NCBI RefSeq assembly: GCF_019565455.1
Contig: NZ_CP067377.1
Coordinates: forward strand, 2,238,001-2,302,000
Source of the DNA: Flavobacterium oreochromis
GTDB taxonomy: Bacteria; Bacteroidota; Bacteroidia; Flavobacteriales; Flavobacteriaceae
Direction: 5' to 3'
Length of the DNA: 64,000 nt
The translations under genes were made by a program, and so were the position numbers. Below the pieces are notes generated by a model. It saw only the letters and a list, made by a program, of their open reading frames with translations. It had not been told where the DNA came from and searched no databases. Shown here piece after piece: positions 1 through 64,000 of this stretch. The stretch's first letter is position 1. Each line of letters starts with the position of its first letter.

Positions 1-2
1 TA

Positions 3-452
3 GCTACTGTATTCCATCATAAGTTTGTTTGGATTCATCCATTTTTTGATGGAAATGGAAGAACTGTTCGTTTATGTATGAATTTGTTATTAATGCGTTG
101 TGGTTTTCCTCCTGCCATTATTTTGAAAAATGATCGAAAAAAATATTATGAAGCTTTAAATCAGGCTAATAATGGGAGTTATCAAAAACTCATTTTATTA
201 ATGTGTCAAGCTGTTGAGCGTACATTAAATATTTATTTGAATGTATTACCTGGAAATGATAATGAATATGAGCTTATAGCTAATATAGTTAATGAGCCAT
301 CAACTTCTTATGGGTTTACACAGGAATATATTAGCTTACTAGCTAGACAAGGCAAAATAGATGCTCATAAAGAGGGGAGAAATTGGGTTACTACTAAAAA
401 GGCCATTCAAGAATATATAGAAAATCGGAAACGTAAAAGAATGTTGAAATGA
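3..452 (+). CDS. Fic family protein, C-terminal part (cut by window edge)
   Basis: The frame is open from the left edge, so the true start lies outside the window. It contains the Fic active-site motif HPFFDGNGRTVR (about bases 36-71), matching HPFx[D/E]GNGRxxR, where His is catalytic and the loop binds nucleotide phosphates. Fic enzymes transfer AMP or another phosphate-containing group to target proteins. The roughly 125 residues after the motif include a likely winged-helix-like tail (GFTQEYISLLARQGKIDA), as in Fic proteins with a C-terminal DNA-binding-type domain. An inhibitory helix cannot be assessed because the N-terminus is missing. A terminator follows directly. Confidence 0.85.
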   Translation, partial: ATVFHHKFVWIHPFFDGNGRTVRLCMNLLLMRCGFPPAIILKNDRKKYYEALNQANNGSYQKLILLMCQAVERTLNIYLNVLPGNDNEYELIANIVNEPSTSYGFTQEYISLLARQGKIDAHKEGRNWVTTKKAIQEYIENRKRKRMLK

Positions 453-464
453 TTAAAAAAATAA

Positions 465-493
465 AAAATCTCCTGTATTTTAGGAGATTTTCT
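465..493 (+). terminator. Rho-independent terminator after fic
   Basis: A 10-bp stem AAAATCTCCT/AGGAGATTTT around a 7-base loop, flanked by A and T runs, starts 12 bases after the fic stop. Confidence 0.75.
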
Positions 494-537
494 GTTTTAT
501 AGATAACTTGTACTAAAAAATAATAGATTTTAAAAAT

Positions 538-2221
538 ATGAATGAATATAGAATAATTTTGATATCCTTTTTTCTATTTATAGGAATGTATTTTAATGCA
601 CAGATTATAGGAAATGTTTCGGAACAAGCTATGGTAGTTTCGGCTAGAGAAGAAGCTTCTAAAATTGGTATTCAAATTTTAAAAAAAGGAGGTAATGCCT
701 TTGATGCTATGGTAGCTACTGAATTGGCTTTGGCAGTTAGTTATCCACAGGCAGGAAATATAGGGGGGGAGGATTTATGGTGTATAGAAAAGTAAATGGT
801 CAAGTAGGAACTTTGGATTATAGAGAAAAAGCTCCTGTGACTGCTTCTACAGATATGTTTTTAGATAAGGATAAAAATGTGATTGATGGTTTGAGTACTG
901 GTTCTGGGAAAGCTATAGGAGTGCCAGGAACTATTGTGGGTATTTTTGAGGTTCATAAAAAAATGGGATCTTTACCTTTAAAAGAAATTTTTCAACCAGT
1001 TATTGAATTGGCAGAAAGAGGATTTGTAGTTACTCCAAAGAATGAAATTACATTTACTCATTATAGAAATGATTTTGTAAAAGTGAACGGAGCTAAAAGT
1101 TTATATTCTAAAATATATAAAGCAGGTGATACTATAAAACAATTACAATTGGCTAAAACGTTGAGGAAAATTCTTAAAAAAGGGAATAAAGAATTTTATG
1201 AAGGTGAAACAGCTAAATCAATAGTTGCTTTTATAAAGCAAAGAGGAGGTATTATTTCTTTACAAGATTTAAAAGAATATAGAGCTGTTTGGAGAAAACC
1301 AATTATTTTTAATTATAAAGATTATAATATAATAACGATGGCTCCTCCTAGTAGTGGAGGTATCACTTTATCTCAAATTCTTAAAATGATAGAGCCTTAT
1401 CCATTAAAAGATTTTGGATATAATTCAGAAAAATCTATTCAATTACTTGTTGAAGCAGAACGAAGAGCCTATGCTGATCGGAATTATTTTTTAGGAGATC
1501 CTGATTTTGTTAAGATTCCTCAAGATGAATTGTTGAAAGGAACATATTTAAAGGAGAGGATGGCTACCTTTTCGTTTGATAGGGCAACTTCTTCAAAAGA
1601 AATGAAACATGGAAATATTGAATTTTTTAATGAAAGTACAGAAACGACACACTATTCTATAGTTGATTCCTATGGAAATGCCATTGCTGCTACTACAACT
1701 TTAAATGACAATTTTGGGAGTAAACATTATTCAGATGAGCTGGGCTTCTTTTTTAATAATGAAATGGATGATTTTAGTATAAAATCAGGTGTATCTAATT
1801 TGTATGGTCTAGTTGGAGCTAAAGCAAATGAAATTCAACCTAAAAAACGAATGTTGAGCTCTATGACTCCAACTATTGTTGAAAAAAAGGAAAATTATTT
1901 ATGGTTGTGGGAACTCCAGGAGGTTCAACGATAATAACTTCAGTACTTCAAACATTTTTGAATGTAATTGAATTTAATATGGGAATGCAAGAAGCTGTTA
2001 ATGCACCTCGATTTCATCATCAATGGTTGCCAGATGAGGTAGTTTTTGAACCGAATCAATTTTCTGTAGAATTAATGAATAATCTAAGTAAAAAAGGATA
2101 TATAATTAATGAAAAGCAAAATAAAATAATAGGAAAAGTAGATGCTATATTAGTGTTACCAGATGGAAAGCTTGAAGGAGGAGCAGATTATAGAGGAGAT
2201 GATAAGGCAGTCGGTTTTTAA
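538..2221 (+). CDS. ggt: Gamma-glutamyltransferase (reading frame broken twice)
   Basis: Periplasmic glutathione hydrolase/transpeptidase of the Ntn-hydrolase family, which releases glutamate from gamma-glutamyl compounds. A signal peptide ([17 protein letters not shown]) opens the protein. [16 protein letters not shown], the autoprocessing site TTHYS (about base 1645), SMTPTIV and GTPGGSTII all match the family, with total length near the usual 550-570 residues. The frame changes at a G7 run near 770, where one more G restores NIGGGGFM, and near 1893, where one more T restores the join to VVGTPGGS. Both breaks sit in homopolymers, so the gene may be intact in the organism. It heads a group with the next two genes. 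Confidence 0.9.
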
Positions 2222-2232
2222 AAAGATAGCAT

Positions 2233-2451
2233 ATGAGTTTAGTTAGCGTTTTTTCAGGAAATGAAATAGTTGCCTTAGCTGTAAAAGCAGAGTTGGAAAT
2301 AAATGGAATTATAGCAATTATAAAAAATGAAATTCAAGCTACTGCAATGGCTGGATTTTGGAGTCCTTATTCAGCTGTTGATGTTCTTGTGAATAAAAAA
2401 GATGTAATGCAAGCCAAAATGTTGGTTGAAAGAGTTATGAATAATGGATAA
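2233..2451 (+). CDS. DUF2007 domain protein
   Basis: A 72-residue protein with the DUF2007 pattern: an N-terminal strand (LVSVFSGNEIVALAVKAELE), an Ala/Ile-rich middle and a C-terminal stretch (AVDVLVNKKDVMQAKMLVE). DUF2007 is a small ferredoxin-like fold described as a putative signal-transducing domain, with no firm biochemical role. The gene lies 11 bases after ggt and overlaps the next gene by 8 bases, so the three are probably co-transcribed. Confidence 0.75.
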   Translation: MSLVSVFSGNEIVALAVKAELEINGIIAIIKNEIQATAMAGFWSPYSAVDVLVNKKDVMQAKMLVERVMNNG

Positions 2452-3244
2452 ATTGAGGTTTTTATTTTTCTATTTTATTGCTTTTTTGAGTGTAATTTAT
2501 TTGTTATACGTTAGTTATGTTTATTTTAATCAAACTGACATGATTTTTATGAGTTCTTCTTTACCAAAAGATTACAAATTTAATTTTGAAATTCCTCTTG
2601 AAGAAAAATTTATACCTTCTTTTGACGGAGCTGTTCAGCATGGATTATTATTTAAAGTTTCTAAACCAAAGGGGATTATTTTCTATTTGCATGGAAATGC
2701 TGGTAATGTTTTAACTTGGAGAGGAATCTCAAAATTTTATTGTTCTTTAGGATATGATTTGTTTATTTTAGATTATAGAAGTTTTGGTAAGAGTGATGGA
2801 GTAATTCAAGGAGAAGAACAGATGTTGAAAGATATAGAGATAGTATATAATTCAGTTTCAAAATCCTATGAAAAAAAAATTATAATAGGCTATTCTATAG
2901 GTTCAGGGCTTGCAACTATTTTAGCTTCTCAGCAAAAGGCTGATTTACTTATTTTACAAGCTCCGTATGATGATTTTGAAGAATTTTCTAGAAGGAGAAT
3001 ACCTTATTTTCCTGATTGTTTAAAAAAATTTCATTTTAAATTGATTCGTTATTTAAAAAAAATAAATTGTCCTATACGTATCTTTCATGGGGATTCTGAT
3101 CAATTAATTAGATTAGAAAATTCCTATCGATTAAGAAAACAGTTTAAAAAAACGGATGAATTAATTGTATTGTTAGATCAAGGGCATATAGGAATTAATG
3201 ATAATCCTATATTCCAAAATGAAATTAGGTTACTTTTAAACTAA
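2444..3244 (+). CDS. Alpha/beta hydrolase, membrane-anchored (Bem46/YfhR-like)
   Basis: A 266-residue serine hydrolase with one N-terminal membrane segment (residues 5-28). The oxyanion region is YLHGNAG (81-87), the nucleophile elbow is GYSIGSG (Ser151), the acid is in HGDSD (about 215-219) and the base is in DQGH (His248). This layout matches the Bem46/ABHD13-type membrane hydrolases. The substrate cannot be told from sequence. The start overlaps the DUF2007 gene, which suggests translational coupling. Confidence 0.8.
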   Translation: MDKLRFLFFYFIAFLSVIYLLYVSYVYFNQTDMIFMSSSLPKDYKFNFEIPLEEKFIPSFDGAVQHGLLFKVSKPKGIIFYLHGNAGNVLTWRGISKFYCSLGYDLFILDYRSFGKSDGVIQGEEQMLKDIEIVYNSVSKSYEKKIIIGYSIGSGLATILASQQKADLLILQAPYDDFEEFSRRRIPYFPDCLKKFHFKLIRYLKKINCPIRIFHGDSDQLIRLENSYRLRKQFKKTDELIVLLDQGHIGINDNPIFQNEIRLLLN

Positions 3245-3283
3245 TTTTCTCATTTCTAAATGATCAAATTTATTCATTAATCC

Positions 3284-3291
3284 TATCTTTG
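3284..3291 (+). promoter_or_regulatory. -7 promoter box of the ABC-F gene
   Basis: TATCTTTG matches the Bacteroidota -7 consensus TAnnTTTG and lies about 64 bases upstream of the ABC-F start. No clean TTG -33 box is visible. Confidence 0.55.
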
Positions 3292-3354
3292 CAGCTTCAA
3301 AAATCTGATTAACTTAAGGAAATAAAGTTCTTAAGTTTTTAAACCTTTTAAAAA

Positions 3355-4988
3355 ATGATTACAGTAAATGATATTGCCGTAGAGTTTGGCGGAACAACGC
3401 TATTTAGCGATGTAACTTTTGCAATTAATGAAAATGATAAAATAGCCCTTATGGGTAAAAATGGAGCGGGAAAGTCTACTTTATTAAAAATTGTTGCTGG
3501 TGAGAACAAGCCTACACGCGGTAATATTTCAGCTCCAAGTGATGCTGTAATTGCTTATTTACCACAGCATTTGTTATTAAATGATGATAGTACGGTAATG
3601 GAAGAAACCTCAAAAGCTTTTGCTTCTGTTTTAGGAATGAAAGCCGAAATTGATGAAATAAATGAACAGTTAACAATTCGTACGGATTACGAAAGTGATG
3701 AGTATATGAAGTTAATTGAGCGCGTTTCGGAACTTTCTGAAAAATATTATTCCATAGAAGAGGTTAATTATGAAGCAGAGGTTGAAAAAGTATTAAAAGG
3801 GTTAGGTTTCGTTCGTGAAGATTTTACACGAAAAACAGCTGAGTTTTCTGGAGGATGGCGTATGCGTATTGAGTTGGCTAAAATTTTATTAAAAAAACCT
3901 GATTTAATTTTATTAGATGAACCAACTAACCATTTGGATATGGAAAGTATTCAATGGTTAGAGGAATTTTTAATAACTCAAGCAAAAGCGGTTATGGTAA
4001 TCTCGCATGATCGCGCCTTTGTAGATAGTATTACTAATCGTACCATTGAAGTAACAATGGGAAGAATATATGATTATAAAGCCAAGTATACTGATTATCT
4101 AGAATTACGAAAAGATAGAAGAATACATCAGCAAAAAGCATATGATGAACAGCAAAAATTTATTGCTGAAAATCAAGCTTTCATAGAGCGTTTTAGAGGA
4201 ACTTTTTCTAAAACAGAACAGGTACAGTCTCGTGTACGTATGCTAGAAAAATTAGTTTTGGTAGAAGTTGATGAGGTAGATACATCAGCTTTAAAATTAA
4301 AATTTCCACCATCACCACGTTCCGGTCAGTATCCTGTGGTAGTTGAAGAACTTTGTAAAAAGTATGATGAACATGTAGTGTTTAATAATGCTAATATGGT
4401 GATTGAGCGTGGTCAAAAAGTTGCTTTTGTTGGTAAAAATGGAGAAGGAAAATCAACTATGATTAAAGCTATTATGAAAGAAATTAATCATGATAGTGGG
4501 AAGTTAGAAATAGGTCATAATGTACAAGTTGGTTACTTTGCACAAAATCAAGCAGCACTTTTAGATGGTGAGTTGACTATTTTTGAGACCATTGATCGTA
4601 TTGCTGAAGGTGATATTCGTACCCAAATTAAGAATATATTAGGTGCTTTTATGTTTAAGGGAGATGACATTCAAAAGAAAGTAAAAGTGTTATCAGGGGG
4701 AGAAAAAACCGCTTAGCAATGATTAAATTATTGTTAGAGCCAGTAAATGTACTGATACTGGATGAACCAACTAACCATTTAGATATGAAAACGAAAGATA
4801 TCATTAAAGAAGCTTTAAAAGATTTTGATGGTACTTTAATTTTAGTGTCTCACGATCGTGATTTCTTGGATGGTTTGGTAACTAAAGTTTTTGAATTTGG
4901 GAACAAACGTGTTCGTGAACATTTTGAGGATATTAAAGGGTTTCTATCTTTCAAGAAAATGGAGAATTTGAAAGAAATTGAGAAATAA
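3355..4988 (+). CDS. ABC-F family ATP-binding protein (one frameshift)
   Basis: A soluble ATPase with two ABC domains and no membrane segment, of the ABC-F class that acts on ribosomes. Domain 1 has Walker A GKNGAGKST (residues 34-42), signature FSGGW and Walker B LILLDEPTNHLD. A charged linker follows, and domain 2 has GKNGEGKST, LSGGEKTRLAM and LILDEPTNHLD. The frame breaks at 4708-4714, where CCGCTTAG would read ...CCCGCTTA if one C were restored, giving SGGEKTRLAM. Length after joining is about 544 residues, usual for Uup/EttA-like proteins. Which ABC-F subgroup it belongs to is not certain. Confidence 0.9.
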
Positions 4989-4998
4989 ATAATAAATA

Positions 4999-5035
4999 AA
5001 AAAGAGTTATTTCTAAATTGAAATAACTCTTTTTA
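4999..5035 (+). terminator. Rho-independent terminator after ABC-F
   Basis: A perfect 10-bp stem GAGTTATTTC/GAAATAACTC with a 6-base loop, preceded by A6 and followed by T5, starts 16 bases after the stop. Confidence 0.85.
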
Positions 5036-5403
5036 TTCGTGTATAATTGCATACTTTTTGGGATAGTATCTTTTGTAAGTTGGATGGATTCTGTTTTATA
5101 ATCTTCAGTGTTTCTCCTGCGTATTTAGCGTTTCGTAGCTTTATGCTAAATTAGATAGCTTAAAACTAGAGCTATTAAATTTTCTTTTCTTAAAAATTAT
5201 GTAGCTTCCTGCATATTGTTTTATAAGTATAATTTCCGTTTCTTTTATTAGCTAGTACTTTTTTTGTATTTATAATTCCCTATACTATATTTAAAAAAGT
5301 TAGGTAGATACCTACTTTTCGCTTTTTCATTAAACGTTGCATTTTATCATCTGAAAAATGTCCCAAATCGTAAATTTTATATGTTAGTACTTACTTTTTC
5401 TAG
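5036..5403. other. AT-rich interval without a recognised gene
   Basis: No convincing gene lies here on either strand. On the minus strand about 30 codons stay open (roughly 5270-5365, containing SDDKMQRLMKKRK) and could be a remnant, but I do not recognise it. It sits downstream of the anti-sigma gene and may include its 3' untranslated region. Confidence 0.4.
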
Positions 5404-6274
5404 CTATAGTTTCATAACAGGTTTTCCATTTTTTGTTTTAATCACTATAACTCCTTTTTCTCCTTTTTTACCATATAGATCAATAGCTTCTTCGTCTTTA
5501 TAAATCGAGATGGTTTCAATCACTTGTTTTTTTAAAGGGAAATATGGTGAAGTCGCGTTAGGACCAAATAATTCTTTTTCGGAATATTCTTTATCATTTA
5601 TTATGTATAGAGGTTCTTTAAGTTCTAGGATAGTTTCCAAATCGTTCGCATTTTCAATTTCAAAAATCTTTTTATTGGTTATTTTTCCATCTATTATAAT
5701 TAAAGGGTCAGCTTTTACTTCTTCTTTTTATAATCAGATTCTTCAATAGAGGAATGTGTAGAACTAATAGCTTCGTATGATTGTGCTTTTGAAAGATCTC
5801 TAGCTACTTCAACATTTGCTCTTATGGAAGCCATTTTGGAAGCAATAGAGTCAATCTGTAGGACTGATTGATTGTTAAAGGCAACAGGAGTAGTACTTTG
5901 TAATTGTTGAAGAAAGATTTTTTTATTTCTTTTTTCTTAATTAAAGGAGCCTTATTTAGAACTACAGGGGTTGTGTCAGTTAGTAAGGATTTATTTAATT
6001 TTTCTTTTGTAACTTTCACTATAGTGTTAGCTATGCTATGGTTGAAATTAGACTGTTGAATTAATTGAAAAGTAAATATGGTTCCTATAAATACAGTAGC
6101 TGCTACAGTATATTTTTTCCAGTTTAAATTAGTTTTTTGCTGTGTGTTGAATATTTCCGTGTCTAATTTCGCATCTACACGCGACCAGACTTTTTCCATT
6201 CCAGGGAAATCATGAGCTTCTTGAACTTTAGATGCTTTTTTGAATTGTTCGAATAGGTTATCGTGTTTTTTCAT
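5404..6274 (-). CDS. Anti-sigma-type membrane protein with TonB-plug-like C-terminal domain (two frameshifts)
   Basis: The product begins with a soluble segment (DNLFEQFKKASKVQEAHDFPGMEKVWSRV), as in flavobacterial anti-sigma proteins, followed by one membrane helix (about residues 53-72, YTVAATVFIGTIFTFQLIQ). After a low-complexity periplasmic linker come about 100 residues resembling a TonB-receptor plug: LIIIDGK, PLYIINDKEY, ISIYKDEEAIDLYGKKG and GVIVIKTK. Single missing A bases near 5726 and 5935 split it into three frames, and the conserved reading resumes on both sides. It starts 3 bases after the sigma gene's stop, so the two form an operon. Function as a sigma-factor inhibitor is inferred from position and architecture. 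Confidence 0.7.
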
Positions 6275-6277
6275 TGC

Positions 6278-6814
6278 TTATTTCGCGTTTTGATAATAGA
6301 AATTATTAACTAAATCTTTCAGTTTACCTTTAGCGGCATTTAGTTGTGATTTTGAAGTACCTTCTGATATTTTAAGCATGTTGCTAATTTCTTTATGGGA
6401 ATAGCCTTCAATAACAAACAAGTTAAAAACAGTTTTGCATCCCTTAGGTATATAGTTTAATAGTTTTAAAACGTCTTGTTCTTCTAAGCTGGTATCTTGT
6501 GTAACTGCAGGTTGGATTTTACAACTGGATTCTTCTAAATATATATTAAAGTTTACTTCTTTTTTTAATAGATGTAAACATTCATTTATTGTTATTCGTT
6601 TTGCCCAACTAAAAAATGCGGCATCTTCTTTTAGCTGATCTATTTTTGTGAAAATAATAACGAAAGCATCAGTAAGTACTTCTTCTATTTCTTCTTCTTT
6701 TTTTAAATAGCGTTTACAAACTTGATAAAGTTTTGGAGCCATTAGTTCATACATCTTACGCTGTGCGTCTCGATGTGTTTTTCGGCAAGCTTGTATTAAT
6801 TGTTCATCTATCAC
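6278..6814 (-). CDS. ECF-type RNA polymerase sigma factor
   Basis: 178 residues with region 2 (about 20-85, including DAFVIIFTKIDQL and FFSWAKRITINECL) and region 4 (about 120-170, including FNLFVIEGYSHKEISNMLKI). The second stretch is the helix-turn-helix that reads the -35 element. Regions 1 and 3 are absent, as usual for extracytoplasmic-function sigma factors. The next gene on the strand is a membrane protein with anti-sigma features, which fits control by release from the membrane. The signal and regulon are unknown. Confidence 0.9.
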   Translation of the reverse strand: MIDEQLIQACRKTHRDAQRKMYELMAPKLYQVCKRYLKKEEEIEEVLTDAFVIIFTKIDQLKEDAAFFSWAKRITINECLHLLKKEVNFNIYLEESSCKIQPAVTQDTSLEEQDVLKLLNYIPKGCKTVFNLFVIEGYSHKEISNMLKISEGTSKSQLNAAKGKLKDLVNNFYYQNAK

Positions 6815-6907
6815 AATAAAGGTCTTTATTAGGTAAAGAGTGTTTATTTTATAAAAAGGTTGGGACGAGGATATTTTTTTATAAAATAAACAAATAATTA
6901 AGAATAT

Positions 6908-7744
6908 TTAGTGTTCTGTATTGACTATTAGCTTATAAATAGTAGTATTTAACTCTTCTGTGTCGTTATCCTCACAAACTAAAAAAGTTAATTCGGTTTT
7001 GTTTTTAGAAAAAAGTGTAATTCCTTCTAATTTATGATTAGATGATAGTAGTATGTGCTTTTCTATTTCAAAAGTACGGCTATTCATAATGCCTAAAATG
7101 GTTCCTAATATATCTCCATCATGATAGGTAGAAAAGGTGTCTTCAGCTGTTGCTAAAAAATAGATTTTTTCATCTATTTCAATGGCATCTGTAAAAGTAG
7201 TTTCTATATGTTGTATCTGAGGTAAAGTAATAGGATGAAAAGAAACATCAAAGTTTCTTTCTTTTATAGACTGACGAATGTTAAAAATACCGTTAGTAGA
7301 ATTTATACTATTCCCCCTTTGAAATAACAGTAAGCTATTTTCAATATATAATGCGCCTTCAATATTAAGGTCTTCATCAGAAATAGAAAATATGTTTTTC
7401 AATTCAGCGTATATAGGAGTATAATCAATTTCCGTTGAGATACTATTATCTAGGTTGAAAATTATTTTTTTGTTTCTTTTAGTCGTTGATGCTGACCCAA
7501 AAATGTGTAGTTCTGTACCTTTTAGCGTAATTGCCTCAAAATCTGGTTTGTTCTTTTTTTCAATATTTACAGTTGCGCATGGTATTAAAACATGTTTTGA
7601 TAATTGGTTACTTTCTAGAGCATATTCAAATAAAAAACCTGAATTATCACTAATGATGTATAGATTTTTATTGTGAAATATAATACCTGATGCAGCACCT
7701 ATACCTTCCAGATTTAGGAAAGGAGAAAGTTTAATTTTTTCCAT
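6908..7744 (-). CDS. DUF6929 family protein (beta-propeller-like)
   Basis: 278 residues with no signal peptide. Repeated short strand blocks ending in aromatic or charged turns (GIIFHNKNLYIISDNSG, DFEAITLKGTELHIFGS, LNIEGALYIENSLLLFQRGN, EGITLFSKNKTELTFLVCEDND) suggest a propeller, as in SdiA-regulated/phytase-like families. I match it to DUF6929 from memory of flavobacterial homologues. No catalytic residues can be assigned. It is transcribed away from the MATE gene. Confidence 0.65.
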   Translation of the reverse strand: MEKIKLSPFLNLEGIGAASGIIFHNKNLYIISDNSGFLFEYALESNQLSKHVLIPCATVNIEKKNKPDFEAITLKGTELHIFGSASTTKRNKKIIFNLDNSISTEIDYTPIYAELKNIFSISDEDLNIEGALYIENSLLLFQRGNSINSTNGIFNIRQSIKERNFDVSFHPITLPQIQHIETTFTDAIEIDEKIYFLATAEDTFSTYHDGDILGTILGIMNSRTFEIEKHILLSSNHKLEGITLFSKNKTELTFLVCEDNDTEELNTTIYKLIVNTEH

Positions 7745-7834
7745 ATATTTACTTTATGTTAACAAAAATATCTTAAAATTATGATCGTTTTTAATTTAGA
7801 AGATTCTAAAATTATGTCTAATTGAAATTGCTTT

Positions 7835-7864
7835 TTGAAATTGAGATTGAATGATTTACCTTTG
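7835..7864 (+). promoter_or_regulatory. Promoter of the MATE gene (TTG-N19-TACCTTTG)
   Basis: TTG at 7835-7837 and TACCTTTG at 7857-7864 match the Bacteroidota -33/-7 pair. The -7 box ends only 6 bases before the ATG at 7871, so the mRNA leader must be extremely short or absent, and upstream in-frame start codons are excluded. Confidence 0.7.
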
Positions 7865-7870
7865 CAAGCT

Positions 7871-9247
7871 ATGAAACTTTCAATATATACTCGAGAATTT
7901 AAAGAAAATATAAAATTAGCTTATCCTATTGTTTTAGGAATGTTGGGGCATACCTTGGTGTCTATAATAGATAATATTATGGTAGGGAAGTTAGGTGCAA
8001 AAGAATTGGCTGCGGTTTCATTAGCTAATAGTTTTGTTTTTATAGGTATGTCGTTAGGTTTGGGTTTTTCAACTGCTATAACCCCATTAGTAGCAGAGGC
8101 AGATGGTGAAAATAGCTTAGTTAAAGGTCGTAGTGTTTTTCATCACGGATTGTTACTTTGTACAGGACTTGGGATCTTTTTGTTTGGAGTTATTTATTTG
8201 GCTAAACCATTGATTATTTATATGGGACAACCTCAAGAAGTGGTAGAGTTAGCGAAGCCATTTTTAGATTTAGTAGCGTTTTCTTTAGTACCGTTAATTA
8301 TTTTTCAAGGGTATAAGCAATTTGCTGATGGAAAGAGTGAAACTAAATACGGTATGTGGGCTAACTTACTTTGTAATGTAGTACATTTATTTTTAAATAT
8401 AGTGTTGATTTATGGAGTATGGTTTTTTCCAAAAATGGGTATGTTAGGTGCTGCTGTAGGTACTGTTTTATCTAGAATAATAATGGTGTTATATATACAT
8501 TTTGCTTTAAAGTCGCATGAAAAATTCAAGCCTTATTTTGAAGGTTTTAGTTTGCAATCTATAGGTAAGAGCATGACTAAAAAGATTGTAGCGTTAGGAT
8601 TACCTTCTGCTATGCAAATGTTTTTTGAGGTGGCTTTATTTACGGGAGCTATTTGGTTAAGTGGAAGTATTGGTACAACCAGTCAGGCAGCCAATCAAAT
8701 TGCGTTAACCTTAGCGACCTTTACTTTTATGTTTGTGTCAGGTTTGGGGGTAGCAGGTATGGTACGTGTAGGAAATCAAAAAGGGATACAAGACTATGAG
8801 AAATTACAAATCATAGCACGATCTATTTTTTTACTTGCTCTATTAGTTCAAGGTTTTTTTGCTCTTGTTTTTATAATGACAAATAATTGGTTACCTCAAT
8901 TATTTATAGATTCTAAAAATACATTAACTTTAAGAGATAATTTAGAGGTTCTTAGAATAGCTTCTAATTTGATTTTAATAGCGGCAGTTTTTCAAGTTTT
9001 TGATGGAATACAAGTAACTGTTTTGGGTGCATTGAGAGGTATTCAGGATGTAAAAGTTCCTATGTATCTTACTTTTATTGCTTATTGGATTGTAGGTTTT
9101 CCTATATCTATTTATTTAGGATTGTTTACATCTTTAAAAGCCATCGGAATTTGGATCGGTTTATTAGCTGGATTAGCAGTTGCAGCTTTATTATTGTATC
9201 TTCGCTTTGAAAAATTATCAAAAAAATTACTAATTCATCATAGTTAG
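7871..9247 (+). CDS. MATE family efflux transporter
   Basis: About 458 residues with twelve hydrophobic segments in two similar halves, typical of the NorM/DinF-type multidrug and toxin extrusion family, which exports cationic compounds using a Na+ or H+ gradient. Early landmarks such as AYPIVLGMLGHTL, IDNIMVGKLG and ITPLVAEADGE match flavobacterial MATE proteins. I chose ATG 7871 (MKLSIYTREF) over an in-frame TTG at 7835, because the latter lies in the promoter's -33 box. The substrate is unknown. Confidence 0.9.
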   Translation: MKLSIYTREFKENIKLAYPIVLGMLGHTLVSIIDNIMVGKLGAKELAAVSLANSFVFIGMSLGLGFSTAITPLVAEADGENSLVKGRSVFHHGLLLCTGLGIFLFGVIYLAKPLIIYMGQPQEVVELAKPFLDLVAFSLVPLIIFQGYKQFADGKSETKYGMWANLLCNVVHLFLNIVLIYGVWFFPKMGMLGAAVGTVLSRIIMVLYIHFALKSHEKFKPYFEGFSLQSIGKSMTKKIVALGLPSAMQMFFEVALFTGAIWLSGSIGTTSQAANQIALTLATFTFMFVSGLGVAGMVRVGNQKGIQDYEKLQIIARSIFLLALLVQGFFALVFIMTNNWLPQLFIDSKNTLTLRDNLEVLRIASNLILIAAVFQVFDGIQVTVLGALRGIQDVKVPMYLTFIAYWIVGFPISIYLGLFTSLKAIGIWIGLLAGLAVAALLLYLRFEKLSKKLLIHHS

Positions 9248-9257
9248 AGGTTTTAAT

Positions 9258-9784
9258 GATACAATTGTTTAGAGGTGAAATTTATAAGGAATTAGGCTTA
9301 GATTCAAGATTAACAAAAAATATGCTACCACTAATCAAGGGCGATTAATTAGTTACATGATTGATTTTTTGGAGGTAATGATTTGAAAGGTATTGTTAAT
9401 GATTTATTTAGAGTCTTTAGGGTAAAAAAAAGATTCAGAGAAGCGTAAAGAAATTGGTTTTCAATTTTTCAAGATTATTTGCTAAGAATTTTATATCCAA
9501 TGATGATGAGATAAATAAAAAGTTTGTTATTCATTTGGATCATGATAAGTTAAATGATAGAGTAGAAAATTCGTATTAGAACCATGCAAAAAGAAGTAAT
9601 TGAGCATAATAAAAAGAACCCTTTAGTTATTGCTGGATGGTCAAAAACAATTACCCATAATATTAAATCAGATGGTGTTAAATTAACTCTAACTCAAAAT
9701 AATCAGAATAAAAAAATGTTGCAACGAGCAGATAATACAACACGATTGAAGATATTTGCTAAGCAATTTAATATAAATACATAA
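9258..9784 (+). pseudogene. Degenerate unidentified gene fragment
   Basis: Open stretches occur in successive frames: MIQLFRGEIYKELGLDSRLT from 9258, RLISYMIDFLEV near 9345, and an uninterrupted 66-codon tail (9584-9784) with NPLVIAGWSKTITHNIKSDG. Stops and frame changes separate them, so no full protein can be read. The stretches suggest one former gene of roughly 170 codons. I do not recognise the family. The breaks are not all in homopolymers, so decay is likely. Confidence 0.4.
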
Positions 9785-9839
9785 CAATTGTGGAGAATCC
9801 GTTCGGGAGAAAACTAGTCACACATAAAAAATTAAAAAT

Positions 9840-10067
9840 ATGACATTACCAAAATTTGTTTTAGCAGATAACTCTGATTTTCCTGATGATATTTTTATCA
9901 TTCATTTAGAATTCCCTCGCTTTTTGATTAATTTAAAAGATGATTCAGTAGAATTTATAGAAGAATTAGATGACGAAGATGAATCAGAAATAGAAAGAGA
10001 AATGGAACACCTAATTACATTAGCAGGTGAATTTTACGATCGAGAAATGGAACGTTACGAAGAATAA
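9840..10067 (+). CDS. Small acidic conserved hypothetical protein
   Basis: 75 residues, very acidic at the C-terminal half (EELDDEDESEIEREMEHL), without signal or membrane segment. The sequence (LPKFVLADNSDFPDDIF, FPRFLINLKDD, LAGEFYDREMERYEE) is of a kind I recall as conserved but uncharacterised in flavobacteria. It has its own terminator, so it is probably a single-gene unit. No function is assigned. Confidence 0.65.
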   Translation: MTLPKFVLADNSDFPDDIFIIHLEFPRFLINLKDDSVEFIEELDDEDESEIEREMEHLITLAGEFYDREMERYEE

Positions 10068-10097
10068 ATAAAAAGTCATTTTATTATATCTTTAAAG

Positions 10098-10130
10098 TCC
10101 CGATAAATAATAATTTGTCGGGATATTTTT
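10098..10130 (+). terminator. Rho-independent terminator
   Basis: An 11-bp stem TCCCGATAAAT/ATTTGTCGGGA with one T-G pair, a 4-base loop and a T-rich tail, 30 bases after the small acidic gene. Confidence 0.75.
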
Positions 10131-10205
10131 AAGATATTAATTCTTTAAAAATATTTAGAAACTAAAGGGATTAAAAAGTAAATAAAAACGATAAAATAAG
10201 TTAAT

Positions 10206-11201
10206 ATGAATGAACATCCAATTTTTGCAGAACACCCTTGGCTGATTGTTACATTTGCAGTCGTAGTAATGTTTATGTTACTATTAGATTTAGGTATTTT
10301 TAATAAAAAAAGCCATGAAGTATCTAGTAAAGAAGCCGTAACTTGGTCGTTTGTTTGGATTGCTTTAGCTATGGCTTTTAGTGGATTAGTTTATCATTTT
10401 GCAGGAGCTACTAAGTTTTATGAATTTCAATCAGCATATTGGATAGAAAAGGCACTTTCAGTAGATAACCTATTTGTTTTTATAATGGTTTTTAAATTTT
10501 TTGATGTTGCTAATCAAAATAAACATAAAGTTTTATTTTGGGGAATAATAGGAGCTTTAGTTTTAAGAGCTATTTTTATTTTTTCAGGTGCTTTTTTAAT
10601 TGAATTAACTTATTTAAATAAAATTCTAGAATTATTAGGTTTTACTGGATTTACATACGATATTAATTTAGTAATGACGCTTTTTGGGTTATTCTTGATT
10701 TATGCGGGTATTAAATCATGGTCTACTAGTGATGATGAAGGGGATCAAGATTATAATGATACACGAGGAGCGAGATTAGTACGTAAATTTTTTAATGTTA
10801 CAGATGCATATGAAGGGGATAAATTTTTTACTATAGAAAATGGTAAAAAAATGGCTACCCCATTATTAGTAGTCGTTGCTGTAATTGAATTTACAGACTT
10901 ATTATTTGCCGTAGATTCAATACCTGCTATTTTTGCTATTTCACGTGATCCTTTTGTTCTTTATACATCTAATATTTTTGCTATATTAGGGTTAAGAGCC
11001 TTATTCTTTTTATTAGATAATTTTATTCATTTATTTCATAAATTGCCATATGGCTTAGCCATTATATTAACTTTTATAGGAACTAAAATGATTATAGCTC
11101 CTTTTTACCATGTAGATTCTATAATATCACTGATTATAATTGCCAGTGTTTTAGTATTATCTGTAATCTTATCAATAGCCTTTCCTGAATCTAAAGAATA
11201 A
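10206..11201 (+). CDS. TerC family integral membrane protein (Alx-like)
   Basis: 331 residues with about nine membrane helices. Family landmarks are the acidic membrane motifs FYEFQSAYWIEKALSVDN and VVAVIEFTDLLFAVDSIPAI, whose Asp/Glu residues probably form a metal path. The length and the cytoplasmic loop (DDEGDQDYNDTRGARLVRKF) fit the Alx/TerC class, in which E. coli Alx and MeeF export manganese. Metal export is therefore inferred; no Mn riboswitch-like leader was recognised upstream. Confidence 0.85.
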   Translation: MNEHPIFAEHPWLIVTFAVVVMFMLLLDLGIFNKKSHEVSSKEAVTWSFVWIALAMAFSGLVYHFAGATKFYEFQSAYWIEKALSVDNLFVFIMVFKFFDVANQNKHKVLFWGIIGALVLRAIFIFSGAFLIELTYLNKILELLGFTGFTYDINLVMTLFGLFLIYAGIKSWSTSDDEGDQDYNDTRGARLVRKFFNVTDAYEGDKFFTIENGKKMATPLLVVVAVIEFTDLLFAVDSIPAIFAISRDPFVLYTSNIFAILGLRALFFLLDNFIHLFHKLPYGLAIILTFIGTKMIIAPFYHVDSIISLIIIASVLVLSVILSIAFPESKE

Positions 11202-11299
11202 GAATATTTTTTATGATTTTACGAGTCATTTTATAAGAAAATTATAACGAATATCATTTGGCTTCTACTAATTCATTTATTAAACAAAACATGATATTT

Positions 11300-12020
11300 A
11301 TGAAAAAAATTAAAATTTTAATTTTTATATTTTAATATCACTAGCTTCCTTTGCTCAAACTGCAGATCAAGTGGTTACTAACTATATTAAAACAATAGGA
11401 GGGGAAGATAAGCTTAATAGTTTAAAAGGGATAAAGATGATTGCAAATTATGGAGGAGTAGAAATTCCAGTTGATGTTGTTGCTTTAAAAGGAGGGAAAA
11501 TGTATGTTGAAATTAATTTTCAAGGGAAGGAAATTAAACAAATGGCTTCTGATGGAAATGTAGCATGGACGACTAATATGATGACGTAAAAAGCAGAGAA
11601 ATTAGAAACAGAAGCAAATGAAAATCTAAAGTTGAGTAATCAAGATTTTCCAGATCCTTTTTTGATTACAAAACAAAAGGATATAAAATTGAACTATTAG
11701 GGAAAGAAACAAAAGAAGGCATTTTGTGTTTTAAAGTTAAATTAACTAAAAAAACAATAAAAATTACAGGAATTGAAACACCTAATGAAACATTTTATTT
11801 TTTTGATACAGAAAATTATTTACCAGTTGTGACAGAGGCAGAAATAAAACAAGGAGCTATGAAGGGACAGAAAATTATTTCGAAAATGATTGATTATCAG
11901 GAGTTAGAAGGTGTTTGTTTTCCATTTGCTTTAAATCAGTTTGGAGGAGATATGAAAGTAAAAAAAAATATTTTAAACCCTAGTCTAGAGGATAAAGAGT
12001 TTGTTTTTTCAGTAAAATAA
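11300..12020 (+). pseudogene. LolA-like outer-membrane lipoprotein-sorting family protein, disrupted
   Basis: The reading starts with a signal peptide (MKKIKILIFIF), loses frame in a T run near 11334, then continues SFAQTADQVVTNYIKTIGGE. It resembles flavobacterial secreted proteins annotated as outer-membrane lipoprotein-sorting. An in-frame TAA at 11587 (ACG TAA AAA) is a substitution, not a homopolymer slip. A further frame change near 11678 is needed to reach the intact tail (GYKIELLGKE ... KEFVFSVK, to 12020). Three lesions, one of them a point stop, favour a real pseudogene over sequencing error alone. Usual length would be about 240 residues. Confidence 0.6.
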
Positions 12021-12116
12021 ATTTAGAGCAATAGGACAATTTTTGGATCTTTTAATTTATTATGGCACATAAAATTAGTTTCATTCTTTTTGATCACTTC
12101 TTTGTAAAAATAATCT

Positions 12117-13489
12117 ATGAGTAAAATAAATAGATTAACCTTTTTAGGATCAGCATTATTATCAGTATTAGTTAATGCTCAAGAAAAAGTAATATTAAAA
12201 GAGAAAGAGTTGTTTGGAGACATAAAAGCTAGGCATATTGATCCTGCTTTAATGGGTGGACGTATTACTGATTTACAAACACACCCTAATAACAATAAAG
12301 TTATTTATACAGGTACTGCTGGAGTAGGCGTTTATAGAAGTTGGGATCTAGGAGAAACTTTAGAAATGGTTTCAAGCTTACCCGTATCACAGTTTTATCA
12401 TTTAAGTATAGATACTGATAAAGTACCTTATCATGTTTATGGAGGCTTACAAGATAATGGTTCTTGGTATGGTCTCACAAAAAGTCTAGGAGGTATAGAA
12501 TCAAGAGATTGGACTAGGGGAGGGCAAGGTGATGGATTTAAGGTTATAAAACATCTCTCAAAAAATATTATTTATAGCGAAATGCAAGGTGCAGAAAATG
12601 TTTGGAGGTATAATATAGATACTCAGGAATTAATTACCATTCAACCCTTACAGGTTAAAGGAGATCCTAAGTTACGATTTAATTAGAATGCTCCTATGGC
12701 AATAAGTAAAAAGCATATAGATAGATTATATATGGGAAGTCAAATTCTTTATAAATCGGAGGATAAGGGGCGAACATGGATTAAAATATCTCCTGATTTG
12801 ACAACAAATGATAAAGTAAAATAAAATCAAGAAAACTAGGGGGTATTTAAAGATAATTCAGGTGCAGAAAATCATTGTACTATATTTACCATAGCAGAAT
12901 CCCCTGTAAATGATCATGTAATTTGGGTAGGAACTGATGACGGCAATGTGCAAGTAACAAAAGATGGTGGGAAAACCTCGACTAATGTCCTAATGAATAT
13001 TTTGGGATTACCCAAAAATACTTGATGTTATCATATAGAAGCTAGAGAGAAATATCAGCTTGTTTCAAAAGAATTATTTGATTTAAATCAAAAATTAGCT
13101 ATGTAGTTAAATAGATTTTAATTTAAATCTAATAGATCAAATGATAGAAAAGGATAAAAAAACTATTCAAAAGAAGGTGAAAAATTAAAAGAAGCTATAA
13201 GGTAAAAGAAAGAATGGTCGCAACAATAGGAGGTAACTATGTTGGGACTCCAGAACCTCAATTAAGAGAAAAATTAGGTGAGTTATACGTTATGATAACT
13301 AATAGTTTTAATGCTCCATCTTTTTCTCAAATGGAAAATTTGGAAAGTATTAAATTTTCTTTTGATACATTGCAAAAAGAAATCAATTTAATCGAAAACA
13401 AAGACTTTTTAACATTAAAAAAGAAAGCAGAGAAAAATCATATACCGTATATATCTAAAAGCTTTGATGAGTTTATTAAGGATTTATAG
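12117..13489 (+). pseudogene. Secreted BNR/VPS10 (sortilin-like) propeller protein, degenerate with internal deletion
   Basis: A signal peptide (LTFLGSALLSVLVNAQ) is followed by family sequence KARHIDPALMGGRITDLQTHP and VIYTGTAGVGVYRSWDLGE. Intact homologues are about 900-1,100 residues, and here the first propeller blades run directly into a later blade (VSSLPVSQFYHL ... VYGGLQDNGSW), so several hundred residues are missing. Stops occur after DPKLRFN and DKVK, and frames change repeatedly. Blade motifs are still readable (LYKSEDKGRTW, VIWVGTDDGNVQVTKDGGK). The last 91 codons (13214-13489) are open and match the C-terminal helical region. This is a true pseudogene. Confidence 0.75.
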
Positions 13490-13525
13490 AGCTTTATTTT
13501 ATATAAGTAATTATCTATATTAGAT

Positions 13526-13567
13526 AAAAAAACTGTTTAGAAAAGAAATGATCTAAACAGTTTTTTA
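13526..13567. terminator. Bidirectional terminator
   Basis: Stem AAAAAACTGTTTAG(A)/(T)CTAAACAGTTTTTT with a loop of about 10 bases lies between the convergent BNR pseudogene and meaB. It overlaps the meaB stop codon. Confidence 0.8.
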
Positions 13568-14652
13568 TTGGTGTTTAAAATAATTATCTAATAGTCTTTG
13601 CGCAGATGCAAAAGGAGAACTTTCGTTATTTTGTATAGCTCTTTTTTCGTTTTCTAAAAGAGACAAAGTTGCAGGGTGGTTAAAAAAATGACTTTTCAGT
13701 TGTTCATTAATGCTTTCTAAAAGCCAATATTGATTTTGGTCATTTCTTTTACTTTCGAAATAACCATTTTGTTTTGTTAATACGATATATTCTTCTATAG
13801 TTTGCCATATAGAATCAATACCTTTTTTTTCTAAAGCACTACAGGTTGTAACTTTAGGAATCCAACCAGAATTTTTTTCAGGAAATAAATGTAAGGCCCT
13901 ATTGTACTCTGTTTTGGCAAGTTTAGCTTTTGTCGTATTATCGCCATCAGCCTTATTAATTACTACTAAATCTGCCATTTCCATGATACCTCTTTTAATG
14001 CCTTGTAATTCGTCACCAGCACCAGCTAAATTTAATAAAAGAAAAAAGTCAGTCATGCTGTGTACTGCTGTTTCGCTTTGACCTACGCCAACTGTTTCTA
14101 CTAGTATTACGTTAAATCCACAAGCTTCACATAGTATAATGCTTTCACGGGTTTTTCTTGCTACACCACCTAAGCTTTCTCCAGATGCACTAGGTCGAAT
14201 ATAAGCATACTCATCTTTAACTAGTTCTTCCATACGGGTTTTATCTCCTAATATACTTCCGTGACTAATGCTTGAACTGGGATCAACAGCAAGTACTGCT
14301 ACTTTTTTCCAAAAGAAGTCAGTAGCTTTCCAAAAGCTTCTATAAAAGTACTTTTTCCTACTCCAGGAACACCAGTAATGCCAATTCTAATAGATTTATT
14401 ACTATATGGAAGGCAGTTTTGAACAATCGTATTAGCTTTTTCTTGATGTTCTATATTAGTGCTCTCAACGAGAGTGATTGCTCTACTAAGTGCTGTTTTG
14501 TCATTCTTAAGTATGGCTTTTATAAGAGCTTCTGTGCTTAAGTTTGCTTTTCTATTTTGTCTAATTTGGATGATTGCCTTCTGATTAATACTTTCAGGTT
14601 GTTCAATGCCTTCATTTTCTTTTAAAGCTGATTTTTTTCTGTAAGTATTCAA
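13565..14652 (-). CDS. meaB: Methylmalonyl-CoA mutase-associated GTPase MeaB (one frameshift)
   Basis: A G3E-family P-loop GTPase that guards and reloads the B12-dependent methylmalonyl-CoA mutase. It has the P-loop [10 protein letters not shown], the [18 protein letters not shown] region, [10 protein letters not shown] (switch II region) and VINKADGDN (base recognition NKAD). One A missing from an A-run near 14305 breaks the frame between SFGKK and [10 protein letters not shown], and the conserved reading resumes at once. Joined length is about 360 residues, slightly longer than usual because of an N-terminal basic extension. The mutase genes are not in this window. Confidence 0.9.
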
Positions 14653-14762
14653 TGGATTTAGTTTTTTAGTAAAGATAATTATTTTTTAATAATAATAATT
14701 TCTCTTTAAGATGTAGATTGTAAAATTATCTGTTATTTTGTTGAAATCGAAATATATTTATC

Positions 14763-15345
14763 ATGGGTAAAAAAATGTTAGATCTAGATTGTCAATCAGT
14801 TGAAATATTTTTTAGTTTAGAAACATTTGAACAAAGGATTATTAAAAAGAATTTTGAAGTAGGGGGATTATTTAGTCTCTCAAGGAGATCCTTTTTTGTA
14901 TTTACCTGTTGTTAAATCAGGAGTAGTTAGGTTAGATTGTACTTCTGTTGTAAAAGATGTATTGTTAGATTATGTAGTGGCAGGAGAAGCTTGTATGGTG
15001 AGTTTTTCCCATTATAAGATCATGGATAAATTATTATTTACAGCTCAAGCTTTAACAAAGGTGGAGGCATGGTTGTTACCAAAAGATTTAATTGATGAAT
15101 TGTTGTTAAAAGATAAAGCTTTTGTTGATTATTTAGTCAATAGGTTAGCTTTTGAATTTCAAAATATATTACAACTATATGTTGGGTTGCAAAATGATGA
15201 TTTAGAAAAACGTTTAGAGCGATATCTTCAAAAATATGGGAATAAGCTAGAAATAAATGGTATTAAGTTGACCCATCAACAAATAGCAATTGATTTAGGA
15301 GTCAGTAGAGAAAGTATTTCAAGAATTATGGCTAAGAAAAATTAG
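14763..15345 (+). CDS. Crp/Fnr family transcriptional regulator (one frameshift)
   Basis: A cyclic-nucleotide-binding-like barrel (NFEVGDYLVSQGDPFLYLPVVKSGVVRL, about residues 30-60) is followed by a dimer helix and a winged helix-turn-helix (LTHQQIAIDLGVSRESISRIM). The frame breaks at a G5 run near 14864; removing one G joins VG to DYLVSQG. This is one of only a few insertions rather than deletions in the window. No FeS-cluster cysteines of the Fnr type are seen at the N-terminus (one Cys only), so oxygen sensing is not indicated. The effector is unknown. Confidence 0.8.
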
Positions 15346-15346
15346 G

Positions 15347-15376
15347 ACGTTGTGATCTACATCACAACGTTTTTTA
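15347..15376 (+). terminator. Rho-independent terminator after Crp/Fnr gene
   Basis: A perfect 10-bp stem ACGTTGTGAT/ATCACAACGT with loop CTAC, followed by T6, starts immediately after the stop codon. The stem half TGTGAT...ATCACA also resembles a Crp site, but its position and T-run favour termination. Confidence 0.8.
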
Positions 15377-15414
15377 TTTTACAAAATTATTTTTGTTTCT
15401 TAAAAAAAACTTAT

Positions 15415-15648
15415 ATGGATGCTTTAGTACCAAACAATTCTTTAATTACAGCTACGCCTGAAGAGGGAAGGATGTTAGCAGTAAAAATGGCTAGATTAGT
15501 CATAAAATATACACAACCTGATGCTTCAGTACGTGAAAAATTAAGACCAGTTTACGCAGAAGATCCTGCAATGTTAATTGCTATTGGTCAGACAGTAGCG
15601 TTAGAGTTTGCTACTATAGCAAAAGCTAATAATTATTGGAAAAAATAA
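15415..15648 (+). CDS. Small hypothetical protein
   Basis: 77 residues from ATG 15415 (MDALVPNN). The open frame extends upstream to 15352 but there overlaps the terminator, so the downstream ATG is preferred. The protein is soluble, largely helical and Ala-rich (GRMLAVKMARLVIKY, PAMLIAIGQTVALEFATIAKANNYW). I do not recognise it. A large inverted-repeat element follows 12 bases after the stop. Confidence 0.5.
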   Translation: MDALVPNNSLITATPEEGRMLAVKMARLVIKYTQPDASVREKLRPVYAEDPAMLIAIGQTVALEFATIAKANNYWKK

Positions 15649-15660
15649 GCGTGTTAATTT

Positions 15661-15777
15661 TATTTTAAAGGCTGTTCAAATATTTTACCATTTGTTCTAG
15701 GGGTCAGATAAATTTAGCTATTCTATAGTAGTTAAAATTTGAGAACAATAAGTAGATTTTATCGGACAGCCTTTTGC
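15661..15777. repeat. Inverted-repeat element, about 115 bp
   Basis: Outer arms TAAAGGCTGTTC and GGACAGCCTTT pair with one T-G. Inside them TTGTTCT (about 15688) and AGAACAA (about 15748) form a second set of arms, so the whole element can fold into a long interrupted hairpin. It contains no gene. It may be a bidirectional terminator for the flanking convergent genes, a MITE-like mobile remnant, or a small RNA. The left arm shares TGTTCAAA with the element at 18657. Confidence 0.5.
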
Positions 15778-15783
15778 TTAAAA

Positions 15784-16002
15784 TTAAAATTTCATAAGTA
15801 GATTTCTGTTATAGGCAGTATTGTTTTTAAGGTTTTTTAAATGAGGTTTATCTTTAGTAAAATTAACAAACCATTTTGCTAATTCATCAATTTCTGATGA
15901 AATCAAAATATTCATTGATTGATTTAATTCTTTATTAAATTGTTCAGGATTTAAACTAGCCTTTTCTAATTTTCTTTGAATATAAGTAGACATTGTTTTC
16001 AT
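15784..16002 (-). CDS. Small hypothetical protein
   Basis: 72 residues, or 69 if started at the second Met (MSTYIQRKLEKASL). Helical and charged, with SEIDELAKWFVNFTKDKPHLKN in the middle; no signal or membrane segment. Not recognised. Coding potential is supported only by length and composition. Confidence 0.4.
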   Translation of the reverse strand: MKTMSTYIQRKLEKASLNPEQFNKELNQSMNILISSEIDELAKWFVNFTKDKPHLKNLKNNTAYNRNLLMKF

Positions 16003-16210
16003 AAGGTTATAAATTTATTTATTTGGGTTCTTAAAATTAGAAAAAAATATCTTACCATGCAAAAAAAAATCACTATTTTATAAAATAATTTTTAAATTGA
16101 TATCTGAAAATATTTTAGCCTTTTATTTTTAACAAAATATCGTTGATAAATTAAGGGTATCGAATAGTTTAAATATTCTTAATTTTACAATAAACTAAAC
16201 TCTAATTTGT

Positions 16211-17614
16211 ATGCCTATTTCAAAAGAATTAATTCAAAAGTTGATAGATGTTGTTGGAGAACCATATGTTTTCACCGATATAGAGACACGAGAAGCGTAT
16301 GGACATGATGAAACTGAAGATTTTTCCTTTCCACCAGGAGTAGTTGTAAAACCAAGTAGTGCAGAAGAAGTAGCTTCAGTTGTTAAATTAGCAAATGAAT
16401 TTTATACCGCTGTTGTCCCCATAGGAGGGCAGACAGGTTTAAGTGGAGGAGCTTTGTCTGTGTTAGAAGGAATTGGTCTTTCCACAGAACGATTAAATAA
16501 AATTATTGAAATAGATGAAAAAAACCTTCAAGTTATCACAGAACCAGGCGTTATAACACAAGTATTACGAGAAACAGTTGCGGAAAAAGGTCTTTTTTAT
16601 CCTGTAGATCCAAGTAGTATGGGGAGTTGCTTCATAGGAGGTAATATAGCAGAAAACTCAGGAGGGGCTAGGGCTGTTAAATATGGATTAACTAAAGATT
16701 ATATACTTAACTTGCAGGTTGTTTTACCTAATGGACAAATTATATGGACTGGAGCTAATACATTAAAAAATTCTACAGGCTACAATCTAACTCAACTAAT
16801 GGTAGGAAGCGAAGGAACATTAGGAATTGTAACAAAAGCAGTTATAAAATTACTTCCGAAAGTATCTTTTAATATATTAATGCTAGTGCCATTTTATAAA
16901 GCAGATCAAGCTTGTGAGGCCGTTTCTGCCATTTTTAGAGCAGGCATTGTACCTAGTGCTTTAGAATTTATGGAACGGGATGCTATTGATTGGAGTTTAA
17001 AATATATAGAAGGGATTGCTATTGAAGTAAAACCCGATCATCAAGCCCATTTGTTAATTGAAGTAGATGGAAATTATTCAGAAATTTTAATGCTAGAAGC
17101 AGAGAAGATAATGAATGTTCTTGATAATTTTGAAATTGATGAAATTCTTTTTGCTGATACAGAAGATCAAAAGAATGCGTTGTGGAAAATGAGACGAGGC
17201 GTGGCAGAAGCCGTTAAAGCAAATTCAATTTATAAAGAAGAAGATACTGTAGTACCTCGATATGAATTACCCAAATTACTAAAAGGAATTAAGTTAATAG
17301 GGGCTAAATATGGGTTTCAATCAGTTTGTTACGGACATGCAGGAGATGGTAATTTGCATGTGAATATTATTAAAGGAAATTTAACGGATAAACAATGGAA
17401 AGAAGAAGTTCCAAAAGGGATCCGTGAAATTTTTGAGCTAACACTTTCTTTAAAAGGGACTTTGTCTGGAGAACACGGTATTGGCTGGGTGCAGAAAAAT
17501 TATATGGATATAGCTTTTTCAAAAATGCACTTAGAATTAATGGAACAGATTAAATATATTTTTGATCCTAATAATATTATGAATCCAGGTAAAATCTTAC
17601 CAGATAAATTTTAA
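16211..17614 (+). CDS. FAD-linked oxidase, glycolate oxidase GlcD / D-lactate dehydrogenase type
   Basis: 467 residues. The N-terminal PCMH-type FAD domain holds VPIGGQTGLSGGAL and the isoalloxazine-binding region SCFIGGNIAENSGGARAVKYG. The C-terminal FAD-oxidase domain ends in CYGHAGDGNLHVN and SLKGTLSGEHGIGWVQKNYM, whose His residues are typical of 2-hydroxy-acid oxidases that pass electrons to the quinone pool. Intact and full length. Substrate (glycolate, D-lactate or D-2-hydroxyglutarate) cannot be decided; no GlcE/GlcF partners are adjacent. Confidence 0.85.
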   Translation: MPISKELIQKLIDVVGEPYVFTDIETREAYGHDETEDFSFPPGVVVKPSSAEEVASVVKLANEFYTAVVPIGGQTGLSGGALSVLEGIGLSTERLNKIIEIDEKNLQVITEPGVITQVLRETVAEKGLFYPVDPSSMGSCFIGGNIAENSGGARAVKYGLTKDYILNLQVVLPNGQIIWTGANTLKNSTGYNLTQLMVGSEGTLGIVTKAVIKLLPKVSFNILMLVPFYKADQACEAVSAIFRAGIVPSALEFMERDAIDWSLKYIEGIAIEVKPDHQAHLLIEVDGNYSEILMLEAEKIMNVLDNFEIDEILFADTEDQKNALWKMRRGVAEAVKANSIYKEEDTVVPRYELPKLLKGIKLIGAKYGFQSVCYGHAGDGNLHVNIIKGNLTDKQWKEEVPKGIREIFELTLSLKGTLSGEHGIGWVQKNYMDIAFSKMHLELMEQIKYIFDPNNIMNPGKILPDKF

Positions 17615-17656
17615 TTAAATAGTCTTTAAAGCATAATCTAAGATATAATTTTATAT

Positions 17657-17703
17657 AAAAAGAGATTGTGCAGTTTAATTTTAGACTGCGCAATCTCTTT
17701 TTT
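17657..17703 (+). terminator. Rho-independent terminator after FAD oxidase
   Basis: A 14-bp stem AGAGATTGTGCAGT/ACTGCGCAATCTCT with a wobble pair and a 10-base loop, flanked by A5 and T6. Confidence 0.8.
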
Positions 17704-17782
17704 GTAAAAGATTCTGTCCATTGGAAATAGTTTTAAATAAGCAATTTTATAAGTGTATTTGACTCTTTAGGATACGCTCTTT

Positions 17783-18379
17783 TTATTTGATAATTCTAAA
17801 TGTTAAATTAATTCTTGAACCTACGTCTTTTTGAGTTTTAGGAATTTGATGTTTCCAGAAATGCTGTAATGCACCTTTCATTATTAATAAGCTTCCATGT
17901 TGTAGATTTATATTTTGTTTAGCTGTTTCAATGGTATTGTGTTTAAGTTGAAAATTTCTTTCAGCTCCAAAGCTAACAGAAGCAATCATAGGGTTTCTAC
18001 CTAATTCTTTTTCATTATCTGCATGCCAGCCCATACTATCTTGTCCGTTGCGATAGTTATTTAGTAAAACAGTTGTAAAGTGAGTATTGCAAACTCGTTC
18101 AACCTCATCTTTAATATGAATTAATAAAGGAGTCCATTGATGTGGGTGCATTATTATATTAGAATAAGCGTAAGGTTTTCCTTCATTGCCAAATAGAGCT
18201 GTTAGTCGGGGTTGTAAATGCTCTTTTCCATAAACTGTTATCTTATCTTGTTGCCATGGAATTTCAGATTCTAATTTTTGAAAAAAAGTATTAGCTTGTT
18301 CTAATGAAAAAAAAGCAGGATAATAAATTAGTTCCGCATCAGGAAGCTTAAATTCTATTATTTCGTCAGGAAAAAGCAT
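17783..18379 (-). CDS. alkB: Alpha-ketoglutarate-dependent DNA repair dioxygenase AlkB
   Basis: 198 residues of the 2OG-Fe(II) AlkB family, which oxidatively removes methyl groups from 1-methyladenine and 3-methylcytosine. Iron ligands are in GWHADNE (HxD), with a distal His in the GALQHFWKH region. The 2-oxoglutarate-binding Arg pair is in SRINLTFR. NNYRNGQDSMGWHAD and ASVSFGAERNF are typical of the bacterial ALKBH2/3-like group. The gene stands alone with no Ada partner visible. Confidence 0.85.
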   Translation of the reverse strand: MLFPDEIIEFKLPDAELIYYPAFFSLEQANTFFQKLESEIPWQQDKITVYGKEHLQPRLTALFGNEGKPYAYSNIIMHPHQWTPLLIHIKDEVERVCNTHFTTVLLNNYRNGQDSMGWHADNEKELGRNPMIASVSFGAERNFQLKHNTIETAKQNINLQHGSLLIMKGALQHFWKHQIPKTQKDVGSRINLTFRIIK

Positions 18380-18832
18380 TTCGTTAAGTATTTAGAATAT
18401 TGTTTGAATTAAAATAAAAAACAAAATTCAAGTTTTTTAAGCTTCATTAATTCTGTTTGATACTATTTAATGTATACAAATATAAAATAAAATAACGCTT
18501 AAGAAGTTTTTTTAACAAATAATAGATAATTTGTTTTATGTTTTATTTTCCTAAAAATTTAATGTATCTATCATTAAAATGATAAAGAATCAAGTGAAAC
18601 TATTATAATAAAGACTAATGTTTTTTGATTCTGTTTAGATAATATTTTATCAAAGTAAAAAGAGGTTGTTCAAAAAGTTTAAAATTCTACGATTTAATTT
18701 TATTCAATGATTATAGAAAAATAACCTTGGTTGTATTAATTAAATCATGGTGTTTATCCTGTATATTAGGATGATAAATTAAGTCTTTGATACTACTTTT
18801 TGAACACCTCTTCAAAAAATAAAAGAGTATAA
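18380..18832. other. Intergenic region, AT-rich, containing a long inverted repeat
   Basis: No gene is seen between alkB and the EamA gene. The left part (18380-18656) is plain AT-rich sequence that presumably holds the alkB promoter, although no clear TAnnTTTG box was found. The right part is the inverted-repeat element described separately. Confidence 0.5.
18657..18812. repeat. Inverted-repeat element, about 155 bp
   Basis: Arms AAGAGGTTGTTCAAAAAGT (left) and ACTTTTTGAACACCTCTT (right) are complementary over 18 bp except for one extra T. The interior, about 115 bases, has no open frame but includes a smaller hairpin TTTATCCT/AGGATGATAAA near 18754-18779. Possible natures are a MITE, a small structured RNA, or an oversized terminator of the EamA gene. 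No clear target-site duplication is visible. Confidence 0.5.
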
Positions 18833-19726
18833 TTATTTTTTACTTCCATTTATATTCATTATAATAATGGCTAGAATAATTAAACCTATCCCAATCCATT
18901 GTGAGATCACAACAGTTTCATTTAATATCATAAAAGCCATCATGACAGAAACAGGCAATTCTAAAGAAGAAACAATACTTCCTAGTCCAATTCCTGTGTG
19001 AGGAAATCCAGCATTCATTAAAATAGGAGGAATAATGGTGCCAAACAAAGCTAAGAAGATTCCCCATTTAGCAAAAATGGCCATATTAAAAGGAGTTACC
19101 TGTGTCGCTATAGAAAAACCGAAAACAATAACCGCACCACCTAAAAGCATATACAAGCTACGTTGGGCAGATGATATTCCTAATGCAATTCTATTAGCTG
19201 TAAACATAGTGGTAGTAAATGAAGCTGCAGCTAAAAGCCCCCACATAATTCCTCTCCAGTCTAAATCTAGTGATTTACTAAATAGGTTAGTGGCTAAAGC
19301 AGTTCCTAATAAAACAATTGCTACAGAAACTATTTTTTGCATAGAAGGTGCTTTTTTATCTAAAAACCATTCTAATAATACCCCCATCCAAACGGTTTGC
19401 ATTAATAAAACAATTCCTATGGAAACAGGAATGTATCTTACAGCTAGGTAGTAAAAAACACTGGTCATACCAAGTGAAGTACCAGCTAACATCAAATGTA
19501 AAATATTTGCAGAAGTTGCTTTTATCACTTCTTCTTTCTTTTTGAATTTTTGGAAAGCATTAATTAGCAGCATACCTAAAATTCCGTATATAAATTGTGA
19601 GGATGTAACCTCTGCTGTAGTAAAGTTTTCTTTATAGGCTAATTTAACAAATGTAGCTAACATTCCATAACTAGTGGCACCTAATCCTACTAAAAAAACT
19701 CCTTTTAAAATACGATTTTTCAACAT
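18833..19726 (-). CDS. EamA family (drug/metabolite transporter superfamily) permease
   Basis: About 297 residues with ten predicted membrane helices in two EamA repeats of five (first GVFLVGLGATSYGMLATFVKL, second DWRGIMWGLLAAASFTTTMF). Such carriers export small metabolites or amino acids. I start it at ATG 19726 (MLKNRILKG). An in-frame TTG at 19750 lies inside a TATATTTG promoter box and so cannot be translated. The substrate is unknown. Confidence 0.85.
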   Translation of the reverse strand: MLKNRILKGVFLVGLGATSYGMLATFVKLAYKENFTTAEVTSSQFIYGILGMLLINAFQKFKKKEEVIKATSANILHLMLAGTSLGMTSVFYYLAVRYIPVSIGIVLLMQTVWMGVLLEWFLDKKAPSMQKIVSVAIVLLGTALATNLFSKSLDLDWRGIMWGLLAAASFTTTMFTANRIALGISSAQRSLYMLLGGAVIVFGFSIATQVTPFNMAIFAKWGIFLALFGTIIPPILMNAGFPHTGIGLGSIVSSLELPVSVMMAFMILNETVVISQWIGIGLIILAIIIMNINGSKK

Positions 19727-19747
19727 TTTTTTAAAAATTAAGGGCGG

Positions 19748-19755
19748 CAAATATA
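19748..19755 (-). promoter_or_regulatory. -7 promoter box of the EamA gene
   Basis: TATATTTG on the minus strand fits TAnnTTTG and lies about 20 bases upstream of the chosen ATG, giving a short leader. Confidence 0.55.
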
Positions 19756-19860
19756 CAATAAGTTAAATGTTAAATATTAAAAGTTGTTAGTTTTTTTTAA
19801 ATAATAAATAGCAATAAGTATTTTTAAAATTTTATAAAATGTAAACTAAGAATATGATGA

Positions 19861-21037
19861 TTAAAAAATACAGTTTAAAGGGTTGTTTTTTATTCCTATT
19901 TTATTTGCATCAAAATTCAATTTTTCTTTAAGAAGACTGGCATATACACTTCTGAAATCAATCTCAAATTTTAAATCTCCATCATCAAGATTAGTTAAAT
20001 CAGGATTTTTGCCAATTATATTTCCTCTATTATTTCCCCCTATAATAAACATAGGAGCAGCAGTTCCATGATCAGTTCCATTTCCATTGTCTCTTACACG
20101 ACGGCCAAATTCAGAAAAAACAACTATTGTTACATTTTGCAGTAATTTAGATTTTTTTAAATCAGTATAAAAGCTAAAAATAGCATCATTAAATTCTGTT
20201 AATTTATTTTTGTGTATAGCTAATTGATTATCGTGAGTATCAAATCCATTTAAAGAAGTATAATATACTTTTGAATTTAAGTTGCCTTTAATTAATCGAG
20301 CTATCCATTCTAAATTTTTAGCTAAACTTGTTTTCGGATAAGAATTTTCAGTTTTTGAATTTTCTAAAGCTTTTTGAATTTTATCAGCTCCTTCTGTGAT
20401 TGAATTGGCTATTTTTCTAACAAAATCTAATTGAGGATTATCAGATAATCTTGTTGTCTCATCATCAGTTTGTTTTTTAGGTTTAAACCAATTAGGAGCT
20501 TTTACTGTAATAGTGTTTGGATTTTTTTCCTTTTAATGATAAATTATCTATCTTGTCTATATTAATGCCAGCTGTTGGGATATGCTCTTTACATTGTAAA
20601 TCTAAATAGCGGCCTAGCCAACCTTCATTATGATATTGATTAGAAGCTGAGGCTGTTTGCCAAATTTCCTGACTACGAAAATGTGAACGATTAGGTTCAG
20701 AATATCCTACGTTTTGTAATATAGTAAGATCTCCGTTTTGTTGAATTTCGGCTAAACCTCTTAAAGCAGGATGGAAAGCCATTCCTTTGTTTTTATTAAT
20801 AACCTCTTCTTTTGAGAGTGCAATTTTAGGTCTATTAGCATAATAAAGAGGATCTTGAAAAGGGACAAAGGTATTAAGCCCATCATTTCCTCCGTTTAAC
20901 TGAATAAAAACTAAAGATTGTTCTCCTATGATTAAATTAGAATTATTTTTTGAACTATAAGCATATAAAAAGTTTGGTAGTACAAGCATTCCTCCTGTAA
21001 AAGTTCCCGTAACTGATAAAAATTGTCTTCTATTCAT
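19861..21037 (-). CDS. DUF1501 domain secreted protein with Tat signal (one frameshift)
   Basis: The N-terminus MNRRQFLSVTGTF is a twin-arginine signal. DUF1501 (sulfatase-like/alkaline-phosphatase-fold) landmarks follow: VFIQLNGGNDGLNTFVP, FHPALRGL, NVGYSEPNRSHF and, near the C-terminus, FSEFGRRVRDNGNGTDHGTAAP. The frame breaks in an A7 run near 20524; removing one A joins LKGK to NPNTITVKAPNWF. The remaining frame is open to 19861, giving about 390 residues. It is the downstream partner of the DUF1800 gene, a pairing common in Bacteroidota and Proteobacteria. The enzymatic role is unknown. Confidence 0.85.
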
Positions 21038-21096
21038 AACTTTTCGTTTTTGAAGGTTAAAATTTTGATAACCTTAATTTTTATTGGAATAAAATT

Positions 21097-22476
21097 TTAA
21101 ATTAATTGAAACTCGGGCGTTTTTATAATGGTATTAAATAATCTTAAAATGGCTTGTTCAGCATTTATACTTTCTGGATCAAAATCGTATTTTAAAACCA
21201 TTTCAAAATCTTTTTGATTTATTTCATCAACAGTAAAAAGTAATTTAGCTGTAAGATTTTTAATAATATCTTTATTACTTATACCCTTCCAATTAATATG
21301 AGGAATAAAATTGTATTCAGTGTTTTCCCCTTTTTCTTTGATTAAACCAATTCGATTAAATAACTTGCCGGAACAAAGTAGGTCAGCAGTATGGTTACGC
21401 TGTAAATAGGTCTGTGAAGTTAACCAAGATTTACCTCCTTTCCATCCCTTTACATTCGGTTGATTAAATAAATCCATTCCTTGTTCCTTTAAAAAAAAGG
21501 TAATAGCTTTTTTGTTTGGAATACGTATTTGTAATTCATCAGTAAGCTGAAGAATAAATTCTAAAGGACTTTTAATTTTAGATCCAGCTGTATCTTTTTT
21601 ATATTCTTCTGAGAATAATTTTAGTAAAAAAGGTTTTATTTCAAAGTTTACTTTTTTAAAATAATTACCATAATAGATTACTAAATCTTTTGTAGGTTCA
21701 TCATATATAAACCACTTTAGGATTTTTTCTGTTATAAAATAAGGGATAGCGGGTTGCTCAAAAATAATATCTACTAGATCATCTGCTTTAAAACGTCCTG
21801 TTTTCCCTAAATACGTGATGGTATCATGATTTTCAAAAAGAGTATGATATATTGCTTGATCATCTCCTATCCCTAATCCAGCTAAAGCTTTAGCTCCATT
21901 TTTGATATCTATTTCTGTATAGTTTCCAATACCTAGAGTAAAAAGTTCTAATAGCTCTCTACTTAAATTTTCATTAATCTTTTCATTTCTATTATCTACA
22001 TTGTCTAGATAACGTACCATAGCATTACTTTTTAGGACTTTTTTAGTTAGTTCTCTAAAGTTCCCAAAGGCGTGTTCACGTAGAAGTTGGTTATATTGAA
22101 AAATCCAATGATTTATTTTTATTTTTTCAAATGTAGCAACATAATGATTGTGCCAAAAACAAGTCATTTTTTCAAGAAGAGGATATTCTTCAGTAATCAT
22201 TCTTTCAATCCACCAAGCCTTCATTTCGTTAGAAACTTTTATCTCTTTAATAATTATTTGTTTTGTTTCATCAGGATTATGTTTTTTTAGTTTTTTTTTT
22301 CTTTCACGAAGCTCTTTAATATTGTTAGGACTTTCTTGAAGAAAAACAGGAGTCATATTGTCTATTGTTGTCTTAAAAGAGTTATTAAGAAAATTTTCAA
22401 TTCCTATACTTTTAATAATATCACTTTGTTTATTTGAAAAACCCAAGCGTAAGGACCAGAGAGTTGATTTATCCAT
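21097..22476 (-). CDS. DUF1800 domain protein
   Basis: About 459 residues. Family landmarks are LWSLRLGFSN at the N-terminus, WWIERMITEEYPLLEKMTCFWHNHYV, NENLSRELLELFTLGIGNYTEIDIKNGAKALAG and FFTEKILKWF-like segments (IPYFITEKILKWFIYDEP). An alternative start exists 33 bases upstream (22509), but family members begin close to the LxRLGFG-like motif, so Met at 22476 is preferred. Together with the following DUF1501 gene (60 bases away) it forms an operon of unknown function, probably acting at or outside the cell envelope. Confidence 0.8.
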   Translation of the reverse strand: MDKSTLWSLRLGFSNKQSDIIKSIGIENFLNNSFKTTIDNMTPVFLQESPNNIKELRERKKKLKKHNPDETKQIIIKEIKVSNEMKAWWIERMITEEYPLLEKMTCFWHNHYVATFEKIKINHWIFQYNQLLREHAFGNFRELTKKVLKSNAMVRYLDNVDNRNEKINENLSRELLELFTLGIGNYTEIDIKNGAKALAGLGIGDDQAIYHTLFENHDTITYLGKTGRFKADDLVDIIFEQPAIPYFITEKILKWFIYDEPTKDLVIYYGNYFKKVNFEIKPFLLKLFSEEYKKDTAGSKIKSPLEFILQLTDELQIRIPNKKAITFFLKEQGMDLFNQPNVKGWKGGKSWLTSQTYLQRNHTADLLCSGKLFNRIGLIKEKGENTEYNFIPHINWKGISNKDIIKNLTAKLLFTVDEINQKDFEMVLKYDFDPESINAEQAILRLFNTIIKTPEFQLI

Positions 22477-22570
22477 GAAGATTTTGATTTGATTATTGGA
22501 CAAAATCATTTTAAAAAGGTTTAATTAATCAAAGTAAGTTTTACTTAAATTTACTCCATAAATAATTAAC

Positions 22571-23990
22571 ATGTCTACTTTTAAATCTAAAATATATCAA
22601 CAGTTAGAACATAAAATCAAACATTTAGGAACAGTAATGAGTAGTGTGTATGCTCTGTTTTTAGGTGCTTTTCTATTATGTTTGGATTTTCAGATTGATC
22701 TTAACAAGTATTTTTCTATTAATTCGTTAGAAATTTATACTAGATTAATTCCTGTTTCTAATGTTTTAGTCTCTATTGTTATAGGAATATCCTTAACTAC
22801 ATTTTCCGTATTATTTGTAGTAATGCAATTAGCTTCATCTCAATTTTCTCCAAGAATTTTAAGACACTTTTTAGCTAATGATTTTAAAATACAAGCGTTT
22901 ATAGGTTTTTTTGTAGGTACTGTAGCGTTGTGTATATTACCTCAAATAATATCTGTTTTTTATACAAAACAATCTTTTTAATAACTCTATTGGTAGGGAC
23001 TTTTTTAGCTATTAGGGGATTAGTTTGGTCATATCCTTCTATGATTACTTACTTGAGCGTAAATATGAATGTGTCAAGTATTACAGATCATATTAAAAAA
23101 GAAGTACTAGACGAAATAGATCTTTTATATACTGAAAAATGGGAAAAAGGAAATGATCTAACATATCAAAGAGAGTTGTGTTTTATAGAGAAAAAGGTAT
23201 TGAAAATAGTAAGTCCTTTTCAATCAGGTTATTTGGAAAGTATTGATTATACTCAATTAAAAAAAATTTTTTAGAATTAAAAGAAGAAACATACTGGAGT
23301 ATAGTTTATCAAAAACCTGTGATTGGTGAGTTTATAATGAAGGATACAACTATTTTATTACAAATTATAGTTGATCAAATTTCAGAAAACCAAAAAGAGA
23401 TTTTTGAAAAGTTAGTTTCTAAAACTTTTAAAGTAAATCGTTTTAGAAGTCATACACAAGATATTAATTTTGGAGTGCGAAAACTAGTAGATATAGGTAT
23501 AAAAGCTATTTCTCCAGCAGTAAATGATCCAACAACCTGTTTGAATTGTATAGATCAATTAGGAGAAATTCTAAAAGTTTTATCTGAAAGACAATTTCCT
23601 TCTACAGATGCAAGACAACTAATTCAAAGTAATATTCATATTAACGAATTTAATTATGATGAATTCGTTGATTTTTGTTTTGATCAAATTTATCAATGGG
23701 GAAAAGAGGATCCAACGATCGTAAAACGAATTCTACGTACTATTAGAGTTATTTTACCTACTATTCAAAATCCATATTATTTAAAAGTATTAATTCAACA
23801 AGTTGAAGAAATGGAGTTGTCTTCCATTTATACTCTAGAAAATTATGAGAGTAGAAACTTAAAAATTTCTAAAGAAAAACTCAATACAATTCAGAAAGAA
23901 CTTCAAGGCTTTAGAGAAAAAGCCTTGAAGCAAATTGAAGTTTTAAAAAAAGAGGAGTTTTTGAAATTTATTCACAAGACAAACGAGTAA
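22571..23990 (+). CDS. DUF2254 domain membrane protein (two frameshifts)
   Basis: The joined product is about 470 residues. The N-terminal half has four membrane helices (YALFLGAFLLCLDF; VLVSIVIGISLTTFSVLFVVMQL; FIGFFVGTVALCILPQII; FLITLLVGTFLAIRGLVWSYPSM). The C-terminal soluble half carries GVRKLVDIGIKAISPAVNDPTTCLNCIDQL, the DUF2254 signature. One missing T near 22979 and another near 23271 break the frame; both are in T runs and both neighbouring readings are conserved. Function is unknown. Confidence 0.8.
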
Positions 23991-24062
23991 ATAAATCTAT
24001 GATTTTTGATTCAGAAATAGAGACGATAAACTATTTAAATGAATATTTAAAATCAATATAGG

Positions 24063-24827
24063 TTATCTTCTGTGTCGTTTTCCTCTCATATTATATTCTG
24101 CACGTCTGGTTTTAATGAATGCAGTTTTAGCTTTTCTTCTAGAAAGATATTTTGCATGTGGTCTTATTAAATGTGTTTTTGTTCTATGGAAATGAATTCG
24201 ATGTTTATAGATATGTGTAACGAATAACGCGTGTTTTATAGGATGCCAAGGTTTCCACCAACGAGGATATAATGACCAGCGTACAGGTGAAATCCAAACA
24301 CGATATCCAGGAGCATAAATAAAACGTATACAAGGCCATCCCCAAACATTAATAGTTACTCTTGTAGGAATTATGTCTGTAAAAGAAGGACCTTTATTTT
24401 CAATTGGCTTTTCATAAACATCAAAAGGTTCAACAATAGTGTTTTCATCAAATAAATCTTCATCACCTATAATTTGAATATAAGCTTCTTCATTGCCTGT
24501 TTTTTCAATATTCAATGTAGCAATATCTTGTTTTTCAGTATCGCCCAATAGTGCGCTTAACACAATTATATGATTAGAACCATCAACTAAATCTTCAACA
24601 GTAATATAATCTGTATTCCCGTCGTTATTTAAATCAAGATTATTTATATTGTTATTCTCTTCGTTAATAGCTTTTTCAAAATCTTCTAATGACGTAGAGT
24701 TTTTAAACATAGCTAAAGCTCCTTCTAGACTAAAGTTTTCCTGATTAGTTTCATTTTCCTCCATTATTTGAGCATATTTTGGAGTAAAAAAGAAAAAGGT
24801 TAATAAAATAATGAGAAAATTTTTCAT
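24063..24827 (-). CDS. Secreted His/Arg/Trp-rich protein with EF-hand-like loop
   Basis: From ATG 24827 (MKNFLIILLTFFFF, a signal peptide) about 254 residues. The middle holds DLNNDGNTD, the DxNxDGxxD calcium loop, followed by VEDLVDGSNHIIVLSAL. The C-terminal third is extremely rich in Trp, His and Arg (VNVWGWPCIRF-like INVWGWPCIRFIYAPGYRVW, PRWWKPWHP, HKHRIHFHRTKTH), ending in MRGKRHRR. An upstream in-frame Met at 24863 would put residues before the signal peptide and is rejected. I recall similar uncharacterised flavobacterial proteins but no named function. Confidence 0.65.
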   Translation of the reverse strand: MKNFLIILLTFFFFTPKYAQIMEENETNQENFSLEGALAMFKNSTSLEDFEKAINEENNNINNLDLNNDGNTDYITVEDLVDGSNHIIVLSALLGDTEKQDIATLNIEKTGNEEAYIQIIGDEDLFDENTIVEPFDVYEKPIENKGPSFTDIIPTRVTINVWGWPCIRFIYAPGYRVWISPVRWSLYPRWWKPWHPIKHALFVTHIYKHRIHFHRTKTHLIRPHAKYLSRRKAKTAFIKTRRAEYNMRGKRHRR

Positions 24828-24946
24828 GGTAATTGGATTTATAGATTTGTGTATATGACTCATAAAAAATTAAAAGGTTTAATGAACGTTTTATAAAAAA
24901 GTTTCTGTTTATTTGTAATGTAAAGTGTAAATAATTTGGGGAGTTT

Positions 24947-27139
24947 ATGCAAAATTTGGTTAATACTATAGAGCAAAAGCTCGTAGAGGCTTATTCTATT
25001 AGGATTAATAATCTGACCAAGAGTATAATAATAGCGAATCAAGCTTTACAAGATTCTTTATTAATAAAGAATAAAGTACTGATTGGAAAAAGTTATAATC
25101 AACTAGCATTATATCATATGATAGTTGGTGAAATGCAAAGAGCTAAGTACTATTCTGAAAGTGCAATAAAAATTTTTAATGAATTAGGCGATGAAAGAGG
25201 TTTGGCTGATGTAAAATATGTTTTAGCAGCCGTTTACTACAAAACTAATCAATACCATTTAGGTCTTATTCATTTTAACGACGCTTTAAAGATTTATAAA
25301 AAACATGATGATTATTGTAATCAATCTCGTACAGAAAAATCATTAGGAACTATTTTTGAATGTATAGGCGATATTACAAGCGCATTTAAAGTATATAAAA
25401 GTGCAATTCAAAATGCTAAAAAAATTAACGATCTTAATTTAGAATCGAATGTGTACAATAACCTTTCTGGAATCTTAATTAAAAAGGGAAAAATAAATTT
25501 TGCCAAACAAATTATTAATAGGTCTATAGAACTTAAGACTCAAACAAAAGATATAAGAGGTATGGCTTACGCATTATATGGTAAGGGAAAAATATACCAC
25601 TTTTGTGGTGAATATAATAAAGCCAAAGAATTATACAATGAATCCTTGAGTATTCATAAAGAAATGAGCGAAAATACAGGAGTTGTTATGACTATGACAA
25701 AATTAGCAGCTCTTTATTTTGAACTTGAAGAGATAGACAAAGCCCTGCAATTGGCAAATGAAGGATTGTTATTAAGTGAATCTTTAAAATTCTCAATGTG
25801 TACAATTAAACTGAATCGTATAATTTATCTTATTTATAAAAAGATAGGTGATTTTGAGAAAGCTTTACATTATTTTGAAAACCATTTATTAGAAAAAGAA
25901 ACTGTTATTAATACTCAAACATTAAAAGTAATAGAGAGTTATGAGTTAATATCAAAAATGGAAAAAATAGAAAATGAAGCTATTTTACAAAGAGAAAAAC
26001 AAAAAATATTAGAAAAGAAAAATTTAGATGAACTAGAAAATTATAAGCGAAAGCAAGAATTCTTATCTATAATGAGTCATGAAATAAGGACTCCATTAAA
26101 TGCTATTGTTGCTTCGTTAGTTTTATTAGATGATAAAATAGTAAATGAAGGAAAGAAAATTATAAAGAACTTAAAATTTGCTTCTGATAATTTAATAAGT
26201 GTTGTAAATGATGTTTTAGACTTTAATAGATTAGACGGACAAAATGTAAAGTTAGAATTATTATCAACTAATATTAATTTTTTGTGTCAAAATACTGTTG
26301 AAATGTTCGAACGCTTTGCAAAAAGTAAAAATATTCAATTACGATATCTTTCTACAGTAAATATAACAAACTATTATTTAATAGATCCCACTAAATTAGC
26401 GCAAATTTTAAATAACTTAATAAGTAATGCTATTAAGTTTACAGACGAAGGGAGCGTAGAATTAGAAATAAAACTAATTAATTGTGGAGAACAAAAAGAT
26501 TTAATTTCCTTTAGAGTAACAGATACTGGAGAGGGAATATCAGCAGATAGTTTACCTCATATATTTGATAGCTTTTCACAACTTAAGCCTTATCTAACTC
26601 GAAAACACGGAGGAACAGGATTAGGGTTAGCAATTGTAAAAAGATTGATAGAATTACATAATAGCAAAATAACCGTAGAAAGTAAATTATACAAGGGATC
26701 TTCCTTTTACTTTGAACTTGAATTAGAAAAATCCCACGAAATCCAAATCCAAATAAATGATAAAAAACAATTAATAGGTAAAAAAATATTAATTGTAGAT
26801 GATACAAAAATGAACGGCATGTTACTTTCTAAGTTATTGAAGAAATGGAATATGGAAATTCAATACCTAGATACAGGTAAAAAAGCAATTGAAATAATAA
26901 AATATCAAAAGTTTGATTTTATATTAATGGATATTCATATGCCAGAAATGAATGGTTTCGAAGTTTCTAAGTATATAAGAATCACTGAAAATTTAAATAC
27001 TCAAACTCCTATTTTTGCACTAACAGCTGATATTTTAGCAGATACAGATCAAGATTTCAAAAAATACTTTTCAGGTATTATTTTTAAACCTTTTGATACA
27101 GAAAAACTTTACAATTTATTAGTTAGTTATCTAGATTAA
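24947..27139 (+). CDS. TPR-containing hybrid sensor histidine kinase/response regulator
   Basis: 730 residues, intact. Residues 1-320 are tetratricopeptide repeats (for example GEMQRAKYYSESAIKIFNELGD, GEYNKAKELYNESLSIHKEM), then a coiled coil (EKQKILEKKNLDELENYKRKQ). The HisKA box FLSIMSHEIRTPLN holds His378. The ATPase domain has NLISNAIKFT and GGTGLGLAIVKRL. A receiver domain follows with KILIVDDTKMN, phospho-acceptor Asp662 in FILMDIHMPEMNGFEV, and FKPFD. No membrane helix or signal peptide is present, so it is a cytosolic kinase. No DNA-binding regulator is adjacent. Confidence 0.9.
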   Translation: MQNLVNTIEQKLVEAYSIRINNLTKSIIIANQALQDSLLIKNKVLIGKSYNQLALYHMIVGEMQRAKYYSESAIKIFNELGDERGLADVKYVLAAVYYKTNQYHLGLIHFNDALKIYKKHDDYCNQSRTEKSLGTIFECIGDITSAFKVYKSAIQNAKKINDLNLESNVYNNLSGILIKKGKINFAKQIINRSIELKTQTKDIRGMAYALYGKGKIYHFCGEYNKAKELYNESLSIHKEMSENTGVVMTMTKLAALYFELEEIDKALQLANEGLLLSESLKFSMCTIKLNRIIYLIYKKIGDFEKALHYFENHLLEKETVINTQTLKVIESYELISKMEKIENEAILQREKQKILEKKNLDELENYKRKQEFLSIMSHEIRTPLNAIVASLVLLDDKIVNEGKKIIKNLKFASDNLISVVNDVLDFNRLDGQNVKLELLSTNINFLCQNTVEMFERFAKSKNIQLRYLSTVNITNYYLIDPTKLAQILNNLISNAIKFTDEGSVELEIKLINCGEQKDLISFRVTDTGEGISADSLPHIFDSFSQLKPYLTRKHGGTGLGLAIVKRLIELHNSKITVESKLYKGSSFYFELELEKSHEIQIQINDKKQLIGKKILIVDDTKMNGMLLSKLLKKWNMEIQYLDTGKKAIEIIKYQKFDFILMDIHMPEMNGFEVSKYIRITENLNTQTPIFALTADILADTDQDFKKYFSGIIFKPFDTEKLYNLLVSYLD

Positions 27140-27237
27140 AAATCGTTTGATACGTTGTATTTTTATTAAAAAAAAGTTAAAATTTGTAACGAAAGTTAAT
27201 ATAAAAAGTCTATTAGTGTAAATGATTTTTATAATAC

Positions 27238-29359
27238 ATGAAAAAACTTAAAATTTCTATTTTCTTATTATCTTTTTATCTATTGTAACTAATGCACAAG
27301 AAAATAAAGGAAAAACAAATGAACTGAAAGAGGTTGCAATTGTTAAAGAAAAAAAAGCAATTGAGCAGAAAGCGGATCGTACTATTTTTGAATTTGCAAA
27401 CCAAGCACATTTAAATTCAGGTTCTGTTTTAGAAGGAATGAAAAAGCTTCCGGGGCTAGTTGCTTCCGATGTAGCAGGTATGATGTATCAAGGAAAACAA
27501 TTAGATGTATTTTTAGATGGAAGACCGCTTAATATTTCCACAAATGAATTAAATGCTTTCTTAGAAGGATTACCCGCTAATTCAGTTGAGAAAATAGAAG
27601 TTATAACAAATCCTGGAGCTGAATTTCCAGCTACTTCTGGTGGAGCAATCCTAAATATTGTTACAAATAAAAAAGCAAAGAATTATTTAACAGCGACCTA
27701 TACTAACAGCAGTAATTTTACTTCTTATGATAAAAATCGTTGGCGCACCAATAATAGCATACTTTTAAGTTCAAAAAATAAATTTTTTGGATGGCAGTTA
27801 AATTTGGGTCAAAACTATGCAGAACGAGGAATGTGGTCTGAAGTATTTAAGAATGAAGGTAATTCATCTATATTATTAAATTCTAGTAATGCAGATCGTG
27901 TTTTGAGGACACTTTTTGCAAAAACAGGAATTACATTTGATATAGGTAAAAATAGATTATTGCTTAATTATGATATTTATTCCAATAATAATACCAGTAC
28001 AACAGATGCTATAGGATTATTGCCTAATTCTACGTTTTTTTCTACCATAGATGACAGTAAAACTCTAACATTACGTCAAGATGCAGTAGCTACTTATCAA
28101 ATGAGGTTTGATGATTCTAGCAAAAAACTAGATTTTAAATTCAACTTTAATAGTGTTTCTACAGATTTTGATTTGTTTTCAAGAAACTTAAATTTAAATA
28201 CATTAAGTAATGGATCTGATCAGCGTCTTTATAATTTTAAAATAGACTATAATCAGCCCATAAAATTATTAGAAGAAGGAAAAATTAGTATAGGGACTTT
28301 GTATGAAGAACTCTATTTTAATACATTTAGTAAAAATGTAAATAATTTAGAATATAAAAGAATGACGGCTTCTACTTACGCAGAGTTGCAGACCAAGTAT
28401 AAAAATTTGAATTTACTCTAGGACTAAGAGGAGAAAATTATGATATTTCAGGAAAAGCAGAGACACAACCTTTAATTCCTTTTAAGCAATATAGACTATT
28501 TCCTAATGGAAGTATTCAATATAGTTTAGCTAATAAAATAGTCTTATCAGGAAGTTATAATAAAAAAATAACATTACCGAGTACATCTGCACTTAATCCA
28601 AATAATACTAATTATCAAAACCCAAATGTAGGATATTTAGGAAATCCACAGTTACAACCTACACTTTTTAATAATTATGAATTTAAATTATCAGTTTTTG
28701 AATATGCTTTTATAGGATATAACATAAGTGAAGGATTAAATCAAGTGGCGCAACGAATGTATTTGAATGGAAATAAAATGGTGAATACTAATGAAAATAT
28801 TTCTTCAATGAAGATTCATACTTTTAATTTAGGTTTACCTATTCCTTACATGTTGTTTACAAAAGGGTTAAAAGAAACAGCTAAATTCAATTTTAATCCA
28901 GATAAAATTAATTTTATGTTTGTTTATGCAGGTAGACAAAAACATGAAATTTCAGGGGTTGATACTAAAGCATTTTGGATTTTTAATATTATGTCGCAAG
29001 TTGTATTACCAGGTGACATTAAATGGGTTACAAATTATAGCCATATAACAAAAGGAGGAAATTATTTTTATTTTGTGGCACAAAGACCATTTAATCATAG
29101 TTTAGATATGACTTTTTCTAAGAAGTTTTTATCTAACCATTTAACGGTTTCTATAAATGTAGACGACTTATTTAATTTTAACAAAGCATCATTTAATTCT
29201 TTAAATACACCACTTTATATGTCTAATAAAAATGATACTCGTAGAGTTGGATTTACCTTAAATTATAAAATCCCAACTAAGAATAAAATGGCAAAAGAGG
29301 ATCCTAATATGTTAAACAAAGAAAAGAAAGAGGATAATGGGAATATAATAGGGAATTAA
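27238..29359 (+). CDS. TonB-dependent receptor / outer-membrane beta-barrel protein (two frameshifts)
   Basis: Joined length is about 705 residues. A signal peptide (MKKLKISIFLLSF...NAQ) is interrupted by a missing T near 27283. A plug-domain-like part then follows (KLPGLVASDVAGMMYQGKQLDVFLDGRPL, LPANSVEKIEVITNPGAEF, GGAILNIVTN). The rest is a beta-barrel of alternating strands ending FTLNYKIPTK. A second break near 28410 (AAATTTGAATTTAC, one A short) joins KYK to KFEFTLGLRGENY. There is no N-terminal carboxypeptidase-like domain. The charged tail after the barrel is unusual. The ligand is unknown; the preceding histidine kinase may or may not be linked. Confidence 0.8.
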
Positions 29360-29402
29360 ATTAATATAAATAGTAGATTCCCATTTAAATAATTAATGTT
29401 TA

Positions 29403-29436
29403 ATGCCCCAAATAGTTAGTATTTGGGGCATTTTTA
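29403..29436 (+). terminator. Rho-independent terminator after TonB receptor
   Basis: A perfect 12-bp stem ATGCCCCAAATA/TATTTGGGGCAT with a 5-base loop and T5. Confidence 0.85.
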
Positions 29437-29519
29437 TTAAAGTTAATTACGATTTAAAAAGTGTAATTTTTTTATCTTGATAAACGTATTGAAAAAAAAT
29501 AATTTTATAAAAGTAAAAA

Positions 29520-29924
29520 TTAATTCTTTTTTGAAAATTCTTCTAAATCACTTAAATGAACTCTTAGTGCATGAACTGAAATACTGATTTCCCAAAAAGA
29601 AGTTCCTAAAGATACTAGAAGACTAAATAAACTAAATCCGAAAAGATAAATAGCAATATATTGTAAATTAAAAAATAATAAAAGCATCGAAAAGACGGAT
29701 AGAAATAAGCAAAGGACACCCATTAACTGCATAAAACGGATCAAGGTTAGTCGGTTATTTAAGTTTTGAATTTCAAGAATAATAGATTTATTATGAACCT
29801 CTTCATAATTTTTTTTTAAACTTCTAATAATTTGAGCAATGGTTAAAAATCGATTAGTATAGGCTAATAAAATTAATGAACTAGCTGAAAATAATAATGC
29901 AGGTGTTTCAATTGATAGGGTCAT
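29520..29924 (-). CDS. DUF2721 domain membrane protein
   Basis: 134 residues with three hydrophobic segments (LLFSASSLILLAYTNRFLTI, QLMGVLCLFLSVFSMLLLFF, IYLFGFSLFSLLVSLGTSFW) and a conserved cytoplasmic stretch LNNRLTLIRFMQ. This matches the DUF2721 family of small inner-membrane proteins of unknown role. Confidence 0.75.
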   Translation of the reverse strand: MTLSIETPALLFSASSLILLAYTNRFLTIAQIIRSLKKNYEEVHNKSIILEIQNLNNRLTLIRFMQLMGVLCLFLSVFSMLLLFFNLQYIAIYLFGFSLFSLLVSLGTSFWEISISVHALRVHLSDLEEFSKKN

Positions 29925-30390
29925 GTTAATTTTTTGTTTACTGTTTAAAATGGTTTAAAAAGTTCTATATAGCCAGTTTATTTTATAGGCTACAATAAAA
30001 AATAGAGTCTACTTTCTTAATATTAATAACATTTTTAAACAAGTTTTTTTTCTAACTATTTGGTATATATGTACTTTTTAAGTAAAAAATGTAGTAATTA
30101 TATTTTGTAATCACTAAGATGTTGATGTTTTAACTTGTCTTTAGATCTTAAAATTACTTTTGATACTTTAATGATATCAATTTAAGAAACTTCATTTTGT
30201 CTTAGAATAGACTCTGTCAAAGTTATTAAAAAAATACTTCATGATTACACTCACTTTTCTTTAGAGATCAGTTTTATATTGTTTTAAAAATATAACCCTA
30301 TGTTTTATAATTATACAGATTATAATGAGAGAATTTTAAAAGATTGATGTAAAATGATATAAAAAATATTGTTTTCTAGAATACACTTAT
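29925..30390. other. Intergenic, nothing recognised
   Basis: A 466-base AT-rich interval between two minus-strand genes. No open frame of meaningful length, no clear hairpin terminator for the LysR gene and no TAnnTTTG box for the DUF2721 gene were found. Confidence 0.5.
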
Positions 30391-31314
30391 TTAAATAGAT
30401 TCGTACCAATTAAATTTTTTTTCAATAATATTATGTTTTTCACTTTTTAGATGTTCTAAATAAGCTAATGCAGAAGGGCTATGTTTTTTTCCTTTTAACC
30501 AAATTAAGCTCCAATTAGTTTTTATAGGGAGTCCTTTCACAGAGATAATTTTTAAATTATTATTTTGTATTTCTTTTTGAATACCAATTAAAGGCATGAT
30601 TGAATATCCTAGTCCAGCTAAAAGAGCTTGTTTTACAGCTTCATTAGAAGTTAATTCAAATTTTTTGGCAACATTAATATTGTTGTTTTTAATAAATTGT
30701 TCCATTGTTTGACGTGTTCCAGAACCATTTTCTCTAAAAATTAATGGAAATTTATTAAAGATTTCTTCTGCCGTAATTTGTTGGTCAATATCATTGTCAT
30801 TATTTCCAACTAAATAAAGTTTATTCTGCATTAAATCAATCTTTTCTATTTTTAAATTTTCAGGTAGTATAGAAACTAATGCAAAATCTATTTCATTGCT
30901 TATTAGACTTTTAATTACCTTATTCTTATTAGTAACATCCATTTCAAGTTCTACTCCCATATTTTCTTTTAAGAAATTAGATAAAAAATAAGGCATCACA
31001 TATTTGCCTGTAGATACTACGGAAACTTTTATCTTTCCATATAATTGCCCTTTGTAAGCTAAACTACGATGGTTTATGGCGTTTACTTGTTCTAAAATTT
31101 GTTCAGCAGATTTTGCTATTTCTTTTCCAAAATCAGTTACATAAATTTTTCTTCCAATTACTTCAGTAAGAGGAATATCAAATTGATCTTGGAAATTTTT
31201 TAGTTGTATTGATACGGCTGGTTGTGTTAAATGTAATTCTTCAGAAGCTTTTGTAACACTTTGTAATTGAACTATTTTTAAAAAAATGCTTAATTGGTTT
31301 AAAGTATAATTCAT
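30391..31314 (-). CDS. LysR family transcriptional regulator
   Basis: 307 residues. The N-terminal winged helix-turn-helix (NQLSIFLKIVQLQSVTKASEELHLTQPAVSIQLKNF; recognition part SVTKASEELHLTQPAVS) precedes a periplasmic-binding-like effector domain (about 90-300). It is divergent from the five-gene operon ending in an SbtA transporter. LysR regulators next to SbtA-like or other carbon-uptake genes (CmpR, CcmR, RbcR) respond to carbon metabolites, so control of that operon is a reasonable inference. The effector is unknown. Confidence 0.9.
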   Translation of the reverse strand: MNYTLNQLSIFLKIVQLQSVTKASEELHLTQPAVSIQLKNFQDQFDIPLTEVIGRKIYVTDFGKEIAKSAEQILEQVNAINHRSLAYKGQLYGKIKVSVVSTGKYVMPYFLSNFLKENMGVELEMDVTNKNKVIKSLISNEIDFALVSILPENLKIEKIDLMQNKLYLVGNNDNDIDQQITAEEIFNKFPLIFRENGSGTRQTMEQFIKNNNINVAKKFELTSNEAVKQALLAGLGYSIMPLIGIQKEIQNNNLKIISVKGLPIKTNWSLIWLKGKKHSPSALAYLEHLKSEKHNIIEKKFNWYESI

Positions 31315-31338
31315 AAAAATATTTTATGTGTTTTATAA

Positions 31339-31346
31339 CAAATATA
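31339..31346 (-). promoter_or_regulatory. -7 promoter box of the LysR gene
   Basis: TATATTTG on the minus strand, 25 bases upstream of the LysR ATG, matches TAnnTTTG. The 87-base divergent region also has to hold the operon promoter and any LysR operator; the AT-rich inverted motif ATATAAATAAAAATATATAAAT lies in it. Confidence 0.5.
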
Positions 31347-31401
31347 AATAAAAATATATAAATAAAAGTTCTGAAATTTGTCTTGTGTAAAAAAGTTTAG
31401 T

Positions 31402-31569
31402 ATGAATTCAAAATATTATCAATTAGCACTTGGATTTTTTGTTGTATTAGAAATTTTTTTAATGGTAAATATTTACCTAATAGCAGATTTTCTTATTCAG
31501 CAATTATTTATAGGTCTTTTCATCTTTTTTTTAGTCTTAATTATTCGTTTAATTTCTAATAAAAAATAA
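31402..31569 (+). CDS. Small two-helix membrane protein, first gene of SbtA operon
   Basis: 55 residues from ATG 31402, almost wholly hydrophobic, with two membrane helices (LALGFFVVLEIFLMVNIYLI and FIGLFIFFLVLIIRLI) and a short basic end. It begins the operon and is 7 bases from the next gene. I do not recognise the family; it might be an accessory subunit of the transporter. Confidence 0.5.
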   Translation: MNSKYYQLALGFFVVLEIFLMVNIYLIADFLIQQLFIGLFIFFLVLIIRLISNKK

Positions 31570-31576
31570 ATTAATT

Positions 31577-31858
31577 ATGAAAACAATGATAAAAAGAATT
31601 AACGTAATTAATGATCAATTTACAGTAAATGAAGCAAAAGAAGTTTTATTAGATTATATAAGTAAAAGCATAAAACGAAATAAAATTGAAAACTTTAGTT
31701 CACAAATTCGATTGGGAATTGATGACGAAAAAGCTTTAAATAGAATTGAACATTTAAAAGCACAATTAGATAGTTTAAGCACATTTTTAAAAGAAGCACA
31801 GTTAAATAATAAAACCCTTAAGATAAAATCTTTTATAGAAATTCAATATGTTGATTAA
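31577..31858 (+). CDS. Small hypothetical protein of SbtA operon
   Basis: 93 residues, mostly helical and charged (NEAKEVLLDYISKSIKRNKIENFSS, ALNRIEHLKAQLDSLSTFLKEAQL), with a C-terminal strand (LKIKSFIEIQYVD). No membrane segment. It does not show the PII-like T-loop pattern of SbtB, the usual SbtA partner. It overlaps the next gene by 11 bases, so the two are translationally coupled. Function unknown. Confidence 0.55.
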   Translation: MKTMIKRINVINDQFTVNEAKEVLLDYISKSIKRNKIENFSSQIRLGIDDEKALNRIEHLKAQLDSLSTFLKEAQLNNKTLKIKSFIEIQYVD

Positions 31859-32702
31859 TCAAGATTATTTTAAAAGTAGAAAATTGTTAGTTGTTTCTAA
31901 GCATAAGAAAGAACAAGTTATAGCTCCCATAGTTGAAAAAGAATTAGGAGTTACAGTTTTTACTTCTCAACTTTTTGATACTGATTCTTTAGGAACATTT
32001 ACAGGAGAAATAAATAGACAAAATAGTGCTCTGAATACAGTTAGGAAAAAGTGCGTAGAAGCTATGAAATTAGAAGGTTATGATTTAGCTATTGCTACGG
32101 AAGGATCTTTTGGTAATCATCCCAATATATTTTATGCTTGCGCAAATGAAGAAATTATAATGTTAAAGGATTTAAAAAATAATATTGAAATAGTAGAAAA
32201 GGTCTTAAGTTTTGTTACCAATTTTGGTTCTGCTAGAGTTAATAATAAATCTGAACTTAAAAATTTCTTACATAGAGTAGATTTTCCAACACATCGCATT
32301 ATTTTAAAAGCAGCTGAAAAGGATTTTAAAAATATGGTTAAAGGAATTAATAATAGAAAAGAATTAATGAGTCATTTTTATAATTTTCTACCTATAAATG
32401 GTTATTGTTTTATAGAAACAGATATGCGAGCTTGTTATAATCCTAAAAGGATGAAAGTAATAGAAGAAGCGACATTAAAATTGATTAATAAAATAAAAAA
32501 TGTTTGTCCAATATGTTCCTTCCCTGGTTATGGAATTGTAGATTTAGCCAAAGGTTTACCTTGTGGTTGGTGTAAAAGTCCGACAGATTCCATTCTTTAT
32601 TATGTTTATAAATGTGCTAATTGTCATTATCGACAGAAAATTATGTATCCAAAAGGGACTAAAGAAGAAGATCCAATGTATTGTAATAAATGTAATCCAT
32701 AA
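31848..32702 (+). CDS. DUF6671 family protein with C-terminal zinc ribbon
   Basis: 284 residues. The N-terminal part (KHKKEQVIAPIVEKELGV, LGTFTGEI, AIATEGSFGNHPNIF) and middle (CFIETDMRACYNPKRMKVIEEATLKL) match DUF6671 as I remember it. The C-terminus has four cysteine pairs, CPIC, CGWC, CANC and CNKC, which must bind zinc. No catalytic role is established for the family. It sits 2 bases before the Sua5 gene. Confidence 0.7.
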   Translation: MLINQDYFKSRKLLVVSKHKKEQVIAPIVEKELGVTVFTSQLFDTDSLGTFTGEINRQNSALNTVRKKCVEAMKLEGYDLAIATEGSFGNHPNIFYACANEEIIMLKDLKNNIEIVEKVLSFVTNFGSARVNNKSELKNFLHRVDFPTHRIILKAAEKDFKNMVKGINNRKELMSHFYNFLPINGYCFIETDMRACYNPKRMKVIEEATLKLINKIKNVCPICSFPGYGIVDLAKGLPCGWCKSPTDSILYYVYKCANCHYRQKIMYPKGTKEEDPMYCNKCNP

Positions 32703-32704
32703 TA

Positions 32705-33658
32705 ATGATAACACAAGATATAAATAGAGTAATTAAAATATTAGAAAACCAAGGTGTAATAGGTTTACCTACTGAAACGGTATATGGATTAGGAGGATCC
32801 CTTTTTTCTGATAAAGCTATTCGTGAAATTTATTCAATAAAAAATAGACCTTTTGAAAATCCCTTAATTGTACATATCTCTAATAAAGATAGGATAGTAG
32901 AATTAGTTACATTAATTCCTGATGAAATTCAGGTTTTGATAAATGCTTTTTCTCCTGGACCTATTACTTTTTTATTACCCAAAAACCATAAAGTTTCTTC
33001 TCTAGTTACAGCAGGAAAATCGAATGTAGCAATTAGAATACCTTCTCATCCATTAGCTCAAGAACTGCTTACTAAATTAGATTTTCCTTTAGTAGCACCT
33101 AGTGCTAATCCGTTTCAGCGAGTTAGTCCTGTAACAGCACAACAAGTAGAAAATTATTTTTCAAATGAAAAAGTAGTAGTGCTGGACGGAGGGTTAGCCA
33201 GTTGTGGTATTGAGTCAACAATAGTAGGTTATGAAAAAGGAAAGGTTGTCTTGTTTAGAGAAGGATATATTACATTAAAAAAAATTGAAAATGTATTAAA
33301 TGATTCCATAATAAATAAAACCAAAAGGAAAGAGATTGAAGCTCCAGGAATGTATAAAAGGCACTATGCTCCCTCTTGTCCGCTTATAATAGCACAAGAT
33401 ATAGAAAAAGAAGTTCTAAGGTGGAAAAATAAAAAGATAGGGGTTTTGTTGTTAGAGTCTAAAACAGATGATGAAAAAGATTGTTTTGTAATCAGCTTAT
33501 CAAAAAAAGGAAATACAAAAGAAGCTCTGTCTAATTTATATAACGCGTTACATATTTTAGAAAATCAAAAAATAGATATCATAATCACTCATTTATTTCC
33601 TAATGATGAATATGGTAGTATTATAAATGAAAGATTATTAAAAGCTAGTTACAAATGA
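32705..33658 (+). CDS. L-threonylcarbamoyladenylate synthase, Sua5 type
   Basis: 317 residues. The YrdC domain (1-205) has GLPTETVYGLGG, NRPFENPLIVH and SNVAIRIPSHPLAQ, and the substrate-closing region APSANPFQRVSPVTAQQV. The linker PGMYKRHYAP and a C-terminal Sua5 domain (220-317) follow, so it is the long Sua5 form, not short TsaC. The family condenses threonine, bicarbonate and ATP to threonylcarbamoyl-AMP for tRNA t6A37. Its stop overlaps the start of the SbtA gene (ATGA), placing a bicarbonate user beside a bicarbonate transporter. Confidence 0.9.
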   Translation: MITQDINRVIKILENQGVIGLPTETVYGLGGSLFSDKAIREIYSIKNRPFENPLIVHISNKDRIVELVTLIPDEIQVLINAFSPGPITFLLPKNHKVSSLVTAGKSNVAIRIPSHPLAQELLTKLDFPLVAPSANPFQRVSPVTAQQVENYFSNEKVVVLDGGLASCGIESTIVGYEKGKVVLFREGYITLKKIENVLNDSIINKTKRKEIEAPGMYKRHYAPSCPLIIAQDIEKEVLRWKNKKIGVLLLESKTDDEKDCFVISLSKKGNTKEALSNLYNALHILENQKIDIIITHLFPNDEYGSIINERLLKASYK

Positions 33659-34607
33659 ATCTAGAATTATTATTTGACAATTTATCAAATCCTGCATTGT
33701 TGTTTTTGTACTAGGTTTGATCGCTGTTTTTTTTAAAAGTGACCTTGAAATACCGCAAAATTCATCAAAATTTATATCACTTTATTTATTATTTTCTATA
33801 GGTTTTAAAGGAGGGCAGGAATTATCACATAGTCACTTTACACTACAAATAGCTTGGTGTATTTTGTTTGGAATCATAATGGCCATTCTTATTCCTTTGT
33901 ATACTTTTTTTATTTTAAAAACAAAACTTAATATATATGATTCGGGAGCCATTGCGGCTTCTTACGGTTCTGTTAGTGCAGTGACATTTGTAACAGCAAT
34001 ATCGTTTTTAGAAATGCAAAATATAGCTTATAATGGTTATATGGTAGCTGTAATGGCATTAATGGAAGCTCCTGCTATAATAATAGGAGTATTCTTAGTT
34101 AATTATTTTAATTCTCAAAAAAATAAAATAAAATTATTAGATATGCTTAAGCATTCATTTACTAATGGAAGTGTATTATTAATAATAGGTAGTTTAATTA
34201 TTGGGTTGTTAACTAGTGATAAGCAAGCACTAGGGATTAAACCTTTTACAAATGATTTATTCAAAGGATTTTTAGCAATTTTTTTATTAGATATGGGGAT
34301 TTCAAGTGGTAAAAAAATTCAATCTTTAATTAATAATGGTTGGTTTACACTCTTGTTTGCTATAGTTATCCCTGTAATTAATGGAACAGTGGTGGCATAT
34401 CTATCACAGTTTGTGTGTTCTGAAATGGGTAATAGACTTTTAATGTCAGTATTAGCAGCCAGTGCTTCTTATATAGCAGTGCCTGCGGCAGTTAAAATAG
34501 CGATACCAAAAGCTAATCCTGGTTTATTTGTTCCTATGGCATTAGCTATAACATTTCCCATAAATATAACGATAGGAATTCCCATTTTTTATTTCATAAT
34601 TAGTTAA
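33656..34607 (+). CDS. SbtA-type sodium-dependent bicarbonate transporter (one frameshift)
   Basis: Begins at ATG 33656 inside the upstream stop codon (MNLELLFDNLSNPALLF), loses one T in a T5 run near 33712 and continues VLGLIAVFFKSDLEIPQNSSKF. The joined length is about 317 residues with ten hydrophobic segments. Conserved SbtA (DUF897) features are LPIPQ-like acidic start, FSIGFKGGQEL, AIAASYGSVSAVTFV, MALMEAPAIIIG and AASASYIAVPAAVKIA. Cyanobacterial SbtA imports HCO3- with Na+. Transport of another small anion is possible in a non-photosynthetic bacterium. Confidence 0.85.
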
Positions 34608-34618
34608 TTTATTTGATT

Positions 34619-34653
34619 AAAAACCTGTCAGATGTCATCCCTGGCAGGTTTTG
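34619..34653 (+). terminator. Rho-independent terminator of SbtA operon
   Basis: Stem AAACCTGTCAG/CTGGCAGGTTT with one wobble pair, a 9-base loop and a short T tail, 12 bases after the stop. Confidence 0.75.
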
Positions 34654-34733
34654 CTAAATTTAATTAAGCTTATTTTTCTTATAAGTTGTATTTATAAGTA
34701 ATTCTTTTTATTATAATTACAATAAAAAAAAGT

Positions 34734-34964
34734 TTGTATAGTTTTATATCGTATCTTTGCACTTTAATTTAAAGGTTACTGCTTTTTGATTTTCTGTTCA
34801 AGTAGTTTATAAACTTCCTCAGTGATTACTTTCCAGCTGCCATTTTTTTAAAACCTATTTTTTAATTCATAGTTAGAATCTGTAGTATTTTATTATTATT
34901 ACTACTGTTGTTTGTTTCTATATGATTAATTTATAGTTAATGATACAAGTAAATCTAAATATAT
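34734..34964 (+). promoter_or_regulatory. Promoter and long leader of cold-shock genes
   Basis: TATCTTTG at 34752-34759, with a TTG at 34734-34736 (15-base spacing), is a good -7 box. Transcription would begin near 34766, leaving a leader of nearly 200 bases before the first cold-shock gene, far longer than elsewhere in the window. Long 5' leaders are a known feature of cspA-type mRNAs, where they act as thermosensors. Part of the leader (34783-34850) reads as about 22 open codons on the minus strand. Confidence 0.55.
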
Positions 34965-35396
34965 ATGGCAGATTCTTATTCTAAAAAAGAAAATAATAAG
35001 AAAAAAATAAAAAAACAACAAGATAAAGAGCTTAGAAGAACTGAGCGTAAAGCAAATAATAATAAAGGGAAATCTTTAGAGGAGATGTTTGTTTACGTTG
35101 ATAAAAATGGAAATTTAACCTCTGTGCCACCTCATTTACAAGTCCTTGAAGTAGAAAAGAATAATGAGAAGACTAATGAAAGCTCAAGTGTAAAAAGAAA
35201 AGATTTTTCTACAGGTATTGTTACTTTTATAAAAGATACTGGTTTTGGATTTATTACGGAGGATCAAACTAGGGATAATTTATTATTTCATTTTGAAGGA
35301 GGAAATACAAAATTTAAAAAGAATACAAGAGTAAGTTTTAAAAAAGAAACGACTCCTAAAGGTTTCAGAGCCACACATGTCGTAATTATTAATTAA
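34965..35396 (+). CDS. Cold-shock-domain protein with basic N-terminal extension
   Basis: 143 residues. Residues 1-35 are Lys/Asn/Arg-rich and probably disordered (KKENNKKKIKKQQDKELRR). A linker follows, then a cold-shock domain at about 78-143, with the RNP1-like motif TGFGFITED, RNP2-like LLFHFEG and the end TPKGFRATHVVI. RNP2 reads LFHF where canonical Csp has IFVH. The basic tail suggests nucleic-acid binding or ribosome association. It lies 14 bases upstream of a canonical Csp gene. Confidence 0.8.
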   Translation: MADSYSKKENNKKKIKKQQDKELRRTERKANNNKGKSLEEMFVYVDKNGNLTSVPPHLQVLEVEKNNEKTNESSSVKRKDFSTGIVTFIKDTGFGFITEDQTRDNLLFHFEGGNTKFKKNTRVSFKKETTPKGFRATHVVIIN

Positions 35397-35410
35397 ATAT
35401 AAATATAGAA

Positions 35411-35599
35411 ATGCAAGAAGGTACAGTAAAATTTTTTAATGAAACAAAAGGTTTTGGATTTATTACTTCTAATGATGGACAAGAAATTTTTGTTCACACT
35501 ACAGGTTTAACACAACGTGTGAGAGAAAATGACGTAGTAGTTTTTGAGGTAGAGCGTACACCTAAAGGACTAGCTGCTATTAACGTGAAAAGAAAATAA
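35411..35599 (+). CDS. Cold-shock protein, CspA family
   Basis: 62 residues with the complete oligonucleotide-binding fold: GTVKFFNETKGFGFITSNDG (RNP1 KGFGFI), EIFVHTTGL (RNP2 IFVH) and the TPKGLAAINVKRK end. Binds single-stranded RNA/DNA as a chaperone. Probably co-transcribed with the preceding cold-shock-domain gene. Confidence 0.92.
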   Translation: MQEGTVKFFNETKGFGFITSNDGQEIFVHTTGLTQRVRENDVVVFEVERTPKGLAAINVKRK

Positions 35600-35610
35600 G
35601 CAAAAATTAT

Positions 35611-35637
35611 AAAAGCCTGATAAAATCAGGCTTTTAT
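35611..35637. terminator. Bidirectional terminator between csp and htpG
   Basis: A perfect 11-bp stem AAAAGCCTGAT/ATCAGGCTTTT with a 3-base loop serves both convergent genes. Confidence 0.85.
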
Positions 35638-35640
35638 GTT

Positions 35641-37524
35641 TTATTTTAGAGATTCGAAACTTCTTTTTACGAATGAAGTTAATTCTTCACCCTTTAATAG
35701 TCCTTGTGATAGTTTAGCAATATCTAAGGCTTGTTTTACTAAATCTTTTTGAATACTCTCATCACTATTTAGGATAGAAGTAGCTAAATCAGAGTTAGTA
35801 TTTACAACTAAATTGTACATTTCTGGGAAATTCCCCATTCCAAACATACCACCACCGCCAGTTTGACTCATTTCTTTCATACGTCTCATAAACTCTGGTT
35901 GCGTAATCATAAAAGGAGCTGAATTGCTATCTAGAGCTTCCATTTGTACTGTATAATTTTCCTTCGGAACAACAGTTTCGATAGTAGCTTTTAATTTGTC
36001 TTTTTCTTCATCAGATAATTTAGATATTGTAGTGTCTTCCTTTTGAATTAACTTATCAATATGATCTGCATCTACACGTGCAAAAGTGATATTTTCATTA
36101 TCAGCTTCTAACTTTTGAATTAAATGTGATACAATAGGTGAGTCTAATAGTAATACCTGGTAGCCTTTTTCTTTTGCAATGTCAATATAACTGTGCTGAG
36201 CATCTTTATTAGAAGCATACAGTACAACTAATTTTCCATTTTTGTCAGTCTGTGAGTCTTTTAGAGCTTCTTTTAATTCTGTTAGTGTATAGTATTTGTT
36301 ATCAGTTGTTGGATATAATACGAAATCACCTGCTTTTTCATAAAATTTAGCTTCAGATAACATTCCATATTCTAAAACAACCTTAATATCGTTCCATTTC
36401 TTTTCAAAATCTTCACGATTTTCGTTGAATAATGATTTTAGTTTATCGGAAACTTTACGTGTAATATAGTTTGAAATCTTTTTTACATTACCATCAGCTT
36501 GTAAATACGAACGAGATACATTTAATGGAATGTCAGGAGAATCTACCACTCCTTTTAACATCATTAAAAATTCAGGAACAATGCCTTCTACATTATCTGT
36601 TACAAATACTTGATTCTGATATAATTGAATTTTGTCTTTTTGGATTTGTAAATCACCTGAAAGTTTAGGGAAATATAAAATACCTGTTAAATTAAATGGA
36701 TAATCTACATTTAAATGAATATTGAATAAAGGTTCTTCAAAATTCATTGGATATAACTCTCTATAGAAATTTTTATAATCTTCATCAGTTAATTCTGATG
36801 GTTGTTTTGTCCAAGCAGGATTCGTATTGTTGATGAAGTTATCAACTTCTATATATTCTGTTTTGTAATCATCAGGAGCATCCTCTGGTTTTGGTAATGC
36901 TTCTTGTTTAGTGCCAAACTTAATAGGTATTGGCATAAACTTATTGTACTTTGTCAGTAATTCACGAATTTTGAAGTCTTCTAAAAATTCAATAGAATCA
37001 TCTGCAATATGGAGAATAATTTCGGTTCCTCTTTCAGTTTTATTATGAGGCTCCAATGTAAACTCAGGACTACCATCGCAAGTCCAATGAGCAGCTGATT
37101 CATCTTTAAAAGATTTCGTGATAATTTCTACTTTGTTAGCAACCATGAAAGCAGAATAAAAACCTAAACCAAAATGACCAATTACACCAGAGTCTTTAGC
37201 TGAATCTTTGTATTTCTCTAAAAATTCTTCAGCACCAGAAAAGGCAATTTGATTAATGTATTTTTCTACTTCTTCAGCAGTCATACCTAAACCTTGATCA
37301 ATAATGTGAAGCTTTTTACCTTCTTTGTCAACTTTAACCTCAATTATAGGGTTTCCATATTCTACTTTAGCCTCTCCAATACTAGTTAAGTGTTTTAGTT
37401 TTAAAGTAGCATCTGTAGCATTTGAAACCAACTCACGCAAAAAAATTTCGTGGTCGCTATATAAAAACTTTTTGATTAAGGGAAAGATGTTTTCTACTGA
37501 AACATTAATTTTTCCTGTTGTCAT
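35641..37524 (-). CDS. htpG: Molecular chaperone HtpG (bacterial Hsp90)
   Basis: 627 residues, intact. The N-terminal GHKL ATPase shows LRELVSNATDAT, DQGLGMTAEEV, and GHFGLGFYSAFMVA with lid glycines. The middle domain contains ILYFP and NVSRSYLQAD (catalytic-loop Arg). The C-terminal dimerisation part ends LKGEELTSFVKRSFESLK. A Met/Gly insert (TGGGGMFGMGNFPEM) before the C-terminal helix is typical of flavobacterial HtpG. ATP-driven remodelling of client proteins in the cytosol. Confidence 0.95.
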   Translation of the reverse strand: MTTGKINVSVENIFPLIKKFLYSDHEIFLRELVSNATDATLKLKHLTSIGEAKVEYGNPIIEVKVDKEGKKLHIIDQGLGMTAEEVEKYINQIAFSGAEEFLEKYKDSAKDSGVIGHFGLGFYSAFMVANKVEIITKSFKDESAAHWTCDGSPEFTLEPHNKTERGTEIILHIADDSIEFLEDFKIRELLTKYNKFMPIPIKFGTKQEALPKPEDAPDDYKTEYIEVDNFINNTNPAWTKQPSELTDEDYKNFYRELYPMNFEEPLFNIHLNVDYPFNLTGILYFPKLSGDLQIQKDKIQLYQNQVFVTDNVEGIVPEFLMMLKGVVDSPDIPLNVSRSYLQADGNVKKISNYITRKVSDKLKSLFNENREDFEKKWNDIKVVLEYGMLSEAKFYEKAGDFVLYPTTDNKYYTLTELKEALKDSQTDKNGKLVVLYASNKDAQHSYIDIAKEKGYQVLLLDSPIVSHLIQKLEADNENITFARVDADHIDKLIQKEDTTISKLSDEEKDKLKATIETVVPKENYTVQMEALDSNSAPFMITQPEFMRRMKEMSQTGGGGMFGMGNFPEMYNLVVNTNSDLATSILNSDESIQKDLVKQALDIAKLSQGLLKGEELTSFVKRSFESLK

Positions 37525-37646
37525 ATGTTGTTGTAATTTAAATTTATTCTTTCAAAACCTTTTCAAATAGAATACCAATTCTTGAAATCTGACAAATTGA
37601 CGGATTATGTAGTAGATTTTCTACTAAAAAATTATTAAATTGGTAC

Positions 37647-37654
37647 TAAATTTG
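37647..37654 (+). promoter_or_regulatory. -7 promoter box of the lipocalin/OmpA pair
   Basis: TAAATTTG fits TAnnTTTG and is 32 bases upstream of the lipocalin-like ATG. No clear -33 TTG at the expected distance. Confidence 0.5.
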
Positions 37655-37685
37655 CCGTCTTGGCAAACGTAAAAATCAAAATAAA

Positions 37686-38162
37686 ATGAAAAAACTAGTT
37701 TTAATGGCTGCTGTGTTAGGAGCCATAGTTTCTTGTAAACCTAAACAATCATTAGTTACTACAAGTATAAACAGAAAAACACAGGTATCACTAAAAGGAG
37801 ATTGGGTAATTAATGGGGTAGAATATGCGGGGTCTGAATATTTTAAGGTAACTTCTTTTGAAATTGCTGATGCAAAATGTTTTGAAGGAAGTGAGTGGCA
37901 TTTAGTATCTAATAATGATTCAGGTAATGTAGCTTTAAAAAAAGCGGGTTGTCCTACTTATGCTTCTGATATTAAATGGTATGTGACAGATGAAAATCAA
38001 ATGGTTTTAAAATTTATTAAAGATGGTGAAAAACCAAGAAAAGTTGTATCAGGCTATATTTTGATTGTATCAAATGTAACAGAAAATTCATTTGATCTAA
38101 CAAATAAAGTACAAGTAGGGAATAGTGCAGGCAAGGTGGTTTATCATTTTAAAAGAAAATAA
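37686..38162 (+). CDS. Lipocalin-like lipoprotein
   Basis: 158 residues with a lipoprotein signal ending in the lipobox AIVSC (Cys17). The mature part begins with a short linker, then LKGDWVINGVEYAGSEYFKVTSFEIAD and alternating strands (EWHLVSNNDSG, QMVLKFIKDGE, SGYILIVSNVTENSFDLTNKV), compatible with a small lipocalin barrel. Two cysteines (CFEG and GCPT) may form a disulfide. It is 14 bases upstream of the OmpA-like lipoprotein gene. Confidence 0.75.
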   Translation: MKKLVLMAAVLGAIVSCKPKQSLVTTSINRKTQVSLKGDWVINGVEYAGSEYFKVTSFEIADAKCFEGSEWHLVSNNDSGNVALKKAGCPTYASDIKWYVTDENQMVLKFIKDGEKPRKVVSGYILIVSNVTENSFDLTNKVQVGNSAGKVVYHFKRK

Positions 38163-38176
38163 AAAAATAAAGAAGG

Positions 38177-38869
38177 ATGAAAAAGTTAGCAATCTATACA
38201 ATGTCAGGAGCTTTTTTAATTAGTGGAATGACAAGTTGTGAGGCAATTAAAAACACAAATAATACGCAAAGAGGAGCAGCTTTAGGAACTGTAGCAGGAG
38301 CTGTTTTAGGAGGTGTATTAGGTAATAATGTAGGTAAAGGTGGTAATGGTGCTTTGGGAGCTGTTTTAGGAGGTGTTATTGGTGGTGTAGCAGGAGGAGT
38401 TATTGGTAATAAAATGGATAGACAAGCTCGTAAAATTAGTGAATCATTACCAGGAGCACAAGTAGAAAGAGTAGGAGAAGGAATTAAATTGACTTTAGGA
38501 GAAAATTCAGTTAATTTTGATTTTAATAAAGCAACTTTAACAGCAAAGGCAAAAGCAAATTTAGATAAATTAGTGCCTGTTTTTAAGGAATATGGAGATA
38601 CAGATATTAAGATTTATGGATATACTGATAGCAAGGGATCTGATGATTACAATTTAAAATTATCTGATGATCGAGCAAAAGCAGTAAAAAATTATTTAGC
38701 CTCTAAAGGTTTAAACGGAAGCCGTTTTATTACCACAGGTATGGGAGAAGCAGATCCATTGGCAACTAATGATACTGATGCAGGTAGGGCTCAAAATCGT
38801 CGTGTGGAATTTGCTATTACCGCTAATGACAAGATGATTCAAGATGCTAAAAATGAAGCAGGGAATTAG
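38177..38869 (+). CDS. OmpA family lipoprotein with glycine-zipper segment
   Basis: 230 residues. The lipobox is GMTSC. Residues about 35-85 are a Gly/Ala/Val zipper (AGAVLGGVLGNNVGKGG, GGVIGGVAGGVIGNKMD) that can insert in a membrane. The OmpA peptidoglycan-binding domain follows (VNFDFNKATLTAKAKANLDKL, IYGYTDSKGSDDYNLKLSDDRAKAV, and ending GRAQNRRVEFAI), with the conserved Asp and Arg. Length and layout resemble YiaD. It probably anchors the outer membrane to peptidoglycan. Confidence 0.88.
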   Translation: MKKLAIYTMSGAFLISGMTSCEAIKNTNNTQRGAALGTVAGAVLGGVLGNNVGKGGNGALGAVLGGVIGGVAGGVIGNKMDRQARKISESLPGAQVERVGEGIKLTLGENSVNFDFNKATLTAKAKANLDKLVPVFKEYGDTDIKIYGYTDSKGSDDYNLKLSDDRAKAVKNYLASKGLNGSRFITTGMGEADPLATNDTDAGRAQNRRVEFAITANDKMIQDAKNEAGN

Positions 38870-38879
38870 TAATATGATG

Positions 38880-38910
38880 AAAAAAGGTGTCTTTAAGACA
38901 CCTTTTTTTA
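38880..38910. terminator. Bidirectional terminator
   Basis: Stem AAAAAAGGTGTC/GACACCTTTTTT with loop TTTAA between the OmpA gene and the convergent lipoprotein gene; it reaches the latter's stop codon. Confidence 0.85.
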
Positions 38911-40053
38911 TTGAATTGTAAATTCAGATTTTTTAGTAGAAATAATTTTTTTATTTTCTACATCATATAGGTCTAGAGTTAATTTATGTGTTCCCGTTCT
39001 AGTTAACCCTTCCAAAACTTTTGGAACCCATTTTTCATTTAAAAAAGGAGTTTGATTCAAAGTAATTCTGACAATAAACTTTTTTGCATCAAGATTAACT
39101 TTAGTAGCTTCTGTTAAAATGTAATCAATTAAAAGTCTTTTTGCGTCTGCTATAGAATAAGAACCTCTAGGACGGCTTGAAAAGATGTCAGTTTGATTAC
39201 TAATATTTATTCTAGAAGTTTCTTCTCCATTCATAATCATACTTTTTGTTGTAATGATTGCTTCAGAGTTTTTGTATATTTCATGATAAGAACGACCAGC
39301 AGCTATTACGATAGTATGTTCTCCATCTGTTAAGTTGTATTTAAAAGGATTACTAGGAACACCTATGTATGGTGTATCATCTATAATTAAATGCAAATGC
39401 TGTCCCATTGGAGAAAAAGGAAGGTTAACAGTTGCTTGATCAGGAGTAGAAATTCCTAATTGATAATTATTAAAACTAAAAGAAAATTCTCCAGATTTAT
39501 AAGTCCATGGCTTTATACTAGGGACATTAGTTGCTTGATAAGTTGTTACATCACTTAATGATAATAATTCAAAAGGGAGTACGATTTTAGGGTCTATATT
39601 TTTCTTGAATGAATTAGATAATCTTTTAATAATTGCATCTTTTACATCTAAGTTATTAGGATATACCATAACTGATTTAACTTTTACCGTTTGTTTATCA
39701 GAAGCTAATTCAGTTTTTAAAATAATTTTTTCTAATTTTTGATTAGACCATAAGTGAGCTAAATTAGATTTTTTTACATTAATAGTTACTTCTCCATTTG
39801 TTGAAATGTAATCGCCTTCTACAGCAAAGTTGTTTGCATAAGATTTGTCAGTAGTGATCCATCGTTGTGCAGTAAACTTTCCGTCTTGTGTAAATGAAAT
39901 TCTTACTGTATCTTGCTTGTCCCATGTTCCAATAAAATCATTTTGATCTGGGAGAATTACTTCTGGAGAAGGAAGATTATTTTTTTCACAAGATAATAAG
40001 CTTAGAATACTAAAGCTACTGAATAATGCAAATTGTAATAGTTTTGATTTCAT
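38908..40053 (-). CDS. Hypothetical lipoprotein, possible two beta-domain protein
   Basis: 381 residues with a lipoprotein signal (lipobox LSLLSC, Cys22). The first part has FIGTWDKQDTVRISFTQDGKFTAQRW, resembling a lipocalin-like or META-type barrel. The middle carries MGQHLHLIIDDTPY and LTDGEHTIVIAAGRSYHE, a motif I recall from other uncharacterised Bacteroidota proteins. The C-terminal segment is mixed. No enzyme motif. Transcribed alone. Confidence 0.6.
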   Translation of the reverse strand: MKSKLLQFALFSSFSILSLLSCEKNNLPSPEVILPDQNDFIGTWDKQDTVRISFTQDGKFTAQRWITTDKSYANNFAVEGDYISTNGEVTINVKKSNLAHLWSNQKLEKIILKTELASDKQTVKVKSVMVYPNNLDVKDAIIKRLSNSFKKNIDPKIVLPFELLSLSDVTTYQATNVPSIKPWTYKSGEFSFSFNNYQLGISTPDQATVNLPFSPMGQHLHLIIDDTPYIGVPSNPFKYNLTDGEHTIVIAAGRSYHEIYKNSEAIITTKSMIMNGEETSRINISNQTDIFSSRPRGSYSIADAKRLLIDYILTEATKVNLDAKKFIVRITLNQTPFLNEKWVPKVLEGLTRTGTHKLTLDLYDVENKKIISTKKSEFTIQ

Positions 40054-40148
40054 TTTTAATTATATTTAGTTTAACATATTGAAAACAAAACTACTTATGC
40101 TTTAGAAATCATAGAATAGATAAAAAAACATATATATGGATAAAAAAA

Positions 40149-41006
40149 CTAAACTTTAATTTGAAAATCTTCAATATGATTTTGTTTTAAATCGATACGA
40201 AAATCTTTAGGGGAAACAAGAGTATGTTGTTTAAAAATACGGCTAAAGTACAAAGGATCTTCAAAACCTAATTGATAAGCAATTTCTTTGACAGTTAAAT
40301 TAGAATTAAATAATTTACTCTTAGCTAACGCAATAAGTTTTTCATTAATAGCTTTTTGAGTTGTTTTACCTGTTTTAGATTTAACAAGAAGGTTAAGTTC
40401 TCGAGTTGTAATATTTAGCTTTTGAGCATAAAAATTAGGCTGATGTTCAGATGTTATATATTTATCCATTAAAATTTTAAAACGATAAATATCCGTATCT
40501 AATAAAATATCTTTTTCAGAGGTAATAATTCTTAAGCAAAGTAATAATAAAATACTAATGTAGTTTAATATTAGAAAATAAGTTCCAATAGTGCTGTGTT
40601 TTATTTCTTCTTCAATTAAATTAAAATGATGGTTTATTTTGTTGAAATTTTCAATTGAGAGTCGCATAATACGAGTTTGTAATATGTTTTGAAATAGAAC
40701 TCCTTGACAACCATATTCTTTCGCTTGTATGTCTAAACAAAAATAATTAGGATGGAATAAAAGTAGTTTTCCGGATAAATTTGAGGAAAGTTCTAATTGC
40801 TGATAAGGATAGAAAAATAAAATACAATTAAAAGTAATTTCATATTTAACAGATTCAAACAATATAGAGGAAGGAATTTCGTTATCAAAGATGAAAATAG
40901 CATAGAAGTTTTTATTCATTATATAATTCCAAAAATCAGTACTGTTAAATTTTATAATCGAAACAAGTGTGTCTTTTTGATTATTTTTGAAATCAATTCT
41001 TAGCAT
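40149..41006 (-). CDS. AraC family transcriptional regulator
   Basis: 285 residues. The N-terminal half looks like a cupin-type sensor without recognisable ligand residues. The C-terminal AraC domain (about 185-280) has two helix-turn-helix units, NITTRELNLLVKSKTGKTTQKAI and LTVKEIAYQLGFEDPLYFSRIFKQHTLVSPKDFR, the second being the classical AraC signature. It is divergent from the ABC ATPase gene at 41159, which it might control. Confidence 0.88.
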   Translation of the reverse strand: MLRIDFKNNQKDTLVSIIKFNSTDFWNYIMNKNFYAIFIFDNEIPSSILFESVKYEITFNCILFFYPYQQLELSSNLSGKLLLFHPNYFCLDIQAKEYGCQGVLFQNILQTRIMRLSIENFNKINHHFNLIEEEIKHSTIGTYFLILNYISILLLLCLRIITSEKDILLDTDIYRFKILMDKYITSEHQPNFYAQKLNITTRELNLLVKSKTGKTTQKAINEKLIALAKSKLFNSNLTVKEIAYQLGFEDPLYFSRIFKQHTLVSPKDFRIDLKQNHIEDFQIKV

Positions 41007-41111
41007 TATTTTTTCTGAAAATTATGGTTATTATTTCAAAAAAAGAGGTTTTTAGTATCAATTTTTCTTTTTAAATAATAATTGAATCTTATTATTTATG
41101 CTTAAAAATAT

Positions 41112-41140
41112 TTGCTTCTTAGATATTCTTGTTATTTTTG
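41112..41140 (+). promoter_or_regulatory. Promoter of the ABC ATPase gene (TTG-N18-TATTTTTG)
   Basis: TTG at 41112-41114 and TATTTTTG at 41133-41140 form a good -33/-7 pair, 19 bases before the ATG. Confidence 0.65.
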
Positions 41141-41158
41141 TGACCCTAATTTGACAAA

Positions 41159-42097
41159 ATGCTTCAAGTAAAAAATATTTCATTCGGATATACTACAGAT
41201 ACCCCTATTATAAAGGCTATAGATTTTGAGGTTCAAAAAGGACAGAATATTGCATTAATTGGCGAAAGCGGTTGTGGAAAGAGTACTTTGTTGAAGTTAA
41301 TTTATGGGTTGTATGATGTAAGTGAAGGAAGTCTTTTTTGGAATGAGACAGCCATTACAGGTCCTAAACAAAACTTAGTTCCAGGAATGCCATTTATGAA
41401 ATATATGGCACAAGATTTTGGATTGATGCCATATGAAACAGTATCTGAAAGCGTAGGTAAGTTTTTGTCAAATCAATTGCTAGCTATTAAAAGATTACGT
41501 ATTCAAGAATTATTAGACATAGTGGAAATGGGTGATTTTTCAAGACGTAAAGTAAGTGAACTAAGTGGAGGGCAACAACAGCGTGTAGCTTTAGCTAGAG
41601 TTTTAGCTTTAGAGCCTGAAGTATTACTTTTAGATGAACCGTTTAGTCATATTGATAATTTTAGAAAAAATGCGTTAAGACGGAATTTATTTGCCTATTT
41701 AAAGTCTAAAGCAATTACTGTAATTGTTGCTACTCATGATAGTACAGATGCTTTAGCTTTTGCTGATGAAACTATTGTATTAAGAGGAGGTGAGTTAGTC
41801 GTAAAAGCTCCATCTAAAGAAATTTATACCAATCCTAAAAATAAATATGTGGCTTCTTTATTTGGAGAAGTTAATGAATTAGTTATTAATAGAAATGGAT
41901 TGTCAGAAACTATATTGTTATATCCACATCAATTAAGAGTCTCAGAGGGAGGACAATTAAAAGCTACAGTTAAACAATGTTACTATAAAGGCGGATATTA
42001 TTTAATTAAAGCAGCTTTTAATGGACGTCCTATTTTTTTTGAGCATCGTGATATTTTAGAACTACAATTAGATGTAACTCTAGAAGTTATTATATAA
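41159..42097 (+). CDS. ABC transporter ATP-binding protein, solitary
   Basis: 312 residues. Walker A GESGCGKST (residues 39-47), Q-loop MAQDFGLMPYETV, signature LSGGQQQRVALARVLAL, Walker B VLLLDEPFSHID and H-loop VATHDSTDAL. The C-terminal 90 residues (HQLRVSEGGQLKATVKQCYYKGG) resemble the TOBE-type regulatory domain of iron/spermidine importers (PotA/FbpC-like). There is no permease or binding protein nearby, so its partner is unknown. Its 3' end overlaps the convergent TauE/SafE gene by 8 bases. Confidence 0.85.
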   Translation: MLQVKNISFGYTTDTPIIKAIDFEVQKGQNIALIGESGCGKSTLLKLIYGLYDVSEGSLFWNETAITGPKQNLVPGMPFMKYMAQDFGLMPYETVSESVGKFLSNQLLAIKRLRIQELLDIVEMGDFSRRKVSELSGGQQQRVALARVLALEPEVLLLDEPFSHIDNFRKNALRRNLFAYLKSKAITVIVATHDSTDALAFADETIVLRGGELVVKAPSKEIYTNPKNKYVASLFGEVNELVINRNGLSETILLYPHQLRVSEGGQLKATVKQCYYKGGYYLIKAAFNGRPIFFEHRDILELQLDVTLEVII

Positions 42098-42863
42098 TCC
42101 CTATTATAAGGCTAATGCCATAAATGAATAATAAAAAGGCTACTATTTGTTGAATGAAAACAAGAGTAGTCTTTTTTAGTATTTTGTTACCAAAATACAC
42201 TCCAATAAAAGCAGATAATGTAGCAACTATAATGAGTTTAAAATCCAATATAGAGAGGTTATGCATGATTTTAGGTATATAAATACTTATTCTTGAAATG
42301 TCTATCAAACAAGCTATTGTTACACCTGTTGCAATAAATGATTCTTTACTTAATCCGGCTCGGATTAAAAAAGCACTTCGTAAAGCTCCTTGATGTCCTG
42401 AAATTCCTCCAAAAAAACCGCTTAAAATTCCTCCAATACTTAAGTATTTTTTATGAAATTTTAAATCCTTTAATTTCGGGATAAGATCAAATAAAGCAAA
42501 GAAAATCAGAAGAAATCCGATCAGTATTTTTAAAGGAGTTATTTTAAATATTTTGCTTCCTAGTATATATTCACATAAACTATTTTGATCTGTTAAAAAA
42601 TTAAGGAGATAAGCTCCAATAAAAGCAAATACGATTGCAGGGAGTCCAAATTTTATAACTATATTTTTATTAGTATTATTGCCTAATAAGAAGAATTTGA
42701 AAATATTATTAAAAAAATGTACAATAGCTGTTAAAGTAATTGCAATTTCAATAGGGAAAAATATTCCAAAAATAGGAAGTAAAATGGTCCCTAATCCAAA
42801 GCCAGAAAAGAGTGTTAAGCCAGCCCCCATAAAAGCGATAGTACAAATTATAATATATTCCAT
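42090..42863 (-). CDS. Sulfite exporter TauE/SafE family membrane protein
   Basis: 257 residues from ATG 42863 (MEYIIICTIAF). The longer frame to 42908 lacks a good start context. Eight hydrophobic segments with the duplicated Gly-rich TauE motifs FMGAGLTLFSGFGLGTILLP and GILSGFFGGISGHQGALRSAFL. The family exports sulfite, sulfoacetate or related organosulfonates. The actual anion is not determinable. Confidence 0.8.
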   Translation of the reverse strand: MEYIIICTIAFMGAGLTLFSGFGLGTILLPIFGIFFPIEIAITLTAIVHFFNNIFKFFLLGNNTNKNIVIKFGLPAIVFAFIGAYLLNFLTDQNSLCEYILGSKIFKITPLKILIGFLLIFFALFDLIPKLKDLKFHKKYLSIGGILSGFFGGISGHQGALRSAFLIRAGLSKESFIATGVTIACLIDISRISIYIPKIMHNLSILDFKLIIVATLSAFIGVYFGNKILKKTTLVFIQQIVAFLLFIYGISLIIGII

Positions 42864-43036
42864 GATTTTTGAAAATGTTAAAGTAATAAATACAAAATGC
42901 AAAAGCAATTTAGTATAAATATCAAATAAAATTAGTTTTTAAGAAGAAGTTATGAATTAAAATTTAGGAGTTAGAATCTCTCATATTGATTTAATTTTTT
43001 TTTAAATTGTTGATTTGTAAAAAAGAGCTCTAAATT

Positions 43037-43066
43037 TTGTTAATACTGTAAGTTAAGTTAACTTTG
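43037..43066 (+). promoter_or_regulatory. Promoter of fabH (TTG-N19-TAACTTTG)
   Basis: TTG 43037-43039 and TAACTTTG 43059-43066 match the Bacteroidota pair, 30 bases before the ATG. Confidence 0.65.
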
Positions 43067-43095
43067 TTGGCTGGTTTTTAACTAAAATTTTAAGT

Positions 43096-44103
43096 ATGTA
43101 TCATTCTAGAATTTCAGGATTAGGTTACTATGTTCCAGAAAATATTGTAACTAATGACGATTTATCTAAAATTATGGATACCAATGATGAGTGGATCCAA
43201 GAAAGAACAGGAATCAAAAGAAGACGCCATGTAAATAATCCTGAAGAGACAACAACCTCAATGGGGGTAAAAGCAGCTGAGATAGCAATAGAAAGAGCAG
43301 GTATTAGTAAAGATGATATTGATTTTTTAATTTTTGCTACTTTAAGTCCTGATTATTATTTTCCAGGCCCAGGGGTATTAGTACAACGTGATCTAGGTCT
43401 AAAAACCATTGGTGCACTAGATGTTCGTAATCAGTGTTCTGGTTTTGTGTACGCGATTTCTATAGCAGATCAATATATCAAAACAGGGATGTATAAAAAT
43501 GTGTTAGTTATTGGTTCAGAAGTTCATTCTAGAGGATTAGACATGACTACACGTGGACGTGGAGTATCTGTAATTTTTGGAGATGGCGCAGGGGCAGCAA
43601 TCCTAACACGTGAAGAAGATTTATCAAAAGGTATTTTATCTACTCATTTACATTCTGAGGGACAGTATGCAGAAGAATTAGCTCTTATCGCACCTGGTAT
43701 GGGTAAACGTTGGGTAACAGATATAATTGCGGATAATAATCCAAATGATGAAAGTTATTTCCCTTATATGAATGGACAATTTGTATTTAAAAATGCAGTA
43801 GTTCGTTTTAGTGAGGTAATTATGGAAGGATTAAAGACTAATAATTTAGAAATATCAGATATAGATATGCTTATTCCTCACCAAGCTAATTTACGTATTT
43901 CTCAGTTTATCCAGCAAAAATTCCAATTGAGGGATGATCAAGTCTATAATAATATTATGGAATATGGGAACACTACAGCAGCATCTATTCCTATTGCTCT
44001 AACTGAAGCTTGGGAACAAGGTAGGATAAAAGAAGGAGATACAGTAGTATTAGCAGCTTTTGGTTCAGGTTTTACTTGGGGAAGTGTTATTATAAAATGG
44101 TAA
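43096..44103 (+). CDS. fabH: Beta-ketoacyl-ACP synthase III (FabH)
   Basis: 335 residues, intact. Catalytic Cys114 in RNQCSGF, His in LIPHQANLRI and Asn in MEYGNTTAASIP form the thiolase-fold triad. ERTGIKRRR at the N-terminus and GDGAGAAIL also match. It condenses acetyl-CoA or branched acyl-CoA with malonyl-ACP to begin fatty-acid synthesis. It stands alone, not beside rpmF or accB, so it could be a second copy with a different primer preference. Confidence 0.9.
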   Translation: MYHSRISGLGYYVPENIVTNDDLSKIMDTNDEWIQERTGIKRRRHVNNPEETTTSMGVKAAEIAIERAGISKDDIDFLIFATLSPDYYFPGPGVLVQRDLGLKTIGALDVRNQCSGFVYAISIADQYIKTGMYKNVLVIGSEVHSRGLDMTTRGRGVSVIFGDGAGAAILTREEDLSKGILSTHLHSEGQYAEELALIAPGMGKRWVTDIIADNNPNDESYFPYMNGQFVFKNAVVRFSEVIMEGLKTNNLEISDIDMLIPHQANLRISQFIQQKFQLRDDQVYNNIMEYGNTTAASIPIALTEAWEQGRIKEGDTVVLAAFGSGFTWGSVIIKW

Positions 44104-44169
44104 TCTTTAAATATAATGAGACTGGTTCTAAATAATCAATACAGATTATTAAACAGAAATAGATAAATT

Positions 44170-44206
44170 AAACAGCATCAAAAACGTTTTTGATGCTGTT
44201 TTTATT
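44170..44206 (+). terminator. Rho-independent terminator after fabH
   Basis: A near-perfect palindrome AAACAGCATCAAAAACGTTTTTGATGCTGTTT (written as two 16-base arms) ending in T-rich DNA, 66 bases after the stop. Confidence 0.85.
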
Positions 44207-44261
44207 TTTATAAGTTTTCATTTTAAGTTCAAATTGCTAATATATTTGATGTAAGTATATG

Positions 44262-44298
44262 ATTATATTATATTATATTATATTATATTATATTATAT
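44262..44298. repeat. ATTAT pentanucleotide microsatellite
   Basis: Seven perfect tandem copies of ATTAT plus two bases, directly before the transposase remnant. Confidence 0.95.
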
Positions 44299-44299
44299 G

Positions 44300-45430
44300 G
44301 TCTTTTTTCATAATAAAAGAATACTCTTTCTTTTATTATTTGTTTGATAATATTGTATTTATCGATGCTAGATTTTTATTTCACAATATTATTTATTCTT
44401 TCTCCCGTGGTATTTTCATATGGGGCTGAATTTTGATGTCATATTGGGTTGAATATGATTTTTATTCAACAGCTTTTAATACTCATTAGCGTAATATTGC
44501 AATGCTCTATCCGAATGATGTATTAAAGGTATTTCTTTATTATTTCTTTGTATTATAGCTAATCTTAATCCCACCAAACTACTTTGAGTGTTTAGATTGT
44601 CAGATACGTTATAGTCAACTATTTTCTAAGAATAGGCATCTATTATTAAACTTAAATAACATGAGTTTTCTCTTTGTTTAATATAAGTGATGTCTGCCCC
44701 CAAAAAACTTGTTCTGATCTGTTTATTTGTAAATCTAACAACTGATTTTTACATTTTCTAAAACGATGATGTGAGTTTGTAGTTATATTGTAAGAATGTT
44801 TTGGAAGGATTAATAAATGATTAGTTCTTAGGATGTCAATAAATTTATCTCGACTTATTTTTAGTTGTTGTACATCTTCATTCAATAAATAATAGCGTTT
44901 TTTAGAGTCAATTCTTGGTATTTGAGTTCTAAATTCTATTACCATTTGTCCTACTAATTGAGTTTTATTACGGCATTTAATTTTTGGGTAGTAAACCTGT
45001 CTCTCAATCCCGAAAAGTACAGGCAAAGATTACTGTTTGTTTTTCTTGTTCTTTAAAGTGTTCGATTGTTCGGGAGATGAGTTTTTTGCATATCAATTTG
45101 ATATTCTTTTCAACTATATTCATCATCATATCAAAAATGAAAGCTTTTTCTTCTACAAAAGCTTTCTACTTTTCTAATAATTTAACTTTAGCCTCAAGTT
45201 CTATTATTTTTACTCTGGTGATTTTCGCATATTGGATGGTGTTTGATTTTTCTAATCAAGATTACTAAATTTTCTTAACGAACCTCAGACTGTAGGATTA
45301 CTTTAAATGTCGTACTATTTACGTGATTGAGTAATAGTAATTTAAATTTTACTTTTTTCTATTTCTTGAACAACTTGTAATTTAAAAGACGTTGTGTAGT
45401 CCTTTTGGGTTCGCTTTACATAACCCTATT
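44300..45430 (-). mobile_element. IS3-type insertion sequence remnant
   Basis: On the minus strand the former orfA is visible near 45280-45420 (KRTQKDYTTSFKLQVVQEIEKSK, then SLRKFSNLD) and near 45100-45220 (IIELEAKVKLLEK, AFIFDMMMNIVEKNIKL). The orfB start follows at 45026 (MPVLFGIERQVYYPKIKCR, RDKFIDILRTNHLLILPK, TNSHHRFRK). Scattered DDE-domain pieces remain (HHSDRALQYYANEY near 44520, NHIQPNMTSKFSP near 44440). Stops and frame changes of several kinds break it throughout, so it is dead. Exact ends and terminal repeats were not identified. Confidence 0.8.
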
Positions 45431-45495
45431 CTTGAGTGTTTTTCATCAGGATTACATTTTGTATCGTTATTTTAGTACAAAATAATGTAAATAAT

Positions 45496-45545
45496 AAAAA
45501 AGCTGTCTAAACTTAGACTGCAGTCTAAGTTTAGACAGCTTTTTT
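45496..45545. repeat. 50-bp perfect palindrome, probable bidirectional terminator
   Basis: Two uninterrupted 25-base arms meet at CTGCAG: AAAAAAGCTGTCTAAACTTA continuing to GACTG, and its exact complement. A6/T6 ends make it work as a terminator for the minus-strand gene at 45549, whose stop it adjoins. The GCTGTC ends resemble those of the 15661 element. Confidence 0.9.
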
Positions 45546-45548
45546 ATT

Positions 45549-46515
45549 CTAAAGAGAAAATTTTTGTACCCAGTTACTTAATTTATAATCCTTCATGATT
45601 GATTCATCAATTGTAGTCTGCTTATGAAGAAAATTTTCAATATTATTTAGCTGATCTATATTATTTAAATAAAAAATAGAATTCATTTTAATTAGATCAT
45701 ACTTTTGGATAGAAGGATTATTTGTAATTATTTTTTTCCAAGCCCCAATCCTTCAAAAATTCTAAAACTTAAACCACTTTGATTTTTTCGAATAATATCT
45801 ACTATAATAGTACTCTTTTTGTATAGATTTAACGTTTCAGATTGACTAAAACGTCTTTTTTTAAAGGTAATATTGGAGTACTGTCCCATATATTTTTTCT
45901 TAAGATTAAAAATCCAAGACTTTTTACCAATACTGTAAAATGTGAAATTAAGTTTTTTCTTTTTAAAAATTTCTCCTATTTCATTTAATAGATCAATTCG
46001 TTCATCAATTGAGCCTATATAAATGAAGTCTTGTTTTTTTTTTGCTTATGATCATTTTTAATGGAGTAGATGTAATTTGATGTTTTTATAAAATTATGAT
46101 CCTTACAGTTTTTACTATCGAAAGAGTATATCGTGTCAAAAAAACTAAGAGATAAATGATCAATAGGATTTCTTTCTATACTATCATATAAGTATGCTAA
46201 ATATTTTTTAGTAAATTTTTTTATTTCTAAATGATATTCTGGAGTTATGAGTTCTGGATTTATAACTAAAATTTGATCTTGTTTGCCTAATTGTTTTAAT
46301 CTTGAAAGAATATAATCTTGGCGTTTTTTAATTTTTGGATTTTTGTTTAAGAAAATTTTACAGCAAGTATTATTGAATTGTTCAATATTATTTTTGTATT
46401 TGAAATTTCCAATTTTTATATGATGACTTTCATGACCTTGCTTTTGTAGTTCTTTGACAATATGATGATCATAATTCCAATGATCGAAACTAATAACGCA
46501 AATTTTTTGGCTCAT
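45549..46515 (-). CDS. Probable glycosyltransferase of surface-glycan cluster (two frameshifts)
   Basis: From ATG 46515 (MSQKICVISFDHWNYD) the joined product is about 320 residues. The N-terminal half is alpha/beta (ICVISFDHWNYDHHIVKELQKQG, ILVINPELITPEY). The C-terminal half contains YIGSIDERIDLLNEI, and the sequence GLSFRIFEGLGLEKKIITNNP, typical of the nucleotide-sugar-binding domain of GT-B enzymes. Missing A bases in A10 (about 46035) and A7 (about 45736) runs split it. It has its own TATCTTTG promoter and is divergent from the rest of the cluster. Donor and acceptor are unknown. Confidence 0.65.
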
Positions 46516-46533
46516 TTTATTATAATAAATCAT

Positions 46534-46562
46534 GCAAAGATATTTATTTTAAGTTATTTTTG
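46534..46562. promoter_or_regulatory. Back-to-back -7 boxes of the divergent glycan genes
   Basis: CAAAGATA at 46534-46541 is TATCTTTG on the minus strand, 19 bases before that gene's ATG. TATTTTTG at 46555-46562 serves the plus strand, 22 bases before its ATG. The two promoters face away with only 13 bases between boxes, so their -33 regions overlap each other's transcribed DNA. Confidence 0.55.
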
Positions 46563-46583
46563 TCCTTAATTAAAATTTGTTTC

Positions 46584-47311
46584 ATGGAGAGAAAGATTCA
46601 AGACCTGTTAATGCAGTTAAAAGAAAGAGGGGCCGATTTTACTATAGGTACAAGGAATCAAATAAAAATTATTCCTTATGAAGGAAAAGTCTTGAATGTT
46701 AAAATATTTAAAATTCCCTCATTGTTTAATGGAATTATATACAAGTTTTTTCGAAAATCAAAAGCAAGAAGATCTTATGAATATGGTAATCTTTTAATTC
46801 AGAAAGGAATAGGAACTCCTCTTCCAGTAGCTTATTTTGAAAACTTTTCATGGCTTACCTTAAAAGATAGTTATTATGTTTGCGAACATATTCAATATGA
46901 TTTTCTATTTAGAGATTTATTAGAATTCTCATTAGACGAATCAGATCACATTAAAATATTAAAAGAGTTTACAAGATTTACCTTTTTAATTCACAACGAA
47001 GGAATTGAGTTTTTAGATCATTCACCAGGAAATACATTAATCAAAAAAATAATAATGGAGGATATGATTTTTATCTTGTAGATTTAAATAGAATGAGATT
47101 TCATAAGGATATGACTTTTGATCAGAGAATAAAAAATTTAGAAAGAATTACTACTAGAAAAGATCAAATAGAAATAATAAGTGAAGAATACGCAGTTCTT
47201 TATAATAAAAAGAAAGAAGATGTTTTTGATAAATTATACTATTATACATCTGCATTTCAAAAAAAAGTGATTAAAAAGAAAAGATTAAAAGAAAAATGGT
47301 TGAAAAGATAA
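46584..47311 (+). CDS. Lipopolysaccharide kinase (Kdo/InaA-like) family protein (one frameshift)
   Basis: About 242 residues after joining. A kinase-like fold with KVLNVKIFKIPS (possible ATP-site Lys), a hinge near YYVCEHI, a catalytic loop LDHSPGNTLIK and a metal site YLVDLNRMRF (DxN). An A7 run near 47046 lacks one A; restoring it reads KKNNNGGYDFYLVDLN. Family members phosphorylate Kdo or heptose of the lipid A core, or related sugars. Here it is the first gene of a plus-strand glycan operon and overlaps the next gene by 16 bases. Confidence 0.75.
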
Positions 47312-48480
47312 AAAGTATTTTTACTACAAGTTTTTTTAAAGATCCAAAATATATAGCAGTTATCTGGATAATTATTTCAGCTATTTCAGCTATAAAACAA
47401 TTTGCAAGAGGAAGTTATAATAATTATTTAATTTTTAAAAATGTCTTTTGGCATACATTAGAAAAACAATCTTTGTACGCAGAGTATCCTAATTTGTATT
47501 TTGATCATAATTATTATGGTCCTGTATTTAGTTTGTTTATAGCCCCATTTGCTGTATTGCCAGACGCTATAGGAATTGTGTTATGGAACTCTTTTAATGC
47601 TTTTTTGCTTGTATGGGCCATCTTTAAATTACCCTTAAATACCCAAAAAATAAGTTTGATATTATGGATTTGTTTAAATGAATTTATAACATCTAATTTA
47701 GGATTACAATTTAATCCTACCATGACAGCATTGATTCTTCTTACGTATGTTTTTATTATTGAAGAGAAAGAAGTGTGGGCCGCTTTTTGCATCGTTTTAG
47801 GTCTTTTTGTTAAATTATATGGAGTCGTAGGATTAGCTTTTTTCTTTTTTATAAAAAATAAGCCCAAGTTTATAGCAGCACTTATCTCATGGAGTATAAT
47901 TCTCTTTGTATTGCCTATGCTTATTTCTTCTCCTGTTTTTGTTTGTGATTCATATGTTGAATGGTTTGGACGATTAGTTGTGAAAAATAGTGAAAATGCC
48001 TCTTTAGCATCCAGACAAGATATATCCGTAATGGGAATGTTTAGACGTATTTCAGGACATGCTGAGTGGTCTAATTTACCCTTTTTAAGTGTAGGTCTTA
48101 TACTTTTTGGATTGCCTTATCTAAGATGGTCAATGTTTAAAAATACAAAATTTCAATTACTGTTATTAGCTTCTGTTTTAATTTTTACAGTTATTTTTAG
48201 TTCAGGATCAGAATCTCCAACTTATATTATTGCATTTATAGGAGTTGCGATTTGGTTTGTCTTAAAGGAATCTATTATTACGAATGCAGATTGGGGACTC
48301 TTTATTTTCGCTATATTACTGACAAGTTTTTCTCCTACTGATTTATTTCCAAAATTTATTAGAGAAACTTATATTAATCCTTATGCTCTAAAGGCTTTAC
48401 CTTGTGTATTAATTTGGTTGAAAATTGTTTATGAAATATTGAGTTTAAGAAATAAAAATCAAGAGGAAGTAATTCAATGA
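47296..48480 (+). CDS. Glycosyltransferase family 87-like (DUF2029) membrane protein
   Basis: 394 residues with about ten membrane helices. The first large loop has NVFWHTLEKQSLYAEYPNLYFDHNYYGPVFSLF, where LYAEYP/DHNYYGP matches the GT87/DUF2029 mannosyltransferase-like pattern. These GT-C enzymes use polyprenyl-phosphate sugars on the periplasmic face. It overlaps the next gene by 4 bases (ATGA). Confidence 0.8.
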   Translation: MVEKIKSIFTTSFFKDPKYIAVIWIIISAISAIKQFARGSYNNYLIFKNVFWHTLEKQSLYAEYPNLYFDHNYYGPVFSLFIAPFAVLPDAIGIVLWNSFNAFLLVWAIFKLPLNTQKISLILWICLNEFITSNLGLQFNPTMTALILLTYVFIIEEKEVWAAFCIVLGLFVKLYGVVGLAFFFFIKNKPKFIAALISWSIILFVLPMLISSPVFVCDSYVEWFGRLVVKNSENASLASRQDISVMGMFRRISGHAEWSNLPFLSVGLILFGLPYLRWSMFKNTKFQLLLLASVLIFTVIFSSGSESPTYIIAFIGVAIWFVLKESIITNADWGLFIFAILLTSFSPTDLFPKFIRETYINPYALKALPCVLIWLKIVYEILSLRNKNQEEVIQ

Positions 48481-49415
48481 ATAAGAAAAAAGTAACCTTT
48501 ATCATACCTTCTTATAACGAAGTGAAAAATTGTAAACCAATGACAATAGCACTACATAATGTCATGAAATCATTGGAATATGAATATGAGTTCATTTTTA
48601 TAGATGATGGAAGTAATGATGAAACTTATGTCACATTAATAGAACTCTCTCAGAAAGATCAAAAAGTGAAATATGTATCATTTTCAAGAAATTTTGGAAA
48701 AGATAATGCTTTAAGAGCAGGAATAGATTTTGTGAATTCGGATTGTGTTATTACTCTTGATGCGGATTTGCAACATCCACCAGATTTAGTTCCTTTGTTA
48801 CTTCATGAATGGGAAAAAGGGAATGATGTTGTTTATGCATTTAGAGAAAATGAGAACCCTCATACGTCTTTTTTTAGTAAATTATTCTCTAAATTATTTT
48901 GGAAAACATTAAATTATTTTTCTTCTTTAGAACTTGAAAATGGTATTTCTGATTTTAGATTATTAGACAGGAAAGTAGTTGATGCACTAAAAAATATGAA
49001 TGAATCAGAAATATTTTTTAGAGGTATGATTAAATGGGTTGGTTTCCAACAAAAAGCTGTTCCATATACACCTAATGAACGTATGTATGGAGAAACAACT
49101 TATTCTAGAAGAGCACTTTTAAAACTAGCATTACAAGGTATTACATCATTCAGTACACGTCCTTTATATTTAGCTGTTTTTTTAGGTATATTTATAACAT
49201 TACTTTCTTTTATAGGTTATCTTTTTTATATACTTTTTAGCTTTTATCATGGACATGCAATTTCAGGTTGGGCTTCTTTAATCAGTACAGTAGTGTTTTT
49301 TGGTGGGTTGAATTTGATTGTTTTAGGGATTATTGGAATTTATGTAGGTAAATTATTTATGCAATCTAAAGGAAGACCTAATTATTTAATTCGTGATACT
49401 AATTATAAAAAATAA
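48477..49415 (+). CDS. Glycosyltransferase family 2, polyprenyl-phosphate sugar transferase (GtrB/DPM1-like)
   Basis: 312 residues. GT-A domain: VTFIIPSYNEVKNC, FIDDGSNDET, SFSRNFGKDNALRAGID and the metal site TLDADLQHPPDLV, then ENGISDFRLLDRKVVDAL. Two C-terminal helices (PLYLAVFLGIFITLLSFIGY and VVFFGGLNLIVLGIIGIYVG) are typical of GtrB/ArnC-type enzymes. These make the undecaprenyl- or dolichyl-phosphate sugar, the donor that the neighbouring GT87 protein would use. Confidence 0.88.
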   Translation: MNKKKVTFIIPSYNEVKNCKPMTIALHNVMKSLEYEYEFIFIDDGSNDETYVTLIELSQKDQKVKYVSFSRNFGKDNALRAGIDFVNSDCVITLDADLQHPPDLVPLLLHEWEKGNDVVYAFRENENPHTSFFSKLFSKLFWKTLNYFSSLELENGISDFRLLDRKVVDALKNMNESEIFFRGMIKWVGFQQKAVPYTPNERMYGETTYSRRALLKLALQGITSFSTRPLYLAVFLGIFITLLSFIGYLFYILFSFYHGHAISGWASLISTVVFFGGLNLIVLGIIGIYVGKLFMQSKGRPNYLIRDTNYKK

Positions 49416-49417
49416 AC

Positions 49418-50193
49418 ATGATTTTATTAAGTTTTGATATTGAAGAGTTTGATATGCCATTTGAATATGGTAAAGAAATTTCTTTCGAAGAACAAATGTC
49501 TATCTCTATTGCAGGAACTAATAAAATTTTAGATTTATTAGAAAGACATCAGATTAAAGCTACCTTTTTTTCTACTGCTACCTTTGCTATGAATGCAAAA
49601 TCAGTAATTGAACGTATTATTCAATCAGGGCATGAAATAGCGTCACATAATTATTATCATACTGATTTTGAGGTAAAACATCTTAAAGAATCAAAAGATA
49701 AATTAGAAGAATTAACAGGAACAAATGTTATAGGTTTTAGAATGCCTCGTATGTACCCAGTAGATGAAAAAGAAATTCAAAAAGCAGGATATGTCTATAA
49801 TTCATCAATTAATCCTACTTTTTTGCCAGGGCGATACAATCATTTAGATAAACCTAGGAAATATTTTTATCAAGATCAAGTTTTACAAATTCCAGCTTCA
49901 GTAAGCCCTTGGGTTCGATTTCCTCTTTTTGGCTTTCTTTTCATAATTTGCCAATGTGGATATATAAATTCTTAGCTAATTGGACTTATAGCAAAGATGG
50001 TTATTTGAATATTTATTTACATCCTTGGGAGTTTACTGATTTAAATCAGCCGGAGAAATTTAATTTTCCTGGTTATGTTGTGAAAAATAGTGGAGACGCA
50101 CTAGTGCAACGTTTAGATGAGTTTATAACTCATTTTAAGAAGAAAGAAAAAGGTTTTGGAACTTTTAAAGAATTTATTGAAACAATTAGATAA
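49418..50193 (+). CDS. Polysaccharide deacetylase family protein (one frameshift)
   Basis: About 258 residues joined. NodB-type motifs: LLSFDIEEFD with the metal-binding/catalytic acids, ATFFSTATFA, and GHEIASHNYYHTDF (metal His residues), then GFRMPRMYPV. A T5 run near 49930 lacks one T, and restoring it joins RFPLF to WLSFHNLPMWIY. The C-terminus ends with the LHPWEF motif seen in deacetylases next to glycan genes. It would remove N-acetyl groups from the surface glycan. It is spaced 2 bases from both neighbours. Confidence 0.82.
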
Positions 50194-50195
50194 GG

Positions 50196-50948
50196 ATGAA
50201 TATTTCAGTTTTTATTATAACTTTTAACGAAGAAAAAATAATCGCTAAATGCTTAGAAAAGCTAGATTGGGTTAATGAAGTAATTGTCATAGATTCAGGA
50301 AGTTCTGATCGTACGGTTTCTATTTGTGAAAAATACGGGGTTAAAGTGATTTATAATAAGTTTGAAAATTTTGGTATACAAAAACAATTTGCGCTAGAAC
50401 AGACTACTAATAGATGGGTTTTGTCATTAGATGCAGATGAAGTGCTTTCAGACTCATTAATAGAGGAAATAAAGAAAATAGATTTAGAAAAAACTTCAAA
50501 AAAAGGATTTTTAATTCCTAGAACACATGTTTTTTTAAATAAAATTTTCAGACACGGAAATGAGAATAAAAAGCCAATTTTGAGATTGTTTGATAAAAAT
50601 AATGGATGTTTTACCGCAGATAAAGTACATGAAGTAATAAAAGTAGAAGGAGCATTAGGTGTTTTGTCTAATGAAATGTTGCATTATACTGTTTTTGATC
50701 TATCTACAGCTATACAAAAACAAATAAAATATTCTTTATTGAGTGGTGAGCTCTTTTTTGAAAAAGGGAAAAAGGCTTCATTATTGAAACCTTTTATAAA
50801 ATTTCCTTTTGAATTTATTAGAGTTTATTTTATTCAACGCAATATTTTAAATGGTTACGAAGGTTTTGTTTGGAGTATGTTCTCCGCTTTTGGAAGCTTT
50901 TTAAAATATGCAAAATTATACGATTTACATCAAAATAAGGATCGATAG
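50196..50948 (+). CDS. Glycosyltransferase family 2 (LPS-core WaaE/KdtX-like)
   Basis: 250 residues. ISVFIITFNEEKIIAKCLEKLDWVNEVIVIDSGSSDRTV and SLDADEVLSDSL are the nucleotide- and metal-binding motifs of GT2. Layout resembles the lipopolysaccharide-core beta-glucosyltransferase group (FENFGIQKQFAL, HGNENKKPILRLFDK, DKVHE). It closes the plus-strand operon and overlaps the convergent gene by 19 bases. Confidence 0.85.
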   Translation: MNISVFIITFNEEKIIAKCLEKLDWVNEVIVIDSGSSDRTVSICEKYGVKVIYNKFENFGIQKQFALEQTTNRWVLSLDADEVLSDSLIEEIKKIDLEKTSKKGFLIPRTHVFLNKIFRHGNENKKPILRLFDKNNGCFTADKVHEVIKVEGALGVLSNEMLHYTVFDLSTAIQKQIKYSLLSGELFFEKGKKASLLKPFIKFPFEFIRVYFIQRNILNGYEGFVWSMFSAFGSFLKYAKLYDLHQNKDR

Positions 50949-52044
50949 CAATTCATTAAATTCTTCGCAATTACTTCATCAGTAAATTGTTGTGCGTATT
51001 CAAATCCCTTTTTAGATATAACCTCAGCTTCATTTGGATTATTAAGTATCCATTCTATTTTTTCCTTTATTTCTTGTACGCTATTAGGATTGATATATAA
51101 GCTATCAGGTCCTCCGGCTTCAGGAAAAACACCTGAATTCGTAGTTATAACAGGAGTTTTTGAAAAAAGAGCTTCAATTATAGGGATTCCAAATCCTTCA
51201 AAGATAGACGGATATACAAAAACACTAGCTTTTTGATAAAGAATAGCTAATTCCTCATTACTAACATTTTTAAGAAAACTAACTTTATTTTGAATTTGGT
51301 GATTTTTTATATATTCATGGATTTGTTGTGTGTAAGGAGTTTCTCTTCCTACTAAAACTAAATGAGTATTAATGTCTTTTATAGCTTTTACAATGTTTAG
51401 TGCATTTTTTCTTGTTTCTAAAGTTCCTACATTTAAGACAAATTGTTTTGGAAGATTAAACTTTTTTATAACTTTATCTTGAACTTCATCAGTGTAATTT
51501 TTCTTAAAAACATTTTGGCATCCTTGGTATATAACTTTTATTTTAGATGCAGGAATATTTAAAAAATTGATGATATCTTGTTTTGTTTGCTCACTTATAG
51601 CAATGATTATATCAGCTTGTTGAGCTGCTTTTTTAAACTTATAAAAATGAATTTTTCGGTCAAAAAAAGAGTATAGTTCAGGATATCGTACAAAAATTAA
51701 GTCATGTATTGTTACAATACTTTTTATCCCCTTTTTTTCAAGTCCCCTTGGTAGTTCGCCAGAAAGACCATGAAACAAGTCTATTTGATCTCTTTTGAGA
51801 TCAGATAAAATACCAAATTGTCTCCATAAATTGTAAAATTTTCTATAAAAATTAGAAGAAGGAAGTCTTTCTTTTATGTTATCTCTCTTAAAAAAGAATA
51901 AATTAGTATTTGCTTTTTTAGGATTATAGAGATAATACTCATTTTCTGAAAAAAACTAGCAAGGATTCTAATCGAATCCCTGCTATAATTTCCTAAACCT
52001 GTTTTATTATGAAATACGCGTTTAGCTTCGTATCCTATTTTCAT
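50930..52044 (-). CDS. Glycosyltransferase family 1 (GT4-type; one frameshift)
   Basis: From ATG 52044 (MKIGYEAKRVFHNKTGLGNYSRD) the joined protein is about 370 residues. The GT-B C-terminal domain is clear: FVLNVGTLETRKNALNIVKAI, LVLVGRETPYTQQI, VSFLKNVSNEELAILYQKASVFVYPSIFEGFGIPIIEAL, with the EFGFGxPxxE-type motif binding the nucleotide sugar. The loss of one T near 51951 breaks the frame before ENEYYLYNP. It belongs to the glycan cluster but is transcribed towards it. Confidence 0.85.
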
Positions 52045-52070
52045 TTATTGATTTTTTGATCATTAAAGAA

Positions 52071-52885
52071 TTATACCGCTACATTGTATTCTCTTAAAGC
52101 ATCATTTAAAGACGTTTTTAGATCAGTAGATGCTTTGCGTTTGCCAATAATCAAAGCACAAGGAACTTGGTATTCACCTGCTTCAAATTTTTTAGCATAA
52201 CTACCAGGAATCACGACACTTCTGGCTGGTACTATACCTTTGTATTCTACAGGTTCTGGTCCTGTTACATCTATGATTTTAGTTGATGCAGTAAGGCAAA
52301 CATTAGCTCCTAATACAGCTTCTTTTTCTACTCTAACCCCTTCTACAACAATGCAGCGAGATCCAATAAAAGCTCCATCTTCAATAATTACAGGAGCAGC
52401 TTGTAAAGGTTCTAATACACCTCCAATGCCTACACCCCCGCTAAGATGAACATCTTTTCCTATTTGAGCACAACTTCCTACAGTAGCCCATGTATCTACC
52501 ATTGTACCAGCATCTACGTATGCTCCAATGTTTACATATGAAGGCATCATAATTACACCAGAAGAAATGTAAGCACCATGTCTTGCTACAGCATTTGGAA
52601 CCACACGAATTCCTTTTTCAGCATAATTCTTTTTAAAGGCATTTTATCATGGTATTCGAAAATACCTACCTCAAAAGTTTCCATTTTTTGAATAGGGAAA
52701 TACATTACAACTGCTTTTTTTACCCATTCGTTTACTTGCCACCCACTAGAAATTGGTTCTGCTACTCGTAGTGTTCCTGCATCCAGTAAATTTACTACCT
52801 CCCTAATGGCTTCTTGTGTAGCTTCTTCCTGTAATAAAGAACGATCTTCCCAAGCTTTTTCTATTATATTCTGTAAATTTTGCAT
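52071..52885 (-). CDS. dapD: Tetrahydrodipicolinate N-succinyltransferase (one frameshift)
   Basis: Joined length is about 271 residues. It succinylates tetrahydrodipicolinate in the diaminopimelate/lysine pathway, which supplies peptidoglycan. The N-terminal helical domain starts [15 protein letters not shown]. The left-handed beta-helix follows, with hexapeptide turns ([54 protein letters not shown]). One A missing near 52633 breaks [16 protein letters not shown]. The gene is normally essential, so the break is probably a sequence error. Confidence 0.92.
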
Positions 52886-52902
52886 TTGATTTTAATTTTA
52901 CG

Positions 52903-52910
52903 CAAAGATA
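52903..52910 (-). promoter_or_regulatory. -7 promoter box of dapD
   Basis: TATCTTTG on the minus strand, 18 bases upstream of the dapD ATG. Confidence 0.6.
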
Positions 52911-52970
52911 AATGTTTTGAATCAAAGCTAAAATCAAAGTTTTGTCTATTTTTGTTGAAATTTTTAATTC

Positions 52971-53387
52971 ATGTCAAGAATTTTAGCGATAGATTACGGA
53001 TTAAAACGTACAGGTATTGCAGTAACAGATGATTTTCAAATTATCGCTTCTGGGCTTACGACAGTAGCTTCTGGCGAAGTTATAGATTTTTTGAAAGCTT
53101 ATTTTGAAAAAGAAAAAGTTGCAAAAGTCTTAATTGGTGATCCTAAGCAAATGAATGGACAGCCTTCAGAAAGTGCACCACTAGTGGAAGCTTTTGTTCA
53201 GAAATTTCATGATCAATTTCCTGAAATGAAAGTAGTTCGAGTAGATGAACGTTTTACATCTAAAATAGCTTTTCAGACTATGATTGATAGTGGGCTAAAA
53301 AAGAAACAACGTCAAAATAAAGCCTTAATAGATGAAATTTCAGCAACTATTATGCTTAGAGATTATTTGACTAGAAAAATGTTTTAA
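52971..53387 (+). CDS. ruvX: Putative pre-16S rRNA nuclease / Holliday junction resolvase-like RuvX (YqgF)
   Basis: 138 residues, intact. RNase H-like fold with the catalytic Asp in LAIDYGLKRTGIA, the LIGDPKQMNG stretch, VVRVDERFTSKIA (conserved acid) and the C-terminal acid in ALIDEISATIML. The family matures 16S rRNA and has been proposed to resolve Holliday junctions. Convergent or divergent partners: it is divergent from dapD. Confidence 0.9.
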   Translation: MSRILAIDYGLKRTGIAVTDDFQIIASGLTTVASGEVIDFLKAYFEKEKVAKVLIGDPKQMNGQPSESAPLVEAFVQKFHDQFPEMKVVRVDERFTSKIAFQTMIDSGLKKKQRQNKALIDEISATIMLRDYLTRKMF

Positions 53388-53431
53388 CATTTGTTACAAT
53401 TTTTGTAAAATTAATTCGTTACCTAAAAAAT

Positions 53432-53465
53432 TGTAAAAAATAATACTTTTACGATGTATCTTTGC
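53432..53465 (+). promoter_or_regulatory. Promoter of mqo (TTG-N23-TATCTTTG)
   Basis: TATCTTTG at 53458-53465 with TTG at 53432-53434. The spacing is at the long end; the -7 box is 16 bases before the ATG. Confidence 0.6.
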
Positions 53466-53481
53466 ATCACAATTTACTAGA

Positions 53482-54975
53482 ATGGCAACAACAACTCAAA
53501 ATCAAGAAACAGATGTAGTGTTAATTGGCGCTGGAATTATGAGCGCTACTTTAGGTTTGTTATTAAAAGAATTACAACCTGATATTAAGATTCAAATTTT
53601 TGAACGTTTGGACGTAGCAGCAGCCGAAAGCTCTGATGCTTGGAATAATGCAGGAACAGGGCATGCCGCCTTTTGTGAACTTAATTATACTCCAGAATTA
53701 GAAAACGGTACTGTAGATGTAAAGAAAGCAGTCAAAATTTCAGAAGCTTTTGAAATCTCTAGACAGTTATGGGCCTATTTAGTTGAAAAAGGACTACTTG
53801 GTAATCCAGAGTCTTTTATTAAATCTGTTCCTCATTTGAGTTTTGTGTGGGGCAAGGAAAATGTTTCCTATTTACGTAAACGTTTTGAAGCCTTACAACA
53901 ATATGAGCTATTTAAAGAAATGGAATACACAGAAGATCCAGAAGTTATAAAGCAATGGGCTCCATTAATAATGGAAGGGCGTAAGTCTAATAAAGATATT
54001 GCATGTACTACAATGAAATATGGTACTGATGTTAATTTTGGTGCTTTAACAAGAAGTATTTTTAAATATTTAGAAAGTTTAGAGGGAGTCAGCTTGCATT
54101 TTAACCATGAGGTTAAAAAATTGCGCAAAAAAGAAGATGGGAAATGGCGTTTGAAAATTACAGATTTAACCTCTGGTGAGAAAAAAAGAATTTATACACC
54201 GTTTGTATTTATTGGTGCAGGAGGAGGATCATTGTTGTTATTAGAAAAAGCTAATATTCCGGAAGGAGAAGGATATGGAGGATTTCCAGTAAGTGGGCAA
54301 TGGTTAAAGTGTACGAATGAAGAAGTAATTAAAAAACACGCTGTAAAAGTATATGGTAAGGCTTCAGTAGGGGCCCCCAATGTCAGTGCCTCATATTGAT
54401 ACACGAGTAATAAATGGTAAAAAGAATTATTATTTGGTCCTTATGCAGGTTTTTCAACAAAGTTTTTAAAAAATGGTTCCTATTTTGATTTGATTTCGTC
54501 TATAGAGATGGATAATATAAAGCCAATGTTACAAGCAGGAATTAAAAATATACCTTTAACAAAATATTTAATAGAGCAAGTTTTTCAATCAACTAATGAT
54601 AGAATGAAAGCTCTTAAAGAATATGTTCCATCTGCGAAAAAAGAAGATTGGGTATTAGAAACTGCAGGACAACGTGTACAAGTAATAAAAAAAGATAAAA
54701 ATGGAAATGGAGTATTAGAATTTGGTACAGAAGTTGTAGCAGCTGCCGATGGATCTTTATCTGTATTATTAGGAGCTTCCCCAGGCGCATCTACAGCTAC
54801 TTCAATCATGATTGAATTACTTGAAAAATGTTTTCCTGAAAAAATGCAAACTACACTTTGGCAGGCAAAATTAAAAGAAATGATACCTTCTTATGGTCAA
54901 GATTTAAATGAAAATCCTCAAATGACTAAAGAAATTCGCCAAAAAACAAATGAAATTTTAAAATTAAATATTTAA
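53482..54975 (+). CDS. mqo: Malate:quinone oxidoreductase (frameshifted)
   Basis: Joined length is about 500 residues. A membrane-associated FAD enzyme that oxidises malate to oxaloacetate and reduces quinone in the citrate cycle. The FAD-binding start is VVLIGAGIMSATLG, then AAESSDAWNNAGTGHAAFCELNYTP, and IGAGGGSLLLLEKA, GGFPVSGQWLKC. A C5 run near 54375 is out of frame with the expected GAPPMSVPHIDTR. A second break near 54420 (A5) is needed before ELLFGPYAGFSTKF. The C-terminus ASPGASTATSIMIELLEK matches the family. Confidence 0.92.
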
Positions 54976-54984
54976 AACTATTTG

Positions 54985-54992
54985 TACTTTTG
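54985..54992 (+). promoter_or_regulatory. -7 promoter box of def
   Basis: TACTTTTG just after the mqo stop and 31 bases before the def ATG. Confidence 0.5.
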
Positions 54993-55023
54993 CACCCTCA
55001 ATTTATTTTGAAAAAATAGAAGA

Positions 55024-55604
55024 ATGATATATCCAATTGTAGGTTACGGAGATCCTGTGTTACGAAAAGTAGGTGAAAATATTTCAGAGGATTATCCTAA
55101 TTTGAAAGAAGTAATTGCTAATATGTACGAAACGATGTACAAGGCACATGGTGTAGGCTTAGCAGCTCCACAGGTGGGTTTAGCTATCCGTTTATTTATT
55201 GTAGATACTGAACCATTTAGTGATACTGAAAACTTATCAAAAGAAGAAGCAACACAATTAAAAGGGTTCAAAAAAACTTTTATTAATGCCAAAATATTAA
55301 AAGAAGAAGGTGAAGAATGGGCTTTTAATGAAGGTTGTCTAAGTATTCCAGATGTTCGTGAAGATGTTTATAGACATGAACAAATAACTGTAGAATATTT
55401 TGATGAAAATTTTCAAAAGAAAACAGAAGTATATGACGGATTAATTGCACGTGTAATTCAGCATGAGTATGATCACATAGAAGGAGTTTTATTTACAGAT
55501 AAAATTTCAACCCTAAAAAAACCTTAATTAAAAAGAAATTGCAAAATATTATGGAAGGGAAGGCTCGTCCTGATTACCGTATGCGTTTTGCAAAAATGAA
55601 ATAA
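55024..55604 (+). CDS. def: Peptide deformylase (C-terminal frameshift)
   Basis: About 193 residues joined. Removes the formyl group from nascent proteins. Motif 1 GVGLAAPQVG, motif 2 EGCLSIPD (metal Cys) and motif 3 QHEYDHIEG (metal His residues, catalytic Glu) are all present. An A7 run near 55519 lacks one A; restoring it gives a conserved-looking basic tail (LKKTLIKKKLQNIMEGKARPDYRMRF) up to TAA at 55602. Without it the protein ends 25 residues early but keeps all catalytic motifs. Confidence 0.93.
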
Positions 55605-55656
55605 AAGTAATATAATTCCTCTGCTAATAGAGGAGCAATAAAAATAATTTAACAAA

Positions 55657-56199
55657 ATGAATTTAGAAAGAATATTAGCCATTTCAGGAAAGCCAGGTTT
55701 ATATGCTTTAAAAATGCAAACAAGAACTGGTTTTGTAGCAGAATCATTAGTTGATGGTAAAAAAGTTACAGTGGGTATGCAAAGTAATGTAAGTTTATTG
55801 TCTGAAATTTCAGTATATACTTACTCAGAAGAAAAACCATTAGCAGAAGTAATGAATGCTATCGCTAAAAAAGAAAATGGTGGTGTAGCTCCTCGTTTGA
55901 AAGATGATAAAACAGCATTGTTAGCTTATTTAAGTGAAGTTTTACCAGATTATGATCAAGATAGAGTATATGCTTCAGATGTTAAAAAAATATTAAATTG
56001 GTATAACATATTACAGGCTAAAGGATTGATAGTTTTAGCAGAAGAAGTTAAGGCAGAAGAAGTTAAAAAAGAAGAAGTAGCTGAAGAAAAACCTAAGAAA
56101 ACTAGAGCAACTAAAGCTAAAAAAGAAGAAACGGCTGGAGAAAAAGAAGAAAAGCCTAAAAAACCAAGAGCAACAAAAAAGGCTAAGTCAGAAGAATAG
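55657..56199 (+). CDS. DUF5606 domain protein with Lys/Glu-rich tail
   Basis: 180 residues. The N-terminal 125 residues (MNLERILAISGKPGLYALKMQTRTGFVAESL, KKVTVGMQSNVSLLSEISVYTY, YDQDRVYASDVKKILNWYNIL) are a flavobacterial conserved domain, DUF5606. The last 50 residues are charged repeats of KKEE and KPKKTRATK type and presumably disordered. No enzymatic motif. It lies between def and mazG, an arrangement I recall from other flavobacteria. Confidence 0.8.
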   Translation: MNLERILAISGKPGLYALKMQTRTGFVAESLVDGKKVTVGMQSNVSLLSEISVYTYSEEKPLAEVMNAIAKKENGGVAPRLKDDKTALLAYLSEVLPDYDQDRVYASDVKKILNWYNILQAKGLIVLAEEVKAEEVKKEEVAEEKPKKTRATKAKKEETAGEKEEKPKKPRATKKAKSEE

Positions 56200-56223
56200 T
56201 TCGAATTTTAACAAAAATATAAG

Positions 56224-56256
56224 TCCTGTATTTGATTAACAAATGCAGGATTTTTT
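56224..56256 (+). terminator. Rho-independent terminator
   Basis: An 11-bp stem TCCTGTATTTG/CAAATGCAGGA with one wobble pair, a 5-base loop and T6. Confidence 0.82.
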
Positions 56257-56294
56257 GTTATTTAGTAAACCAAATTTCCAGTATCAAAAACAAT

Positions 56295-57070
56295 ATGAAT
56301 ACGCGTTCGCAACAATTAGAAGCTTTTAATCGTCTATTAGATATAATGGACGAACTCCGTGAAAAATGTCCATGGGATAAAAAGCAAACATTAGAAAGTT
56401 TACGTCATTTAACTATAGAAGAAACATATGAATTAGGAGATGCTATATTAGATAACGATTTAAATGAAATTAAAAAGAACTAGGTGATTTACTACTTCAT
56501 ATTGTTTTTTATTCAAAAATAGGAAGCGAAAAAGAACATTTTGATATAGCTGATGTTGCTAATTCCATCTGTGATAAACTAATTCACCGTCATCCTCATA
56601 TTTATGGAAACTTAGAAATAACAAATGAAGAGGAAGTAAAACAAAATTGGGAAAAACTTAAATTAAAAGAAGGAAAAAAATCTGTTTTAGAAGGAGTTCC
56701 TAAATCGTTACCAGCTATGGTAAAAGCCAGTCGTATACAAGATAAAGTAAAAGCAGTTGGTTTTGATTGGGAAGAAACAAATCAAGTATGGAATAAGGTA
56801 CAAGAAGAACTACAAGAATTACAAATAGAAATAGAAAGAGGAGACCAAGATAAAATAGAAGCAGAGTTTGGAGATGTTGTTTTTTCAATGATTAATTATG
56901 CCCGTTTTTTAAATATTAATCCAGAAGACGCATTAGAGAGAACTAATAAGAAATTTATTAAGCGTTTTATATATTTAGAGCAAAAAGCAGAGATACTAGG
57001 AAAAAAACTGTCAGATATGACATTATCTGAAATGGATGTTTTCTGGGAGGAAGCTAAGCGTATGCCTTAA
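56295..57070 (+). CDS. mazG: Nucleoside triphosphate pyrophosphohydrolase MazG (one frameshift)
   Basis: About 259 residues joined, with two MazG domains. Domain 1: CPWDKKQTLESLRHLTIEETYELGDAI, then ELGDLLLHIVFYSKI with the metal-binding Glu/Asp. Domain 2: VQEELQELQIEIERGDQDKIEAEFGDVVFSMINYARF. One A missing near 56477 splits LNEIKK from ELGDLLL. It hydrolyses canonical and damaged (d)NTPs to NMP and PPi. I start at ATG 56295 (MNTRSQQ), the family's usual start, since the extended reading overlaps the terminator. Confidence 0.9.
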
Positions 57071-57155
57071 AAAGAAAGCTTAAAAAAATAAGAAAATACT
57101 TTAAGAAGTAGCTTTTTAAATTAAAATAAAAAGGAATAATTTTTACCATAACATT

Positions 57156-57868
57156 ATGATGCGATATCAAACTTTTATAATATTAATATTTTTATGTTTC
57201 AAGTTACAGGCTCAACATGATGGTAAAAGATTACCTTCGTTAAAAATTCCACGGATAGATATTCCTGAGCCTAATAAGAATAAAGGGCAAGAGGAAATGG
57301 CTCCTCAATATTCTTTGAATAAACCTTTTGAACCTAAATTATTCAAAGTGCCACCTAAAAAATACGATCCCCCTACAATAAATAAAGAAATGCAGATGAC
57401 AGGAGGAGGGAGCGATCTAGATCTAGGAAAGCAATATGCTGAAAAAATGAATAATAAGTTAAGAACTGATATTAAAGAAGGCGTTTTAGATCCCAAAGAA
57501 TTTAGAAAGCATCAATATTTTGGAGATTTTACTATAGATTCAGAAACTATAACATTAAATTATCGTGATTTTGGAGAAGTGGATGCAGATCAAATTAGAG
57601 TTTGGGTAGATGGTAAAATTGTGGCGGGTTATTTAGAATTAGAAGGATTTAGAAAAAGATAATAATTTATCTTGCAGAAGGTATTAATCATATAGAAATT
57701 GAAGCTCTAAATGAAGGAGCTTTTACTCCTAATACAGGTGAATTTTTATTTACTGATAATCAATCTAAAATTATTATGGGAGATAAATGGGGATTAGCTA
57801 CAGGGTTTAAAGCAAAATTTAATATTATACGGATGGCAAAAAATGATAAGGCAATGGATAAAAAGTAA
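57156..57868 (+). CDS. Hypothetical secreted protein (one frameshift)
   Basis: About 237 residues joined. Signal peptide MMRYQTFIILIFLCFKLQAQ, then a Pro/Lys-rich linker (SLKIPRIDIPEPNKNK) and PPTINKEMQMTGGGSDLD. The C-terminal part is a beta-rich domain (ETITLNYRDFGEVDADQIRVWVDGKIV, then, after one restored A near 57655, IIIYLAEGINHIEIEALNEGAFTPNTGEFL). I recall similar uncharacterised flavobacterial proteins. Function unknown. Confidence 0.65.
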
Positions 57869-57894
57869 AATACATTGCCTTTACTATTGATTTC

Positions 57895-58581
57895 TTAAAA
57901 ATGTTTTTTTAATTCTTTTGATACAAAATTTTCAAATTCTTTATCTTTATTATAGAGTACAGAGCCATGACCAAAACATAAAATACGAGGACTAAGCTCT
58001 GCAATTTTTATTAGAGAATTAAAATTTTCTTTAGGTTTTGATGTAAACAGGCTAGGAGGGAGATGCAATCCCTTTTTAGTAGTCATCAAATTCATATTGG
58101 TTGCTATATCCCCGGCAATTAAAACACCATCTTTTTCTCTAAAAAAAGCAATATGACCATCTGAATGTCCAGGTGTTTCGATTACTTTAAAATCTCCTAA
58201 AAAATCCCCTTCTTTAAGAGTCTTAGTTACTTTCATACCTTTTCCTGCCCAAAATTTTTGTTGAAATAAAGAAATTAAATTTTTAGGATATGGATAATCT
58301 TTTGTTGCAAATCCTGACTCAGCTCTTTCAACTTCTTGATTATGACAATATAAAGGAAGATTGAAGTTTTGACAAATTAATTTTGAAGCCCCTTGATGAT
58401 CTGGATGAGCATGTGTTATTGCATGTGCATGAACAGGTACTTCTTGAATGGCTTTTTTAATTTTAGAAAACGAGCTTCTGATACCTGCATCTATTAATAT
58501 ACCTTCTATTATATAGCAGTTTACACTATTTCTAGGCAGTAAAGGAATATGAAATACTTCATTTGCTATTTTTTTCATCAT
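57895..58581 (-). CDS. MBL-fold metallo-hydrolase
   Basis: 228 residues. The zinc-binding HxHxDH motif is ITHAHPDHQG (about 77-86), with more ligands in ETPGHSDGHIAF and AGDIATN and the final His in CFGHGSVL. The general layout is of glyoxalase-II/quorum-quencher-like hydrolases that process thioesters, lactones or phosphoesters. Substrate not determinable. Not coupled to a neighbour. Confidence 0.85.
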   Translation of the reverse strand: MMKKIANEVFHIPLLPRNSVNCYIIEGILIDAGIRSSFSKIKKAIQEVPVHAHAITHAHPDHQGASKLICQNFNLPLYCHNQEVERAESGFATKDYPYPKNLISLFQQKFWAGKGMKVTKTLKEGDFLGDFKVIETPGHSDGHIAFFREKDGVLIAGDIATNMNLMTTKKGLHLPPSLFTSKPKENFNSLIKIAELSPRILCFGHGSVLYNKDKEFENFVSKELKKHF

Positions 58582-58690
58582 ATAAATTTTTAGTATTCTT
58601 TAATTTAAAGATTTAGAATAAGGGTGATAAATTTTATAAGGCGAAAATAAATAATGGAAGTGTGCTAAAAAAAGACATTTGTCTTATTAT

Positions 58691-59284
58691 TTATTCCTTT
58701 TGATAAAAATGTTGTTTGGCTCTATTTAGAGTACGAGTGGTAACACCTATAAAGGAAGCAATATCTTCTATTTTTGCTCGTGTAAGTAAAAAGGATAAAA
58801 TTGCATTAAATTATTAAATCTTAAATTTGCTGACTGATGGTGGAAAAGTTGCAAGAAGCGTTCTTTTTCTAAGTATTCTTTTTGAATTATATAATGGGTT
58901 AGCTTTTCCCAATTAGTACTTTTTTGTAGAAGAAGATTTAAATTTTGTAGTGTAATAGTTAATAATAGAGTATCTTCTAAGGCTTGTATATTTTTTGTAG
59001 AAACTGTTCTGTTTTGGAAACTATTTAATACTGTTATAAAATCATTTTCTATTCCAAAACAATAAATATTTTCTTTACCTTTAGTATCTACTGAATATGC
59101 TTTTACCATTCCTTTGATGATGAATCCTAATTGAAGAGAAAAATGACCTTGTTTTATAAAAAAATCTGATTTTTTCAGAGGTAAAATTTCAAAAAGAAAT
59201 CCCCCAATTAATTTCCTCTTCACTTAAAATATGGAGCGAACTTAAGTACTCCTTTAAATGATTTTCAATTAATTGGGGATTCAT
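58691..59284 (-). CDS. Crp/Fnr family transcriptional regulator (two frameshifts)
   Basis: From ATG 59284 (MNPQLIENHLKEYL) about 197 residues joined. A G5 run near 59204 has one G too many, and removing it joins EEEINWG to FLFEILPLKKSDFFIKQG. A T5 run near 58797 lacks one T before LTRAKIEDIASFIGVTTRTLNRAK, the helix-turn-helix. The central barrel (HFSLQLGFIIKGMVKAYSVDTKGKENI) is of the Crp effector type. It starts 4 bases after dsbD, so it belongs to the tilS-dsbD unit. Effector unknown. Confidence 0.78.
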
Positions 59285-59287
59285 AGA

Positions 59288-61296
59288 TTATTTTTTAAAA
59301 TTATTAATTCCAGTTTCTAACCAAGTTTTGTATTCATCAAGACTTGTAAAACCAATAGGTTTAGATAAGTCGTTTCCATCTGCATCTAAAACTACATAAA
59401 GAGGTTGCGAATTACTTTTATATCTAGTAATTTGAAAATCACTCCATTTATTACCAATTGTTATTATTTCTTTTCCAGTTGTTTTTGAAACGTATTGTTG
59501 ATCTTTTGGTAATTCAATTTTTCGATCACATATTAGAGATATTACGACTACTTTTTCTTTTAAGATAGATAATACCTCTGGATTAGACCAAACATTATCC
59601 TCCATTTTTCTACAATTAGCACAAGCATCTCCCGTGAAATCTAATAAAACAGGTTTGTTAACTTGTTTAGCATATGCTAAACCTATTGTGTAATCATCAA
59701 AAGTAATAATATTATGTGCTCCATAATGTGCATGTTCTGGTAAATCTGATTTTAATGAAGAGGAAGAACCTATTCCATTTGTACTTTCTGCATAATTTAA
59801 TGGAGGGGTTAATCCACTTAATATTTTAAGAGGGGCTCCCCACAATCCAGGAATCATGTAGAAAGTAAATGAAGTAACAATGATGGCCATTATTAGCCTT
59901 CCAATTCCAATTTTATCTGCTTTTTCATAATCATGAGGTAACATATATTTTCCAAATAAATAGAATGCCCATGCTCCAAAAATACCAATCCAAATAGCTA
60001 TGAATAATTCTCTTTCTAATAAATGTTTTTGTAAAACTAGATCTGCATTAGATAAGAATTTAAAAGCAAAAGCTAATTCTAAGAATCCTAATGAAACTTT
60101 TATTGTATTTAACCATCCACCTGATTTAGGTAAGGTATTTAACCATCCAGGAAACATAGCAAAAAGCATAAATGGAAGGGCAATAGCTAATGAAAAACCA
60201 AACATCCCAATGATAGGAGCAATTCCTCCTTTTGTAGCAGATTCTACCAATAATGTTCCCACAATTGGACCTGTACAGGAAAATGATACTACTGCAAGAG
60301 CCAAAGCCATAAAAACAATTCCTAATATTCCTCCTCTATCAGCTTGAGAGTCTAATTTTGTTGCCCAAGAACTTGGTAAAACAATTTCAAAAGCGCCTAG
60401 AAAGGATAATGCAAATACAATTAATAAACCAAAGAATATTAAATTAAACCAGACACTTGTTGATAATTCATTTAAAGCTTCAGCTCCAAAAGCACCAGTT
60501 ATTAATGAACCAAGAATTACATAAATAATAATAATAGATAATCCGTATAGGATAGCATTTTTAATACCTTCTGCTCTAGTTTTACTTTGTTTTGTGAAAA
60601 AGCTTACAGTCATAGGAATCATTGGAAAAATGCAGGGCATAAGTAAAGCGGCAAATCCTCCTAAAAAGGCCAATAAGAAAATTTTCCAAAGACTTTTATC
60701 TGCATCTTCAATTTTGACTTGCGTAATAGGGGCATTATTTGTACTAATATTAGCAGGTTGGTTTTCTTTTGTAATTAGAGGTACAGCTATTACTTTAGTA
60801 GTACTATCTTTCATAGTTACTAGGTCTTTTGTAGATTCTTCTTTTGTACCTGTTAGTGGTAATTGTATATCAAAAGTTTTATCTTGTTGAATACAAGCTT
60901 CTTTACATACTTGGTACTCAACATATACTTTTATACTAGTGACTTTAGGGTTTGTAAGTTTTATTGTTTGCTTAAATTGTGCTTTGTTTTCAAATAAGTA
61001 TTCGTCTACCTCAAATACCTCACTATATACTTTTTTGTAGATACTTTCAGTAGTTTTACCTACTAGTTGATAATTTCCCTTTGCATTTTTAAAAGTAAAA
61101 ACAGTAGGTAAAGATCCTCCATCAGGTGTGAATTGTGAAAAAGATGCCATTCAGGTTGTATTTTTGCATCAAAGGTGATAGTGAATTCTGTATCTGATTT
61201 TTTTTGTACACTTGTTTTCCAACTTACTGGATTTAGTATTTGGGCATAAACTCCTAAAGAGCTTATAAAAAATAAAAAGGCTATTAATTTTTTCAT
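59288..61296 (-). CDS. dsbD: Thiol:disulfide interchange protein DsbD (one frameshift)
   Basis: About 669 residues joined. Signal peptide MKKLIAFLFFISSLGVYAQ, an N-terminal periplasmic DsbD-alpha-like domain (VCKEACIQQDKTFDI), a central eight-helix transmembrane domain with redox Cys in LLMPCIFPMIPM and VVSFSCTGPIVG, and a C-terminal thioredoxin-fold domain with CANC (FTGDACANCRKME). It carries reducing power from cytoplasmic thioredoxin to the periplasm. One T missing near 61143 breaks EWHLF-SQFTPDGG. Its ATG overlaps the tilS stop (ATGA). Confidence 0.93.
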
Positions 61297-62597
61297 TCTG
61301 TAAAAATTATGTTTAATATGTTTTTTGAGTTTGAATGGGCAATAAAACGATTATCTACTCTATGATTGATGATCCAAATAATTTTATCCTCTGAAAGTAA
61401 AAGCCAAGTATCTTCTTTTTCAATTAAAGAGAACTTTTCATCTTTAAAGTATTTACTTATCTTTTTTTACCTTTCATTCCAGAAGGATAAAAATAATCAC
61501 CTTCTTGCCATTTTCTAAGTTTTAAAGGAAATTTTAACGTTTCCTTATCTACAAAAATAGAAGATTTAGTAGGTGTCATATTGTAACCTGAGTTACAAAA
61601 ATGCAATTTTATTGGATTTTCAATGAAATCAATTTCATCAGAAATAAGAAATTCAGTAGAAACGTTATTTAATTTTGTAGTAAGAATAAGGTTGTTGCGA
61701 TTTTTTACTAGTCGATATTTTTCTGAAAAAATTTGTTTACCAGACTGATTTTCTATTAAATCGTAAATAGCATTCCAATCATGGAAACCGTAAGATTTAA
61801 GCCATTCATATAAATAGGCTTTATAATTAGACAAGGACTGTATTTTTAAAATGTCAAAATAAATTTCATTTTCTTTTTAATAATTATTTTATTTAACTCG
61901 TTATGAATTGAGTCTTGTGCGAGTGATTCCGTTTGTTGTAAATTTTTTAATGTGTTTTGAAATGAGCTTAAGAAGTTAATATTTAACTCTTTTAAGATAG
62001 GAACTACTTGATGTCTAATCTTATTTCTAAAGTATTTATCAGAAGCATTTGTTGAATCCTCTCTCCAATTAATAGCATTTATGAGTGCATAGTTCGTAAT
62101 CTCTTCACGAGAAAAAATTAGTAGAGGACGTATGATGTTCTTATTTACTTCTGGAATTCCAGTTAATCCTTCAATACCTGTGCCTCGTGTAAAATTAATT
62201 AAAAATGTTTCTAATGAGTCATCTAAGTGATGAGCTGTTAATAAATAATCAAAACCTTCTGTTTTTGTTAATTCATCAAACCAGTTATAGCGTAATTCAC
62301 GGGCTGCTTGTTGAATAGACAGTTTATTATCATTAGCATATTCTTGAGTTTTAAATTTTCTTATAAAACTTCTAACTTTTAGTTTTTTACTTTCAATCTG
62401 AACAAATTTTTCATCTTGATTACTTTCATCACCTCTTAGTTGAAAATTACAATGTGCAATAGCTATATGAAAGTCTAACTTTGCGAATAGATTTAATAAA
62501 ACAATGCTATCAATACCTCCGCTGATGGCTAGTAGTAATTTTTTGCCATTTAAAAAGAAAGGTGCTGATTAATATGATTACGTAATTGTATTAGCAT
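61293..62597 (-). CDS. tilS: tRNA(Ile)-lysidine synthase TilS (three frameshifts)
   Basis: From ATG 62597 (MLIQLRNHINQ) about 434 residues joined. The PP-loop ATP motif LLAISGGIDSIVLL lies near the start, then IAHCNFQLRG, LLTAHHLDDSLETFLINFTRGTGIEG and NWREDSTNASDKYFRNKIRHQVVP, all diagnostic. The C-terminal TilS domain includes KLRKWQEGDYFYPSGMKGKKKISKYF. Restoring one T near 62562, one A near 61867 and one A near 61462 gives a continuous protein. It makes lysidine at position 34 of tRNA-Ile(CAU) and is normally essential, so the three breaks are probably sequence errors. Confidence 0.9.
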
Positions 62598-62705
62598 TTT
62601 GTTTATTTAAAATGATTATTTTGTTAATCTGTTAGTTTGAAATAAATTTTAAAAACGATGAAATTGTTAATTTACATACTATTTTATTTTTCATTAATTT
62701 TCTTA

Positions 62706-63152
62706 TTATGAATCAAGTAGTCTGCGATGGAAATTTATTTGTCCTATATGATAACTTAGGTGAATTGTTAAATGAATCAGAAGGTGATAAGTGGTTTTTA
62801 TAGGGTAATTCATTTCCATAGGATATGTTTTTTCTAAATCCGTTTCATCTAATTTGTTTAACGTACTTTGAATCATTTTTTTAGTTGTTTCAATAGCGTG
62901 TAGAAGTTCTTCTTTAGGAATGTTTTTTTTTGAAAACTCTAAATCTCTTTCGCGTATATAATTTGTATTCCCTAAAGTACGACCAATATAAGTATTTAAA
63001 TTACCTATTAGGTGTAAACATAAATTCCCCGCAGAGTTACTAATGTTTTTATCTATTTTCCAAAGTTTAGTTTCATCAGAATAAGATTCTATTTCAGTTT
63101 TTAATTTATCTAAATCTCTTAGAAAGAGATATTGGAGAGAAGGTAGTAACAT
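62706..63152 (-). CDS. DinB family protein (DUF1572-like)
   Basis: 148 residues of the four-helix DinB/YfiT fold. The putative metal His residues are in NLCLHLIGNLNTYIG and in LLIHLTIHLSYHIGQINFHRR, whose spacing matches the family HxxxH pattern. Many members are thiol-dependent transferases (bacillithiol-type) or stress-linked metalloproteins. Specific role unknown. Confidence 0.75.
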   Translation of the reverse strand: MLLPSLQYLFLRDLDKLKTEIESYSDETKLWKIDKNISNSAGNLCLHLIGNLNTYIGRTLGNTNYIRERDLEFSKKNIPKEELLHAIETTKKMIQSTLNKLDETDLEKTYPMEMNYPIKTTYHLLIHLTIHLSYHIGQINFHRRLLDS

Positions 63153-63245
63153 GATGTATAACTTAATTAAAGAATAGTAAAATATATATGAATTAAAGAT
63201 AAAATTTTAATTTTTTCTTTAAAAATAGAATCAATTCTTAAATGT

Positions 63246-64000
63246 TCAGCTTAGCACTTCACGCATTGCTTTAGCTTTTAATAAGCATTCTTCATATTCT
63301 TGATGAGGATTAGATAATGAAGTAATGGCACTACCAACTGAAAAAGAAAGATATTGATTATTAGAATTGTATAAGATGCTGCGAATGACTACATTAAAGT
63401 CAAAATTTCCAGTAGGTGTAAAATAGCCTACAGCCCCACTATATAGACCTCGTTTTGTTTCTTCTAATTCTTCTATAATTTGCATAGCTGAAATTTTAGG
63501 AGCCCCTGTCATACTTCCCATAGGAAAAGTAGATTTGATAATATCAATAGGGTTAGTCGTGTTTTTTACTTCTGCAATAATGGTCGAGATCATTTGATGT
63601 ACTTGTTTAAAAGAATAAATTTCACATAATTCTTCTACTTGTACAGAACCTTTTACTGCTGTATGTGCTAAATCATTTCGAACTAAATCAACTATCATGA
63701 TGTTTTCAGATCGTTCTTTTGGATTTTGCTCTAATTCTGTTCTTGAATTTTGATCTAAAATACAATCATCAAATCGCTTAGAAGTACCCTTAATAGGTTG
63801 GCTTATAATTTTTTTACCTTCTTTTCTTAAATAGCGTTCTGGCGAAGCAGAAAGTAGATAATGTGTGTGGTTTTTTAAAAAACAAGCAAAAGGGGGGACT
63901 GATATTTTGTTTAACTCTTTGAAGATTTCAAAAGGAAAAATAGTACTATTTTTAGCGTAAAATTCCATGCAAAAGTTAGCTTCATATATATCACCTCGGT
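63246..64000 (-). CDS. pabB: Aminodeoxychorismate/anthranilate synthase component I, C-terminal part (cut by window edge)
   Basis: The frame is open to the right edge, so the start lies outside; the edge reads RGDIYEANFCMEFYA. Chorismate-binding domain motifs are LLSASPERYLR, SQPIKGTSKR, NIMIVDLVRNDLA and TFPMGSMTGAPKISAMQIIEELE, ending YEECLLKAKAMREVL. DIYEANFC and the single-domain layout favour PabB (folate pathway) over TrpE, but this is not certain without the N-terminus. Confidence 0.82.
   Translation of the reverse strand, partial: RGDIYEANFCMEFYAKNSTIFPFEIFKELNKISVPPFACFLKNHTHYLLSASPERYLRKEGKKIISQPIKGTSKRFDDCILDQNSRTELEQNPKERSENIMIVDLVRNDLAHTAVKGSVQVEELCEIYSFKQVHQMISTIIAEVKNTTNPIDIIKSTFPMGSMTGAPKISAMQIIEELEETKRGLYSGAVGYFTPTGNFDFNVVIRSILYNSNNQYLSFSVGSAITSLSNPHQEYEECLLKAKAMREVLS

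Follow-up and report, generated by a model that had tools for sequence, protein, structure and literature searches.

A conserved operon of Flavobacterium oreochromis joining an SbtA-type permease, Sua5 and DUF6671, and its possible role in inorganic-carbon shortage

Our analysis of a 64,000-nucleotide stretch of Flavobacterium oreochromis DNA (the window) identified a gene for a LysR-type regulator (30391..31314, minus strand; 307 amino acids, PF00126 and PF03466) that is divergent from an operon on the plus strand. This operon encodes a small two-helix membrane protein (31402..31569; 55 amino acids from the ATG at 31402, the likely start); p93 (31577..31858), a small protein conserved at SbtA and DabB loci; a DUF6671 protein (31848..32702; PF20376), whose ORF overlaps that of p93 by 11 bases; a Sua5-type threonylcarbamoyl-AMP (TC-AMP) synthase (32705..33658; PF01300 and PF03481, the latter being the Sua5_C domain); and an SbtA permease (33655..34607; PF05982), whose ATG at 33655 lies in an ATGA overlap with Sua5. 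The matches of the operon proteins to PF20376, PF01300 plus PF03481, and PF05982 were far above the Pfam cut-offs, and the gene order, gaps and family names are those of the original prediction. A terminator-like hairpin (ACCTGTCAG...CTGGCAGGT, then TTT; 34623..34652, plus strand) was recognized solely by direct reading of the sequence.

The PF05982 domain covers the permease over its full length (E = 1.1e-112, positions 3-307 of 308; E = 7.7e-110 in another search). A three-frame reading revealed that the frame from the ATG at 33655 stops after 19 codons and that the remainder lies in another frame; the automatic ORF begins only at 33717, and the frame of this SbtA gene is not intact in assembly GCF_019565455.1. 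All 29 of the other family SbtA loci that were fetched are open across the whole PF05982 match. Single shifts of this kind also affect two other genes of the F. oreochromis genome, so we favour an assembly error over an inactivated gene. The SbtA of a relative (locus L055) matches cyanobacterial SbtA (slr1512; PDB 7cye and four more entries) in two stretches that make up most of the length, and the permease of the operon would import bicarbonate, with Na+-dependent transport as the activity expected of an SbtA.

The divergent intergenic region contains a conserved operator, TTATG-N6-ATAACAAATATAAATAAAAATATAT (31324..31359, plus strand), whose spacing from the LysR start is fixed, with few exceptions, across SbtA and DabB loci. 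A -7-like box, GAAATTTG (31373..31380, plus strand), is of the Bacteroidota TAnnTTTG type; of 63 aligned loci, at least 80% have its TTTG at this spacing. Because the operator and this box define the upstream end of the operon, a 63-residue reading of the first gene from a TTG start is unlikely. The operator pattern occurs once in the F. oreochromis genome; of 199 family genomes, 38 contain it, and SbtA or p93 is present in 36 of these, while 10 of 45 sites in this family sample are distant from both genes. The LysR gene is divergent and adjoins SbtA in 27 of 29 relatives' loci. LysR-type control of carbon uptake is known from CmpR and NdhR, and the likeness to CbbR/CmpR/NdhR-type control is one of protein and layout (a divergent gene with an operator). 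Among the best 25 of 61 NCBIfam matches of the regulator, all of which fall below their own cut-offs, CbbR ranks second, although its 165.5 bits lie well under the curated cut-off of 450. LysR would bind the conserved operator, and the operon would be induced at low inorganic carbon (Ci).

In cyanobacteria, the partner of SbtA is the PII-like protein SbtB, and p93 or DUF6671 had been proposed to take its place, which our analysis makes unlikely for both. Pfam detected no PII match among the operon proteins. The p93 protein has a different predicted fold (strand-helix-helix-strand, pLDDT 95.2), which is not the PII order of strands and helices, and no relative stood out in a fold search with the p93 model. 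For DUF6671, the predicted structure shares the core fold of the Ham1/YjjX/Maf nucleotide pyrophosphatases, as a Ham1/YjjX-like core with an ATP-grasp-like insert (residues 126-194) and a cysteine-rich C-terminus; moreover, DUF6671 is found at loci with no SbtA nearby. An hhalign comparison of DUF6671 with single E. coli YjjX and RdgB sequences gave no convincing match, nor did the control YggS, and a PDB sequence search with the p93 and DUF6671 profiles returned zinc-finger or chance matches alone.

The p93 family is present in 25 of 29 SbtA loci and in 42 of 199 family genomes. Of 18 p93 loci away from SbtA, 13 have p93 next to a DabB-like gene, and 11 of these 13 also have a LysR gene in the stretch; the same operator precedes these p93-DabB loci, and DabA is present in both of the two that were checked. 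The difference from these DAB (DabA/DabB, MpsAB) operons is that the transporter here is SbtA and that the operon carries enzymes. Many relatives have small hydrophobic ORFs at the place of the membrane protein, a likeness of position and hydrophobicity. The steadiest core is LysR and p93, often with the small membrane protein, together with a carbon uptake gene, either SbtA or DabB.

The arrangement recurs across Bacteroidota families, which bears out the prediction of a conserved module joining SbtA with Sua5, DUF6671 and a divergent LysR. In a sample of 249 genomes of the genus, which like the other sampled genomes are not independent of each other, DUF6671 was found in 74, SbtA in 87 and both in 70. 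SbtA lies on the same strand at most 6 kb downstream of DUF6671 in 63 of the 74 DUF6671 genomes, with a Sua5-sized gap in 49 of the 63 (gap length alone, genes not read). Among the best 80 of 203 DUF6671 loci, 45 have SbtA, 47 Sua5, 42 a dihydroorotase (DHOase) and 28 an isocitrate dehydrogenase. By these counts, the co-location of the block genes exceeds chance.

The operon Sua5 scores 168.9 bits against TIGR00057 (cut-off 123.2) and has the KxR, SxN and HYxP motifs of Sua5/TsaC. Sua5 enzymes form an acyl-AMP product. This copy is not the sole TC-AMP synthase of the genome, as another also scores above the TIGR00057 cut-off. Among the 199 family genomes, SbtA is present in 32, Sua5_C in 25 and both in 16 (expected 4.0), with the two genes non-adjacent in 14 of the 16. 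For human mitochondrial t6A synthesis, PMC5951830 gives a bicarbonate Km of 31 mM, and 13 mM for TC-AMP formation, and states that a human cytoplasmic tRNA retained t6A without CO2. As Sua5 still requires bicarbonate, a second copy brings no saving if it does not differ in affinity or amount.

The relatives' operons also carry the isocitrate dehydrogenase and the DHOase noted above; F. fryxellicola (locus L087) is one Flavobacterium with the linked DHOase in its operon. The lysine of the GxK[LI]F motif is present in all 30 housekeeping DHOases read and in none of 42 DUF6671-linked copies, which retain the other DHOase motifs. The housekeeping lysine aligns with a lysine of E. coli AllB and, taken with statements on E. 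coli and CAD DHOase in PMC3880350, would be carboxylated by CO2; the linked DHOase appears not to need CO2. The TDDG motif of the linked DHOases aligns with that of the lysine-free, mononuclear Aquifex enzyme, whose Asp153 is described in the same paper as near the carboxylysine place. Unlike the Aquifex enzyme, the one linked DHOase that was tested matches PRK09236, and the linked copies group in a single clade among lysine-bearing enzymes of Bacteroidota; therefore, an Asp-type DHOase seems to have arisen again. In genome G235, the source of locus L113, the only DHOase above the PRK09236 cut-off scores like the linked copy, and the linked-type enzyme may not be a spare there.

We also scanned the 249 genus genomes for the lysine-free motif without anchoring the search on DUF6671. 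By eye, 16 of the 25 hits, in 15 genomes, were classed as DHOases (ORF near 450 amino acids, DHOase-like start, motif surroundings) and the remaining 9 as chance (ORFs of 13-69 amino acids); with the pattern reversed as a control, the same genomes yielded 14 hits. Fifteen of the 16 DHOases adjoin SbtA and/or DUF6671, and SbtA is present in all 15 genomes. The motif has no match in the F. oreochromis genome, and the window operon contains neither a DHOase nor an isocitrate dehydrogenase, so the CO2-sparing argument rests on the relatives. Among 19 loci with a DHOase upstream of DUF6671, 18 have no SbtA in the stretch examined and only one (L100) has an operator-like site, which indicates that payload and transporter are separable.

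Taken together, we consider it reasonably probable that the block is a Ci-shortage operon of a heterotroph, combining bicarbonate import with isozymes for CO2-linked steps. The analysis demonstrates the gene content, conservation, the shared operator, the second Sua5, the lysine loss in linked DHOases and the predicted folds, whereas bicarbonate transport, LysR binding, induction at low Ci and the role of each isozyme are inferred. At low Ci, the CbbR-like LysR would act on the conserved operator and switch on SbtA, bicarbonate would be imported, and the second Sua5, made alongside, would maintain t6A synthesis. The fuller operons of relatives would also supply a DHOase without a CO2-carboxylated lysine, and their isocitrate dehydrogenase, which fits the Ci-shortage reading loosely, would provide a CO2-releasing step. 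The p93 and small membrane proteins may serve or regulate the carbon transporter, and DUF6671 would be a payload enzyme that acts on nucleotides. More tentatively, we propose a CO2-sparing regulon in heterotrophic Bacteroidota, in which one LysR and one operator would govern bicarbonate uptake together with isozymes tolerant of CO2 shortage, including a re-evolved carboxylysine-free DHOase, a second t6A enzyme and the Ham1-like DUF6671.

The narrower coupling of bicarbonate to t6A that was originally predicted, in which SbtA feeds Sua5, t6A reports or depends on bicarbonate, and the DHOase and isocitrate dehydrogenase are later additions without a common purpose, is in our judgment unlikely. 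At many loci Sua5 is next to SbtA or close to it, their co-occurrence persists when they are non-adjacent, and the bicarbonate limitation of human mitochondrial t6A synthesis (PMC5951830) is in keeping with such a link. However, SbtA is often found without the long Sua5, as the family counts above indicate, and the DHOase and isocitrate dehydrogenase are too frequent for passengers. The coupling extends wider than t6A, as the payload of relatives also includes isocitrate dehydrogenase and lysine-free DHOase.

It is similarly improbable that a carbamoylated or nucleotide compound is processed stepwise by Sua5, DUF6671 and a DHOase-like amidohydrolase, in a small-molecule or repair pathway whose anion is moved by an SbtA relative. 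The existence of DHOase-Sua5-DUF6671 blocks with no SbtA nearby, the nucleotide-pyrophosphatase-like predicted fold of DUF6671 and the acyl-AMP chemistry of Sua5 are consistent with this, but all 40 aligned rows (one gene counted twice) retain the Sua5 motifs KxRP, PSAN and HYxP, the DHOases preserve their motifs apart from the lysine, and p93, LysR and the operator recur with the DabAB carbon uptake system. The idea that housekeeping genes came together by chance in a single lineage would agree with the rarity of DUF6671 (4 of 199 family genomes) and with the one other same-genus genome of that sample, which lacks SbtA, p93, DUF6671 and Sua5_C; we regard it as very improbable, since the conservation counts contradict it and both the arrangement and the operator are shared between genera and between families.

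The Ci-shortage reading shares its logic with the Zur regulon and its zinc-sparing isozymes: a stress operon replaces an enzyme that needs a cofactor with a paralogue that does not, although the spared item here would be CO2 (as carboxylysine), not zinc. If true, the CO2-sparing regulon would do for CO2 what the zinc-sparing response does for zinc. Searches of open-licence PMC articles did not find DUF6671, SbtA together with Sua5, or a dihydroorotase with a bicarbonate transporter and LysR. The CO2 need of non-photosynthetic bacteria is described in PMC6689103 as a supply problem involving carbonic anhydrase and MpsAB/DAB; the operon suggests a demand side, with extra enzymes matched to low CO2, and an undescribed way for these bacteria to cope with CO2 shortage. 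It makes testable the in vivo failure of carboxylysine enzymes at low CO2 and the bicarbonate dependence of bacterial t6A, as in human mitochondria, and it places DUF6671 and p93 in a functional context, for which a regulator and an operator are named. Among the same best 80 of 203 DUF6671 loci, 12 carry a beta-carbonic anhydrase and 6 a SulP gene (Pfam on one of each).

The five tightly packed genes of F. oreochromis and their divergent LysR gene (window 30391-34607), encoding a transmembrane (TM) protein, the conserved 93-residue protein p93 (31577-31858), DUF6671, Sua5 and SbtA, have the positions and families given in the original prediction, as judged from sequence reading and profile matches; the p93 and DUF6671 genes share 11 bases. 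SbtA has the ATGA start of its proposed translational coupling, but the frame ends after 19 codons and resumes in another frame. SbtA is open across the whole profile match in all 29 loci fetched from other family genomes. An outer-membrane beta-barrel-like gene (window 27438-29359) is split by one frame shift of the same kind, and a YrdC-family paralogue, perhaps of the YciO type (G000 C1:3378789-3379321; L003, L004, and L189), is also split in this way. Because both are shifted likewise, we read the SbtA break as a probable assembly error; together with the split beta-barrel gene, it suggests assembly errors in this region of the source contig, a single one of 3.54 Mb.

The gene order envisaged as a module proved to be conserved. 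Among 249 genus genomes, DUF6671 was present in 74, SbtA in 87, and both in 70, and in 63 of them SbtA lies on the same strand within 6 kb downstream of DUF6671, with a Sua5-sized gap in 49 and a two-gene gap in 12. Four genus genomes have DUF6671 without SbtA, and in seven both are present and apart, some on different draft contigs. A DUF6671 scan of GTDB genome contigs gave at least 203 loci; in the best 80, which are not a random draw and include some clipped by contig ends, tblastn identified SbtA in 45, Sua5 in 47, and dihydroorotase (DHOase) in 42, and 28 also contain a member of the isocitrate dehydrogenase family, one tested copy of which is over the TIGR02924 cut-off. The composite order is a divergent LysR followed by isocitrate dehydrogenase, TM protein, p93, DUF6671, Sua5, DHOase, and SbtA, of which most loci, the window included, carry a subset. 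A DHOase-Sua5-DUF6671 block was observed in L072, L075, L078, L088, L092, L100, L102, L104, and L117; SbtA precedes it in L117, and none was found within the fetched stretch in the other eight.

Profile scans of 199 family genomes, the window's genome among them and some incomplete, detected SbtA in 32 (31 over the cut-off plus one weak match), p93 in 42, Sua5_C in 25, and DUF6671 in 4; the window's genome has a single SbtA. At the 29 SbtA loci fetched from other genomes, a divergent LysR was found in 27 and p93 in 25; additional to these 27, a LysR lies just beyond the fetched stretch in genome G166 (L138). SbtA occurs together with p93 in 27 of the 199 genomes (6.8 expected) and with Sua5_C in 16 (4.0 expected), expected values that are a guide only, as related genomes are non-independent. 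Among the 25 genomes with Sua5_C, 23 showed no SbtA in the surroundings of their long Sua5, so the co-occurrence of Sua5_C with SbtA is more than linkage, and shared ancestry could be a partial cause of it. In 15 genomes p93 occurs without SbtA. A DabB-like gene adjoins p93 in 13 of the 18 p93 loci that lie apart from SbtA (genomes with SbtA elsewhere contribute three of the 18); LysR is present in the sequence fetched for 11 of these 13, and DabA (PF10070) follows in both loci checked. Carbon uptake genes of two unrelated kinds thus have p93 as a companion, in most cases together with LysR. The predicted model of p93 is confident, with the order strand-helix-helix-strand, and structure comparison returned no clear fold relative for it. 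Two p93 copies per locus were seen in L035, L032, L133, L135, and L053.

Upstream of LysR, most of the LysR loci compared (63 from the SbtA and DUF6671 sets and 16 from the p93 set) share one sequence, a putative operator, at a constant distance, and a few differ (e.g., L016, L038, L119, and L138). The 20-base core of this sequence, with up to two mismatches, matched 85 times in 2.17 Mb of fetched, partly overlapping sequence (one match in one shuffle control), and 69 matches adjoin an annotated LysR. As this sequence was picked around these very genes, the genome scan is the better test: it gave 45 sites in 38 of the 199 family genomes (reversed control, 1), and 36 of these 38 are among the 47 with SbtA or p93 (9.0 expected), 33 of the 36 having at least one site at such a locus. 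Ten sites out of the 45 occur outside the SbtA and p93 loci (G044 C3, G145 C4 and C11, G132 C2, G047 C112, G182 C21, G180 C30, G191 C3, G147 C26, and G006 C23), possibly as further targets of the regulator, possibly by chance. In the window's genome the only copy is at window 31335. A few extra copies stand inside the module, ahead of p93, carbonic anhydrase or DabB, and in L100 a two-mismatch copy precedes isocitrate dehydrogenase, upstream of DHOase-Sua5-DUF6671.

A second Sua5/TsaC copy was found: a TC-AMP synthase of 188 aa, which exceeds the TIGR00057 cut-off, is encoded elsewhere in the window's genome, along with a frame-shifted YrdC-family gene, making the operon Sua5 a second enzyme. 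Among 39 genomes with DUF6671 loci of either kind, 32 have at least three PF01300 matches, 6 have two and 1 has one, counts that may include fragments in assemblies of many contigs. Module Sua5 copies form no single clade in a 40-row Sua5 tree (9 changes), in which the window's copy is a long branch of unsure placement; given this scatter, the operon was probably reassembled or moved more than once.

In each of the 40 genomes searched, including the window's own, one or more DHOases exceed the PRK09236 cut-off, and the best copies read, from 30 of them, all have a lysine in GxK[LI]F or a near form. This lysine is absent from all 42 DUF6671-linked DHOases, which have TDDG (21) or SDDG (21) and retain VHFR[ED]PG (42/42), TDH[AS]PH (42/42), and H[SC]E (41/42, one HAE). 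The 42 form one branch apart from the lysine-bearing copies (support 100/99), which suggests a single loss of the lysine within this set. It aligns with a lysine of E. coli AllB that we take to be carboxylated, and the TDDG of a linked DHOase aligns with that of Aquifex DHOase. In the Aquifex study, Asp153 is a zinc ligand near the place of the E. coli carboxylated lysine, which is shifted in sequence relative to it (PMC3880350). In the Roseivirga MAG G235 (L113), outside the 30 read, the sole DHOase over the cut-off scores like the linked enzymes (628.7 bits), and the linked enzyme may thus be its main DHOase. An exact-motif DNA scan for the lysine-free form, which will miss variants, gave 25 matches in 23 of the 249 genus genomes (reversed control, 14) and none in the window's genome. 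Sixteen matches, in 15 genomes that all have SbtA, are DHOases: 11 between DUF6671 and SbtA, 2 directly after SbtA in loci with DUF6671 upstream, 1 adjoining DUF6671, 1 adjoining SbtA only, and 1 unlinked.

Inorganic-carbon supply is indicated by the type of transporter (SbtA), by carbonic anhydrase and SulP as neighbors, and by the p93, LysR, and operator common to DabAB loci. The payload enzymes touch CO2 chemistry: bicarbonate is a substrate of Sua5, isocitrate dehydrogenase releases CO2, and DHOases of the usual kind would have their lysine carboxylated by CO2, as judged for the housekeeping copies from their relatives. The loss of exactly that lysine in the linked DHOase is the strongest single hint that the operon serves CO2 shortage. 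The window's operon has neither DHOase nor isocitrate dehydrogenase, and for these two the CO2 case comes from relatives' operons. For Sua5, a study of human t6A enzymes gives a bicarbonate Km of 13-31 mM, and one cytoplasmic tRNA there still had t6A without CO2 (PMC5951830). Two further reports describe a heterotroph that needs MpsAB-type uptake in air (PMC6689103) and enrichment of sbtA in proteorhodopsin-bearing marine Flavobacteriia (PMC5932025). We infer, with some confidence, a low-inorganic-carbon operon that combines bicarbonate import with isozymes for CO2-linked steps; that one LysR and one operator govern both bicarbonate uptake and isozymes tolerant of CO2 shortage, as a CO2-sparing regulon, is a tentative proposal. 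Both readings lose some weight from G235 and from the ten operator sites that lie elsewhere.

Two MAGs, L066 (titled Sphingomonadales) and L109 (Bifidobacterium breve), bear this otherwise Bacteroidota operon and are perhaps mislabelled or contaminated bins. In the window, a DUF2721 membrane protein gene (29520-29924) adjoins LysR, and L112 and L118 carry relatives of it close to the module; also in the window, two tandem cold-shock-domain genes (34965-35396 and 35411-35599) lie directly downstream of the operon.
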